A stretch of DNA of 51,066 bases from Candidatus Protoclostridium stercorigallinarum (GTDB taxonomy: Bacteria > Bacillota > Clostridia > Christensenellales > Pumilibacteraceae), in contig DXHS01000070.1 of the NCBI GenBank assembly GCA_019113275.1, positions 1 through 51,066 on the forward strand, read 5' to 3'. The position numbers and the translations under genes were made by a program. The notes beneath the pieces were generated by a model, which was given only the letters and a program-made list of their open reading frames with translations, did no database searches and was not told the origin of the DNA. This document shows positions 1 through 51,066 of this stretch, piece after piece (position 1 is the first letter of the stretch; the number at the start of each line of letters is the position of its first letter).

Positions 1-1048
1 GCAGTACACGTTTGCCGTCGTCCGTCTCGTCTTCAAAGACCAGCGTCTCTTTTCTGCCGTCCGCCTCGATGGTCATCACGAGTTCGAGTTCGTCCTCTTC
101 CGATTCGTACTCCACCGTGGTGCGTTCGACGCGCCTGCCGTTTTCGTATACCGAGTAGACGAATTCCTTTTCCGTTTCCGTCTCGCCGTCCTCGGTCTCA
201 GTTTCCAGCTCCTGTTCGACGGCGATATACGAACGTCTGTCCTCGCTCGTATAGGCGACGAAGCTCATTTCGCTGCCCGTTTCGTCCTCTTCGGTCTCCG
301 TTTCGTAACTGCCTTCGACGGGGTAGCGCGCGTCGCCGATAACGAGCACGCCTTCGAGTGAATAATCCTCTTCGACCTCGTCGTCATCCGTCTCGCTGCT
401 CACGAGCGTTTTATCGTAATACATGGTGTACGTCACGGTGCCGCCGAGGAGATCGGTATAAGAGACGATCATCGAGTGTTCGTAGCCCTCTTCTCCCGCG
501 CCCGTTTTGCCCGTTATGCTGCCTTCGCCGAGCAGACTTTCGACGAGCGACATATATCTGTTCACTGTCGCGGTCACGTTTTCGATATCGCCGAACGAGC
601 CTTCGCCGGGGCGATAGCCGTCATCATCGTCGTCATCGTCATCGCGGTCTCGTGCGGCGCTGGTCGCGACGCGACCGGATACTTCCGTATTGTCCGCCGC
701 GGAAAGTATCGTGCCTATGGAAGCCGCGCCGTAAGCGTAGAAGGAATCGGCGCTCGTGATGTCTCCGAACTTATTGTAGCCCGGTCCGGGAGGCAGGGGA
801 GCGCCGGTGCGGCTGAGCGCCACGGGAAGTATCACGGAGAGCGCGATTATCACGGCGAGCACGGCTGCCGCCGCGGCTATGAGCGCGTTGCGTTTGCCGC
901 GGGAAACGCTCTTTTCGCCCCCGTGAGCGTAGGCGAGAGAGGGAGCCGTTTCGTCTATGCCCAGCTCGCGTTTTATGCGCTCCCTCACGTCGTCGCCCGG
1001 AAGGACCTTATCTTTGTTTTCGCTAAGTAATTTCTTTACGCTTTTCAT
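1..1048 (-). CDS. Anti-sigma-factor-like single-pass membrane protein (3' end beyond window)
   Basis: The ORF track misses this gene because it runs off the window edge. Read on the minus strand from the ATG at 1048, it is open for 349 codons without a stop. The product has a charged cytoplasmic N-terminus of about 53 residues, one membrane helix (about residues 55-78, rich in Ala/Ile/Val/Leu) and a long acidic outer domain with a run of Asp. Its ATG overlaps the TGA of the sigma gene as ATGA, so the two are translationally coupled; this is the usual place for a cognate anti-sigma factor. No HxxxCxxC zinc motif is seen. The ectodomain is clearly paralogous to the lipoprotein at 1844-2812: both carry 'FGD(I/L)T(S/T)A(D/E)S' and 'EGVLVIGD'-type stretches in the same order. 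Function is inferred from position and topology. Confidence 0.75.
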   Translation of the reverse strand, partial: MKSVKKLLSENKDKVLPGDDVRERIKRELGIDETAPSLAYAHGGEKSVSRGKRNALIAAAAAVLAVIIALSVILPVALSRTGAPLPPGPGYNKFGDITSADSFYAYGAASIGTILSAADNTEVSGRVATSAARDRDDDDDDDDGYRPGEGSFGDIENVTATVNRYMSLVESLLGEGSITGKTGAGEEGYEHSMIVSYTDLLGGTVTYTMYYDKTLVSSETDDDEVEEDYSLEGVLVIGDARYPVEGSYETETEEDETGSEMSFVAYTSEDRRSYIAVEQELETETEDGETETEKEFVYSVYENGRRVERTTVEYESEEDELELVMTIEADGRKETLVFEDETDDGKRVL

Positions 1049-1569
1049 CTCAGCCCCTCCTTTTCGAGCTTTGCCCGAAGTTTTTTCAACGCTTCGTTGT
1101 TCTTCCATGTGACCGTGCCTATCGGCATGCCGAGCATCTCCGCGACTTCCCGCCGCTTGTATCCGGCAACGTGGCACAGCATGATTATCTCGTATTCGTC
1201 TTCCGCGAGCACATCTGCGGCGATATCGAAGATGAACGGCAGTTCGGTCTCTTTTACGCCGTACTTGTATGCGTCCTTTTCGAAGTCCGTCGCCACTTCC
1301 TTGGAGTATCTCCTTATGTGGGTGAGCGCGAGAGATCTGCCTATCGAGCGCAGCCAGGCGGTGAAGTTGGTGCCCGCTCTGTATTGCGCGATCGCGGACA
1401 ACGCTTTGACGTAAGTTTCCTGCATCACGTCTTCGGCGTGCATCTTGTCGTGCAGTATGTACAGCGCGGTGAAGTATACAGACCTGTTCGTGCGCTCGTA
1501 TATGTAGTCGAAGGCGCGCATATCGCCGCGTTTAAGCATCTCGACGTGTTTTTCAAGTTTGTCGCTCAT
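1045..1569 (-). CDS. ECF-family RNA polymerase sigma factor
   Basis: A 174-residue sigma-70 family protein of the extracytoplasmic function type. Region 2 is visible as 'LHDKMHAEDVMQETYVKAL' and region 4 as the C-terminal helix-turn-helix 'EVAEMLGMPIGTVTWKNNEA'. The track ORF starts at 1815, but the first 82 residues do not fit the family, and a consensus promoter lies inside that extension at 1654-1683. The start at 1569 (MSDKLEK) gives the usual ECF length. The gene ends in an ATGA overlap with the anti-sigma-like gene. It probably directs RNA polymerase to envelope-stress or autoregulated promoters; the target promoter cannot be seen here. Confidence 0.9.
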   Translation of the reverse strand: MSDKLEKHVEMLKRGDMRAFDYIYERTNRSVYFTALYILHDKMHAEDVMQETYVKALSAIAQYRAGTNFTAWLRSIGRSLALTHIRRYSKEVATDFEKDAYKYGVKETELPFIFDIAADVLAEDEYEIIMLCHVAGYKRREVAEMLGMPIGTVTWKNNEALKKLRAKLEKEGLR

Positions 1570-1653
1570 GGTCCATCCGTAATAATAACGATCCGAACGA
1601 GGCGGATTGTTGGTATTTTCGCGAAAAAACGCAAAAAAATATTTATTAAGATT

Positions 1654-1683
1654 ATAATACCACGTCATATCCGCTTTCGTCAA
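1654..1683 (-). promoter_or_regulatory. Vegetative-type promoter of the sigma/anti-sigma operon
   Basis: On the minus strand TTGACG (1683-1678) is followed after 18 nt by TATTAT (1659-1654), which sits about 85 nt before the sigma start codon. This is a SigA-type promoter read by eye. An ECF-type autoregulatory promoter was not recognised. Confidence 0.55.
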
Positions 1684-1843
1684 CGGCAAAAAGCGCATAT
1701 ACGGAAAGGCGCGAAAAATTTTTTCGGAAATTTTTCTTTTTCTCCAACAAAACTCGGGGCGGGGATCGTTATGTATGTGTCGGAGGGAAGTTCCGGAAGC
1801 CTTTCGGCGAAACATTTACCCGAAATACAGGAGGAAAACAAAA

Positions 1844-2812
1844 ATGAAAACATCGGCTAAAGTAAGAAATATCATACTCATCATCGCGATGGCGGCGGCG
1901 GTCTCTCTGCCTCTCGGACTGACGGCTTGCGGAACTTCTTTCAACGACCGCTCTTCCGACGGGCTCTTCGGCGATCTGACCACGGCGGAGAGCGTATACG
2001 GATTCAGCGCGGCTTCGGCAGGAATGATAATATCCGCGATGAACGGTGAGGAAGCGGGCGGCATGCTGCTCGCGTCCGCGGCGACCGAAGGCGCCGCCGA
2101 CGATACGGCGGGCGGCGCGACGGGCGGCACCGAAGAAGGCAGCGGCGATGTTACGGCAGACCCCGAACTTACCGAGCTTGACGGATATATGGAGCTCGTC
2201 GGTACGTTGCTCTCCGACGGCGGCTTCAGGTGCGTGACGGAAGAGTCCGACCGCGCCGAGTACACCGAAAAGACGACGGTGAGCTATACCGACATAAACG
2301 GCGAGCGTTCCGAGTACGTGATGTACTACAACGAACTCCTTATTCCCGATGACGACGATGACGACGATCTGGACGAGATCGAAGAGGAGTACGCGATAGA
2401 CGGCGTGATGGTCATAGGCGGTACCGATTATCCCATCCGCGGCGAACGCAGCTTCGAGCAGGAAGGCTTTGAAACGGAAGCGGAGACCGAATTCCGCGTA
2501 ACGCTCGGCGAAGACAGGTACCTTTACGTCGAACAGGGCTACGAGGACGAGGGCGACGAATACGAGCAGGAATACAGCTATTCGCTTCGCGAAGGTCGCA
2601 GAACGATAGAGCGCAGCACCTTCTCTTACGAGGAAGAGGACGGCGAGACCGAGCTCAAAATGATCACGGAAAACGCCTCCGGCAGACAGATTTTCCTCTT
2701 CGACCGCGAACGTCACCGCGGCGAGGAAGTGATCAGGCTCCGCGTAGGCGAAGGGCGCGACATCCGCACCTACTATCTGCGTTCCGGTCCAGACGGCTGG
2801 GAACGTATATGA
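1844..2812 (+). CDS. Lipoprotein paralogous to the anti-sigma ectodomain
   Basis: A 322-residue protein with a lipoprotein signal (hydrophobic segment, lipobox ending LTAC, Cys about 29), so probably anchored to the outer face of the membrane. The start at 1844 is set by AGGAGG at 1829-1834; the track start at 1775 is an extension. After the Cys comes an Ala/Gly/Asp-rich linker, then an acidic domain with 'DDDDDDD' that matches the ectodomain of the anti-sigma-like protein (1-1048) nearly end to end. It is transcribed away from the sigma operon. Inference: it binds the same ligand or partner as the anti-sigma ectodomain and may act as its sensor, decoy or target. No named family was recognised. 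Confidence 0.8.
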   Translation: MKTSAKVRNIILIIAMAAAVSLPLGLTACGTSFNDRSSDGLFGDLTTAESVYGFSAASAGMIISAMNGEEAGGMLLASAATEGAADDTAGGATGGTEEGSGDVTADPELTELDGYMELVGTLLSDGGFRCVTEESDRAEYTEKTTVSYTDINGERSEYVMYYNELLIPDDDDDDDLDEIEEEYAIDGVMVIGGTDYPIRGERSFEQEGFETEAETEFRVTLGEDRYLYVEQGYEDEGDEYEQEYSYSLREGRRTIERSTFSYEEEDGETELKMITENASGRQIFLFDRERHRGEEVIRLRVGEGRDIRTYYLRSGPDGWERI

Positions 2813-2831
2813 CGAACGACAGGCTACGGCT

Positions 2832-2863
2832 TCGGAGGGGACTCGTTTCGGGGTCCCCTCCGA
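2832..2863. terminator. GC-rich hairpin after the lipoprotein gene
   Basis: An 11-bp perfect stem (TCGGAGGGGAC / GTCCCCTCCGA) with a 10-nt loop, just after the stop codon. No T tract follows, so on its own it is a poor intrinsic terminator. Confidence 0.4.
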
Positions 2864-2910
2864 TCGCGGACGGACCTGTGAACGCGCTGTTTTTCCGATG
2901 TCCGCAGCTT

Positions 2911-2939
2911 AAAAAGGGAAGCATGTCGCTTCCCTTTTT
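2911..2939. terminator. Bidirectional terminator between convergent genes
   Basis: AAAAAGGGAAGC / GCTTCCCTTTTT forms a 12-bp stem with a 5-nt loop and T runs on both strands. It lies between the lipoprotein gene (+) and the glycosyltransferase gene (-), which converge. Confidence 0.85.
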
Positions 2940-2956
2940 GCGTGCGGCGCATGCCG

Positions 2957-4339
2957 CTAAGGTATTCGGTCTTCCGTCGTTTCCGTCGTTGCGGCGGGCT
3001 CGTCCTTGTTGTAACGGTGGGGGATGGGTTTCCATTCGATCTTCTTTACGAACAGCACCAGCACGTCTATGACCACCGCGAGGATGAGGAAGAACGGCCA
3101 GGTGAGGAAGGCGAGCAGCAGCGTGAAGAAACGCACTTTTCCTATGCGTTTATGCTCGAGCGCGAAGAGCAGTACCGCCGAAAGTACGGTCACGACATAA
3201 CTTGCGCCTACGCATATCCCCGTGACTATGCCCCACATCCGCCATACGCTCGCCGCGTCGTACCCGAACGCGGGACTTAGCGCGATGAGGATCACCTGCA
3301 CCAGCCACAGTACGACGCTTATAACGCCGAGCGGCATGACTTCGAGCGCCATATTGTACGACGACATGAACCATCCGCGTTCGCGTTTGCGCTTTTTCTT
3401 TGCCTTACCTTGTTCGTGTGGGGGGTAATCGGTTTGTTCTTCGAGCAGCGGCGCGCGTTTGAATATGCTCACGAACAGCTTTTTGAAGCGGGTGAAGAAC
3501 ACATCCATGTGCCCTTTGCCCCAGCGCATGCGCTGCCGCCACATTATTTTGAAAGTCGTGGGCTGTTCGTCGTAGAACATCGCTTCGTCGCAATAGACTA
3601 TCTTATGGCGCTGCGTTATCTGATCGGCGGAGAATTCCCAGTCCTCGGTGAGCGTGACGTAATCCCATACGCCGTCCTTTACCGTGGAAGAGGGCATGAG
3701 ATATCCCGTGCCCGACACTCTCGTGGAGCAGCCGCATACCGTTCTCCCGCGCGATTCGAGACGGCAGGCCGCGACGAAGAAAAACCCGTACAGGCAGGAC
3801 ATCGCGTTCTCGCCGAAGTTCTTGGAATTGCGATAAGAGGTGATCACGCACTTTTTTCCGCAGGCGACGAACGCGTCGTTCATCTTTTCGAGGTAGTTTT
3901 CCGTGACAACGTTGTCCGCGTTCAATATGAGGAATCCGTCGTAATTTTCCGTACCGTAGTCGCATTCGATCATCCTGAAAAGATGTCTGTACGCGTAGCC
4001 TACGGTGCGTTCTTCGGGATTATCGTATTCGTATACGATCGCGCCCGCGTTGCGCGATACTTCGGCGGTCGCGTCCGTACAGTTGTGCGCGACGACGAAT
4101 ATGTCCGCGAGCTCCTGCGGGTAATCGCATTTACGGACGCTTTCTATGAGCTTGCCGATGACTTTTTCCTCGTTTCTCGCGGATATTATGATTCCGTATT
4201 TAAGTTTTACATCCGCCTTCGGGAATATCTTTCTTGCGAATATGCCGATAACGGCGTATACCAAAAAATGCAGCATCATGAGCCCGAGCAGGGCTCCTAC
4301 TGCCGCACTTGTGATAATGACTATCTCTAGATACCCCAT
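2957..4339 (-). CDS. Membrane-bound processive glycosyltransferase, family GT2
   Basis: A 460-residue GT-A fold glycosyltransferase that probably extends or builds a surface polysaccharide. An N-terminal membrane helix (about 5-34) precedes the catalytic domain. That domain shows ISARNEE (about 52-58), the metal-binding DxD variant NADN (140-143), the TEDWE catalytic Asp motif (231-235) and the QRMRW acceptor motif (269-273) of processive enzymes such as IcaA/BcsA/HAS. At least three C-terminal helices follow a highly basic cytoplasmic stretch (KAKKKRKRERG). The start at 4339 has GGAGAGG just upstream. The gene is monocistronic with its own promoter. The polymer is not identifiable from sequence. 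Confidence 0.88.
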   Translation of the reverse strand: MGYLEIVIITSAAVGALLGLMMLHFLVYAVIGIFARKIFPKADVKLKYGIIISARNEEKVIGKLIESVRKCDYPQELADIFVVAHNCTDATAEVSRNAGAIVYEYDNPEERTVGYAYRHLFRMIECDYGTENYDGFLILNADNVVTENYLEKMNDAFVACGKKCVITSYRNSKNFGENAMSCLYGFFFVAACRLESRGRTVCGCSTRVSGTGYLMPSSTVKDGVWDYVTLTEDWEFSADQITQRHKIVYCDEAMFYDEQPTTFKIMWRQRMRWGKGHMDVFFTRFKKLFVSIFKRAPLLEEQTDYPPHEQGKAKKKRKRERGWFMSSYNMALEVMPLGVISVVLWLVQVILIALSPAFGYDAASVWRMWGIVTGICVGASYVVTVLSAVLLFALEHKRIGKVRFFTLLLAFLTWPFFLILAVVIDVLVLFVKKIEWKPIPHRYNKDEPAATTETTEDRIP

Positions 4340-4427
4340 TTTTCCTCTCCGTTAAGCGAATTCCCCTGCAACATTCGCGCGGAAGACGAGAAAAACTTTT
4401 TCCGCCGCATGACCATCCGTTAAAAAT

Positions 4428-4457
4428 AATATATATCATTTTAGTATATTTTGTCAA
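4428..4457 (-). promoter_or_regulatory. Promoter of the GT2 glycosyltransferase
   Basis: On the minus strand a perfect TTGACA (4457-4452) is followed after 18 nt by TATATT (4433-4428), about 90 nt before the start codon. Confidence 0.7.
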
Positions 4458-4532
4458 GCGATTACGATAAATGCGCGCAGTGTGACGGAAAAATACACAT
4501 GCGCGCACATACTCTTTACGATATGATATCGG

Positions 4533-5681
4533 TCACCGCATACGTGAGCTCCCCGCGAGCACATACGCTTCCGCCGCGATGGCTTTGCCTTCGCCCGTGA
4601 CCCCCATGCCCTCGGTGGTCGTGGCTCCGATATTGACTGAACTTACCGGGACGTTCGCCGCGCGGGCGATGGTCTCGCGCATGCGCGGGATGAACTTTGC
4701 GAGCTTGGGCTTTTCCGCCACGATCACGGCGGAGATGTAGTGCGCGGCGAGCCGCCTTTCTTTGAGCAGTTTTGCGACGTGCGAGAGCATGAGTATGCTC
4801 GAACAGCCTTTGTATTCGGGGTCATTGTCCGGGAATATGTTGCCGATGTCGGGCAGTCCCGCAGCCGAGAGCATCGCGTCCATGACCGCGTGCGTGAGAA
4901 CGTCCGCGTCGCTGTGCCCGAGAAGCCCTTTTTCGTAGGGGATATATACGCCGCCGAGTATGAGGTCGCGGTCCTCGACCAGGCGGTGCACGTCGTAACC
5001 CACGCCGGTGCGCAGCCCGTCCGCGCCGAGTATGAGGTCGGCGGAGGTGGTTATCTTTTTGTTCGCGTAGTCGCCGACGGTGATCCTCGGCGTATATCCG
5101 GCGAGCGCGTATACTTCCGCGTCGTCGCCGTAGTCGCCGCTCACTCTCGCGTATGCGTCCGTTATCTCTTTGAAGCGGAACGCCTGCGGTGTCTGCGCGT
5201 TGTACAGGTCGCTCTTGCGCGGGGAGGAGAGTATCTTGCCGCCCGCTACGACTTTTATCGCGTCCGTCGTCGGTACCGCGGCTATGCCGCTGCCGTTTTC
5301 CGCCGCGTTTTCCGCCGCGCCGCGTATCACTTCCTCCGTTACGAAGGGGCGCGCTCCGTCGTGGATGAGCACTATCTCGGTATCGTCGTCGAGGCAGGCG
5401 AGAGCTCGCCGCACGCTTTCCGTTCGCGTGCCGCCGCCGTAGCAAAGCTCCGCGCCCGCGTCCTCTGCATATACGCCGAGCGCGTATTCGTCGGCAGGCG
5501 ATATGACGCAAAGCACCTTATCCGCGCCCGCGTCCGTAAAAGCCTTTATCGAATGCACCGCCATAGGCTCGCCGTCTATCATGTACAGCGCCTTGTTGTA
5601 GCCCAGCCCCGTGCGTTCGCCCTTGCCCGCGCACAGCACGATCGCCGCCGTGCGCCTGTCCGTTCCGTCCCGGTATCTCAT
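4533..5681 (-). CDS. ispDF: Bifunctional IspD-IspF enzyme of the MEP isoprenoid pathway
   Basis: A 382-residue fusion catalysing two steps of the MEP pathway to isopentenyl diphosphate. Residues about 12-222 are IspD (2-C-methyl-D-erythritol 4-phosphate cytidylyltransferase), with the glycine-rich CTP loop CAGKGERTG and a downstream Lys. Residues about 224-382 are IspF (MECDP synthase), with the metal ligands of GYDVH (Asp230, His232), HSDAD and the TTTEGMG motif near the end. Fused IspDF is known from several bacterial groups; the intermediate enzyme IspE is separate. The start lies 3 nt after the rqcP stop, so the two genes are co-transcribed. Confidence 0.95.
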   Translation of the reverse strand: MRYRDGTDRRTAAIVLCAGKGERTGLGYNKALYMIDGEPMAVHSIKAFTDAGADKVLCVISPADEYALGVYAEDAGAELCYGGGTRTESVRRALACLDDDTEIVLIHDGARPFVTEEVIRGAAENAAENGSGIAAVPTTDAIKVVAGGKILSSPRKSDLYNAQTPQAFRFKEITDAYARVSGDYGDDAEVYALAGYTPRITVGDYANKKITTSADLILGADGLRTGVGYDVHRLVEDRDLILGGVYIPYEKGLLGHSDADVLTHAVMDAMLSAAGLPDIGNIFPDNDPEYKGCSSILMLSHVAKLLKERRLAAHYISAVIVAEKPKLAKFIPRMRETIARAANVPVSSVNIGATTTEGMGVTGEGKAIAAEAYVLAGSSRMR

Positions 5682-5684
5682 GCT

Positions 5685-5924
5685 TCACACCAACTCATAC
5701 AGCGTTTCCGCGTCCTTTGCGCTCACTTTTTCGTTCGTGGAGAGCACGCGGAACTTAACCTCGCCGCCCGCGAATCCCACGGCGACGATATCCCCGACCT
5801 TGACCTGATAGGCGGGTTTGACGGACTTGCCGTTTACGGACACTTTGCCGCCCGAGCATGCGTCGCTTGCCACCGCTCTGCGCTTGAGTATCCTGCTCAC
5901 TTTAAGGAATTTATCTATTCTCAT
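5685..5924 (-). CDS. rqcP: RqcP, S4-domain ribosome-associated quality-control protein
   Basis: A 79-residue S4 RNA-binding protein. It begins MRIDKFLKVSRILKRR, which closely matches the start of Bacillus YabO/RqcP. RqcP works with RqcH to add C-terminal alanine tails to nascent chains on stalled 50S subunits. The track ORF starts at 5960, but the family begins at MRIDKFL, so 5924 is used. The gene is immediately upstream of ispDF and probably in one transcript with it. Confidence 0.88.
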   Translation of the reverse strand: MRIDKFLKVSRILKRRAVASDACSGGKVSVNGKSVKPAYQVKVGDIVAVGFAGGEVKFRVLSTNEKVSAKDAETLYELV

Positions 5925-6026
5925 ATATCCGATTATACCACGCCCGACGCGTTTTGGCAAGGATATTCTCTTTACCGAATGCAGAGCGGTGTGTCATATG
6001 ATCCGCAATGATATCGTATAGTACTG

Positions 6027-6106
6027 CAAAAACTATATGATTTTCATAAGTTTTTGGATTTTGTTCCAAAAACTATTGATTTTCAAGAAGTTTTTGGATA
6101 TAATAT
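6027..6106 (+). repeat. Two tandem 40-bp repeats carrying inverted AGTTTTTGGA motifs
   Basis: The segment 6027-6066 is repeated with small changes at 6067-6106; both copies begin CAAAAACTAT and contain AGTTTTTGGA. Perfect decamers occur at 6049-6058 and 6089-6098, and their reverse complement TCCAAAAACT lies between them at 6065-6074. The second copy contains the -35 and -10 boxes of the downstream gene, so the repeats are likely operator sites. Confidence 0.75.
6076..6104 (+). promoter_or_regulatory. Promoter of the DUF4143 ATPase gene
   Basis: TTGATT (6076-6081), a 17-nt spacer and TATAAT (6099-6104), 20 nt before the start codon. The boxes are embedded in the second 40-bp repeat. Confidence 0.75.
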
Positions 6107-6123
6107 ATTCGGAGGTCAGGTAT

Positions 6124-7323
6124 ATGCTGATAGAAAGAAAAGAATATCTCGATAAATTGCTCGGGTGGAAAGATAAGCGGATCATCAAGGTCATTACCGG
6201 AGTAAGGCGCTGCGGTAAGTCCACGCTCATGGATATGTTCCGCAATCGGCTCATGTCGGACGGTGTGGAAGCTTCGCGTATCGTTTTTATCAATTTCGAA
6301 GATTACGACCTTTATTATCTGCGTGATCCCGCAGAATTGTATAATTACATCAAAAGCAGGCTCGTACCGGATAAAATGAATTATATTTTTCTCGACGAAG
6401 TTCAGCATGTTATCGATTTCGCACGCATAGCAGACAGTCTTTATATAAAAAAGAATGTGGATCTGTATCTTACGGGATCTAATGCGTATATGCTTTCGGG
6501 CGAGATAGCGACGCTTCTTTCCGGCAGGTATGTGGTAATATCCATGCTGCCGCTTTCTTTCCGTGAGTACGCGGAGAGTACGGGAAGTACGAGTGAGCTC
6601 GGCAGAAAGTACGCCGACTATCTCGTAAACAGCTCCTTTCCGTATACTTTGGAATTGCGCGACAACGCCGGGGAAATAAGAACGTACCTTGACGCGATAT
6701 ATAATACCGTAGTGGTAAAAGATATTACGGTGCGCAAAAAAATACGCGATACTTTTATGCTTGAAAGCATAACGCGTTTTTTGTTCGACAACATAGGCAA
6801 TCCGCTTTCGAGTAAACGTATATCGGATACGATGACTTCCGACGGGAGAAAAATAGACGTCAGGACCGTAGAGAAAATGATCGAAGGATTGACCGACAGC
6901 TATATATTATACCGCGCGAACAGATACAATATCAAGGGAAAACAATATCTGAAAACAATGGAGAAATATTATGCGGTGGATATAGGACTGCGCTATGCTC
7001 TGCTCGGAGCCCGCAATGCGGACGTAGGACATATTCTCGAAAACGTAGTATATCTGGAACTTTTACGACGAGGGAATGCCGTGTATGTGGGAAAAGTCGA
7101 CGAAAAAGAAGTGGATTTCGTTACTATGAGCGATAAAGGCACCGCGTATTATCAAGTGGCGGCGACCGTGCGTGACGATACGGTGCTGCAACGTGAGCTT
7201 GCTCCGCTACGGGCGATCAGGGATAATTATCCGAAAACGCTCCTGACGCTGGACGAAGACCCCGTTTCCGACCGCGACGGGATACTCTGCAAAAACGCGT
7301 TGGATTGGCTCATCGGGAGATAA
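6124..7323 (+). CDS. AAA-family ATPase with C-terminal DUF4143 (PD-(D/E)xK-like) domain
   Basis: A 399-residue protein of the widespread AAA_14/DUF4143 ATPase family. Walker A is GVRRCGKST (about 26-34) and Walker B is YIFLDEVQ (about 87-94). The C-terminal third has the nuclease-like signature EVDFV. Family members are common, often multicopy, mobile between strains, and without a settled role. The start at 6124 is fixed by GGAGG at 6111-6115; the track start at 6037 lies within the promoter repeats. Base composition is more AT-rich than the neighbours and the gene stands alone, which fits acquisition by transfer. Confidence 0.9.
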   Translation: MLIERKEYLDKLLGWKDKRIIKVITGVRRCGKSTLMDMFRNRLMSDGVEASRIVFINFEDYDLYYLRDPAELYNYIKSRLVPDKMNYIFLDEVQHVIDFARIADSLYIKKNVDLYLTGSNAYMLSGEIATLLSGRYVVISMLPLSFREYAESTGSTSELGRKYADYLVNSSFPYTLELRDNAGEIRTYLDAIYNTVVVKDITVRKKIRDTFMLESITRFLFDNIGNPLSSKRISDTMTSDGRKIDVRTVEKMIEGLTDSYILYRANRYNIKGKQYLKTMEKYYAVDIGLRYALLGARNADVGHILENVVYLELLRRGNAVYVGKVDEKEVDFVTMSDKGTAYYQVAATVRDDTVLQRELAPLRAIRDNYPKTLLTLDEDPVSDRDGILCKNALDWLIGR

Positions 7324-7393
7324 ACGGCGAAAAACGCTCACGAAGCGATATCTCCGCGTATCGCTCTGTCGCAAATCGGGCATACTATTGCTT

Positions 7394-8524
7394 ATGAACA
7401 TCACGGTGATATGCGACGTGCTCGGGATAAAGGATAACGGGACGAGCGTGGCGGCGGACGGGCTCATAACTTCCATGCGCTCGCGCGGACATGACGTGCG
7501 CGTCGTGTGCTGCGACGGGAAGAGGAAGGGCGAGCGCGGGTATTATGTGCTCCCCGAGCGGTCGTTCCCGTTCGTCGGCGGGATAGTGCGGCGGGCGGGA
7601 GTGGCTCTCGCGTCGCCCGTAGAGGACATCGTATTCGCCGCGGTAGAGGGCGCGGACGTCGTGCACTGCATGCTGCCGTTCAAAACGGCGGCGCTTGCCG
7701 CGGATCTCGCGGGCGAGCTGGGCATACCCGTCACCGCGGGGTTCCATTGCACGCCCGAAACGGTTTCGGCATATCTGCGTCTCGAAAAGAGCGCGCTGCT
7801 GTCGCGCATGCTGTATCACCGTTACCGCCGCAGACTGTATGCCAAAGTGTGCTGCGTGCATTACCCGACGGAGTTCATCCGCCGCGAGTACGAACGCGTT
7901 GCCGGGCATACCGAAGGACGGGTGATAAGCAACGGCGTGAGTCCCGATCTTATCGGACGTATCGCAAAAACGCGACCGTCGGACGGGCGTTTCGTCGTGC
8001 TCTCCACGGGCAGATACTCACGGGAAAAGCGTCAGGACGTGCTGATACGCGCGGTAGGCATGAGCGCTCTGCGCGAGCGTATCGTCCTCGTTCTCGCGGG
8101 CGGCGGTCCGCAGGAAGAGAGATACCGCAGGCTTGCCGCGCGCTGCGGAGCGGACGTGCGCTTCGGCTACGTCCCGCCCGAAGAAATGCCCGCGCTCGTG
8201 CGGTCCGCCGATCTGTATGTGCATCCGGCGTATGTCGAGTCGGAGGGCATTGCCTGCCTGGAAGCCATAGGTTGCGGGATACCGATAGTGGTGTCCGATT
8301 CGCCGCGGAGCGCCGCACGCCTGTATGCCCGTGACGAGCGTTCTCTGTTTTCGGCGGATAGCCCCGCGAGCCTCGCTTCGCGTATCGATTATTGGCTGAC
8401 GCATGACGGCGAGCGGGCGAAGGCGGGGGAGTATTATGCTTCGTGCGGGCTGGCGCGCAGCCGCGATGACTGCATGGCGGACATGGAGCGTATGTTCGCG
8501 GACGTTGCCGGGGGAAAAGCATGA
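7394..8524 (+). CDS. Glycosyltransferase family 4 (GT-B fold)
   Basis: About 376 residues. The N-terminal Rossmann domain begins NITVICDVLG and has the loop NGTSVAADGLI typical of GT4 enzymes. The C-terminal donor domain has STGRYSREKRQD and the EX7E-like segment around 'ESEGIACLEAIGCGIP'. It probably transfers a sugar from a nucleotide donor to a lipid or diacylglycerol acceptor. Its stop overlaps the start of an acyltransferase gene (ATGA), so a shared glycolipid pathway is a fair inference. The track start (TTG at 7388) and the ATG at 7394 are close; neither has a clear ribosome binding site. Confidence 0.85.
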   Translation: MNITVICDVLGIKDNGTSVAADGLITSMRSRGHDVRVVCCDGKRKGERGYYVLPERSFPFVGGIVRRAGVALASPVEDIVFAAVEGADVVHCMLPFKTAALAADLAGELGIPVTAGFHCTPETVSAYLRLEKSALLSRMLYHRYRRRLYAKVCCVHYPTEFIRREYERVAGHTEGRVISNGVSPDLIGRIAKTRPSDGRFVVLSTGRYSREKRQDVLIRAVGMSALRERIVLVLAGGGPQEERYRRLAARCGADVRFGYVPPEEMPALVRSADLYVHPAYVESEGIACLEAIGCGIPIVVSDSPRSAARLYARDERSLFSADSPASLASRIDYWLTHDGERAKAGEYYASCGLARSRDDCMADMERMFADVAGGKA

Positions 8525-9288
8525 CGCGCGATCGGGTCATATATTACCGCGACGAACGGTCGGACGATTTTGCGGCGGTGACGGGCACGTCCGTGCTGCC
8601 CGACGGTTACGAGTACGAGCGCGGGACGCTTTTCCGCGCGCTGTCCTTTCTGCTGTACCGCGTGCTGGCGACGCCCGTTGCCGCGCTGCACTCGCGGGTG
8701 TTCCACGGACTGCGCGTTTACGGCAAAGAGAAGCTGAAAGAGAGCCGCGGCAGGGGGATATTCGTGTATGCCAATCACACGCTGGATGTAGGCGACGCGT
8801 TTTTCCCGAGCGTCGCGATGTTTCCGCGCAGGACGTTCGTGATCACGGGAGCGGGCAGCGTGACGTTTCCCGTTGCGGGCAGGCTCGCGCCCTATCTCGG
8901 CGCATTGCCGCTGCCGTCGTCGCGGGCGGGGTACAGGGATTTCCTCGCAGCCGTAAAAAAACGTCTGGACGAGCGGGCTTGCGTGTATGTATATCCGGAA
9001 GCGCATATCTGGCCGTACTACACCGGAGTGCGGGAGTTTTCGGACGCGTCCTTTCTGTACCCCGCAAAGTTCGGCGCTCCCGTGTACGCGGCGACTACGG
9101 TGTTCCGCAAACGGCGTCTCTTTGCCGCTCCGCGCTGCGAGGTGTATATCGACGGTCCGTTCCTGCCCGATGAGTCGTCCACGGTCGCGGAGAACAAGAG
9201 CCGTCTGCATGCGAAAGCGCGTGCCGCCATGCTCTCGCGCAGCCTTCTTTCCGACTGCGAATACGTAAGATACGTTCGTATGACGTGA
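8521..9288 (+). CDS. PlsC-type lysophospholipid acyltransferase family protein
   Basis: A 255-residue membrane-associated acyltransferase. The catalytic block is NHTLDVGD: the His-Asp spacing is H-x5-D, one longer than the classical H-x4-D of PlsC. The phosphate-binding block is YPEAHIWPYYTG, a form I associate with an unnamed clostridial branch of the family. There is a hydrophobic segment near residue 40. It is translationally coupled by ATGA to the GT4 gene. It probably acylates a glycerolipid or glycolipid; substrate unknown. Confidence 0.82.
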   Translation: MTRDRVIYYRDERSDDFAAVTGTSVLPDGYEYERGTLFRALSFLLYRVLATPVAALHSRVFHGLRVYGKEKLKESRGRGIFVYANHTLDVGDAFFPSVAMFPRRTFVITGAGSVTFPVAGRLAPYLGALPLPSSRAGYRDFLAAVKKRLDERACVYVYPEAHIWPYYTGVREFSDASFLYPAKFGAPVYAATTVFRKRRLFAAPRCEVYIDGPFLPDESSTVAENKSRLHAKARAAMLSRSLLSDCEYVRYVRMT

Positions 9289-9339
9289 GTATGTGAAAGA
9301 ATTTTTACAAAAATTTACGAAAAAATTTTTCTCAACCGC

Positions 9340-9369
9340 TTGACAAATGCGTTTTTTACCGTATATAAT
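9340..9369 (+). promoter_or_regulatory. Promoter of the T-box/trpB transcript
   Basis: TTGACA at 9340-9345, an 18-nt spacer and TATAAT at 9364-9369. Transcription would begin near 9376, at the base of the T-box. Confidence 0.8.
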
Positions 9370-9375
9370 GAACGA

Positions 9376-9600
9376 AACCTACGAAGCGGAAGATGACCGC
9401 AGAGCGAGCGTACAGAGAACCGGGGGTGCTGAGAACCGGGAGCAGCGCAGCGATCTATGGGCCGCAGAGGCGCGCGGAGGAAATGCTGCGCCGCGTCAGC
9501 CGGCGTTACGGGCAGGAAAAGTGCGGAAATTTTTTCCGAAACAAGGTGGCACCGCGGTTTAATACCGTCCTTGACATTCATGACTGTCGGGGGCGGCTTT
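9376..9600 (+). promoter_or_regulatory. Tryptophan T-box leader controlling trpB
   Basis: A tRNA-sensing leader of about 225 nt. The apical Stem I segment AGAGAACCGGGGGTGCTGAG (around 9413-9432) and the antiterminator T-box sequence AAGGTGGCACCGCGG (about 9543-9557) are both recognisable. The likely specifier codon is TGG at 9458-9460 within ATCTATGGGCC, so the sensor is uncharged tRNA-Trp. This agrees with the downstream gene. The alternative terminator is at 9565-9600. Confidence 0.88.
9565..9600 (+). terminator. T-box attenuator terminator
   Basis: A 12-bp stem with G-U pairs, CCGTCCTTGACA (9565-9576) with TGTCGGGGGCGG (9585-9596), followed by CTTTCGTTT. Its 5' strand follows the T-box sequence directly, so its formation should compete with the antiterminator. 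Confidence 0.75.
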
Positions 9601-9640
9601 CGTTTATCTCCGACAGATCGAAAAACAAGGAGAAAGAACC

Positions 9641-10999
9641 ATGGAAAAGAACAAAATCCCCTACAAAGTGTACCTTACCGAAGACGAGCTGCCCCGCAAG
9701 TGGCTCAACATCAAAGGGTTCATGAAGAACAAGCCCGCGCCCATGCTCAACCCCGCGACGATGCAGCCGTGCGTGAAGGAAGACCTCACGCCCGTATTCT
9801 GCGACAAGCTCGTCGACCAGGAGCTCAACGGCACGGACAAGTACATCGATATCCCGCAGCCCGTGCAGGATTTCTACAAGCTGTACCGCCCGAGCCCGCT
9901 CGTGCGCGCCTACGGTCTTGAAGAAGCTCTCGGTACTCCGGCGGAGATATACTACAAGTTCGAGGGCAACAACACCTCCGGCTCGCATAAGCTCAACAGC
10001 GCCGCGGCGCAGGTGTATTACGCCAAGGAGCAGGGTTTGGATTCGGTCACTACCGAAACGGGCGCGGGGCAGTGGGGCACCGCTCTCGCAATGGCGGGCG
10101 CGTTCTTCCGCCTTCCCGTCAAAGTGTATATGGTCAAGGTGTCGTACGAGCAGAAGCCCTTCCGCCGCAACGTGATGAACGTCTACGGCGCGAGCGTAGT
10201 GCCGTCGCCGTCGGATACCACCGAAGCGGGCAGAAAGATACTCAAAGAACATCCGGGCACCAACGGTTCCCTCGGCTGCGCGATAAGCGAGGCGGTGGAA
10301 GCGGCGGTCACCGCTCCGGGCGGAAAGACGCGTTACGTGCTCGGCTCCGTGCTCGACCAGGTGCTCCTGCACCAGTCGGTGATAGGTCTGGAGACCAAGA
10401 CCGCGCTCGATAAGATAGGTGTAAAGCCGGATATCATCGTCGGCTGTGCGGGCGGCGGCTCCAACCTCGGCGGTCTTATCGCGCCTTTCGTCGCGGAGAA
10501 GCTGGAAGGCAAGTCGGACGTGGATATCCTCGCCGTCGAGCCCGCGAGCTGTCCGTCGTTCACGCGCGGCGAGTTCAGGTACGATTTCTGCGATACCGCC
10601 AAGACCACGCCTCTTGCGAAGATGTACACCCTCGGCTGCGACTTCATACCCAGCCCCAATCATGCGGGCGGTCTGCGCTATCACGGCATGAGCCCCGTGC
10701 TCTCGCAGCTGTATCACGATAAGCTCATGCGCGCAACGTCGTATACGCAGACGCAGGTATTCGAAGCCGCCGTTCGGTTCGCACGTATAGAAGGCACGCT
10801 GCCCGCGCCCGAATCCGCTCACGCCATACGCGGCGCGATAGACGCGGCTCTCGAATGCAAGCGCACGGGCGAGAAGAAGGTCATCGTGTTCGGTCTCACC
10901 GGTACGGGTTACTTCGACATGAAGGCTTACGACGAGTACCTTAACGGCAAGATGACCGATTATATCCCCACCGACGAGGAGATACACGGTAGCAAGTAA
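9641..10999 (+). CDS. trpB: TrpB2-type tryptophan synthase beta chain
   Basis: A 452-residue PLP enzyme that joins indole and serine to form tryptophan. The long N-terminus (about 90 residues ahead of the core) and overall length identify the TrpB2 subfamily rather than TrpB1. The PLP lysine is in SGSHKLNSA (Lys117) and the phosphate-binding loop is GCAGGGSNLGG. No trpA is adjacent and the gene stands alone behind a Trp T-box. This suggests indole salvage rather than a full trp operon, which also fits the indolepyruvate oxidoreductase at 30.9 kb. The ribosome binding site is AAGGAGA, 9 nt before the ATG. Confidence 0.95.
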   Translation: MEKNKIPYKVYLTEDELPRKWLNIKGFMKNKPAPMLNPATMQPCVKEDLTPVFCDKLVDQELNGTDKYIDIPQPVQDFYKLYRPSPLVRAYGLEEALGTPAEIYYKFEGNNTSGSHKLNSAAAQVYYAKEQGLDSVTTETGAGQWGTALAMAGAFFRLPVKVYMVKVSYEQKPFRRNVMNVYGASVVPSPSDTTEAGRKILKEHPGTNGSLGCAISEAVEAAVTAPGGKTRYVLGSVLDQVLLHQSVIGLETKTALDKIGVKPDIIVGCAGGGSNLGGLIAPFVAEKLEGKSDVDILAVEPASCPSFTRGEFRYDFCDTAKTTPLAKMYTLGCDFIPSPNHAGGLRYHGMSPVLSQLYHDKLMRATSYTQTQVFEAAVRFARIEGTLPAPESAHAIRGAIDAALECKRTGEKKVIVFGLTGTGYFDMKAYDEYLNGKMTDYIPTDEEIHGSK

Positions 11000-11050
11000 A
11001 ATTTATCGCTTTTACCCGTGAACTTCGGGGTTTTCGGGAAGATAAGACAC

Positions 11051-11088
11051 GGAAAGAGAGGGGCTTTTTCGGAAGTCCCTCTCTTTCC
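11051..11088 (+). terminator. Terminator after trpB
   Basis: A 12-bp perfect stem GGAAAGAGAGGG / CCCTCTCTTTCC with a 14-nt loop, followed by TCATATCTTTTA. Confidence 0.8.
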
Positions 11089-11101
11089 TCATATCTTTTA
11101 A

Positions 11102-11130
11102 TAGACAAGACGAAGCGGAAGTGGTATAAT
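11102..11130 (+). promoter_or_regulatory. Promoter giving a probable leaderless transcript
   Basis: TAGACA (11102-11107), 17 nt, TATAAT (11125-11130), then only CTCCGT before the ATG at 11137. The expected transcription start coincides with the A of the start codon, and no Shine-Dalgarno is possible. Confidence 0.75.
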
Positions 11131-11136
11131 CTCCGT

Positions 11137-11778
11137 ATGAGCATAACGGCACCGATAATGAGATTTTTCCTCGGCGGGAGGCGGGTAAGGCGGGAGAGTT
11201 TCTCCTGTATCGTATCCGTCATGCTTGCGGTGGCTGCGAGCGCGGTGAGCATAGTGTTCCGCGCAGCGGTGCTCTCGGACATGGTGGAGTACGAGCTTGC
11301 CGGTCACGGGGATCTGCTTGCCGCAGCGGGGATAGTTATCGCCGTGGGCGCTCTCGGGCTTGCCGCGATGCTGCTTGCCGCGCGGACGGGAAGGATGGGC
11401 TCGCTGCCGCTGTTCATACCTGCGGCGGTCATGAGCGTCGGGTATATGTTCGATATGATCTTTTCACTGCTCGTGCGCGGGACGTTCATGAACATAGAGA
11501 TCGCGCTGTTCGTTTTTTCCGTAGCGTGCGCGGCGCTTGCGGCGTTCGCCTCGTCGGGCAGGATTACTCCGCTCGCGGCAACGATAGCCGTCGGCGGCAT
11601 GTGCATACTGTCGGCTGTCGGCGCGTTCCTGCCGTATGCGTTCGGGATATCGTCGATAGCCCGTACCGCGCACTGCCTGCCGCTCGCGGCGCTCATAGGC
11701 GCGGAAACGCTTGCGCTCGCTTCGCTGTCCTCGCACGCGCCGGAAGAGAAAGAAAAGGAGATAGGTAATGAACGATAA
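11137..11778 (+). CDS. Multi-pass membrane protein of unknown function
   Basis: A 213-residue protein not recognised as a named family. It has a short basic cytoplasmic start (RFFLGGRRVRR) followed by about six hydrophobic helices rich in Ala, Ile and Val, and a charged C-terminal tail (EEKEKEIGNER). It overlaps the next membrane-protein gene by 11 nt, so the two are translated together and may form a complex. The start is set by the leaderless promoter immediately upstream. Confidence 0.75.
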   Translation: MSITAPIMRFFLGGRRVRRESFSCIVSVMLAVAASAVSIVFRAAVLSDMVEYELAGHGDLLAAAGIVIAVGALGLAAMLLAARTGRMGSLPLFIPAAVMSVGYMFDMIFSLLVRGTFMNIEIALFVFSVACAALAAFASSGRITPLAATIAVGGMCILSAVGAFLPYAFGISSIARTAHCLPLAALIGAETLALASLSSHAPEEKEKEIGNER

Positions 11779-12133
11779 CGGGAAGCTCCCGCCCGAAGAT
11801 AACGATGACATAACGGACGATAACGCGGACGTCGGCGGGGAAGAGGATAAGCGCGGCTTTATCGCGAGCTTCCTCTCATCGCGCGTCATGCTCATCGTCG
11901 GAATAGCCGCGCTGCTCGTACCGATAGTCATGCTCGTGCTTGCGGTGTTTTTCGGCGGCACGGTGTTCGACAAAGCGGCTGTGGTCTGGACGTGCCTTGC
12001 CGTCACCCAGTTCGCCTATTGGCTGCGGATGAACAGGCGCCCGCTCCATCTCGTGCTCGCCGTGGTCTACGGCGTGCTCACGCTCGCCTTTGTGGCGTTA
12101 TACGTCCTCGAACTTACAGGCATACTGCCGTGA
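11768..12133 (+). CDS. Small membrane protein of unknown function
   Basis: A 121-residue protein with a very acidic, Asn/Asp-rich cytoplasmic N-terminus (about 30 residues) and three predicted membrane helices. It overlaps the preceding membrane-protein gene by 11 nt and the following thioesterase gene by 4 nt (GTGA), so three genes form one translationally coupled operon. No family was recognised. Confidence 0.75.
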   Translation: MNDNGKLPPEDNDDITDDNADVGGEEDKRGFIASFLSSRVMLIVGIAALLVPIVMLVLAVFFGGTVFDKAAVVWTCLAVTQFAYWLRMNRRPLHLVLAVVYGVLTLAFVALYVLELTGILP

Positions 12134-12888
12134 ATATCATGAACGACATACCCGATAAGATACTTGCAAAAAAATTCGAGATAAGCAGCGACCGCGTTGA
12201 CTTCAAAGAACGTTACGACCTGCGCCATCTCATGAACGACTTCCACGACATCGCGGGGAAACAGGCGACGCTGTACGGCATAGACTCGGATATCATAGGC
12301 GAGAAGTACAACGCCATGTGGATAGTTACCCGCGTGCGTATAGAGTTTTACGGCTCCATGCCGCGCTGGAAGGACGTCGTGTCCGCCGAGACCTACCCGC
12401 TCCTGCCCGGCATCGTGCGCATGGAGAGGGAAGCGGTCTTCCGCAGAGCCGGCGGAGAGCCTTTTGCCATGCTCGGCTCCGAGTGGTGCGTGCTCGACAA
12501 AACGACGGGCAAGCCCAAACGCCCCGTGCAGGTAGGGTATCCCGCGGATATCCCGCATGCCTCCCGCGCGGTCATGAGCGAATATACCCCCATGCGCTTT
12601 GCGGCGGACGAGAGCGACTATGTATTTTCGCACGTTGCCCGCGTGAGCGACCTCGACCTCAATCGCCATTTCAATAACGTCGCGTATATAACGCTCGGTC
12701 TCGACGCGTTTTCTTCGAAGGAACTTTCCGCCGATCTCGTCCGCTACGAGATAGCTTTCAAAGCTCAGTGCTACGAGGGCGAGGAACTGCGCGTCTACCG
12801 CAGACCGTCCGGCGACGGCGGCTGGTACGTCTACTGTTGTAAGACGGACGGCACCCGTGTGTTTGACAGCCTGGTGAAATTAAAGTGA
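12130..12888 (+). CDS. Acyl-ACP thioesterase (FatA/PF01643-like)
   Basis: About 252 residues in two hotdog folds. The motif DLDLNRHFNNVAYI (Asn-x-His-x-Asn) is the catalytic signature of the bacterial relatives of plant FatA/FatB. It should release free fatty acids from acyl carrier protein. The GTG at 12130 overlaps the upstream TGA and has AGG 9 nt before it; an ATG at 12139 is a possible alternative. Its coupling to two membrane proteins of unknown function suggests they may handle the released acid or a lipid, but that is only inference. Confidence 0.88.
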   Translation: MNIMNDIPDKILAKKFEISSDRVDFKERYDLRHLMNDFHDIAGKQATLYGIDSDIIGEKYNAMWIVTRVRIEFYGSMPRWKDVVSAETYPLLPGIVRMEREAVFRRAGGEPFAMLGSEWCVLDKTTGKPKRPVQVGYPADIPHASRAVMSEYTPMRFAADESDYVFSHVARVSDLDLNRHFNNVAYITLGLDAFSSKELSADLVRYEIAFKAQCYEGEELRVYRRPSGDGGWYVYCCKTDGTRVFDSLVKLK

Positions 12889-12938
12889 CCGTTTTTATAA
12901 GCATTTTCGGCGTTTATGTGCATTTTTGCACAAAACAC

Positions 12939-12970
12939 TTGACAAAATGAATATGATGTATTACAATTGT
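12939..12970 (+). promoter_or_regulatory. Promoter and palindromic operator of the toxin-antitoxin operon
   Basis: TTGACA (12939-12944), 17 nt, TACAAT (12962-12967). A perfect palindrome ACAATTGT (12963-12970) overlaps the -10 box and is a good site for autorepression by the antitoxin. Confidence 0.75.
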
Positions 12971-12996
12971 TATGAAAGAACAAGGAGGATCATATC

Positions 12997-13269
12997 ATGG
13001 AGTACGCTAATCTTAACATAAGAACGCCTAAGGAAACGAAAATAAAAGCGGAACGCATATTTGACGAGCTCGGTATAACGACCACGACGGCGTTCAATAT
13101 CTTTTTGAAACAGGTGATAAGAACGAACGGAATACCGTTCGAGCTTGTTCTCGATACGCCCAATGAAGAAACTATAAAGGCGATCAAAGAGGCGGATGAA
13201 GGCAAGGACATGCACGGTCCGTTTCATGACGTAAAAAGTCTGATGGAGTCTTTGAATGCTGACGATTGA
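12997..13269 (+). CDS. RelB/DinJ-family antitoxin
   Basis: A 90-residue protein with the ribbon-helix-helix N-terminus typical of DinJ (ANLNIRTPKETKIKAERIFDELG, then TTTTAFNIFLKQ). The acidic C-terminal half should wrap the YafQ toxin encoded next; the two reading frames overlap by 14 nt. It binds its own operator as a dimer. The ribosome binding site is AAGGAGGA, and a consensus promoter lies 30 nt upstream. Confidence 0.92.
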   Translation: MEYANLNIRTPKETKIKAERIFDELGITTTTAFNIFLKQVIRTNGIPFELVLDTPNEETIKAIKEADEGKDMHGPFHDVKSLMESLNADD

Positions 13270-13537
13270 GTACCACGGGCAGTTCAAGAGAGATTACAAA
13301 CTTGCCGTAAAACGGGGTTGCAACATTTCGGAGTTGGAAAAAGTCATAGGAATGCTTGCTGCGGAGCAGACTCTTCCGGAAAAGTACCGCGACCATGCGC
13401 TTACGGATTCCAAGGAGTATAAGGGAACGCGTGAGTGCCATATAAAGCCGGATTGGCTGCTTATTTACAGTATAATAAGCGACCGTCTTATATTGCGTCT
13501 TATCCGTACCGGTTCGCACTCGGATCTGTTCGGATAG
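13256..13537 (+). CDS. YafQ-family mRNA interferase toxin
   Basis: A 93-residue RelE-superfamily endoribonuclease that cleaves mRNA on the ribosome. The family block RECHIKPDWLLIY and the C-terminal RTGSHSDLF with its catalytic His are intact, so the toxin is likely active. It overlaps the antitoxin gene and has no separate promoter. Confidence 0.92.
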   Translation: MLTIEYHGQFKRDYKLAVKRGCNISELEKVIGMLAAEQTLPEKYRDHALTDSKEYKGTRECHIKPDWLLIYSIISDRLILRLIRTGSHSDLFG

Positions 13538-13561
13538 GCAAACGAACATAAATATAAACGC

Positions 13562-13584
13562 AAGCGCCTTAACGGGCGCTTTTT
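13562..13584 (+). terminator. Terminator of the toxin-antitoxin operon
   Basis: AAGCGCC / GGCGCTT stem with a 6-nt loop followed by TTTTT, 24 nt after the toxin stop codon. Confidence 0.8.
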
Positions 13585-13708
13585 GATGTGCCGCAAAGCC
13601 TGTCCGATTTTCGGCGCGCACTTTATGGCGGCGGGGGAGATCCGATTTTGTATTTCCGATCGACTTTTATCGGGAATGAAAGTATTCGCGGAACAAAATG
13701 ATAAAAGA

Positions 13709-13758
13709 AAAACACAATATATCGGGCAGATATTCAAAACCGCGATATATTGTGTTTT
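13709..13758 (-). terminator. Terminator of tRNA-Pro
   Basis: A perfect 16-bp inverted repeat (AAAACACAATATATCG and its complement) with an 18-nt loop. On the minus strand it follows the tRNA at once and ends in TTTTTCTTTTAT. Confidence 0.85.
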
Positions 13759-13760
13759 CT

Positions 13761-13837
13761 TGGTCGAGGTGACAAGACTTGAACTTGCGACCTCACGGTC
13801 CCTAACCGTGCGCGCTACCGGACTGCGCTACACCTCG
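13761..13837 (-). tRNA. tRNA-Pro, anticodon AGG
   Basis: A 77-nt tRNA on the minus strand with encoded CCA. Acceptor stem CGAGGTG/CACCTCG, D arm GCGC..GCGC, anticodon arm CACGG-TTAGGGA-CCGTG and T arm GCAAG-TTCAAGT-CTTGT all pair. The anticodon is AGG (codon CCU), with G37 as expected for proline tRNAs. An adenosine at position 34 is uncommon for bacterial tRNA-Pro. Confidence 0.92.
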
Positions 13838-13844
13838 TTTTATA

Positions 13845-14300
13845 TCAACCGTTATCTCTTACGAAATAGCAGGCGACTTTTACTTCTTTGCCGTTCTCTT
13901 CCGCGGGCAGCTCCACGCTGAGGACGTCTTTGCTCAATATGTTTATCGTATAAGCGACGTCGCCGTGACGACCGTCTTTTTTGAGCTTTATCGTGTTGCC
14001 GATCGTAAGATCGTAATCCGCATAAAAGCCGACCCTGCTCGCTTCGTCGTTTTCCGTAGCTACGCCGCCGAAGTTCACGGAAGCCCACGGATCGCCGTCG
14101 TTATCTTTCAGTACGATGCAGCGATCGGAGTCGGTGATCGTTTCGTCGGGAGTCTCCGCTTCGGGGTCGTAATTGCCCGCGAGATAATATGTCCCGTACA
14201 TGTCGCTCGCATAAGCGACGTTTTCCACACACGCAGAGAACAGTACGGTGCACGCCAGAGCGGCGGCGAGTATTAATATCACGGACAACTTTCTTTTCAT
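13845..14300 (-). CDS. Small lipoprotein of unknown function
   Basis: A 151-residue secreted lipoprotein: basic start MKRK, hydrophobic core, lipobox FSAC (Cys about 24). The mature part is short, polar and beta-rich in appearance and has no family I recognise. The stop lies a few bases after the tRNA-Pro 5' end on the same strand. The promoter is TTGACA-17-TATAAT with only 10 nt between the -10 box and the ATG, so the transcript is probably leaderless or nearly so. Confidence 0.78.
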   Translation of the reverse strand: MKRKLSVILILAAALACTVLFSACVENVAYASDMYGTYYLAGNYDPEAETPDETITDSDRCIVLKDNDGDPWASVNFGGVATENDEASRVGFYADYDLTIGNTIKLKKDGRHGDVAYTINILSKDVLSVELPAEENGKEVKVACYFVRDNG

Positions 14301-14310
14301 AAGCTAAATC

Positions 14311-14339
14311 ATTATAGCCTATCCGAAAACGCTTGTCAA
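14311..14339 (-). promoter_or_regulatory. Consensus promoter of the small lipoprotein gene
   Basis: On the minus strand TTGACA (14339-14334), 17 nt, TATAAT (14316-14311); the ATG begins 10 nt later and no Shine-Dalgarno is present. Confidence 0.8.
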
Positions 14340-14384
14340 GCGATTTGGCGCGTGTTTTGCACTGTTTTGTCCGTCACACATCTC

Positions 14385-14413
14385 TTGCAATTTTCCTTGT
14401 GCGGTGGTATAAT
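14385..14413 (+). promoter_or_regulatory. Promoter of the Nudix gene
   Basis: TTGCAA (14385-14390), 17 nt, TATAAT (14408-14413), then 9 nt to the ATG at 14423. No Shine-Dalgarno is present. Confidence 0.75.
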
Positions 14414-14422
14414 ATACGCGTT

Positions 14423-14833
14423 ATGGAAGAGAAGGCTAAAAGACATATAGAAGTGTCGGGCGCGTTATTCGTCGAAAAGGGCAAAGTACTCGCGTTCGAG
14501 AAAGGGGAAGCGAAGTACCCGTACGTTTCGCACAAATTCGAGTTTCCGGGCGGCAAGCTGGAAAAAGGGGAGGATCCCCGCCGCGCGCTCCGCCGCGAGC
14601 TGCTCGAAGAGCTGGATATGACAGCCGAAGTGTACGATATTTTCGACACCGTCACTCACGAATATCCCGATTTCACGATAACGCTGTACGTCTGTCTCTG
14701 CCGCCGCCTTTCGGACTATAAATTAAAAGAGCACGTCCGCGTCGTGCCGCTTTCGTCCTCAGAGCTCGATCCCGCGGACTGGGCTCCCGCCGACGCGCAT
14801 ACCGTGTCCAAGATCAGATCTCACTTGCTTTGA
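14423..14833 (+). CDS. Nudix hydrolase (MutT/8-oxo-dGTPase-like)
   Basis: A 136-residue Nudix-fold pyrophosphohydrolase. The Nudix box GGKLEKGEDPRRALRRELLEE carries all the metal-binding Glu residues; the usual Gly near its end is replaced by Asp (EELDM). It likely hydrolyses a damaged or surplus nucleoside triphosphate. The track start at 14333 lies upstream of the promoter, so MEEKAKR at 14423 is chosen. The message is probably leaderless. Confidence 0.88.
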   Translation: MEEKAKRHIEVSGALFVEKGKVLAFEKGEAKYPYVSHKFEFPGGKLEKGEDPRRALRRELLEELDMTAEVYDIFDTVTHEYPDFTITLYVCLCRRLSDYKLKEHVRVVPLSSSELDPADWAPADAHTVSKIRSHLL

Positions 14834-14856
14834 TCCCTTGAAAAAAGGTGAAATAT

Positions 14857-14897
14857 TCCCGGCAAAACTCGTTTCGAGATCTGCCGGGAGATTTTTT
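14857..14897 (+). terminator. Terminator between convergent Nudix and kinase-like genes
   Basis: TCCCGGCA / TGCCGGGA stem with a CTCG..CGAG inner helix, followed by TTTTTT. An A run before the stem lets it serve the minus strand as well. Confidence 0.85.
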
Positions 14898-14900
14898 CGT

Positions 14901-15491
14901 TCACTTTACGGTCTCCGCAATGATGCGGGCGACTTTGTCTATGCCGAGGCTGCTGCTTATCGTCATGTGGTAATTGCGCGTATCGCCCCACTTGGTGTAG
15001 GCGTACTTCTTATGGTAATTGGCGCGCGCCTTGTCGTTTTTCCGGATGAAGCGGCGCGCGTCCGCCTCCGTTATGTCGTGCCGCGTGCGCAGGCGGGCGA
15101 CGCGTTCGTCGAGCGGCGCGTGTATGAACACGTTGAGACAGGGGATGCCCTGTTTGGCGAGCACTTCGGCGGCGCAGCGGCCGACGATCACGCAGTTGCC
15201 GCGGCGGGAAAGATCGACTATCGCTTTGCTCTGCGCGATGAATATGCGGTCGTATATCGGCAGGAAGTGGTTGGTGCTGAACAGCCCGTAGCCGTAGATG
15301 TAGCCCGAGTAATCCAGCCCCATCGAAGTCTTGTCTTCGCTCTCGCGGATAGTCTCCACGGGGAACCCCGCGAGTTCTGCCGTAAGTTCCGCCACCGTTT
15401 TGTCGTAGCAGGGGATACCGAGCAGCTCGGCGACTTTGTGCCCTATCTCGCTCCCTCCCGAGCCGTATTCGCGGCTTATCGTTATCACCAT
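14901..15491 (-). CDS. Cytidylate kinase-like family protein
   Basis: A 196-residue P-loop protein of the 'cytidylate kinase-like' family (PF13189), common and uncharacterised in Clostridia. It begins VITISREYGSGGSEIG, in which the usual GxxxxGK is replaced by a Gly/Ser-rich loop, and has a C-terminal basic region (RRFIRKNDKARANYHKKY) resembling a lid. Nucleotide phosphorylation is likely but the substrate is not known. The ribosome binding site AAGGAGG and a clear promoter (15537-15565) support the start. Confidence 0.85.
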   Translation of the reverse strand: MVITISREYGSGGSEIGHKVAELLGIPCYDKTVAELTAELAGFPVETIRESEDKTSMGLDYSGYIYGYGLFSTNHFLPIYDRIFIAQSKAIVDLSRRGNCVIVGRCAAEVLAKQGIPCLNVFIHAPLDERVARLRTRHDITEADARRFIRKNDKARANYHKKYAYTKWGDTRNYHMTISSSLGIDKVARIIAETVK

Positions 15492-15536
15492 GATATTTTC
15501 CTCCTTATCCTTATTTTTACCCTGATGTACACATAT

Positions 15537-15565
15537 ATTATAACATACGCGTGCGCGGATTTCAA
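15537..15565 (-). promoter_or_regulatory. Promoter of the cytidylate kinase-like gene
   Basis: On the minus strand TTGAAA (15565-15560), 17 nt, TATAAT (15542-15537), about 45 nt before the start codon. Confidence 0.7.
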
Positions 15566-15596
15566 TACCTATGCGAAAATTCGGCGTTAAATTTTC

Positions 15597-16451
15597 TCAC
15601 TCCACGAGGGTGCAGCCTTCGAGGGTGGGATCCGATTCGTCGCCCTCGCCGTAACGGTCCTCGAAGCGGTAGCCTTCGGGCAGTTCGCGCGGGGAGTAGC
15701 CCGTTATCGCGCGGAACATGCGGTTGAAATTGCGTATCGTGGTAAATCCCGTTTTTATGGAGAGTTCGGTCATGGACGCCTGAGGCTCCCGCCTGAGCAT
15801 CTCCACCGCGTGGCGTATACGCACGTTGTTGAGATATTGCGAGAAGGTCATGCCCATCTGTTTATGGAACAGGCGCGAGAAGTACGCTTCGCTGAACCCC
15901 GCGAATTCGCAGGCGCGCTCGAAGGAATATTCGTAATATTTATCCTCCACGTCGTCCAGCAGTTTTTTGAGCGTTTTCAGCCCGGCTTCGGCAGTCGGCT
16001 GCTCCGTGAGCTTTTCGTAACGCAGTACGTCGGATATCAGCAGCCGCGTGAGAGCGTTCGCCGCCTGGGCGTAAAACGGCTTTTTTTCTTTCAGCTCGCG
16101 CCGTATGTGCGAGTACGCCTCGGGTATGATGTCCGGGTGGGCGAGGACGGGGGAGGCGAGCCGCATCTTGCCCGCGGTCTCGCGCATCAGGCTCTCGTCG
16201 AATATGAATACGAGAAGGTAAGTCTCTTCCCGCGCTTTCATGTAATGTATCTCGCCGCTCTGTATGAACATCGAGCCGCCCGGAGAGAGGGTGTAGTTCT
16301 TTCCGCTGCAGAACACGTCGATGCTGCCGCGCTCGACGTATATCAGTTCGCAGTCGTAATGCCAGTGCAACAGATTGTGCGAGTTCCGGTATTTTCCGAC
16401 CCACACTTTTTCGTCGCCTTCGTACTTTCTCAGTTCGTGTTTGGCGGGCAT
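15597..16451 (-). CDS. AraC-family transcriptional regulator of the galactoside operon
   Basis: A 284-residue regulator. The N-terminal cupin sensor (about 30-100, with LHWHYDCELIYVERG) should bind a sugar. The C-terminal half holds two helix-turn-helix motifs (EFAGFSEAYFSRLFHKQMG and IKTGFTTIRNFNRMFRAITG). It is divergent from the beta-galactosidase gene with 132 bp between starts, so it very likely activates that operon. Its own promoter overlaps GTCAATA repeats, which suggests autoregulation. The ribosome binding site is AGGAGG. Confidence 0.9.
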   Translation of the reverse strand: MPAKHELRKYEGDEKVWVGKYRNSHNLLHWHYDCELIYVERGSIDVFCSGKNYTLSPGGSMFIQSGEIHYMKAREETYLLVFIFDESLMRETAGKMRLASPVLAHPDIIPEAYSHIRRELKEKKPFYAQAANALTRLLISDVLRYEKLTEQPTAEAGLKTLKKLLDDVEDKYYEYSFERACEFAGFSEAYFSRLFHKQMGMTFSQYLNNVRIRHAVEMLRREPQASMTELSIKTGFTTIRNFNRMFRAITGYSPRELPEGYRFEDRYGEGDESDPTLEGCTLVE

Positions 16452-16474
16452 GGTAACTTACCTCCTGTGTCTAA

Positions 16475-16516
16475 ATTATACGACGGAGGTCAATAAATGT
16501 CAATATTTTGTCAATA
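16475..16516 (-). promoter_or_regulatory. araC promoter overlapped by three GTCAATA repeats
   Basis: On the minus strand TTGACA (16503-16498), 17 nt, TATAAT (16480-16475). On the plus strand GTCAATA occurs at 16489, 16499 and 16510, spaced about one helical turn; each copy contains a possible -35 in reverse. These are probable AraC binding sites. Confidence 0.65.
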
Positions 16517-16545
16517 AATTTCTTTAATTCGGCAATTCGGTGTGT

Positions 16546-16556
16546 TATAATATAAT
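16546..16556 (+). promoter_or_regulatory. -10 region of the beta-galactosidase operon
   Basis: Two overlapping TATAAT boxes (16546-16551 and 16551-16556) with no good -35 box in front. This is typical of an activator-dependent promoter, with the GTCAATA repeats 30-60 bp upstream. Confidence 0.55.
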
Positions 16557-16583
16557 CAAGAAAATCTTAAAAGGGGATCATGT

Positions 16584-18980
16584 ATGATCAAGATCGATTT
16601 CAACAACGGCTGGAAATACGCGCATCTCGGCGCAGACGACTTCAAAGAAGTCACGCTTCCTCACGACGCGATGTTTTCCGAACCGCGCGGCGAAGACAAC
16701 CCGAGCGGCAAGAACGGCGCATACTTCGCGGGCGCCGATTACGAGTACGTCAAGACTTTCGTGCCCGACGAGGCATGGAAGGGCGAACGCGTGTTCGTCG
16801 AGTTCGAGAGCGTTTACCGTGCGCCCGAGGTGTATGTCAACGGAGAGCTCGTCGCGAGCCGTCCTTACGGCTATCTTCCCGTGAGCGCGGACATCACCGA
16901 TAAACTCGTATGGGGCAATGAGAACGAAGTGCGCGTCATCGCGCATAACGCCGAACAGCCGAACAGCAGATGGTACACCGGAGCGGGTCCTTACCGCCCC
17001 GCATATCTCTATGTCATGCCGAAGGAGCACATACTGCCTTACGGCGTCAGGATCAAAACCACCGATCACGAAAAGCGCGCGTTCTCGCTTTCCGTGGCGA
17101 CGAACGCCGCGGGCGAGGTGAGCGCCGAGATAAAGGACGGCGGCAAAGTGCTCTGGTCGGGCAAGGCGGAAACGGACGGCTCTTCTCCCGCGCTTCTTTC
17201 CGGCGAAGTCCCGGGCGCGGAACTGTGGTCGGCGGACAGCCCGTCTCTGTACACCCTCGAGGTGAAGTTCGGCGACGACAGCCGTGAGCTGAGCTTCGGC
17301 TTCCGCACGATAGAGTGGAGCGCAAAAACGGGTATCCTTATAAACGGCAAACGCGAGCTGCTCCGCGGCGCGTGCATACATCACGACAACGGTCCCATCG
17401 GTGCGATCGCGCATCCGTTCGCCGAAGAGCGCAAGGTAAAGCTGCTCAAAGAAGCGGGTTACAACGCTCTGCGCATGGCGCACAACCCCTGCTCGAAGGC
17501 GATCCTGGACGCGTGCGACAAATTAGGCATGTATGTGCTTGACGAATACGTCGATATGTGGTATATCCATAAGGATAAGTACGACTACGCGACGTATCAC
17601 GGCGATTGGTGGGAGCGCGACCTTAAAGACATCGTGGACAAGGATTACAGCCACCCGTCCGTCATCATGTATTCGACGGGCAACGAGGTCGCCGAAACGA
17701 GCGAGGAGCGCGGCATAAAACTCACCGAGGATATGACGAACTATCTCCACGAGCTGGATGACACCCGTCCCGTGACCTGCGGCGTCAACATCTTCTTCAA
17801 CTTCCTCTACTCCATGGGCATGGGGCAGTACAGCGACAAGAAGGCGGAGAAGAACGCCAAGCGTCAGGCGGAACAGGCAGCCAAAAAGAAGAAGAAAAAG
17901 GCGGTGGGCAGCGAGTTCTTCAACAACCTTGCGGGACTGCTCGGTGCGGGCTTCATGAAGTTCGGCGCGACGCTCCGCGGCAGCGACCGCAAAACGCGCG
18001 ACGCTTTCGCGAAAATGGACATCGCCGGCTACAACTACGGTATCAAACGCTATAAGAAGGACGTCAAAAAATATCCCGACCGTATCATCCTCGGGAGCGA
18101 GACGTTCAATGCGGACGCATATAAGTTCTGGGAATTCGCCAAGACCCATCCCGCGCTCGTGGGCGATTTCGTCTGGGCGGGCATGGATTACGTCGGCGAA
18201 GTCGGCATAGGCAGCTGGGTATACGAGGATCATACCAGCGACTTCATGGGCGGCGCCGGCTGGCTGACCGCGGGCAGCGGCAGAGTGGACATCAACGGCG
18301 GGCTGCTCGGCGAAGCGGCATACACCCGCGTGGCGTTCGAACTCGATAAGCTGCGCCTTGCGGTGATACCCGCTCACCATGCGGGCAAGAAGCATTCGCC
18401 CTCGGCATGGAAGCACACCAACTCACTGGAAAGCTGGTCTTACGACGGCTGCGAAGGAGTCAGGACCAAGGCGGAGGTGTACGCCCGCGCTTACCGCGTG
18501 GAGCTTTACCTCAACGGCAAAAAGGTCGGCGGCAAAAAGCTGGGCGACGACTGCCGCGCGGTCATACCCGTGCGTTACGAACCGGGCACGCTGACCGCGG
18601 TGTCTTACGACGAAAAGGGCAACGAGATCGCCCGCACGTCGCTCGTGAGCGCGGGCAAGGATACGGTGCTCGAAGCCTTCCCCGAAGAGAAGGAGATAGG
18701 CGCAGGCGACCTGGCGTATGTTCGGCTCAAATACACCGACGGAGCGGGAACGCTCAAACCCACGACGCGCAGCCGCATAACGGTGACGAACGTCGAGGGC
18801 GGCGAGCTGATCGCTCTCGGACACGCCTGCCCCTACAATCCCGACGGATTCGGCGGCAAGGATACAGATACATATCTCGGCGAGGCGCTCGCGGTAGTGC
18901 GCCCGACGGGCAAAGGAAAGATAAAAATTACGGCAGAGAGCGAATACGGCTCGGCGACGGCGGAGATCGACGTCGTATAA
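16584..18980 (+). CDS. Glycoside hydrolase family 2, probable beta-galactosidase
   Basis: A 798-residue cytoplasmic enzyme without signal peptide. It has the GH2 order: sugar-binding jelly roll, Ig-like domain, TIM barrel (about 255-560), then C-terminal domains. The acid/base is Glu368 in STGNEVAE and the nucleophile is Glu506 in GSETFN. It leads a Leloir operon, so release of galactose from beta-galactosides is the likely role. An odd lysine-rich insert (about 418-441, with KKKKKK) interrupts the barrel between the two catalytic residues. The ribosome binding site is AAGGGGA. Confidence 0.9.
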   Translation: MIKIDFNNGWKYAHLGADDFKEVTLPHDAMFSEPRGEDNPSGKNGAYFAGADYEYVKTFVPDEAWKGERVFVEFESVYRAPEVYVNGELVASRPYGYLPVSADITDKLVWGNENEVRVIAHNAEQPNSRWYTGAGPYRPAYLYVMPKEHILPYGVRIKTTDHEKRAFSLSVATNAAGEVSAEIKDGGKVLWSGKAETDGSSPALLSGEVPGAELWSADSPSLYTLEVKFGDDSRELSFGFRTIEWSAKTGILINGKRELLRGACIHHDNGPIGAIAHPFAEERKVKLLKEAGYNALRMAHNPCSKAILDACDKLGMYVLDEYVDMWYIHKDKYDYATYHGDWWERDLKDIVDKDYSHPSVIMYSTGNEVAETSEERGIKLTEDMTNYLHELDDTRPVTCGVNIFFNFLYSMGMGQYSDKKAEKNAKRQAEQAAKKKKKKAVGSEFFNNLAGLLGAGFMKFGATLRGSDRKTRDAFAKMDIAGYNYGIKRYKKDVKKYPDRIILGSETFNADAYKFWEFAKTHPALVGDFVWAGMDYVGEVGIGSWVYEDHTSDFMGGAGWLTAGSGRVDINGGLLGEAAYTRVAFELDKLRLAVIPAHHAGKKHSPSAWKHTNSLESWSYDGCEGVRTKAEVYARAYRVELYLNGKKVGGKKLGDDCRAVIPVRYEPGTLTAVSYDEKGNEIARTSLVSAGKDTVLEAFPEEKEIGAGDLAYVRLKYTDGAGTLKPTTRSRITVTNVEGGELIALGHACPYNPDGFGGKDTDTYLGEALAVVRPTGKGKIKITAESEYGSATAEIDVV

Positions 18981-19004
18981 GAGCCGCGCGGCTCGGAGGT
19001 GACG

Positions 19005-19880
19005 ATGCAGACAGAGATAGGCGGCAAAGAGCTGCGCGCGGTGATAGATACTTACGGCGGTAAAGTCGTCAGGCTTTACCGCCCGGGCGGCAGAGAATAC
19101 ATATGGCGCGAAACGTACTGCTACTGGCCGGACAGGGCGGGGGTGCTTTTCCCCACCTGCGGCAGAGTGTACGAAGAACGTATGACGTACCGCGGGAAAA
19201 GCTACCCGCTGCCGCTGCACGGCGTGGCGTATACGTCCGAGATGCGCATAGTCTCCCGCACCGACGATTCGGTCACGCTTGAACTCAAAGGCGGCGGCGA
19301 CGACAAATATCCCTTTCCGTACACGCTGAGGGTGATATGGTCGGTGCGCGGGTCCGTGCTGTCGATGACCGCGGAAGCGACGAACGAAGGCGACGAGGAC
19401 ATGTATTGCGCGTTCGGTTTCCACCCGTGGATGAACGTGCCCATCGATCCGAGCCGCTCTTTCGAAGATTATTACGTGACTTTCCCGAACGCGGGAGATG
19501 TGCGCCGCTGCGTTATGAGCGCGGGCGTGCTTGATACCGGCGTGCGGGAAGAGTACCCGACGGACGGCGGGAAACTTCGCCTGCGTCATTCGCTGTTCGA
19601 CGACGACGCGCTCATGTTGGAGGGAACGGGCGGCGTCGCGGTCATCGGTTGCGGCAGCGGCGAAGAGTACGTATTTACTTACGACAAAATGCCGTACATC
19701 GGATTCTGGCATCTCGAGAAGAAGGAAGTGCCTTTCCTTTGCCTCGAGCCCATGACGGCGCTTCCCGGCAGGGAGGGGGTCGTAGAGGATTGGAACACTC
19801 GCCCGGATATAACGAAAGTGGCTGCGGGCGGAAAAACTTATGCGCGCGCTACGCTTGAAGTGCGCAGGGGAGGAAATTAA
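19005..19880 (+). CDS. galM: Aldose 1-epimerase (mutarotase) family protein
   Basis: A 291-residue GalM-like protein that should convert beta- to alpha-galactose for GalK. His72 (LHGVAY), His140 (GFHPW) and Glu248 (LEPMTALPG) fit the catalytic residues of the family. The branch resembles the LacX/YphB-type mutarotases more than E. coli GalM. The ATG at 19005 follows GGAGG by 5 nt; the track's GTG at 18999 overlaps that ribosome binding site. The stop codon abuts the galK-galT start. Confidence 0.88.
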   Translation: MQTEIGGKELRAVIDTYGGKVVRLYRPGGREYIWRETYCYWPDRAGVLFPTCGRVYEERMTYRGKSYPLPLHGVAYTSEMRIVSRTDDSVTLELKGGGDDKYPFPYTLRVIWSVRGSVLSMTAEATNEGDEDMYCAFGFHPWMNVPIDPSRSFEDYYVTFPNAGDVRRCVMSAGVLDTGVREEYPTDGGKLRLRHSLFDDDALMLEGTGGVAVIGCGSGEEYVFTYDKMPYIGFWHLEKKEVPFLCLEPMTALPGREGVVEDWNTRPDITKVAAGGKTYARATLEVRRGGN

Positions 19881-22502
19881 ATGACGAGAGAGGAGAACAT
19901 ACGGCTTTTCGAGCGGCTGTACGGAGCCGTATGCACCGACTGCTGGTCGGCTGCCGGCAGGGTGAACATAATCGGCGAGCACGTCGATTATTGCGGAGGT
20001 AAGGTGCTCCCCGCGGCGCTCAATCTGCGCTGCGAGGTGTATTCCCGGGCAAACGGGACGGACAAGATCAGGATCGCCGCGACGACGTTCAAACGCGTGG
20101 AAACGCTGGACATCGGCGCGCTGGATTCCTACCGTCATCTCGAATGGGGCAATTACCAGGCGGGAGTGGCGCACATCATGAAGAGCGAAGGGTACGGGCT
20201 CGTCGGCTGCGATCTGTTGTTCGACAGCACGGTGCCTTTCGGCAGCGGGCTTTCCAGCTCAGCGGCGATAGAAGTGGCTACCGCCGTCGCCCTCGCGGGA
20301 GTGGCGGGCGCGGAGCTCGACCCCGTAAAAGCCGCGATCATGGCGCAGCGCGCCGAGCGCGAATATTGCGGCGTGAACTGCGGCATCATGGACCAGTTCG
20401 CGAGCGCGATGGGCAAAAAGGATTGCGCCGTGCTGCTCGACTGCAAGACGTTGGATTACGAATACGTCCCGCTCGATCTCGGCGATCACGTCATGGTGAT
20501 AGCGGACAGCAACAAGCGCCATTCGCTCGCGGACGGCAAGTACAACGAGCGCCGCAGCGAGACGGAAGAGGGTCTGAACGCTCTTAAACCTTTCCTCGGC
20601 GTGAGCTGCCTGGCGGAAGTCACGCCCGCGCAGTTTGACAGCTACCGTCATCTGCTCTCTCCCGTCGTGGCAAAGCGGGTGGAGCACGTCGTGAACGAGT
20701 GCGACAGGGTGCGCCGCGCCGTCGAGGCGTTGAAGAGCGGCGATATAGCCGTTCTCGGAAAGCTGCTCAACGAGTCCCACGCTTCGCTGTCCTCGCTGTA
20801 CGAGGTGACGGGCGTCGAGCTGGATACGCTCACGGACATCGCGAGGAACGAGGAAGGCTGCATAGGTTCGCGCATGATAGGCGCGGGCTTCGGCGGCTGC
20901 GCGATATCCCTCGTTCGTAAAGACAAAGCGGCGGCGTTCGTGAAGAATGTCGGCAAAAAATACAAAAAGGCGATAGGCTACGCGCCTTCGTTCTATACTA
21001 CGTTCATCGACGACGGCATAAAGCGCGAACACCTTTCGGGTCAGTATATATCCGACCTCGTGCATTACGCCGAAAAGAAACTCGGTCTTAAAAAAGAGGA
21101 CCGTACTTACGCGATCAACCGCTTGCTGCGGTATATAGGCGAGGAGTCTTTCGAGGAAAAGGCGCCCTGCCTCGGCGACGGCGCTACGGCGGCTGACGTC
21201 ATCCGTCCGCTCGGCGAGCTCGCTCTCGCCGCGCACCCGGGCGAGGACGAAGAGCAGGTGCAGTCCGAACTGTTCGACTGCGTGTCCCTTTCTCCTTCCG
21301 AAGTCGTCCGTTCCTTCCGCTCGCGGTACCGCCGAGATCCCGAAAAGGCGTTTGACGAATTTTACGACTACTGCGTCGCCTGCGACTACGTCAAGAGCGC
21401 GGCGATAGCCCGCAACAAGTTCTGGGTGGCGGAGGGCACGAGGCGCGAGGTGCAGGTGACGATAAACCTCTCCAAGCCCGAGAAGAACAACAAGCAGACC
21501 GCGAAGCTGCGCAACGTATCTTCGGGATATCCGAAGTGCATGATATGCGCCGAAAACGAGGGTTATGCGGGGCAGGGGCGCTGCCGTCAGACGCTGCGCA
21601 CAGTGCCGCTCGCTCTCGGCGGCGGGGAGTGGTTCTGGCAGTTCTCGCCTTACGCGTACTTCTACCAGCACGGTATCGCGATCAACCGCACGCACACTCC
21701 CATGGTGCTGGACGACACGGTCGTGGATAAACTCGCCGACTTCGTGACTTACGCGCCGCAGTACTTCATCGGCTGCAATGCGCCGCTGCCCATAGTGGGC
21801 GGCTCCATACTCGCTCACGAGCATTTCCAGGGCGGCAAGTATTTCTTCCCGATGTTCGGCTGCGGCGACCGCAAAACGTATAAGCTCGTGGGCGCGAAGG
21901 TATCCGTCGTCGATTGGTACAACAGCGTGGTATGTATCCGCACGGCGGACAGGCACAAGCTGCGCGCGCTCGGCAACCGCATAGTGCATGCGTGGAACGA
22001 ATATTCCGCGCCCGAGCTGGATATCGTCGCGAACGACGGCGAGCAGCACAACACCGCGACGCTCATCATGCGCCGCGACGGCGATGACTATCTGCTTTAC
22101 GCCATACTTCGCAACAACAGGTGCGACGAGCGTTACCCCGACGGTATCTTCCACGTCCATCCCGAATACATGAACATCAAGAGCGAGTCCATAGGGCTCA
22201 TCGAGGCGATGGGCATGTTCATCCTGCCCGCGCGGCTCGACCGCCAGCTCGCCGAAGTGGCAAAACTTCTCACGGGCGAGCGCAAGGAGATCGGCGAGGA
22301 TATCGCCGTCCATCGCGGCATGGCGCAGAAGCTGATATCCGATTACGGCATGTCGCTCACGCCCGAAGAGGCGGAGCGCGCGGTGCGCGGCGCGGTGGAT
22401 CACGCCTGCGAATGTATACTCGGTAACACCGCGGTGTTCAAAGAGGACGAGCGCGGAGAAGCGGCGTTCGAAGCCTTCGTGCGCAAGACTTTCGATATCT
22501 GA
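19881..22502 (+). CDS. galK-galT: Galactokinase - galactose-1-phosphate uridylyltransferase fusion
   Basis: An 873-residue single chain with two Leloir enzymes. Residues 1-385 are a complete galactokinase of the GHMP family: [15 protein letters not shown] (26-40), the ATP loop [11 protein letters not shown] (119-129) and GAGFGGCAI (335-343). Residues about 388-873 are a complete class II (Firmicute-type) GalT, with the active site AHEHFQGG (645-652) and a length near the stand-alone enzyme. No stop, frameshift or obvious linker separates them. Galactose would be phosphorylated and exchanged onto UDP without leaving the protein. It lies directly after galM and before galE. Confidence 0.93.
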
Positions 22503-22539
22503 TATGTGCGGCGGGCATGCCCGCAAAGGAGAGGAGCAT

Positions 22540-23559
22540 ATGAAAACGATACTTGTTACGGGCGGCGCGGGCTTTATAGGCTCGCACACCGTAGTGGAAC
22601 TGCTCGACGGCGGTTACGGCGTAGTCGTGGTCGACGACCTCGTCAATTCCTGCGAAGAGGCTCTGCGCCGCGTGCGCAAGATAACGGGGAAGGACTTTAA
22701 GTTCTATAACGCCGATGTGCGCGACCGCGAAGCGATGGAGAAGATATTCTCCGAAAACGATATCTCCGCGGTGATCCACTTCGCGGGCCTCAAAGCGGTG
22801 GGCGAGAGCTGCCGCAAGCCGCTCGAATATTACGACAACAATATCTACGGCACGCTCGTGCTGCTCGAGACCATGCGCGCACACGACGTAAAGACCATCG
22901 TGTTCTCGTCGTCGGCTACGGTATACGGCGTGCCCGAGCGTCTCCCGCTCGACGAGAGTTGCCGCACGGGCGGCGTGACCAATCCTTACGGCGCGACGAA
23001 GTATTACCTCGAGGGCATACTTACCGACGTGTGGAAGGCGGATAACTCGTGGAACGTCATACTTCTGCGTTACTTCAACCCCGTGGGCGCGCACGAGAGC
23101 GGGCTCATCGGCGAGGACCCCAAAGGCATACCCAATAACCTCATGCCTTACGTCGCGCAGGTGGCTACTGGCAAGCTGGATAAGATACGCGTGTTCGGCA
23201 ACGATTACGACACCCCCGACGGTACGGGCGTGCGCGACTATATCCATGTCGTGGATCTCGCGCGCGGGCACATCGCGGCTCTCTCTCACGTCACAGAGCC
23301 GGGCGTGCATATCTACAACCTCGGCACGGGCAAGGGTTACAGCGTGCTCGATCTCATCCACGCGTTCGAAAAGGCATGCGGCAAAACTCTGCCTTACGAG
23401 ATAGTCGCGCGCCGTCCCGGCGACGTGGACGCGAACTACGCCTGTCCGGACAAAGCCGCCCGCGACCTCGGCTGGCATGCCGAGTACGATCTCGAGCGCA
23501 TGTGCGCGGACCAGTGGCGCTGGCAGTCCCGCAACCCGTTCGGTTATTCCGACAAATAA
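22540..23559 (+). CDS. galE: UDP-glucose 4-epimerase
   Basis: A 339-residue short-chain dehydrogenase fold enzyme that interconverts UDP-galactose and UDP-glucose. The NAD-binding loop is GGAGFIGSH and the catalytic Tyr-x3-Lys is YGATK (Tyr150, Lys154), with the Ser cluster SSSATVYG in front. It is the last gene of the Leloir operon. The start at 22540 follows AAGGAGAGGAG; the track start at 22504 would begin inside the ribosome binding region. Confidence 0.95.
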
Positions 23560-23589
23560 ATATACGGAACTACGGCATGAGCCGCCATG

Positions 23590-23626
23590 AAGAGAGCTCC
23601 TCATCGGACCGAGGGGGCTCTCTTTT
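23590..23626 (+). terminator. Terminator of the Leloir operon
   Basis: AAGAGAGC..CCTC / GAGG..GCTCTCTT hairpin followed by TTC, 30 nt after the galE stop. Confidence 0.8.
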
Positions 23627-23880
23627 CGCGTATCTCGGGGGAGTCGAACCGTCATTAGTACGGATACCGACTGCCGATCCGCCCGCTCATATCCGCATTT
23701 CGGGCGAATGCTTTTTCGCCCCCCCCGTCGGTCGGGAGCGGAAAATTCGGGTACATCGTTTTGCCGCACCCGAATTATTCGGGGACGATTTTTGCGAAAG
23801 TGCCTTAAAACGCTTTATTTATTTATCAAAATAAAGTATAATATCCGGGTAATATTCCTTTTACGTCAGGAGGGACGATA
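23627..23880 (+). other. Intergenic region with two hairpins and the ABC-operon promoter
   Basis: No gene is seen here. It holds GGGCGAA/TTCGCCC (23702-23721, next to a run of eight C) and AATTCGGGT/ACCCGAATT (23744-23776). A -10 box TATAAT lies at 23837-23842 with only a weak -35 (TTTATT), and AGGAGGGA precedes the start at 23881. The hairpins may be a leader or unrelated; no known riboswitch was recognised. Confidence 0.5.
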
Positions 23881-24648
23881 ATGAAGAAGATACTTACAGC
23901 CGTTCTTTGCGCGGTACTTTGCCTCGGAACGGTCGTCGCTCTGCCTCTCGGCTTTGCCGGCTGCGGAGACGATAACACCATAGTGGTGGGTTATACGCTT
24001 TACGAGCCGATGAACTATGAAGAAAACGGCGAGCTCACGGGTCACGATACCGAGCTTGCCGAGCTTGTCCTCGGCGAAATGCTCGGCTATGATGTCGAAT
24101 TTCAGATAATACAGTGGGATTACAAAGTCATGGAGCTCAATTCGGGCAATATAGACGTTATCTGGAACGGTATGACGATAACCGACGAGCTTAAAGATGC
24201 CATACTTATTTCCGACCCGTACATGGTCAACCAGCAGGTCCTCGTCGCGCCGAATGACGAGCTTGCGGATTATACCGACGCGTCCGATCTTGTCGGAGTG
24301 AAAGTCGCTGTAGAGAGCGGCAGCGCGGCTGACGCGCTTGTAACGGAGATAGAAGGCATTTCGGATAAGGACATCATGCGCGCCGAGTCTCAGTCGAAGG
24401 CTCTTATGGAAGTAAAATCCGGTGCGTCCGATGTCGCTGTCATCGATATAACCATGGCGCAGTCCATGACGGGCGAAGGAACGAGCTATGCCGATATCGG
24501 TTACAAGAAAATCGGTTTCGCAGAAGAGCAGTACGGTGTCGGCGTCAGGAAAGAGGATACCGAGCTTTGCGATAAGATCAACGAGGCGCTTGCCGAACTC
24601 AAAGAGGACGGTACGCTGGACGAGCTTTACCAAAAATATCTCGGGTGA
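23881..24648 (+). CDS. Amino-acid ABC transporter substrate-binding lipoprotein
   Basis: A 255-residue type 3 solute-binding protein (SBP_bac_3). The lipobox is FAGC (Cys about 28). The mature domain starts IVVGYTLYEPMNYEENG and has the family's GHDTELAELV and late YGVGVRKED segments, as in polar amino-acid binding proteins. It captures the substrate outside the membrane and hands it to the permease encoded 11 nt downstream. Confidence 0.92.
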   Translation: MKKILTAVLCAVLCLGTVVALPLGFAGCGDDNTIVVGYTLYEPMNYEENGELTGHDTELAELVLGEMLGYDVEFQIIQWDYKVMELNSGNIDVIWNGMTITDELKDAILISDPYMVNQQVLVAPNDELADYTDASDLVGVKVAVESGSAADALVTEIEGISDKDIMRAESQSKALMEVKSGASDVAVIDITMAQSMTGEGTSYADIGYKKIGFAEEQYGVGVRKEDTELCDKINEALAELKEDGTLDELYQKYLG

Positions 24649-24659
24649 GAGGTTGACCG

Positions 24660-25301
24660 ATGTTTGTTGAAGTAACGCTGTCGCTGCTCGAAGGCTTCGG
24701 CACGACATGCCTGATATTCATCGTCACGCTTGCGGCGTCGCTCGTGCTCGGGCTGATAATAGCTTTCGGTACGATGTCGCGCTTCAAGTGGCTCAAAGCG
24801 ATACTCAAAACCGTGATCTGGATCATCAGGGGCACGCCCTTGATGCTCCAGGTCATGGTCATTTTCTACGTCCCGGGATTTGCTTTCCGCGTGACGCTTT
24901 TCCCGCGCCTCGTGGCGGTGTTTATCGCGTTCATAATCAATTATTCCTGCTATTTTTCGGAGATATACCGCGGCGGGATAGAGAGCATAAGCAAAGGACA
25001 GTATGAAGCGGGGCAGGTGCTCGGCATGACGCGAACGCAGATATTTTTCCGCGTCGTGCTCGTGCAGGTGATAAAACACATCATTCCGCCCATGTCCAAC
25101 GAGATAATGACGCTCGTCAAAGATACGTCGCTCGCGCGCGTCATACTCGTAGAAGAGATCATCAAGCATGCCGAAGACTTCATCATGCGGGGCATAGTAT
25201 GGCCGCTGTTCTACAGTGCGGTGTTCTACCTCGTGTTCGTCGGGGTGCTCACATTGGTGTTCAGATACGCAGAAAAGAAACTGAGTTATTTCAAGGTGTA
25301 G
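24660..25301 (+). CDS. Amino-acid ABC transporter permease
   Basis: A 213-residue HisM/GlnP-type permease with about five membrane helices. The EAA loop that contacts the ATPase is visible as YEAGQVLGMTRTQIFFRVVL. Only one permease gene is present, so it probably works as a homodimer. Confidence 0.93.
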   Translation: MFVEVTLSLLEGFGTTCLIFIVTLAASLVLGLIIAFGTMSRFKWLKAILKTVIWIIRGTPLMLQVMVIFYVPGFAFRVTLFPRLVAVFIAFIINYSCYFSEIYRGGIESISKGQYEAGQVLGMTRTQIFFRVVLVQVIKHIIPPMSNEIMTLVKDTSLARVILVEEIIKHAEDFIMRGIVWPLFYSAVFYLVFVGVLTLVFRYAEKKLSYFKV

Positions 25302-25304
25302 GCT

Positions 25305-26162
25305 ATGGCATTTCTCAAAATAGAAAATTACAGAAAGTCCTTCGGCAGCACCGAGGTGCTCAAAGGCGTATCCTTCGAGCTGGAAAAAGGGCAGGTGCTC
25401 GCGATAATCGGTTCGTCGGGCGGCGGCAAGACGACGCTGCTCCGCTGCATAAACTTTTTGGAGACGGCGGACGAAGGCAGGCTGTACCTTAACGGCGAAC
25501 TGCTTTTCGACGCGGGCGAGGAAAAGTCCCGCCGCACGCGCGACGAGGATATCCGCAAAAAGCGCCTGCACTTCGGCCTCGTGTTCCAGCAGTTCAACCT
25601 TTTCCCGCAATACAGCGTGCTCGGCAACGTAACGCTGGCGCGCCGTCTGCTCGACAGGCAGCTCGTTTCGGATAAAAAACGCGAACTCGTCGCCTCGGGC
25701 ATGCGCGGCAAAGCGCTCAAAAGCGAGCTTGCCCTTTATGCAGCGGAGCTGGAAAAGCGCACGAACGCCGAGTCTCTCGCGCTCATCGAACGCGTGGGAC
25801 TGTCGGATAAGCTCAACGCTTACCCCTGCGAGCTTTCGGGCGGGCAGTGCCAGCGCGTCGCCATCGCACGCGCTCTCGCGCTCACGCCCGACGTGCTCTG
25901 CTTCGACGAGCCGACCAGCGCACTCGACCCCGAACTCACGGGCGAAGTGCTGTCCGTCATACGCGGGCTCAAGAGCGGCGACCGCACGATGATAGTCGTC
26001 ACGCACGAAATGGAATTCGCACGCAAGGTAGCCGACAAAGTCATTTTCATTTCCGACGGCGTCATCGAAGAGGAGGGTACGCCCGAAGAGGTGTTCGGCG
26101 CGCCCAAGAGTCAGAAGACCGTTGCCTTTCTTTCCAGGTCCGCCAAAGAGGAAGAGGCGTAG
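25305..26162 (+). CDS. Amino-acid ABC transporter ATP-binding protein with insertion
   Basis: A 285-residue GlnQ-type ATPase. Walker A GSSGGGKTT (36-44), Q-loop VFQQFNLF, signature LSGGQ (177-181) and Walker B VLCFDEPTSALDP (197 on) are all intact. About 35 extra residues (about 117-152, charged and helical) sit between the Q-loop and the signature, where GlnQ proteins are normally short. It follows the permease after 3 nt. Confidence 0.93.
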   Translation: MAFLKIENYRKSFGSTEVLKGVSFELEKGQVLAIIGSSGGGKTTLLRCINFLETADEGRLYLNGELLFDAGEEKSRRTRDEDIRKKRLHFGLVFQQFNLFPQYSVLGNVTLARRLLDRQLVSDKKRELVASGMRGKALKSELALYAAELEKRTNAESLALIERVGLSDKLNAYPCELSGGQCQRVAIARALALTPDVLCFDEPTSALDPELTGEVLSVIRGLKSGDRTMIVVTHEMEFARKVADKVIFISDGVIEEEGTPEEVFGAPKSQKTVAFLSRSAKEEEA

Positions 26163-26267
26163 TCTGTCCGTGAGCCGTGCGCTCGGTAACGAAATTTATA
26201 CGGGAGGTCTTTTGCCGACGAGCGGTCGAAAGGTCTCCCTTAAAGTTTTTCGGATGTGTATCCCGCA

Positions 26268-27656
26268 ATGAAAGACGAGGTGAAAAAGGAAAAACGCCTG
26301 CCCGATCTCGGCAGAGATCCCGTAGGGAAGCTGGTGGCGAAACTCGCGGTGCCCGCGATAGCCGCGCAGCTCATCAACCTGCTATACAACATGGTCGACC
26401 GCATGTATGTCGCCGCGCTGCCCGGCGAGGGCACGCAGGCGCTTGCCGCGCTCGGCGTGGTGTTCCCGATAACGCTGATAGTGACGGCGTTCGGCTATCT
26501 CGTGGGTCTGGGCGGCGCGCCGATCGCGAATATGCGCATGGGCGAAGGCAAACGCGACGAGGCGAACAGAGTGTTCTGTAACGCCTTTTTGATGCTTGCC
26601 TTTTTCGGAGCGGCGCTCACCGTTGTCGTGCTCACGGCGGGCGACGCTCTTCTCGTGCTGTTCGGCGCGCCAGATGACTGCATGGAGCAGGCGAGCGGAT
26701 ATCTGTTCGTGTACGGCACGGGCACGCTGTTCGTGATGTTCGTCGTCGGGCTCAATCCGTACATTACGGCGCAGGGCAGGAGCGTGATGTCCATGCTTAC
26801 CGTACTTCTCGGCGCCGTGCTCAATATCGCCCTCGATCCGCTGTTCATCTACGCGTTCGGCATGGGCGTGAGCGGAGCGGCTGTAGCGACCGTCATCTCG
26901 CAGGCGGCGAGCGCGGTATGGGCGCTGTCCTTCTTCTTTCGCAAAAATTCGCTTTTCCGCTTTCGCATCGGCGACATGCGCCCGCATATAAAGATAATGC
27001 TCGGTGTGCTCGCGCTCGGGCTTTCCCCGTTCATAATGACGGCTACCGAGAGCGCGGTACAGATAGTTTTCAACATAAATCTCAAATGGAGCACGGGCGG
27101 CAGCAGCGATTATACCGCGGCGCTCACAGTCATGATGAGCGCGTTGCAGATGGTGAGCATGCCGCTCAACGGGCTGGGTACGGGCGTGCAGCCGCTTGTC
27201 AGTTACAATTACGGCGCGGGCAACACGGAGCGGGTAAAGCGTGCGGTAAAGATCATCACGATAGCCGCGCTCATAGGCAGCACGAGCGTGTGGTTGCTGT
27301 CCGTACTCTTTCCGCAGCTGTATGCGTTTATTTTCAACGCGAGCGAGCCCGTGACCGCTCTCGTGAAAAAGTATACGCCGTTCTTTATGATGGGCACGAT
27401 AATGTTCTTTGCGCAGATGACGCTTCAGAATACGTTCGTTGCTCTCGGTCAGGCGAAGATATCCATATCCCTCGCATGCCTGCGCAAGATCGTATTGCTC
27501 ATCCCGCTGTGCTTCATACTGCCGAACTTTCTCGGCGCGTTCGGCGTGTTCCTCAGCGAGGGGATAGCGGATATAACGGCGGGCATAATTACCGCCGCGG
27601 CGTTCTTCATCCGCTTCCCGCGCCTGCTCGATAAACGCGAAAAACGAATAAATTAA
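26268..27656 (+). CDS. MATE-family efflux transporter
   Basis: About 462 residues with twelve predicted membrane helices. N-terminal MATE sequence is present (PAIAAQLINLLYNMVDRMYVA), and the second half repeats the fold (GLGTGVQPLVSYNYGAGN). It likely exports cationic or other drugs in exchange for Na+ or H+. The ATG at 26268 is preferred to the GTG at 26256, though neither has a clear ribosome binding site. It is 105 nt after the ABC operon. Confidence 0.9.
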   Translation: MKDEVKKEKRLPDLGRDPVGKLVAKLAVPAIAAQLINLLYNMVDRMYVAALPGEGTQALAALGVVFPITLIVTAFGYLVGLGGAPIANMRMGEGKRDEANRVFCNAFLMLAFFGAALTVVVLTAGDALLVLFGAPDDCMEQASGYLFVYGTGTLFVMFVVGLNPYITAQGRSVMSMLTVLLGAVLNIALDPLFIYAFGMGVSGAAVATVISQAASAVWALSFFFRKNSLFRFRIGDMRPHIKIMLGVLALGLSPFIMTATESAVQIVFNINLKWSTGGSSDYTAALTVMMSALQMVSMPLNGLGTGVQPLVSYNYGAGNTERVKRAVKIITIAALIGSTSVWLLSVLFPQLYAFIFNASEPVTALVKKYTPFFMMGTIMFFAQMTLQNTFVALGQAKISISLACLRKIVLLIPLCFILPNFLGAFGVFLSEGIADITAGIITAAAFFIRFPRLLDKREKRIN

Positions 27657-27682
27657 AAGTTTATTAGAATTTCCCAAACCTC

Positions 27683-27711
27683 TTGAAAATTCACGGCGGA
27701 TGTTCTATAAT
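27683..27711 (+). promoter_or_regulatory. Promoter of the uL15-like membrane protein gene
   Basis: TTGAAA (27683-27688), 17 nt, TATAAT (27706-27711), then a leader with GTAGGAGG before the start at 27769. Confidence 0.8.
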
Positions 27712-27768
27712 GTATTCGGATCTTAAATACGTCTTGCGTTTTTGCGGACATTGTAGGAGGTATGAGAT

Positions 27769-28899
27769 ATGTTTATCGGTGCGATCGGCGCGTCCGAAAT
27801 AACCATCATAATTTGCAGCGTCATCGCTGCGGTGCTCGTCGTTGCTGCCATCGTCGTTTCCGTAGTTTCGGGAAAGGATAAAAAGAAGGACGACGAGAGT
27901 GGCGAAAATGCGGAGGGGAGCCTTCCGCCCGAACCCGAAGCAGAGCTGTCGGAAAAGGGCGAGGGAACTGCCGATGAAACTACGGCGGTCGAAGCGCCCG
28001 CACCGCTCGGCGAACAGCCTACGCCCGAACCCGAATCCGAGCCGGAGCCTGCGCCCGAACCGGAGCCGGAGCTTACGCCCGAGCCCGAATCCGAGCCGGA
28101 GCCTGCGCCTGCACCCGAACCGGAGCCCGAACCCGAGCCCGAACCCGCTCCGGCGGTAAGCGAAGCTGCCGCGGCGGCGGCAGAAACGACGGAAGAAGTT
28201 CCCGCGCCCAAACCCAAGCGTACCCGCACCGCAAAGCCCAAAACGGAAGAAGCGGGCGAGGAAGCACCTAAACCCAAGCGTACCCGCACCGCAAAACCCA
28301 AAACGGACGAAGCCGGCGAGGAAACGCCTAAGCCTAAGCGCACGAGGACGGCTAAGCCCAAAACGGACGAAGCGAGCGAGGAAACGCCCAAGCCCAAGCG
28401 TACCCGCACCGCAAAACCCAAAACGGACGAAGCCGGCGAGGAAACTCCCAAACCCAAACGCACGCGCACGGCTAAGCCCAAGACGGACGAAGCGGGCGAG
28501 GAAAAGCCGAAACCCAAGCGTCGCAGCGCTCCGCCCAAGCCCAAGAAGCAGGAGATAGAACCGCAGGCGGTAGTGACCGCCGCCGAAGTGACGGAGATCG
28601 CGGACGAAGCCGCCGTGCGCGTGATAAAGCGCGAGACCGCCGTACCGAAAAAGCGCGACGGGCTGCGCAGCGTGGTCAACGTAGATACGCTCTCGCAGAA
28701 TTACGCGGCGGGTGACGAGGTCACGCTTGAGAGCCTTATAGATAAAAAGCTCGTGCAGCCGAGCACGGTATTCGTCAAGGTGCTGGCGCGCGGGCAGCTG
28801 GATAAGCCGCTCAAAGTGCATGCCGACGACTTCTCTCTGGACGCCGTTAAGATGATCGCCGTCACCGGCGGCGAAGCGATAACGCCCGAAAAAGATTAG
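27769..28899 (+). CDS. Membrane-anchored repeat protein with C-terminal uL15-like domain
   Basis: A 376-residue mosaic. Residues about 10-34 form one membrane helix. Residues about 51-147 are Glu/Pro/Ala-rich (many EPEP). Residues 148-250 are five copies of a basic 20-residue repeat ([20 protein letters not shown]) plus a partial sixth, resembling histone H1-type tails. Residues about 300-368 look like the C-terminal part of ribosomal protein uL15: VVNVDTL, then [12 protein letters not shown], then [19 protein letters not shown] and a terminal GG. It is not the ribosomal gene, which lies in the S10/spc operon and lacks a membrane helix. The AGGAGG site fixes the start. Function unknown; nucleic-acid or ribosome binding near the membrane is a guess. 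Confidence 0.8.
28207..28510 (+). repeat. Five 60-bp in-frame repeats coding the basic 20-residue units
   Basis: The period is exactly 60 bp. Units 1, 2 and 4 use CGTACCCGCACC for RTRT, while units 3 and 5 use CGCACG(AGG/CGC)ACG, although the protein is almost identical. This shows an older two-unit duplication with synonymous drift and selection on the protein. Confidence 0.85.
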
Positions 28900-28928
28900 C
28901 CGGCGCACTGTGAACGTCCGGCAGATGC

Positions 28929-28970
28929 GAATAAGCGACTTTGCGGTCCGCAAAGTCGCTTATTCGTTGT
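28929..28970 (+). terminator. Long hairpin terminator after the uL15-like gene
   Basis: GAATAAGCGACTTTGCGG and its complement form a stem of about 17 bp. Outer arms GCAGA/TCTGC and TGAAC/GTTCA (28911-28986) can extend it. The T tract is poor. Confidence 0.65.
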
Positions 28971-29115
28971 CGTGCGTCTGCGTTCATGCGGAATTCCGTC
29001 GTTTGTCCCGAAAAGACGGGGCGGACGGATGCGCGCTTTCGGAAAGAGAGGACGGGCGAGAGATGCGCGAGAAGCGGAAAGAAACGTGCTTAAATATTTT
29101 TCGGAATAAAATGTC

Positions 29116-29145
29116 TTGACGATTATACCTTAACTGTGCTATAAT
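29116..29145 (+). promoter_or_regulatory. Promoter of the aryl-CoA operon (leaderless)
   Basis: TTGACG (29116-29121), 18 nt, TATAAT (29140-29145), then 7 nt to the ATG at 29153. The first gene should be read from a leaderless message. Confidence 0.75.
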
Positions 29146-29152
29146 AACCGAT

Positions 29153-29554
29153 ATGAGCGAAGAAAAGCTGCTTGAACTGAAGAGATTTTTCGAAGGCGAC
29201 AAGTTCGTCGGGCTTGCGGGGATAGAGATCGCCGAAGTGACGGACGACAGCGCCACGGTGACTGCGGATATCGGACCCGAGCATCTCAATGCCGCCGGCG
29301 CGGTGCAGGGCGGTATGCTTTACACCCTTTCCGATTTCGCTTTCGCGGTCCTCTCCAATTCGCTCCACCCCGTGACGGTCACTCAGTCCGCGACCATTAC
29401 GTACATACGCGCGGCGCGTACCGAAAAAGTGTGCGCTACGGCGCGCGAGATAGTGCGTTCGGGTCACAACTGCGTAGTGGAAGTCGTTGTGCGCGACGCG
29501 GAAGGGACGATAGTCTGCACGGGCAGCTTCAACGGATTCATAAGCAGCAAATAA
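29153..29554 (+). CDS. PaaI-type hotdog thioesterase
   Basis: A 133-residue single hotdog domain. The conserved block NAAGAVQGGMLYTLSDFAFA matches PaaI, in which the Asp is catalytic and the Asn/Gly residues hold the CoA. It probably hydrolyses aryl- or arylacetyl-CoA made by the PaaK and Ior enzymes of the same operon, rescuing CoA. Its start sits 7 nt after a -10 box. Confidence 0.9.
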   Translation: MSEEKLLELKRFFEGDKFVGLAGIEIAEVTDDSATVTADIGPEHLNAAGAVQGGMLYTLSDFAFAVLSNSLHPVTVTQSATITYIRAARTEKVCATAREIVRSGHNCVVEVVVRDAEGTIVCTGSFNGFISSK

Positions 29555-29574
29555 CGTACAACGGGAAGTGGATG

Positions 29575-30876
29575 ATGAATATCTACGATGTCAAACACGA
29601 GACGATGAGCCGCAACGAGCTTAAAAGTTTACAGCTTTCGCGGCTTAAAGAGATCGTTACTTACGCTTACGAGCGCGTACCCTTCTATAAGAAGAAGTAC
29701 GACGAAGCGGGCGTAAAGCCTTCCGACATAAAAACGCTGGAAGACATACAAAAGCTGCCTTTCGTGACGAAAGCGGATCTGCGCGAGAACTATCCTTACG
29801 GGTTCCTCGCGGTACCCGTGAGCGAGCTTGCGCGTATACATGCGTCCAGCGGGACGAGCGGCAAACCCACCGTGGTGGCGTATACCAAAGAGGATATGGA
29901 AAACTGGACGGAATGCGTCGCGCGCCTCGTCGTGGCTGCGGGCGGCCGTTCGGACGACATCGTGCAGATATGCTTCGGTTACGGTCTGTTCACTGGAGCG
30001 CTGGGGCTCCACCAGGGCTGGGAACGCATAGGCGCGGCGGTGATACCCGCGTCCACGGGAAACAGCGAGCGCCAGCTCATGCTGATGAAAGACCTCGGTG
30101 CGACGGCGATAGTCGCGACCCCGTCTTACGCTCTCCACCTCGCAGAAGTCATGGAGAAGTCGGGCATGAAGCCTGAGGACTTCAAACTGCGCGTGGGCAT
30201 GTTCGGCAGCGAGGCGAGTTCGGAGGAGATGCACCGCGAGCTTGCGGAAAAACTGCATCTTTTCCCGACGGACAACTACGGACTCAGCGAGCTCATAGGT
30301 CCCGGCGTATCCGGCGAGTGCGAATACAAGTGCGGCATGCACATCAACGAAGATCATTTCTATCCCGAGATAGTGGATCCCGCTACTCTGGAGCCGACCG
30401 ACGGCTCGGACTACGGCGAACTCGTGCTGACGTCGCTCACCAAAAAGTCCATGCCCATGATACGCTACCGCACCAAGGACGTGACTAAGATAGATTACTC
30501 TCCCTGCAAGTGCGGCAGGACGACGGCGCGCATGGCAAAGCTCAAGGGCAGGACGGACGACATGCTCATCATCAAGGGCGTGAACGTGTTCCCGTCGCAG
30601 ATAGAAGGCGTTCTGCTGTCGTTCAAAGAGGTGGGCAGCACATACGAGATAATCGTCACGAGGGAGGATTACAAGGACAAGCTGGAAGTGAAGGTGGAGC
30701 TCGTGGACGACTCCATCGTGGGTGATTACGGCGCGATAGAAAAGCTGTCCAAGGATATCCGCCACGCGCTGCGCACGGTGTTGCAGATAGACGCGAAACT
30801 TACGATAACCGAGCACATGAGCCTTGCGCGCAGCGAGGGCAAGGCGAAACGTGTCATAGATCTGAGGAAATATTAA
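29575..30876 (+). CDS. paaK: Phenylacetate-CoA ligase family protein (first copy)
   Basis: A 433-residue adenylate-forming enzyme of the PaaK family. The ATP loop is SSGTSGKPTV, the substrate-side motif is NYGLSELIGPG, and the C-terminal domain has a Cys-x-Cys pair (PCKCGR) and the RTDDMLIIKGVNVFPSQIE hinge. It forms aryl-acetyl-CoA from acid, CoA and ATP; run in reverse next to Ior it could make ATP. Start codons at 29572 and 29575 are both possible; the earlier track start is inside the thioesterase gene. Confidence 0.92.
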   Translation: MNIYDVKHETMSRNELKSLQLSRLKEIVTYAYERVPFYKKKYDEAGVKPSDIKTLEDIQKLPFVTKADLRENYPYGFLAVPVSELARIHASSGTSGKPTVVAYTKEDMENWTECVARLVVAAGGRSDDIVQICFGYGLFTGALGLHQGWERIGAAVIPASTGNSERQLMLMKDLGATAIVATPSYALHLAEVMEKSGMKPEDFKLRVGMFGSEASSEEMHRELAEKLHLFPTDNYGLSELIGPGVSGECEYKCGMHINEDHFYPEIVDPATLEPTDGSDYGELVLTSLTKKSMPMIRYRTKDVTKIDYSPCKCGRTTARMAKLKGRTDDMLIIKGVNVFPSQIEGVLLSFKEVGSTYEIIVTREDYKDKLEVKVELVDDSIVGDYGAIEKLSKDIRHALRTVLQIDAKLTITEHMSLARSEGKAKRVIDLRKY

Positions 30877-30889
30877 CGGAGCTTAGAGT

Positions 30890-32608
30890 ATGAAAGAATT
30901 GATGCTGACAAACCAGGCGGTGGCGCGCGGCGCATACGAAGCGGGAGTGAGAGTGCTCTCCGCATACCCCGGCACGCCGAGCACGGAGATCGCGGAAAGT
31001 TTCGTGAAGTACGACGGCGTTTACGCCGAATGGGCGCCCAACGAAAAAGTTGCTCTCGAAGTGGCTGCGGGTGCGTCCGTGGCGGGAGCGAGGGCGATGG
31101 CGTGCATGAAGCACGTCGGCGTCAACGTCGCGGCAGATCCGCTGTTCACGGCGGCGTACACGGGCGTCAACGGCGGTCTCGTCATCGTCGTGGCGGACGA
31201 CCCCGGGATGCACTCCTCGCAGAACGAGCAGGATTCGCGTTTTTACGCGCGCAGCGCGCACGTCATGATGCTCGAGCCGTCCGACGCGCAGGAAGCCAAG
31301 GACTTCACCAAGCTCGCTTTCGAACTCAGCGAAAAGTACGATACGCCCGTATTCATACGTCTTACGACGCGCGTCGCACACTCGCGCAGTCTCGTCGAAC
31401 TCGGCGAGCGCACGGACGATAAGCTCCGCCCTTACGAAAAATCGGTCACCAAGTACACGATGATGCCTGCGAGCGCGATACTCCGCCACCAGGTCGTCGA
31501 AGAGCGCGATATAGAGCTCGCGAACATGGTGAACACGCTGGACATCAACCGCGTCGAGCGCAGCCGCAGGGGCGGCAAGATAGGCGTCGTCTGCTCGGGT
31601 ATAGTATACCAATACGTCAAGGAAGCGCTCCCCGACGCGAGCATATTCAAAGTAGGCACGGTGTATCCGCTGCCCATAAAGGCGATAGCGAAGTTCGCGG
31701 CTTCGGTGCCGCAGCTCTACGTCATAGAAGAGCTCGAACCGTTCATCGAGAACCAGCTCAAAAAAGCGGGCATCAAGTGCAAGGGCAAAGAGATATTCTC
31801 GCTGCAGGGCGAGCTGTCCGTGCTCAAGATACTCGAGAAGTTCAATCGTTCGGTGCCCGTGCCCGTTGCGGCAAAGGTGCCTGGCAGACCTCCCGTCATG
31901 TGCGCGGGCTGTCCCCACCGCGGCGTGTTCTACGTGCTCTCCAAACTGAAGCTCACGGTAAACGGCGATATAGGCTGTTACACGCTCGGCGCGGTGCCTC
32001 CGCTTTCGGCGGTGGATACGGTGCTGTGCATGGGCGCGTCCATAGGTATGGCGCACGGTTTCAAAAAAGCGACCAAAGGCGTCAGCCACAATGTGGCGGT
32101 GATAGGCGATTCCACTTTCATCCACAGCGGTATCACGGGGCTCATAAACGCGGTATACAACGAGAGCGGCATAACGCTCATCATCCTCGATAACTCCACG
32201 ACGGGCATGACCGGTCACCAGAACCATCCGGCGACGGGCAAGAACCTCAAAGGCGATCCCGCTCCCGCGGTGCTGCTCGACGACCTCTGCCGCGCCTGCG
32301 GAGTAAAGGACGTCAAGGTCGTGGACGCTTACGACATCAAAGCGGTGGAAGAAGCGGTAAAGAGCGGCATAGCGTCCAAAGAGGTGAGCGTCATCATCGC
32401 GCAGCGCCCCTGCGTGCTGCTCGACAAGCGTCCCAAACCCGTTATGACGGTGGACGGCTGCCGTAACTGCGGCATGTGCATGAAGCTGGGCTGCCCCGCG
32501 ATCTCGCGCGACGAGAGCGGCGTGCATATCGATCCCAACCAGTGCACGGGCTGCGGCGTGTGCGCCGAGGTATGCCACTTCGGCGCGATAAAGGAGGGCG
32601 TGAGATGA
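30890..32608 (+). CDS. iorA: Indolepyruvate ferredoxin oxidoreductase, alpha subunit
   Basis: A 572-residue thiamine-diphosphate enzyme that oxidatively decarboxylates indolepyruvate and other aryl-pyruvates to aryl-acetyl-CoA, reducing ferredoxin. The N-terminal pyrimidine domain starts LTNQAVARGAYEAGV. The ThDP site is GDSTFIHSG followed by DNSTTGMTG. Two 4Fe-4S sites close the protein: CRNCGMCMKLGC (524-535) and CTGCGVCAEVC (552-562). Its stop overlaps the iorB start as ATGA. Confidence 0.96.
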   Translation: MKELMLTNQAVARGAYEAGVRVLSAYPGTPSTEIAESFVKYDGVYAEWAPNEKVALEVAAGASVAGARAMACMKHVGVNVAADPLFTAAYTGVNGGLVIVVADDPGMHSSQNEQDSRFYARSAHVMMLEPSDAQEAKDFTKLAFELSEKYDTPVFIRLTTRVAHSRSLVELGERTDDKLRPYEKSVTKYTMMPASAILRHQVVEERDIELANMVNTLDINRVERSRRGGKIGVVCSGIVYQYVKEALPDASIFKVGTVYPLPIKAIAKFAASVPQLYVIEELEPFIENQLKKAGIKCKGKEIFSLQGELSVLKILEKFNRSVPVPVAAKVPGRPPVMCAGCPHRGVFYVLSKLKLTVNGDIGCYTLGAVPPLSAVDTVLCMGASIGMAHGFKKATKGVSHNVAVIGDSTFIHSGITGLINAVYNESGITLIILDNSTTGMTGHQNHPATGKNLKGDPAPAVLLDDLCRACGVKDVKVVDAYDIKAVEEAVKSGIASKEVSVIIAQRPCVLLDKRPKPVMTVDGCRNCGMCMKLGCPAISRDESGVHIDPNQCTGCGVCAEVCHFGAIKEGVR

Positions 32609-33174
32609 ACATACTCATAGCAGGCGTAGGCGGACAGGGTACTCTGCTCGCGAGCAAGGTGCTCGGGCGTTACGCGGTGCTTTGCGGCAAGGACTGCAAG
32701 CAGAGCGAAGTGCACGGCATGAGCCAGCGCGGCGGCAGCGTCACCACGCATGTGCGCATAGGCGACAAGATACATTCGCCCGTGATATGGGCGGGCGCGG
32801 CGGACATCATCCTCGCGTTCGAGGTGCTCGAAGCCGCCCGCATGAAGCATTTCCTGCGCCCCGGCGGCATACTGCTCGTCAACGACATCAGGATCCTTCC
32901 CATGCCCTGCATCACGGGCGCGGCGAAGTATCCCGACGGGCTCAAGGAGGACATGCTCGAAGAGATCAACGGCGCCTACTTCATCCCCGCGGCGGACATC
33001 GCGGAAGAAGCGGGCAACGTGAAGAGCGCAAACGTGGTCATGCTCGGCGCGCTCTGCCGTCTCTGCGGTATGGATAAGGAGAAGATGGCGCAGGCGATAT
33101 CCGACTGCGTTCCCGAAAAATTCAGAGACGTGAACCTCAAAGCGTTCGCGCTCGGCTACGAAAGAGTAAAATAA
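32605..33174 (+). CDS. iorB: Indolepyruvate ferredoxin oxidoreductase, beta subunit
   Basis: A 189-residue gamma-type domain of the 2-oxoacid:acceptor oxidoreductases. It begins NILIAGVGGQGTLLASKVLG and has the typical SEVHGMSQRGGSVTTHVR block that meets the alpha subunit and CoA. ATGA coupling to iorA gives equal synthesis. The track start at 32476 is inside iorA in another frame and is not used. Confidence 0.96.
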   Translation: MNILIAGVGGQGTLLASKVLGRYAVLCGKDCKQSEVHGMSQRGGSVTTHVRIGDKIHSPVIWAGAADIILAFEVLEAARMKHFLRPGGILLVNDIRILPMPCITGAAKYPDGLKEDMLEEINGAYFIPAADIAEEAGNVKSANVVMLGALCRLCGMDKEKMAQAISDCVPEKFRDVNLKAFALGYERVK

Positions 33175-33202
33175 ACTAACCACATAAAAGGGGAAGAAAC
33201 GG

Positions 33203-34507
33203 ATGAAATATTTTCAGCCCGAAGCGGAAACGATGAGCGCCGCGGATAAGCGCGCCCTTCAATCCGAAAAGCTCGTGAAGACGGTAAAATACGTCTACGA
33301 GCGCCAGAAGCCCTACCGCGAGAAGATGGACGCGATCAAGCTCCGTCCCTCGGACATCAAGGGCATAGAAGATATCTGGAAACTGCCTTACACGATGAAG
33401 TCCGACTTACGCGCCAATTACCCGTTCGGTATGATGGCGGCGGACAGGAAAGACCTTGTGCGCCTGCACGCGTCCAGCGCTACGACGGGCAAGCTGACGG
33501 TCTCCGGACACACGATGCACGATATCGAAGTGTGGGCTGACTGCGCGGCGCGCTCGCTCGTCATGGCTGGTGCCGACGAAAACAGCATAGTCCACGTCTG
33601 CTACGGTTACGGACTCTTTACCGGCGGTCTCGGTATGCACTACGGCGCCGAAAGGCTGGGCGCGATAGCCGTACCCGCTTCCGCGGGCAATACGCAGCGC
33701 CAGCTCCAGCTCCTTACCGATTTCGGCGCGGACATCATCTGCTGCACGCCGTCGTACGCGATATATCTTATCGAAGAAATGGAGAAAGCGGGGCTCAAGC
33801 CCGGGCGCGACATCAAGCTCAAAGGCGGATGTTTCGGCGCGGAAGCGTGGACGGAAGAGATGCGCAGCGAGATCGAACGCCGCCTCGGCATACGCGCATG
33901 CGACGTGTACGGTCTCAGCGAGATAGCGGGTCCCGGCGTCGCCAACGACTGCGAGTACAAGACGGGCATGCACTTCCAAGACGACCACTATTATCCCGAG
34001 ATAATAGATACCGAAACTCTCGAGCCGCTGCCTACGGGAGAGCGCGGGGAGCTCGTCATCACCACTCTCGACAGAGAGGGCATGCCGCTGCTTCGCTACC
34101 GCACTCGCGATATCGCGGCGCTCGACGATTCGCCCTGCCCGTGCGGCAGAACGACGATCCGCATGAAGCGCGTCACGGGCCGCAGCGACGACATGCTCAT
34201 CATCCGCGGCGTGAACGTGTTCCCGTCGCAGATAGAGAGCGTGATACTCAAGAACCCCGCGGTGCAGCCGCACTATCATATCTACGTCGACAGGGTGAAC
34301 AACCTCGATACGCTGGAGATAGCCGTGGAGCTGTCGCCCGACGCGTTTTCCGACAAACCCGCCGACGTCGAAGCCATCCGCGCGAAGCTCTCCGCGGAAA
34401 TGGCGAGCGGCATAAGCGTAACGGCTAAGATAACGCTCGTTTCGCCGGGCACGATAGAGCGCAGCGAAGGCAAATCCAAACGCATAACCGACAGACGTAA
34501 GATCTGA
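33203..34507 (+). CDS. paaK: Phenylacetate-CoA ligase family protein (second copy)
   Basis: A 434-residue PaaK homologue, related to but clearly diverged from the first copy. The ATP loop reads SSATTGKLTV, with Ala in place of the first Gly seen in copy one. Other signatures remain (VYGLSEIAGPG, PCPCGR, RSDDMLIIRGVNVFPSQIE). It probably takes a different aryl acid. The ribosome binding site is AAGGGGAAG. It is in the same operon, 28 nt after iorB. Confidence 0.92.
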   Translation: MKYFQPEAETMSAADKRALQSEKLVKTVKYVYERQKPYREKMDAIKLRPSDIKGIEDIWKLPYTMKSDLRANYPFGMMAADRKDLVRLHASSATTGKLTVSGHTMHDIEVWADCAARSLVMAGADENSIVHVCYGYGLFTGGLGMHYGAERLGAIAVPASAGNTQRQLQLLTDFGADIICCTPSYAIYLIEEMEKAGLKPGRDIKLKGGCFGAEAWTEEMRSEIERRLGIRACDVYGLSEIAGPGVANDCEYKTGMHFQDDHYYPEIIDTETLEPLPTGERGELVITTLDREGMPLLRYRTRDIAALDDSPCPCGRTTIRMKRVTGRSDDMLIIRGVNVFPSQIESVILKNPAVQPHYHIYVDRVNNLDTLEIAVELSPDAFSDKPADVEAIRAKLSAEMASGISVTAKITLVSPGTIERSEGKSKRITDRRKI

Positions 34508-34527
34508 ACGAAACAGGAGGGAAAAAG

Positions 34528-34929
34528 ATGATCAAACAGCTTGCCGTATTTCTGGAGAACAGAAAGGGAAGGATAGGCGAGTGCTGCAAGGCGCTCAAAG
34601 AAGCGCATGTCAACCTCAGCTCCATGTCCATCGCCGATACGACGGACTTCGGCATCCTCCGTCTGATGACGGACGACAACGACAAAGCGGTGGAAGCGCT
34701 CAAAAAGGCGGGCTTCATGTGCGCGACGGTATCTCTCGTCGCCATGCAGGTACCCGACCGTCCGGGCGCCCTCGCCGACATCCTCATCGCTCTCGACGAA
34801 GCGGGCGTGAATATCGAGTATCTGTATTCGTTCGCGAGCGAAACGGGCAGCGCGCACATCGGCTTCAAGACCGAGGACGTAGACGCCGCCCTCGCCGTGC
34901 TGGATAAGCTGGGCGTAAAAGTGCTGTAA
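34528..34929 (+). CDS. Tandem ACT-domain protein
   Basis: A 133-residue protein of two ACT domains (about 3-67 and 70-133), the second with the amino-acid binding turn VPDRPGALADILIALDEAGVN. Such proteins commonly end Ior/PaaK operons. It likely senses an aromatic amino acid and adjusts the pathway, but no DNA-binding or enzyme domain is attached, so its target is unknown. AGGAGGG precedes the start. Confidence 0.9.
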   Translation: MIKQLAVFLENRKGRIGECCKALKEAHVNLSSMSIADTTDFGILRLMTDDNDKAVEALKKAGFMCATVSLVAMQVPDRPGALADILIALDEAGVNIEYLYSFASETGSAHIGFKTEDVDAALAVLDKLGVKVL

Positions 34930-34989
34930 AAAGCAAAACGGTATTCAAAAAAACGTGCGCGGGCGGGCTTACTGCCCTCCGCGCCGCAT

Positions 34990-35076
34990 GCCGCCGTGGT
35001 GAAATTGGCAGACGCGCCGGACTCAAAATCCGGTGGTAGTGATACCGTGTCGGTTCGACCCCGACCGGCGGCACCA
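34990..35076 (+). tRNA. tRNA-Leu, anticodon CAA
   Basis: An 87-nt class II tRNA with encoded CCA. Acceptor GCCGCCG/CGGCGGC, anticodon arm CCGGA-CTCAAAA-TCCGG (anticodon CAA, codon UUG), a variable arm TGGTAGTGATACCGTG and T arm GTCGG-TTCGACC-CCGAC are all visible. It is also a likely integration site, because its 3' end is repeated downstream. Confidence 0.95.
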
Positions 35077-35116
35077 AACGACAGAGGCAGGGCTTTACGT
35101 CCTGCCTCTGTCGTTT
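35076..35116 (+). terminator. Terminator of tRNA-Leu
   Basis: A 16-bp stem AAACGACAGAGGCAGG / CCTGCCTCTGTCGTTT with a 9-nt loop, starting at the tRNA 3' end. Confidence 0.88.
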
Positions 35117-35247
35117 GCTGCCGCCGCTCTGAGGTGTGAACCGAGTTTCCCGCAGGGAAACCTCGGGTCGCTCAGCCGAGGGCGCGCGCCTTCAAGCGCG
35201 CCCGAACGCCAACGCTGTTTTGCGAGAGGGAGCGAGCAAAACGCGTT
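35117..35247 (+). other. Hairpin-rich non-coding module between the two tRNA ends
   Basis: Three consecutive hairpins can be drawn: CCGAGTTTCCC/GGGAAACCTCGG (about 35143-35165), GGGCGCGC/GCGCGCCC (about 35180-35203) and TTTTGC/GCAAAA (about 35218-35241). ORFs crossing this stretch are short and unconvincing. It may be remnant island DNA or a small structured RNA. Confidence 0.45.
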
Positions 35248-35393
35248 ACCCCGACCGGCGGCACCAAAGCAAAAACGCCCCTTCGCGGGCGTTTTTGCTT
35301 TGGCGCTCCTTGGGAATCGAAAATTTGCGGGAGAGAAGCAGCAAAAAAATCAAAGCAACGAGAGCAAATTATTCGCTCAGCCGAGGGCGCGCG
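35168..35393 (+). repeat. Second 21-bp direct repeat, 205 bp apart
   Basis: TCGCTCAGCCGAGGGCGCGC plus G occurs at 35168-35188 and 35373-35393. Together with the tRNA-end repeat it shows two diverged tandem modules of about 200 bp downstream of tRNA-Leu. Confidence 0.8.
35266..35305 (+). terminator. Strong terminator after the duplicated tRNA end
   Basis: AAAGCAAAAACGCCC / GGGCGTTTTTGCTTT, a 15-bp stem with a 6-nt loop and internal T5, attached directly to the second tRNA-end copy. Confidence 0.85.
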
Positions 35394-35478
35394 GCTAATG
35401 CGTGCTTTTTGTCATTCGAAAACCCCACCATAGTGGCGGAGTTCGGAAAAGGCGAAATTCAATGAGGATCGTTTGTAT
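35306..35478. other. Non-coding, AT-rich start of the accessory segment
   Basis: Apart from the second 21-bp repeat (35373-35393), nothing gene-like is seen. The ORFs listed on the plus strand here have no ribosome binding site and low-complexity translations. Confidence 0.4.
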
Positions 35479-35631
35479 TTATTTTTCATACAGTTTTTTA
35501 ATTTTTTCTTGTTTTTCTTTTGACTCTTGTTTTTTACGATGGTATTTTGCGTATTCTTTAATTATTGCAAGCAATAGTATAGTACTGCAAATAATTGCAG
35601 CACATATTATTATGGTACATTGCCAATCAAT
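35479..35631 (-). CDS. Possible 50-residue membrane microprotein without canonical start
   Basis: Directly after the TAG of the gene at 35635-36066, and in the same frame, lies an open stretch: a hydrophobic helix (CTIIICAAIICSTILLLAII) and a Lys/Glu-rich tail ending KLYEK. The first usable codon is ATT at 35631, with AAGGAG 9-12 nt upstream; no ATG, GTG or TTG is in frame. It could be made from a rare ATT start, by TAG readthrough as a tail of the upstream protein, or be a decayed end. The membrane-plus-charged pattern is not random-looking. Confidence 0.35.
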   Translation of the reverse strand: MDWQCTIIICAAIICSTILLLAIIKEYAKYHRKKQESKEKQEKIKKLYEK

Positions 35632-35634
35632 GGT

Positions 35635-36066
35635 CTATTCTTCTCCTTTTGCTTCTGATTTTACTTTTTCCCATTCTTCTTTAAGAATGATTTTTGATAG
35701 TTCAATGACTTTATCCCTTATTGCGAGATAATTTGTCGATGTGCAGACGTCTAAAATTTTTATTTGGTTATGCAACATTAAGTGCAAGGTTTCTCTTTCG
35801 TTCAAACGTAAAACTACTTGATTCCTCGCTATGTAATACTCAAGTGGTTTATAACTGTTTTGTGCCATATTTGCCAGCGCGAGCATTTCAGAAATGTATT
35901 GCCGCATTTCGTTCAACCAAATATTTCTTTTTTCCGAAACAGTTTGATTGAAAATCACTTTTTTGTTCTGTCGCTTTGACCATATATAACCGACAAGTGT
36001 AATTCCTGCTGTTATTAAGACTCCTGATACGGAGATAATTGCGACAATTACTTCCTTATCTAACAT
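35635..36066 (-). CDS. Single-pass membrane protein of unknown function
   Basis: A 143-residue protein. An N-terminal membrane helix (VIVAIISVSGVLITAGITLVGYIW, about 8-31) is followed by a cytoplasmic helical domain rich in Asn, Glu and Leu. Proteins of this form are frequent on mobile islands, where their job is unknown. It is AT-rich, sits just inside the tRNA-Leu-linked accessory segment, and may be followed by a second small membrane ORF in the same frame. I do not recognise a family. Confidence 0.65.
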   Translation of the reverse strand: MLDKEVIVAIISVSGVLITAGITLVGYIWSKRQNKKVIFNQTVSEKRNIWLNEMRQYISEMLALANMAQNSYKPLEYYIARNQVVLRLNERETLHLMLHNQIKILDVCTSTNYLAIRDKVIELSKIILKEEWEKVKSEAKGEE

Positions 36067-36350
36067 TTAACCACCTTCGTTCGTGAATTTTATACGTGAA
36101 TTTTATATTAGAGCAGCGTAAAAGGTATAAAACCTTTGTCTGCCTTTCAAAAACCGTGCTTTTGGTCGAGAGCAAAACGGATTTCTGCCTTAGAAAGCTT
36201 AATTTTCTATAAAGTTAACATAAACTTTATTAATTTCAGACGGCTCAGATCCTTTAGGTCTTATTAAGCTTCATTCGGCCTTTGTCATATAAATGTCGAT
36301 CGTATATCTTGATTTTTTTTGTTATTAAATATCTCTTTAATAATCGTTCT
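36067..36350. other. AT-rich intergenic region, nothing identified
   Basis: No convincing ORF. One TTATTAAA/TTTAATAA hairpin (around 36323-36344) is not placed to terminate either neighbour well. Confidence 0.4.
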
Positions 36351-38723
36351 TTAAGAGCGTTTCCAATAACGGTTAGTATAAGTGCTATTAAGATACTTCG
36401 CTGCGGTAGACGCGTTTGCCAACGAAGGTCCGGGAATACTCGCTCCGCTTGTCGCGGTACTATCATAAGAATACCACCAGCCGTTCGGATGTTCAAACAC
36501 TACGCTCGTCAGGCTGCTGCAATCACTGAACGCATAAGTTCCGATGCTCGTTACATTATTTCCGATCGTTACGCTCGTCAGTCCGCTGCAATCACTGAAC
36601 GCATTATTTCCGATACTCTTTACGCTGTCGGGGATCGTTATACTCGTCAGCCTGTTGCAGCCATTGAACGCAGAGCCCCCGATGCTCGTCACGCCGTTTC
36701 CGATCGTTACGCTCGTCAGTCCGCTGCAATCTCTGAACGCAGAGCCCCCGATACTCGTTACGTTGTCTGGGATCGTTATACTCGTCAGTCCGCTGCAACC
36801 ACTGAACGCAGAAATCCCGATGCTCGTCACGCCGTTTCCGATCGTTACGCTCGTCAGTCCGCTGCAATTATAAAATGAACATTCACCGATATTCGTTATG
36901 CTATCGGGAATGACAAGATCAGTAATAAGTTTACCACTCAAATATAAGTTATGTGCATGATAGAGCGGATTCGCAGTAGAGTCGTTAAATTCTATCGTAC
37001 ACCATGCCGCAAGATCGGTTATATGCACTTCCGTCAGTCCGTTGCATTCCGAGAATGCAGAACTTTCAACGCTCGTCACGCCGTTTCCGATCGTTACGCT
37101 TGTCAATCCGCTACAATCAAAGAACGCACGCCGTCCTATGCTCGTCACGCTGTTTGGTATCGTTATACTCGTCAGATTGTTGCAATATCCGAACGCATAA
37201 TCTCCGATGCTTGTCACGCTGTCGGGGATAATAAGCTCAGTTATGAACTTGCCGTTCAAATACAAGTTATGTGCATAATAAAGCGGGTTAGCAGTAATTC
37301 CGTCAAATTCGATTGCACACCATGCCGCAATGTCGCTTATATGTATTTCCGTCAGTCCGCTGCAACCCGAGAATGCAGAACTTTTAATGCTCGTTACGCT
37401 GTTTCCAATCGTTACGCTTGTTAATCCGCTACAATCAAAGAACGCAGAACCCCCGATGCTCGTTACGCCGTTTCCGATCGTTACGCTCGTCAACCCGCTA
37501 CAACCATAGAACGTAAGATCACCGATGCTCTTTACATTGTCGGTGATAACAAGGTCGGTTATGAATTTGTCGTTCAAATACAAGTTATGTGCATAATAAA
37601 GCGGATTAGCAGGAATTCCGTCAAATTCTATCGCACACCATGTTGCAATATCGGTTATATGCACTTCCGTCAGCCCGCTGCACTTATAGAACGCAGAATC
37701 CCCGATGTTCGTCACACCGTTTCCAATCGTTACGCTCATCAGCCCGCTACAATCATAGAATGCAAAACTTCCTATGCTCGTCACGCTGTTTCCGATCGTT
37801 ATGCTCATCAACCCGCTACATTCATAAAACGCAGAGCCCCCGATGCTCGTTACATTGTCCGGAATGGCAATGCTCTTCAGATTGCTGCAATATCTGAACG
37901 CAGAGCCCCCGATACTCGTTACGCTATTTCCAATCGTTACGCTTGTCAGTCCGCTGCACTCATAGAATGCAGAATCCCCGATGTTCGTTACGCCGTTTCC
38001 AATCGTTACGCTCGTCAGCCCGCTACAACCAAAGAATGCGCCGTAAAGAAGATCACCGCCCGTTATCGTCACATTCCTGAGCGATGTGGGAATGTAATAG
38101 TATTCATAATAGGAATTTGCATAAAACTGTTTTGCGCTGGTTCCGCCCGTATAACTGCTCGTGCCAAAAATATAACCGAACAACGTGGAAGCGGAAGCGT
38201 CCGCTGCCGAAGCTTTGCCGCCCACGAACGGGAGCGTTATGCTCGTCAAACTGCTGCAACCAAAGAATGCGGAATTACCTATGCTCGTTACGCTGTGGGG
38301 AATTGTTGCGTTCTTAAGGCTGATGCAATTATTGAACGCTGACCCGCCGATGCTTGTTACGCTGTCTGAGATTGTTATGCTTGTAAGGTTGCTGCAATTT
38401 GAGAACGCAGAATTTCCGATATTCGTCACGTTGTCGGGAATCGTCACACTTGTAAGTGAGCTGCAATCACGAAACGCATACCGCCCTATACTCGTCACGC
38501 TATTACCGATGGTCACGCTTGTCAGTCCGCTGCAATCTTCAAACGTAGAATCTTCGATACTTGTTACGCTGTTTGGGATCGTCACGCTCGTCAGTCCGCT
38601 GCAACCACGGAACGCATAACTTCCGATGCTCTTCACGCCGTTTCCAATCGTCACGCTCGTCAGTCCGTTGCAATCACGAAACGCATAACTTCCGATGCTC
38701 TTCACGCCGTTTCCAATCGTCAC
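36351..38723 (-). CDS. BspA-like leucine-rich-repeat protein, C-terminal part after an in-frame TGA
   Basis: A 790-codon ORF in the same frame as the gene at 38739-42656, separated from it only by the TGA at 38739-38741 and five sense codons. It consists almost wholly of 23-residue BspA-type repeats (LTSVTIGNGVTSIGxxAFxxCSG). Roughly every six repeats these are broken by a module 'HITDIAAWCAIEFDG...NPLYYAHNLYLNGK'. The end (PNGWWYSYDSTA...NRYWKRS) looks like a natural BspA C-terminus. There is no signal peptide or ribosome binding site at 38723, so this is best seen as the separated second half of one surface protein of about 2,100 residues. Confidence 0.8.
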   Translation of the reverse strand: MTIGNGVKSIGSYAFRDCNGLTSVTIGNGVKSIGSYAFRGCSGLTSVTIPNSVTSIEDSTFEDCSGLTSVTIGNSVTSIGRYAFRDCSSLTSVTIPDNVTNIGNSAFSNCSNLTSITISDSVTSIGGSAFNNCISLKNATIPHSVTSIGNSAFFGCSSLTSITLPFVGGKASAADASASTLFGYIFGTSSYTGGTSAKQFYANSYYEYYYIPTSLRNVTITGGDLLYGAFFGCSGLTSVTIGNGVTNIGDSAFYECSGLTSVTIGNSVTSIGGSAFRYCSNLKSIAIPDNVTSIGGSAFYECSGLMSITIGNSVTSIGSFAFYDCSGLMSVTIGNGVTNIGDSAFYKCSGLTEVHITDIATWCAIEFDGIPANPLYYAHNLYLNDKFITDLVITDNVKSIGDLTFYGCSGLTSVTIGNGVTSIGGSAFFDCSGLTSVTIGNSVTSIKSSAFSGCSGLTEIHISDIAAWCAIEFDGITANPLYYAHNLYLNGKFITELIIPDSVTSIGDYAFGYCNNLTSITIPNSVTSIGRRAFFDCSGLTSVTIGNGVTSVESSAFSECNGLTEVHITDLAAWCTIEFNDSTANPLYHAHNLYLSGKLITDLVIPDSITNIGECSFYNCSGLTSVTIGNGVTSIGISAFSGCSGLTSITIPDNVTSIGGSAFRDCSGLTSVTIGNGVTSIGGSAFNGCNRLTSITIPDSVKSIGNNAFSDCSGLTSVTIGNNVTSIGTYAFSDCSSLTSVVFEHPNGWWYSYDSTATSGASIPGPSLANASTAAKYLNSTYTNRYWKRS

Positions 38724-40620
38724 GCTCGTCAGTCCGCTTCAACCACGGAACGCATAACTTCCGATGCTTTTCACGCTGTCAGGGATCGTTATGCTTGTCA
38801 GTCCATTGCAACTACTGAATGCTGAATCGCCGATATTTGTTACGCTGCCCGAGATCATTACACTAGTTAGTCCGCTGCAACCCGAGAATGCGCTCTTTTC
38901 TATGTTCGTCACACCGTTCCCGATCGTCACACTTATAATATACCGGGATTCCGTGAATAAATATGCAGGGATCGTCTGTACGTCATCTCCGAACACGACT
39001 GTGATTCCATTACTATTGGATCCGGCATTCACAAATACAGCAGAGGAACTTGATGAATTATTTACGGAAATCGCATTATAATTAATTTGCGTTATTCCGA
39101 CACAATTATAGAACGCATGCTCGCCAATTCTCGTTACACTGTTTCCGATTGTTACGTTTATCAGTCCGCTACAACCTTCAAATGCATAATTTCCGATGCT
39201 TATTACGCTGTCGGGAATGGTGGTGCTCGTCAGCCCGCTGCAATTATAGAATGTATAATTGCCGATGCTCGTTACGCTGTTTGGAATGATAAGGTCGGTG
39301 ATAAGTTTACCACTCAAATATAAGTTATGTGCATAATAGAGCGGATTCGCTGTAGAATTGTTAAATTCGATCGCACACCATGCCGCAATATCTGTTATAT
39401 GCACTTTCGTCAGCCCGTGGCATCCTTCGAATGCTGAACTGCCGATTCTCGTCACGTTACTCCCGATCGTTACACTGATTAAATTGGGGCGATAGGACGA
39501 ATAACTTACATAGAATAGGTAAGCCGGGATTGTTTTAACGGTATCCCCGAAAACTATCGTGATACCTGTGTCGTCGCCCGCATCACAGAATATATAGTTT
39601 GCAGAAGTCAGATCGTCAATTGCTATTGCATTATAGTAAATCGTCGTCAGCATGCGGCAACCATAGAATGCATAATTTCCGATGCTTGTTACGCATTTAC
39701 CGATAGTCATGTCCGTCAAATTGCTGCAATTTTGGAATGCATAACTACCGAGGCTCTTAACACTATCGGGGATGGTTACGCTTATAAGCGAACTGCAATC
39801 ACTGAACGCATATTTTTCGATATTTGTCACGCTGTTGGGAATATTCACGCTTGTAAAACTGCGGCAACCATAGAACGCGGCAAAAGCAATTTTTTCCACG
39901 CCGTCAGGGATGACAAGTTTCGTTACTAACTTTCCGTTGAGATATAGGTTGCCGGCATAGTATAACGGATTATCTGTAGCAGCAGATAAGGAAATACTAC
40001 ACCAAGCGGCCATATCGGTAATATTTACACGCTTTAATCCGTCGCAATTATAGAATGCGCCATAAATACTTGTTACTCTGTCATGAATTTTCACACTCGT
40101 CAGCCTGCTGTATCCGCCGAACACATATTTACCGATGCTCGTTATATCACTCGGAATCACCAAATCGGTCACAAGCTCACCGTTCAGATAGAGATTCTGT
40201 GCATAAGACAACGGATTTGAATGAAAATTCGAAAACGATATCCTGCACCAAGCCGATAGATCGGTTATATATACGTTTGTCAATCTGCGGCATCTTTCGA
40301 ACGCAGAACTTTCGATACTCGTTACGTCGTTCCCGATCGTTACGCTCGTCAACCCGCTACAATCATAGAACGCGCCGTAAAACAGATTGCCGCCCGTTAT
40401 CGTCACACTCCTGAGTGATGTGGGAATGTAATAGTATCCATAATAGGAACTTGTATAATAAGAATTTGCATAATACTGTGTTGTACCGGTTCCACCCGTA
40501 TAACTGCTCGTGCCGAAAATATAACCGAACAACGTGGAAGCGGAAGCGTTCGTCGCCGAAGCGCTGCCACCCACGAACGGAAGTGTGATACTTTCCAGAG
40601 ATGCACAACCTGAAAATGCA
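36480..40620 (-). repeat. Array of 69-bp leucine-rich-repeat units
   Basis: Tens of 69-bp (23-codon) units with the core ATCGTTACGCTCGTCAGTCC (plus-strand view). Some neighbours, such as those around 38570-38760, are almost identical, which shows recent duplication or conversion. Longer modules of six or so repeats are themselves repeated. Confidence 0.85.
38739..38741 (-). other. In-frame TGA at a conserved cysteine position of the repeat
   Basis: Minus-strand reading is GGT-TGA-AGC where the neighbouring copy at 38599-38607 reads GGT-TGC-AGC within a long identical context. A single C-to-A change therefore splits the gene. The frame is open on both sides and the repeat phase is unbroken. 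Confidence 0.85.
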
Positions 40621-42656
40621 CCTTCTTCAATTTCCGTCACATAATCGGGTACGACGATTTCCTTAGCCGTTTTGTCTTTTATTCCCGTTATGATACAAGA
40701 GGTGGTAGTGGAAGTGAAGGTGAAAACAGACATTTCTTTTGTCAATTCATATTTTGCAAGTAGCGTTACATCGTTTGCTCCAAGTACAAAACAATATGTA
40801 TTTTCCGTTGTAACGAGTTCGCCGTTCAGATACCAGCCCGAAAACGTATATCCAAGAATGGGCGCGGATGCCGTGCATGTGATTTCCGTAGCGTAGTCAT
40901 ACGTTCCTACTCCGGTCACCGTACCTACGTTGTCATCATATTCGACGGCAACATCGTACTTATTAATTTTCCATTTTGCAGTCAGCGACTTATCTTCCGT
41001 TAACTGCCATACGGGCAAAGGTTGACCGTATTCGTCCGTAAATCGTATTTCTTTGCTATACCAACCTAGGAAAGTATATCCCATGCGTTCGGGTACGGGA
41101 AGAGGGCGCGCCGTATCATAGGTTACTTCTTGTTCATCAGCGCTCACCGTTCCGCCGTTTGCGTCGAGTTCAACAGTGTAAGAATTTGCCCTCATATCGG
41201 CATATAAGGATAATTCGTCCCATAAAATGCGCGTCTGATATATAGCTCCGTTTTCCGTCCAATCATGGAATGTATAGCCGGGCGTTGTGTAATCGTAGTT
41301 TAGCGCATATTCATAGCCGGTATAAGCGGTTTCGGAATACATCAAAACATTCTTGTGATTGTAATAACTTACAGTAACGGCATAGCTGCGGTATATTGTC
41401 AACGTATATACTTCCGCAAGGTCGCCGTTTTCATCTTCCAACATGATATAGAACACGTTGTCGCCGTTCAGCAATTTTCCGTTGCTGCCGGCAGCTATTT
41501 TAGTAGGGATCTTGTTTTGCCCGAGAATATCCGAATACAGACTCCATTTTCCCGAAGAAACCGTCACTCTATTCAGGAGGGCAACGCTGTTCGTCGTATG
41601 ATCGACAAACATATAAATGTCTGTTCCATTGATCATCGCACCTTCGACTTGCGTGATTTCGGGGAGCGCAGTTTTTACCGTGACCTCACATATTGCTGTT
41701 TTTCCGTTATGTGATGTGGCGGCGATTGTTGCCGTGCCTCTGCCGACAGCCGTTATTTTTCCGCCTGCAACCGTCGCCACGGACTGATCGGAACTCGTCC
41801 ATGTAACGGATTTATCCGTCGCATCATTCGGCAAAACGATTGCCGTAAGCGTTTCGCTTTCGCCGATCTCAAACATCAAAGAAGTTTTATCGAGCGAGAC
41901 TGAAGTTACTTCGATGACTTCGGGCGCCGGCTCGCTGACGGCAACTGTACAAAACGCAGTTTTGCCGTTATTTGTCGTAACGATGATCGTTGCCGTGCCG
42001 TTGCCGATCGCCGTAACCTTGCCGTTTACGACCGTGGCGACGGAAGGGTCGGAACTCGTCCATGTAACGGATTTATCCGTCGCGTTGCCCGGCAGGACGG
42101 TCGCCGTGAGCGTTTCGCTTGCGCCGATCTCCAACGTCAAGGACGTTTTATTGAGCGATACGGAAGTTACTTCGATGACTTCGGGTGCGAGATCATTGAC
42201 GATAACGGTACAAGACGCGCTTTTGCCGTTATGCGCCGTTGCCGTGATCGTCGTTGCTCCTTCGGATTTTGCCGTAATTTTCCCGCCGCTGACAGACGCG
42301 ACGTAAGGATCCGCGCTCGACCAAGATATAGTATTATCCGTCGCATTGCTTGGAGAGACCGTAGCGACAAGCGTATAGTTTTCTCCTACCTCCAATGCCA
42401 ATGAATCTTCATTTAGTGCGACCGAAATAACGGCAACATCTTTATCGTCATCCGGATCGGTGCCGGGCTCATCGTCACCACCAGGGACTATCCCCGAATC
42501 GTTGCCGTGATTTGGATATTCACCGCCTTGTTCTGTGTTCTGTCCGTCGCCGAGTGTTTTATCGTCTCCGCAAGCGGCAAAGAATGCGGCACACACGAGC
42601 AAAAGCGTTGCCGATAATGCCAGCAAAATGATGATCAATAATTTCCTTTTACTCAT
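38739..42656 (-). CDS. BspA-like surface lipoprotein with Big2 domains and leucine-rich repeats, N-terminal part
   Basis: 1,305 residues to the TGA. Lipoprotein signal with lipobox FAAC (Cys about 29), an Asp/Gly-rich linker, three bacterial Ig-like Big2 domains (about 73-330, each ending in a short GTATI..HNGK segment), a cadherin-like stretch, then InlB B-repeat/Flg_new units (GYTFLGWYS, GYTFSGWYL, about 470-640), and BspA-type LRR_5 repeats from about 670 to the end. Such proteins are adhesins on the cell surface. The ribosome binding site is GGAGG. The gene is AT-rich compared with the core genome. It continues in frame beyond the TGA at 38739, where repeat consensus expects Cys. Confidence 0.88.
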   Translation of the reverse strand: MSKRKLLIIILLALSATLLLVCAAFFAACGDDKTLGDGQNTEQGGEYPNHGNDSGIVPGGDDEPGTDPDDDKDVAVISVALNEDSLALEVGENYTLVATVSPSNATDNTISWSSADPYVASVSGGKITAKSEGATTITATAHNGKSASCTVIVNDLAPEVIEVTSVSLNKTSLTLEIGASETLTATVLPGNATDKSVTWTSSDPSVATVVNGKVTAIGNGTATIIVTTNNGKTAFCTVAVSEPAPEVIEVTSVSLDKTSLMFEIGESETLTAIVLPNDATDKSVTWTSSDQSVATVAGGKITAVGRGTATIAATSHNGKTAICEVTVKTALPEITQVEGAMINGTDIYMFVDHTTNSVALLNRVTVSSGKWSLYSDILGQNKIPTKIAAGSNGKLLNGDNVFYIMLEDENGDLAEVYTLTIYRSYAVTVSYYNHKNVLMYSETAYTGYEYALNYDYTTPGYTFHDWTENGAIYQTRILWDELSLYADMRANSYTVELDANGGTVSADEQEVTYDTARPLPVPERMGYTFLGWYSKEIRFTDEYGQPLPVWQLTEDKSLTAKWKINKYDVAVEYDDNVGTVTGVGTYDYATEITCTASAPILGYTFSGWYLNGELVTTENTYCFVLGANDVTLLAKYELTKEMSVFTFTSTTTSCIITGIKDKTAKEIVVPDYVTEIEEGAFSGCASLESITLPFVGGSASATNASASTLFGYIFGTSSYTGGTGTTQYYANSYYTSSYYGYYYIPTSLRSVTITGGNLFYGAFYDCSGLTSVTIGNDVTSIESSAFERCRRLTNVYITDLSAWCRISFSNFHSNPLSYAQNLYLNGELVTDLVIPSDITSIGKYVFGGYSRLTSVKIHDRVTSIYGAFYNCDGLKRVNITDMAAWCSISLSAATDNPLYYAGNLYLNGKLVTKLVIPDGVEKIAFAAFYGCRSFTSVNIPNSVTNIEKYAFSDCSSLISVTIPDSVKSLGSYAFQNCSNLTDMTIGKCVTSIGNYAFYGCRMLTTIYYNAIAIDDLTSANYIFCDAGDDTGITIVFGDTVKTIPAYLFYVSYSSYRPNLISVTIGSNVTRIGSSAFEGCHGLTKVHITDIAAWCAIEFNNSTANPLYYAHNLYLSGKLITDLIIPNSVTSIGNYTFYNCSGLTSTTIPDSVISIGNYAFEGCSGLINVTIGNSVTRIGEHAFYNCVGITQINYNAISVNNSSSSSAVFVNAGSNSNGITVVFGDDVQTIPAYLFTESRYIISVTIGNGVTNIEKSAFSGCSGLTSVMISGSVTNIGDSAFSSCNGLTSITIPDSVKSIGSYAFRG

Positions 42657-42691
42657 AACGCGACCTCCGTAAGACTATTCATTCCGTGTGC

Positions 42692-42719
42692 ATTATAGCG
42701 TATTCTAAACGTTCATCAA
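42692..42719 (-). promoter_or_regulatory. Possible fixed promoter of the BspA gene
   Basis: On the minus strand TTGATG (42719-42714), 16 nt, TATAAT (42697-42692), about 30 nt before the start codon. Its -35 box lies in the outer arm of the 27-bp site at 42711-42737, so a protein bound there would block it. Confidence 0.5.
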
Positions 42720-42737
42720 ATACTATATTTGATGAAC
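42711..42737. repeat. 27-bp site 1: inverted 10-bp arms around a 7-bp core
   Basis: Arms GTTCATCAAA and TTTGATGAAC flank the core TACTATA. The layout fits a tyrosine-recombinase crossover site and equally fits a dimeric repressor operator. Confidence 0.75.
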
Positions 42738-42817
42738 AAATACAAGCGCAGAACACATAAAAACACTTTGGCAATACTAATTCAATAAAATATTTCATAT
42801 AAAAATATCCGAATATA

Positions 42818-42846
42818 TTGCTATTTTTTAATCATTCTGTTATAAT
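42818..42846 (+). promoter_or_regulatory. Promoter between the two 27-bp sites, pointing away from the BspA gene
   Basis: TTGCTA (42818-42823), 17 nt, TATAAT (42841-42846). Transcription would run rightward through site 2 into a weak terminator near 42962 and meets no gene before the next promoter. Confidence 0.6.
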
Positions 42847-42858
42847 GTAAAAAAGAGT

Positions 42859-42885
42859 GTTCATCAAATATAGTAATCTATGAAC
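42859..42885. repeat. 27-bp site 2: inverted copy of site 1
   Basis: Left arm GTTCATCAAA, core TATAGTA (reverse complement of the site 1 core), imperfect right arm ATCTATGAAC. As reverse complement it matches site 1 at 24 of 27 positions. Confidence 0.75.
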
Positions 42886-42920
42886 ATTATTTTATTATCC
42901 TATTCTTTTATTGAGCGCTC

Positions 42921-42962
42921 CGGAACTTTTGTTTTGTATCGTAAAGAGCGTTCCGCTTTTTT
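42921..42962 (+). terminator. Weak terminator downstream of the rightward promoter
   Basis: CGGAAC / GTTCCG stem followed by C and T6. Confidence 0.5.
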
Positions 42963-43002
42963 CTTTATCCTTGTTTTGTTCGCGCGTTTGCCCTTATATC
43001 CG

Positions 43003-43031
43003 TTGTCAAACGGCGGGACGTGTGGTATAAT
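43003..43031 (+). promoter_or_regulatory. Promoter of the DUF1295 gene
   Basis: TTGTCA (43003-43008), 17 nt, TATAAT (43026-43031), with a CCCGTTACGGAGACGGG hairpin in the leader. Confidence 0.75.
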
Positions 43032-43078
43032 ATTGCCGTAAAACAAATGCCCGTTACGGAGACGGGCAAGAGGTACTT

Positions 43079-43984
43079 ATGGAAGAGACGGAAAAGAAAG
43101 ATATTTCGGAAAGCAGGGCTTTCGGGATCGCGGTCATCGCGCTCGTATACATCGCGGCTGCGGCGGGCGGTATCGCGCTCGGCTTGCTGCTGCCGTTCGG
43201 GCTGTGGCTGAACACGCTTCTTGCGGATATCGCGGCGACGGTGTTCGTATTCATATTCAGCGTAGCGCTGCGCAATGCTTCGGTATACGACGCGTATTGG
43301 AGCGTGCAGCCGATAGTCATACTTGCGGCGTGCCTCGCAGTGAGCGGCGCGAGCCCCGCAGGACTGATAATATTCGTACCCGTATGCGTTTGGGGCGTGC
43401 GGCTGACCGTCAATTGGGCGTATACCTTCAAAGGGCTGGGCGCGCAGGATTGGCGCTATACGATGCTCAAAGAAAAAACGGGCGCGTTCTACCCGATTAT
43501 AAATTTCATAGGCATACATATGGTACCCACTCTCGTGGTATGGGGATGCACGCTGCCTGCGGCATATGCGGTCGTGCTGAAACCGGAGATCAACGCCGGG
43601 TACATAATATTCGCCGCGCTCGTGCTTACGTCCTGCGTGTGGCAGGGGATAACTGACGCCCAGATGCACGTTTTCCGCGCTCGCGGGAGCGGCGGGTTCA
43701 TACGCGAGGGGCTGTGGAAGTATTCCCGCCATCCCAATTACCTCGGGGAGATCTCCGTATGGTGGGCGGTGGCGCTGGCGAGCTTATGCGTGCAGCCGGG
43801 CATGTGGTACCTTATCTTCGGCGCGGTCGCGAATACGCTGCTCTTTATTTTTATAAGCATACCGCTCGCGGAAGGGCACCAATCCCGCAAACCTGGATAT
43901 GAAGAGTACAGACGCGCCACGCGCGCATTGCTGCCGCTTTATAAGCGCAGCCGCACGGCAGAGCCGAAAGGGGAAAACGAATGA
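43079..43984 (+). CDS. DUF1295 / steroid-reductase-like membrane protein
   Basis: A 301-residue protein with about seven membrane helices. The family signature RHPNYLGEISVWW lies in the C-terminal third, as in DUF1295 proteins and the related isoprenylcysteine methyltransferases and steroid 5-alpha reductases. An NADPH- or SAM-dependent change of a lipid is likely, but the substrate is unknown. The preceding CAAGAGG is the ribosome binding site. Its stop overlaps the next start as ATGA. Confidence 0.87.
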   Translation: MEETEKKDISESRAFGIAVIALVYIAAAAGGIALGLLLPFGLWLNTLLADIAATVFVFIFSVALRNASVYDAYWSVQPIVILAACLAVSGASPAGLIIFVPVCVWGVRLTVNWAYTFKGLGAQDWRYTMLKEKTGAFYPIINFIGIHMVPTLVVWGCTLPAAYAVVLKPEINAGYIIFAALVLTSCVWQGITDAQMHVFRARGSGGFIREGLWKYSRHPNYLGEISVWWAVALASLCVQPGMWYLIFGAVANTLLFIFISIPLAEGHQSRKPGYEEYRRATRALLPLYKRSRTAEPKGENE

Positions 43985-44454
43985 ACGACGAGCCGAAAAC
44001 AGATCGGGCGGATGAGCCGTTTGCCGCGCAACAAAGCGAAACTTCGCTCGGGTCTGCCGAGCGCTCGTACAAAAATACTCACGGGCTTGCCGTTGCGATC
44101 GTTTCGGCAGCCGCTGCGATCATATCGTGTATCGTCATGGGTCTGATGATGGGATATATATTCGCGAATACGTTCGGATGGGCTTTGGCTTCGATATTAT
44201 CGCAAGATACCGATATCCCTCAGCCGTCCTCGGTGCCGTACGTTATCGGGATGTTCGTGTGCCTGGCGGTGATGATCGCGGCGTTCGTCCTTTCGATAGT
44301 CGCTTTGCGGCGTTACAAAGCCGCGCGGCGTAACGGAGTGCGCCCTGCGGCTACGCTCGCCGTCGCCGTATTTGCCCTCATAGTGAGCGGTATAGGTCTG
44401 ATATGGTCGGCTATCGGGATCCCGACTTTCGTTAGCCAAGGGCTCGGTCTTTGA
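43981..44454 (+). CDS. DUF4190-like small membrane protein
   Basis: A 157-residue protein. A polar, charged N-terminus (about 35 residues) is followed by three hydrophobic helices separated by short loops, with a basic RRYKAARRNG between helices two and three. This resembles DUF4190-type proteins. It is translationally coupled to the DUF1295 gene (ATGA). Function unknown. Confidence 0.75.
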   Translation: MNDEPKTDRADEPFAAQQSETSLGSAERSYKNTHGLAVAIVSAAAAIISCIVMGLMMGYIFANTFGWALASILSQDTDIPQPSSVPYVIGMFVCLAVMIAAFVLSIVALRRYKAARRNGVRPAATLAVAVFALIVSGIGLIWSAIGIPTFVSQGLGL

Positions 44455-44474
44455 GACAGGATATGATAGTATAA

Positions 44475-44504
44475 GCCCGACGCGGTATCGCCACCGCGTC
44501 GGGC
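44475..44504. terminator. Bidirectional hairpin between convergent genes
   Basis: GCCCGACGCGGT / ACCGCGTCGGGC, a perfect 12-bp stem with a 6-nt loop; followed by AGTTTC on the plus strand. Confidence 0.8.
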
Positions 44505-44508
44505 AGTT

Positions 44509-45294
44509 TCATATCCCCAATAATTTTTCTGCGTTCAGGTGCAATATCTTTTCGAGCGTTCTTTCGTCATGCACGTTGCGCTTTATGAAATTCAAGGTGT
44601 GCTTTATGTCCCGCCACGGGCTGTCGCTGCCGAAAAGTATGCGGTCGGGTGAGAGCAGATCGAGCGCGCGCCCGAAACGCTCGTCGTCGAATTGCGATGG
44701 AGCGAGCGAGAGATCGGTATACATGCCCGTATCTGCGAGAACTTTGATGTCGTCGTCGCTTACTCCGTATCCGCCCGTATGCGCGAGCACGGTCTTTTCG
44801 GGATCGAGCATGCCGAGAAGGGGCAGAAAGTCGGGCGCGTACACGTCGTACTCGGTATCGTGCACGCCCGGTCTGCCGCAATGGAACACGGCTATGAGCC
44901 CGCATTCTTTCACCGCCCGCCATATGTGGTACAGCCGCGGGTCGCGCGGAGAGAAACGCTGCATGTTTGGGTGGAACTTGATGCCTTTCATCCCCATGCC
45001 CGCATACATGCGTATCAGCTCGTCCGCGCCTTCGCTGAACGGGTGGACGGAAAAGAAGGGGATGAGCCCGCCGCTCTTTGCGGCTTCCGAGGCGAAGGCG
45101 TTTACCGTGCGTTCGTGTCCAGGGTGCGCGCACACGGGCAGGAGCACCGCGAGGTCGACGCCCGCCTCCGCCATCGCTTTTTTGAGCCCGCTCACCGTGC
45201 CGTCGGCGTCGCCTTCGCGCTTATCGTCCACGCCGCGCAGCGCTTTAGCCGCCAGCTCGTCGGGATAGCAATGCGTGTGAAAATCTATGACCAT
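44509..45294 (-). CDS. Amidohydrolase 2 family metal-dependent hydrolase
   Basis: A 261-residue TIM-barrel hydrolase (PF04909). The metal ligands are visible as DFHTH at residue 4, KFHPN in the middle, a later HTGGYG and the final Asp in FGSDSPW. Related enzymes hydrolyse or decarboxylate ring compounds; the substrate here is not deducible. It is convergent with the DUF4190-like gene and divergent from the flavoprotein gene. Confidence 0.88.
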   Translation of the reverse strand: MVIDFHTHCYPDELAAKALRGVDDKREGDADGTVSGLKKAMAEAGVDLAVLLPVCAHPGHERTVNAFASEAAKSGGLIPFFSVHPFSEGADELIRMYAGMGMKGIKFHPNMQRFSPRDPRLYHIWRAVKECGLIAVFHCGRPGVHDTEYDVYAPDFLPLLGMLDPEKTVLAHTGGYGVSDDDIKVLADTGMYTDLSLAPSQFDDERFGRALDLLSPDRILFGSDSPWRDIKHTLNFIKRNVHDERTLEKILHLNAEKLLGI

Positions 45295-45428
45295 ACATTA
45301 AGATTACCACAAATCGCCCGCACGGTCAATCGGATAGATGACCGCAAATCGTTCTTGCCGTATGCCGAATAGGTTGACTGATACGTTCCCTCGGGTATAT
45401 AATATATCCGAACGGAGGTAACGGAAGA

Positions 45429-46052
45429 ATGAAAGTACTTATGATAAACGGCAGCCCGCACAAGAACGGTTGCACGAACGCCGCGCTCGGCGTGATAGCG
45501 GAAACTCTTTCCGCGGAAGGTATAGACAGCGAGATCGTACATATCGGGAGCTCGCGCATATCCGGCTGCATAGGCTGCGGGCATTGCCGCAAGAGCGGCA
45601 CGCACCGCTGCGTATTCGGCGACGATATGGTCAACGAAGTGATAGACAAGCTGGAAAAGGCGGACGGGCTCATAGTCGGCACGCCCGTGTATTACGCTTC
45701 GCCGAACGGCACTTTGGTGTCGCTGCTCGACCGCGTATTCTATGCGCACGGCGGATACCCGCACAAGCCCGCGGCGGCGATAGCTTCCGCGCGCCGCGCA
45801 GGCACGGTGGTGAGCGTGGACGAGCTGAACAAGTATTTCACGATATCGCAGATGCCCGTCGTGTCTTCCACTTATTGGAACGAGGTGCACGGCTCCAAAG
45901 CCGAGGATGTCATGCTCGACGAAGAGGGCGTAGCCACCATGCGCAATCTTGCGCTCAATATGGCGTGGATGCTCAGGCTCATCGCCTGCGGAAAAGAACA
46001 CGGCATCCTGCCGCCGGTCACAAATACCATTAAGACCAACTTCATCAGGTAA
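45429..46052 (+). CDS. Flavodoxin-fold NAD(P)H-dependent oxidoreductase
   Basis: A 207-residue FMN reductase-type flavoprotein. It has the FMN phosphate loop NGSPHKNGCTNAAL near the start, a Cys cluster CIGCGHCRKSG in the place where iron-sulfur flavoproteins hold their cluster, and GTPVYYASPNG at the flavin. It probably transfers electrons to quinones, nitro groups or oxygen. The ribosome binding site is GGAGG, with a TATAAT 24 nt before it. Confidence 0.88.
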   Translation: MKVLMINGSPHKNGCTNAALGVIAETLSAEGIDSEIVHIGSSRISGCIGCGHCRKSGTHRCVFGDDMVNEVIDKLEKADGLIVGTPVYYASPNGTLVSLLDRVFYAHGGYPHKPAAAIASARRAGTVVSVDELNKYFTISQMPVVSSTYWNEVHGSKAEDVMLDEEGVATMRNLALNMAWMLRLIACGKEHGILPPVTNTIKTNFIR

Positions 46053-46060
46053 TGTGTTAC

Positions 46061-46105
46061 CGGGGCGGAAACCCCTCTTTCGGTAAAGAGCGGGTTTCCG
46101 CCCCG
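46061..46105 (+). terminator. Long hairpin after the flavoprotein gene
   Basis: CGGGGCGGAAACCC / GGGTTTCCGCCCCG continued inward by CTCTTT/AAAGAG: about 20 bp of stem with a CGGT loop. No T tract follows. Confidence 0.65.
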
Positions 46106-46228
46106 TACCTCACCTTCCCGAGAAACTTAGTCCGAAACAAATGAACGGGTATATCTCTGCGCCTTTTCGGGCGTAGAAAATAATCCCGATTTTCCGGGGA
46201 ATACTCAATTTAATCAAGGAGTGTAGCC

Positions 46229-46402
46229 ATGCTGCCCAAAGATCCGTATATATTGCTGAGCTATGTGAATATGAAGCTGCGCAACAATTATTCGTCGCTC
46301 GCCGAATTGTGCGAGGAAGAGGGCGCGAGCGAGGACGAGATAGTATCCGCGCTTGCCTCTGTCGGATTCGTTTACGATCCCGAGCAAAACGCGTTCAGGT
46401 AA
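46229..46402 (+). CDS. DUF4250 small protein
   Basis: A 57-residue protein missed by the track because of its size. It begins MLPKDPYILLSYVNMKLRN and ends GFVYDPEQNAFR, the start and end typical of DUF4250 proteins found across Clostridia. AAGGAG lies 9 nt before the ATG. The fold looks like a small helical DNA-binding-type domain, but no role is known. Confidence 0.85.
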   Translation: MLPKDPYILLSYVNMKLRNNYSSLAELCEEEGASEDEIVSALASVGFVYDPEQNAFR

Positions 46403-46425
46403 GAGCGCGGGCAAAGGAAAACTAA

Positions 46426-46462
46426 AAATATCCCGAAGAGCATTTTGCCGTTCGGGATATTT
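46426..46462. terminator. Bidirectional terminator
   Basis: AAATATCCCGAA / TTCGGGATATTT, a 12-bp stem with a 13-nt loop and T runs on both strands, between DUF4250 (+) and the GNAT gene (-). Confidence 0.85.
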
Positions 46463-46512
46463 CCTTATGCTTCGGTCGCGGCGAACATATCCGCGACTGC
46501 AATATGTTTTCG

Positions 46513-46971
46513 TTATTTTTCGCCGTTCACGTCTTTGTACATTTGTGAGTAGCCGAGTTCGGTGAAACCGAGACGCTCGTACAGGCGGCGCGCCGCGGTA
46601 TTGTCGGGTTCGAGCTCGAGGCGGTAGCGTGCGGCGGGGAAGCGTTTCACGGCTTCGCTTATGAGCAGCGTACCCAGCCCCAGCCCGCGGGCGGAAGGGC
46701 GGACGTATACCTCGTCTATCCACACGACGTCGCCGCCCGCTTCCTGCGAGCGGGTGAGCGCGAGCAGGATATACCCAGCGGCTTTGCCGTCCGTTTCGGT
46801 GATCAGCGCTCGGGAATACGGGTCGCCGTGCATGAGATCGTCGAACGTCCGCTCGAAATGCGATCGCGGAACGGCATGGAGAACGGCGGGGGACGAGTAG
46901 AATTCCTCCGCCATGCTCAGGTATTCGTTTCTGTCGGTCTCGGTCAATCCTCTTACCGTTATGTGAGTCAC
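46513..46971 (-). CDS. GNAT-family N-acetyltransferase
   Basis: A 152-residue acetyltransferase. The acetyl-CoA loop is VYVRPSARGLGLGTLLI (motif A, RGxGxG). The C-terminal LEPDNTAARRLYERLGF is typical of the fold. Substrate unknown. It follows leuB by 22 nt on the same strand, so the two are probably co-transcribed. Confidence 0.9.
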   Translation of the reverse strand: MTHITVRGLTETDRNEYLSMAEEFYSSPAVLHAVPRSHFERTFDDLMHGDPYSRALITETDGKAAGYILLALTRSQEAGGDVVWIDEVYVRPSARGLGLGTLLISEAVKRFPAARYRLELEPDNTAARRLYERLGFTELGYSQMYKDVNGEK

Positions 46972-46993
46972 CGTTTCCTCCCGTTATTCGTTT

Positions 46994-48058
46994 TTATGCG
47001 TGTACGTAACCGGCTATGAGCCTGCCCGCTTCCGCGCAACCGACCTGTTTGCCTTTGCCGAGATCGGGCGTGCGCCAGCCGTCGGAAAGGAACGCGCCTA
47101 CCGCGTTTTCCACCGCGCGCGCTTCCTTGCCCATGCCCATGTTGTCGAGCAGCATTGCGGCGGCGAGTATGGTCGCTATGGGGTTCGCGATATCCTTGCC
47201 CGCGATGTCGGGCGCGCTGCCGTGTATCGGCTCGAACAATCCGGCTTTCTCCGTGCCGAGCGAAGAGGAAGGGAGCAGACCGATGGAGCCCGTTATCTGG
47301 CTCGCTTCGTCGCTGAGTATGTCGCCGAACATATTGGGGCAGAGCAGCACGTCGAACTGCGAAGGATCGCGCACGAGCTGCATCGCCGCGTTGTCCACGT
47401 AAATATGGGAGAGCTCCACGTCGGGATAGTCCTCGTGCACTTCTTCGACGACGCGTCTCCACAGTCTCGAGGAAACGAGCACGTTGGCTTTATCCACGCT
47501 CGTGACCTTCTTTCTGCGGCCGCGCGCGAGGTCGAAAGCGACCTTCGCTATGCGGCGCACTTCGTCTTCGGAATATATCTCCGTGTCGTAAGCGACTTTA
47601 CCGTCTTCTTTCGTGCCGCGCGGTCCGAAGTATATTCCGCCGATGAGCTCGCGCACCACCATGACGTTCACGCCGCGTGCAAGCACCTCCTTTTTGAGTG
47701 GGCTTGCGTCCGCGAGCTCGGGATATATGACCGCCGGGCGCAGATTGGCGAAAAGTCCCAGCGCCTTGCGTATGCCGAGCAGACCTTTTTCGGGGCGCAC
47801 GTCCGCGGGCAGCGCGTCCCACTTGGGACCGCCAACCGCTCCGAGCAGCACGCCGTCCGACGCTTTGCACGCCGCCACCGTTTCGTCGGGCAGCGGCACG
47901 CCGAACTTGTCTATCGCGCAGCCGCCGAGGAGTTTATAGTCGAGCTCGAACTCATGCCCGAACGTCTCGCCGACCTTCTTCAACACTTCCACCGCCGCCG
48001 CGGTGATCTCAGGACCTATCCCGTCGCCCGCGAGGACGACTATCTTTTTTTTGCTCAT
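46994..48058 (-). CDS. leuB: 3-isopropylmalate dehydrogenase
   Basis: A 354-residue NAD-dependent enzyme for the third step of leucine synthesis. Signatures include [10 protein letters not shown] at the start, the substrate site [12 protein letters not shown], the metal site [12 protein letters not shown] and the NAD site [10 protein letters not shown]. It has its own promoter and is separated from leuD by a terminator, unlike a continuous leuCDB operon. Confidence 0.96.
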
Positions 48059-48093
48059 ACAGTATTATCTCCGCAAAATTATTTTCGGTTATT

Positions 48094-48123
48094 ATTTTAT
48101 CGCAAACCCGCCGTTTTTGTCAA
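48094..48123 (-). promoter_or_regulatory. Promoter of leuB
   Basis: On the minus strand TTGACA (48123-48118), 18 nt, TAAAAT (48099-48094), about 30 nt before the start codon. Confidence 0.7.
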
Positions 48124-48173
48124 GCCTTTGACACATGCCGCAGGTAATGCGGTGCGCCGCCGCTATGTTTTAT

Positions 48174-48203
48174 AAAAGACCGAGGCGTTGACCTCGGTCT
48201 TTT
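48174..48203 (-). terminator. Terminator after leuD
   Basis: AAAAGACCGAGG / CCTCGGTCTTTT, a 12-bp stem with a 6-nt loop, ending in TTTTATAAAA on the minus strand. Confidence 0.85.
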
Positions 48204-48228
48204 GGGTGCCGTTGTTCGCTTATCCGCC

Positions 48229-48696
48229 TCACTTGTTCAGCAGGCCGCCGCGGGCGATGATCGCGCGGATCTCGGGTGGGAAGGGCGGAACGGAGTAGCT
48301 CTTGTTCTTCGTCAGGTTCTTAACGGAGCCTGTCGCAAGGTCCACTTCCATTTCGTCGCCGTCCGAGGCGTCCTTTGCCGCTTCGGGGCATTCGAGTATG
48401 GGGAGCCCGATATTGATGCAGTTGCGGAAGAAGATGCGCGCGAAGTCGCAGGCGATGACGCAGGATACGCCGCTCGCTTTTATCGCTATCGGGGCGTGCT
48501 CGCGCGACGAACCGCAGCCGAAGTTCTTTTCCGCGACGATGATGTCGCCCGGCTTTACCTTTTTGACGAACTCCCTGTCTATATCCTCCATGCAGTGAGC
48601 CGCAAGCGCGGCGGGGGAGGAGTCGTTGAGATACCTCGCGGGGATTATCTCGTCGGTATTGACGTTATCTTTGTATTTATGTACTGTTCCTTTCAT
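48229..48696 (-). CDS. leuD: 3-isopropylmalate dehydratase small subunit
   Basis: A 155-residue swivelling subunit of the two-part isopropylmalate isomerase. The signature [12 protein letters not shown] is intact. The short length matches the archaeal/clostridial type and goes with the 416-residue LeuC. The leader has GGAAAAAAG near the start. It lies 430 bp downstream of leuC, far more than the usual few bases. Confidence 0.95.
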
Positions 48697-49126
48697 TTTC
48701 TTTTTTCCTTTATTTTATTTTTCTTTGCCAAGTTTTGCGGGGGAAATCTTCTTTGAAAAGAAGATTTCCCATATCCGATGCCGTTCCCGATAGAATACAT
48801 TTATCGGGCAATCTCGCGGGTGATGCGCGCAAAACGTCGCTCATAGTACCGCTGCGGGTACAATTTCGCTCCGTTTCACGCACCTGACCTCGCGATTTTG
48901 CGCCGCTAAATGCGAGCGGCTATGTCGCGGTATCCTATCGGGACGGCATCGGATCCTCCCTTTTCAAGAAACTTAAATTAAAATAAGAAACTTAAAAACG
49001 CTATATTATTTTCTCGATAAACTTAAATGTTAAAATTTTCACAGGTTTTCGGTTTAAGTTTTTTGGAAAGGTCCGGAAAACCTTTTTTGCCTAAAAAAGA
49101 TTTTCCGGGAAATCCCGCAAAAAAAC
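48697..49126. other. 430-bp leuC-leuD spacer with long hairpins and AAACTTAAA repeats
   Basis: No gene. It contains GGGAAATCTTCTT/AAGAAGATTTCCC (48741-48770), the 182-nt foldable element (48773-48954), AAACTTAAA at about 48970, 48989 and 49020 with an inverse form near 49052, and a long CCGGAAAA..TTTTTT/AAAAAA..TTTTCCGG hairpin (49073-49108) just after leuC. Confidence 0.7.
48773..48954. repeat. 182-nt element with 20-bp terminal inverted repeats and internal stems
   Basis: ATCCGATGCCGT.CCCGATAG at the left end matches the reverse complement of CTATCGGGACGGCATCGGAT at the right with one bulged T. Inside, TCGCGGG (48814-48820) pairs with CTCGCGA (48889-48895), GTACC with GGTAC (48846-48861) and GCCGCT with AGCGGC (48902-48920). 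It could be a structured RNA or a MITE-like insertion. Confidence 0.65.
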
Positions 49127-50377
49127 TTACAGCACGCCGATCTTGCCGAGAACGGCAGAGCATGCGGCGACGTAAGGCGAAGCGAGGTATATCTCGCTGT
49201 CCGTCGCGCCCATACGTCCGACGAAATTGCGGTTGGTCGTGGCGACGCACTTCTCGCCGCTCGCGAGTATGCCCATATATCCGCCGAGGCAGGGTCCGCA
49301 GGTGGGAGTGGACACCACCGCGCCCGCTTCGATAAAGGTCTTTATCAACCCCTCGTCCAGAGCCTGCATGTAAATGCTCTGCGTCGCGGGGATGACTATC
49401 GTGCGGACGTTTTTGTTTACTTTGCGCCCCTTGAGCACTTCCGCCGCCGCGCGCAGATCGCTTATGCGCCCGTTCGTGCAGCTGCCGATGACGACCTGGT
49501 CGATCGCGATGTCTCCGATCTCGTCCACCGTATGCGTGTTTTCGGGCAGGTGAGGGAAGGATACCGTGGGCTTCAGCTTATCCAGCTCGATGACGACCTC
49601 GCGCTCGTATTCGGCGTCGGCGTCGGCGGCGAATACCTTGGGCGCTTTCTTGCAATGCTCTTTAAGGTACGCGAGAGTGATGTCGTCGCAGGCGAATATC
49701 CCGTTCTTGGCTCCCGCCTCGATAGCCATGTTGCATATCGTGAGACGGTCGTCCATCGTCATGTCCGCGCAGCCGTCGCCGACGAACTCCAGAGATTTGT
49801 ACAGCGCGCCGGAAACGCCTATCACGCCGATGAGGTGGAGTATGACGTCCTTGCCCGAAACGTGCTTGGCTTTCCTACCTTTGAGCACGACCTTGATCGC
49901 GGACGGCACTTTGAACCACGCCTTGCCCGTGAGCATGCCGTAAGCCATGTCGGTGGAACCCACGCCCGTGGAGAACGCGCCGAGAGCGCCGTACGTACAG
50001 GTGTGCGAGTCCGCGCCGATGACGAGATCGCCCGCGCTCACGAGTCCTTTTTCGGGGAGAAGAGCGTGCTCTATTCCCATCTGACCGACGTCGAAGAAAT
50101 TCTCCACGCCCTGCGCCCGCGCGAATTCGCGGCAGCATTTGCACTGCTCTGCGCTCTTGATGTCCTTGTTGGGCACGAAGTGATCCATCACGAGCGCGAC
50201 TTTGCTTTTATCGAACACCTTGCCGCCGCCGTGAGCTTCTATCTCTTTGATGGCGACGGGGGAGGTGATGTCGTTGCCGAGCACGAGGTCGAGGTCTGCG
50301 GTGATGAGCTGACCGGGGACTACGTTGTCCAGACCCGCATGCGCGGCGAGTATCTTTTGCGAAAGTGTCATTGCCAT
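49127..50377 (-). CDS. leuC: 3-isopropylmalate dehydratase large subunit
   Basis: A 416-residue aconitase-family subunit of the isopropylmalate isomerase. The 4Fe-4S ligands are in GSCTNGR and PTCGPCLGG, and [18 protein letters not shown] is the family block. The length indicates the HacA/archaeal-type LeuC. It starts 17 nt after the ilvD stop with AAGGATA as ribosome binding site. Confidence 0.96.
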
Positions 50378-50394
50378 ATGTTATATCCTTATTT

Positions 50395-51066
50395 TCAGAA
50401 TTTCTTTTTCATCACCGCGCCGTGAGGAGCGTCGGTAACGAGGTAGGAATACCTGAGCAGATAACCCGTAGGGTTGGAATCCTTTGCCTTTGTTTTCTTC
50501 ATGCGCGCGGCGATCTCTTTCGCGGAAACGTCGAGATCGAGCTTGCCCGCGGGTATGTCTATCTTGATCCTGTCGCCGTCGCGTATGATGCCTATCTCTC
50601 CGCCTGCGGCAGCCTCGGGAGCGACGTGTCCTATTGCGGCGCCGCGCGTTGCGCCCGAGAAACGCCCGTCCGTGATGAGCGCCACGCTTGCGTCAAGCCC
50701 CATGCCGACGAGCGCGGACGTGGGCGAGAGCATCTCGCGCATGCCCGGACCGCCCTTAGGTCCTTCGTAGCGTATGACGACGACGTTGCCTTCCTTTATC
50801 TCGCCGCCCATGATCGCGCGCACGGCTTCTTCTTCGCTGTTATAGCACTTGGCGATGCCCGTGAATTTGAGCATCTCCTTTCTTACCGCGCTGCGCTTGA
50901 CGACCGCGCCTTCCCTGGCGATATTGCCTTTTAGGAACGCGAGCCCGCCTGTGGGCGAGAGCGGCTCGTCGCAGGTGTGGATAACGTTGGTGTCCGTTAT
51001 CTCGGCGTTCGCGAAGTTCTCCGCGAGCGTCCTGCCGTTTATCGTGGGAGCGTCGCCGTCGATGAG
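50395..51066 (-). CDS. ilvD: Dihydroxy-acid dehydratase (N-terminal part beyond window)
   Basis: Only the last 223 codons are inside the window. The reading frame is open to the edge, upstream of the track start at 50874, with [10 protein letters not shown], the [12 protein letters not shown] block and, further on, [14 protein letters not shown] and the catalytic-site region [11 protein letters not shown]. It makes the 2-keto acids for valine, isoleucine and leucine. It is the first visible gene of the ilvD-leuC-leuD transcript. Confidence 0.95.

Follow-up and report, generated by a model that had tools for sequence, protein, structure and literature searches.

Upstream of a large surface protein gene, the cwpV locus of C. 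difficile carries an invertible segment of 195 bp with imperfect 21-bp inverted repeats (PMC2784873). There, the tyrosine recombinase RecV works in trans, the promoter is located upstream of the inverted segment, and the OFF state is reached through a terminator (PMC2784873). The fimS element of E. coli is 314 bp long (PMC9993118), and a 2025 survey links inverton group 139 of the Clostridia to tyrosine recombinase group 35 (PMC11892184). Our literature search found no paper on the switch family described below in the Pumilibacteraceae clade, and none on invertons in Christensenella or on invertible promoters associated with BspA.

Here, we analyze a locus of Candidatus Protoclostridium stercorigallinarum at which two inverted sites and a predicted promoter precede the gene of a giant BspA-like adhesin. 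The whole stretch of DNA that was analyzed, 51,066 nucleotides in length, is referred to as the window. We are confident that the element is an invertible-promoter switch which works as described here or did so until recently, and that it is a switch by origin appears close to certain.

Inverted sites and predicted promoters at the adhesin gene

The features of the locus, in window coordinates, are as follows.

36351-38723, minus strand: continuation of the LRR reading frame after an in-frame TGA, 790 codons
38739-42656, minus strand: target gene, encoding a 1305-aa lipoprotein-like protein with Big_2, List_Bact_rpt and BspA-type LRR_5 repeats
42692-42719, minus strand: predicted promoter-like site, fixed in position, TTGATG-16-TATAAT; the -35 box falls within the outer arm of site 1
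42711-42737, plus strand: recombination site 1 (putative), adhesin side, a perfect palindrome with 10-nt arms and the 7-nt core TACTATA
42738-42858, no strand: putative invertible segment of 121 bp, assembled in the presumed OFF orientation; the assignment draws in part on inverted homologous loops in relatives
42818-42846, plus strand: predicted loop promoter TTGCTA-17-TATAAT, directed away from the adhesin
42859-42885, minus strand: recombination site 2 (putative), far side, in opposite orientation to site 1, with three mismatches in the outer arm
42943-42961, plus strand: predicted terminator-like stem, weak, at which the transcript of the OFF orientation would stop

An earlier note on this DNA had placed two 27-bp inverted sites at 42711-42737 and 42859-42885, and both are found there. 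Site 1 reads GTTCATCAAA-TACTATA-TTTGATGAAC and site 2, on the plus strand, GTTCATCAAA-TATAGTA-ATCTATGAAC, so that the core of the second is the reverse complement of that of the first, as had been claimed. The same arms, GTTCATCAAA and TTTGATGAAC, had been attributed to both sites; this is right for site 1 only, since the outer (right) arm of site 2 is ATCTATGAAC, with three mismatches. The window pair consists of inverted sites with an identical core, inner arm and 7-bp core together making up 17 identical nucleotides, and complementarity of the inverted repeat reaches 87% over 31 nt.

A search of 396 genomes of the order for the exact pair pattern returned 2, with one occurrence in the window and two in a genome designated G020 (control, 0); the pattern is absent from the viral contigs searched. 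Within the 1.65-Mb assembly to which the window belongs, the arm pattern with up to three mismatches returns the window pair and one weaker place, C29:14518, whereas a control pattern returns none. The proposed search for further 27-bp sites thus turned up this single additional place, which has three mismatches; it was set aside as a third site, since no partner was found for it and one arm belongs to a terminator stem.

The loop promoter TTGCTA-17-TATAAT does point away from the BspA-like gene, as noted earlier, and its score is equaled or exceeded in about 1% of shuffled loops. The terminator noted on that side is present as a stem at 42943-42961, but it is weak, with eight pairs of which three are G-C. 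When the segment is flipped computationally, the -10 box ends 93 nt before the adhesin ATG, close to the 95 nt first estimated; the segment would thus hold a promoter that, by prediction, is aimed at the neighboring gene in one of its two orientations. A further strong promoter-like sequence, TTGTCA-17-TATAAT (11/12), lies at 43003-43031 on the plus strand, in front of a DUF1295 gene at 43079.

We propose that both sites would be recombined by a tyrosine recombinase of the family whose genes adjoin equivalent pairs in relatives. The reaction would invert the 121 bp between the sites, which carry one predicted promoter of sigma-70 type. As assembled, this promoter would fire away from the adhesin and toward the weak terminator, corresponding to OFF; in the flipped orientation, with the -10 box at its computed distance from the adhesin start, it would probably drive the gene, corresponding to ON.

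The adhesin reading frame itself is interrupted. An in-frame TGA (38723-38741, minus strand) ends the protein after 1305 codons, at a position where the repeat elsewhere has a cysteine; this is either a nonsense mutation or an assembly error. Past the end of the LRR frame, about 1.4 kb (34930-36350) contains short ORFs only.

Switch cassettes beside a tyrosine recombinase in related genomes

The site was found in 1 of 80 related genomes, namely G020, which belongs to the same family but another genus and carries it as two inverted pairs. One pair (contig C41) is flanked by a BspA-like lipoprotein gene on one side and by a gene for a 308-aa tyrosine recombinase on the other. On the far side of the second (contig C31), a copper-ATPase-like gene stands in place of a recombinase, and the start of that contig is the 5' end of a gene resembling a BspA-like lipoprotein gene. 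This pair, without an adjacent recombinase, offers a precedent for an orphan switch beside an enzyme encoded elsewhere in the genome.

Many genomes of the family encode homologues of the recombinase, frequently more than one each, and identity among the better matches is mostly 50-66%. A scan of GTDB genomes yielded at least 566 stretches encoding such homologues, with Pumilibacter intestinalis represented by one locus among the matches listed. The protein combines the domains Phage_int_SAM_3 and Phage_integrase, and the best sequence matches of the family in the Protein Data Bank are 6en0, 6emy and 6emz (E about 1e-28), which we take to be the Int of Tn1549 type, the file itself giving “Int protein”.

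To survey the cassette, we sampled 40 neighborhoods and 80 named loci, of which 94 were distinct and had enough sequence, and counted a pair if it scored at least 14 within 420 nt after the recombinase stop codon. An inverted pair lies just downstream of the homologous recombinase in 53 of the 94 distinct loci, compared with 4 of 89 upstream regions, none of 88 more distant downstream regions, and 2 of 752 shuffles. Relaxing the threshold slightly gives 55 loci, whose loops range in length from 96 to 169 nt. Cassette loops are predicted to hold one strong promoter near one repeat; in these 55 loops, the stronger prediction is directed toward the recombinase in 34 and toward the gene past the switch in 11, with 10 unclear.

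The 7-nt core is identical between partners in all 51 scored pairs, which is partly an effect of choosing the best-matching stretch, while arms differ within pairs and cores differ between loci. Tyrosine recombinases need an identical overlap region, and the constant core within pairs agrees with this. Judged by sequence appearance, the target genes of the cassettes comprise lipoproteins, giant surface proteins, and prepilin-like, DNA-methylase-like and NusG-like proteins. At three loci (L058:1750-2328, L064 and L045), the gene past the switch encodes a protein that starts PYWWYVLFV and resembles a NusG/UpxY-type antiterminator. At four others (L033, L037, L038 and L049), the gene past the switch resembles a DNA methylase or helicase, so control by this family of switches may extend to functions in restriction or defence.

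The loci L056 (in G104) and L057 (in G014) come from two genomes of the P. intestinalis genus and share the same recombinase and lipoprotein genes, with flanks that are 97-98% identical. One copy of the segment, repeats included, has to be reverse-complemented to align with the other, and 154 of 157 nt are then identical; the two differ by a natural inversion. Further homologous pairs with loops in opposite orientation are L010/L071, L033/L109 and L171/L181, all four cases being comparisons between genomes rather than within one culture. At L056 and L057, the recombinase frame ends at or inside the first repeat, and the two copies differ in length by 1 nt immediately ahead of it, so the last codons differ between the two loci.

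The closest relative found of the window adhesin is encoded on contig C170 of G004, a genome of the same genus, and is 55% identical over the first 155 residues. Its switch carries a predicted promoter, TTGACA-17-CATAAT, near the gene-side repeat and aimed at the gene, corresponding to ON; our script scored this loop as unclear because a weaker opposite-strand match scores nearly as high. A recombinase gene precedes the switch, with its 5' part broken. Homology between the window loop and the loops of relatives, among them G020, G101 and G004, was undetectable in either orientation. The invertible-promoter reading, put forward earlier as a candidate, gains support from three sides: the same anatomy beside a tyrosine recombinase in relatives, the natural inversions, and the ON-oriented relative in the same genus.

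Present state of the window copy and alternative readings

In relatives, the pair is located immediately downstream of a G020-type recombinase; at the window it is not. A profile search of the window found neither a recombinase gene nor a remnant of one (best E = 2.8), bearing out the statement that no such gene lies there. Weak recombinase-like tblastn matches at 35833-35997 received no support from the profile search and were rejected. The position where relatives have the recombinase gene is occupied in the window by the DUF1295 gene, which is accompanied by no other tested window gene in the loci examined. The genome search for tyrosine recombinases suggested by the earlier note did recover one from the own assembly, a XerS-like enzyme encoded next to a lexA-like gene and the sole tyrosine recombinase detected there; a homologue of the G020-type recombinase was not found in this fragmented, 86%-complete assembly. 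The window copy is an orphan version of the recombinase-adjacent switch cassette.

A G020-type recombinase is present in several genomes of the window's own genus. In addition, the contig ends within 300 nt past the recombinase gene in 12 fetched loci, at least two of which are the same record, and a missing contig is therefore plausible for the window genome. Continued flipping of the window copy would then depend on an enzyme encoded in an unassembled or unbinned part of the genome. On balance, we lean toward a window element that is still switching today.

The strongest competing explanation, which we consider possible though the less probable of the two, is that a former invertible promoter has become a frozen relic, its recombinase lost and its segment locked, with the adhesin either silent or driven by a fixed promoter. 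The absence of the recombinase from both the window and the own assembly fits such a loss, but the incompleteness and fragmentation of that assembly, together with the frequent ends of family contigs just past this gene, weaken the argument. Decay is also seen in neighbors, where the G004 gene is broken and G101 retains just a 3' recombinase remnant, at a contig end. The in-frame TGA of the adhesin is a further point in favor of a relic, whereas the identical core and inner arm kept by sites 1 and 2 speak against it.

The relic reading also draws on the exceptional fixed promoter-like site, which had been pointed out before, including the position of its -35 box within the outer arm of site 1, and is borne out on the minus strand at 42719-42692. 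It lies outside the invertible segment, between site 1 and the start codon, and is directed toward the adhesin. Its score in the window is 14.6, which about 0.6% of shuffles equal or exceed; a score of 13 at that position is reached by none of 53 relatives, as opposed to 6% of shuffles. No fixed promoter is expected if the flipping promoter governs expression, and the window copy thus breaks the rule of the family. Being unusual in this way, the site leaves present-day switching at the window unproven, and viewed alongside the in-frame TGA and the failure to find a recombinase it suggests that the switch is possibly frozen or bypassed. In the bypassed case, the recombinase would be gone, the segment frozen OFF, and a fixed promoter, with TTGATG in the outer arm of site 1 as its -35 and a flanking -10 box, would have made a once phase-variable adhesin gene constitutive; we regard this reading as unlikely.

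A reading as twin operators for a repressor or another dimeric regulator, with no inversion, was raised in the earlier note and has little left to recommend it. In its favor, many operators are palindromic, as site 1 is, and a promoter-like site extends into the outer arm of that site. However, the inverted asymmetry of the core is kept within pairs, the neighboring gene in relatives encodes a tyrosine recombinase and not a repressor, homologous loops occur inverted, and operators would explain neither the recombinase-adjacent pairs, nor the natural inversions, nor the ON relative. Just as improbable is a dif-like role of the sites, served by the XerS-like housekeeping recombinase, even though the search of the own assembly returned no other tyrosine recombinase, since the site-adjacent enzyme in relatives belongs to another subfamily and most related genomes searched are without this type of site, while dif would be expected in all.

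Comparison with known systems

The preferred reading, an invertible promoter with an orphan site pair, extends recombinase-driven phase variation to mostly uncultured gut Clostridia, in a bacterial family that includes Pumilibacter intestinalis. The natural inversions, the broken recombinase genes and the orphan window copy provide cases for studying the gain and loss of switch enzymes.

Of the known recombinases, the Tn1549-type Int moves a transposon, whereas the recombinases of this family instead adjoin inverted repeats around a promoter. The window resembles cwpV in having inverted repeats before a large surface protein gene but has its predicted promoter inside the loop, and the cwpV arrangement of a promoter outside and a terminator inside the segment is not what we find. 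As in E. coli fimS, which is inverted by FimB/FimE, the predicted promoter lies within the inverted segment and orientation would set the ON or OFF state of a surface structure; in contrast to fimS, the segment here is 121 bp long, the 27-bp sites are palindromic, and the recombinase family, with Phage_int_SAM_3 plus Phage_integrase, belongs to another subfamily. The Clostridia invertons of group 139 with invertase group 35, as described in the survey, likewise combine a promoter flanked by short inverted repeats with surface-related genes and a nearby tyrosine-type recombinase; the window copy differs from that description in being without an adjacent recombinase. This inverton group and its invertases may be the same family as the switch of the window. 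The window switch belongs to a known and widespread kind, the flip switches of surface genes, an assignment that is well supported, and it is OFF in the assembly.
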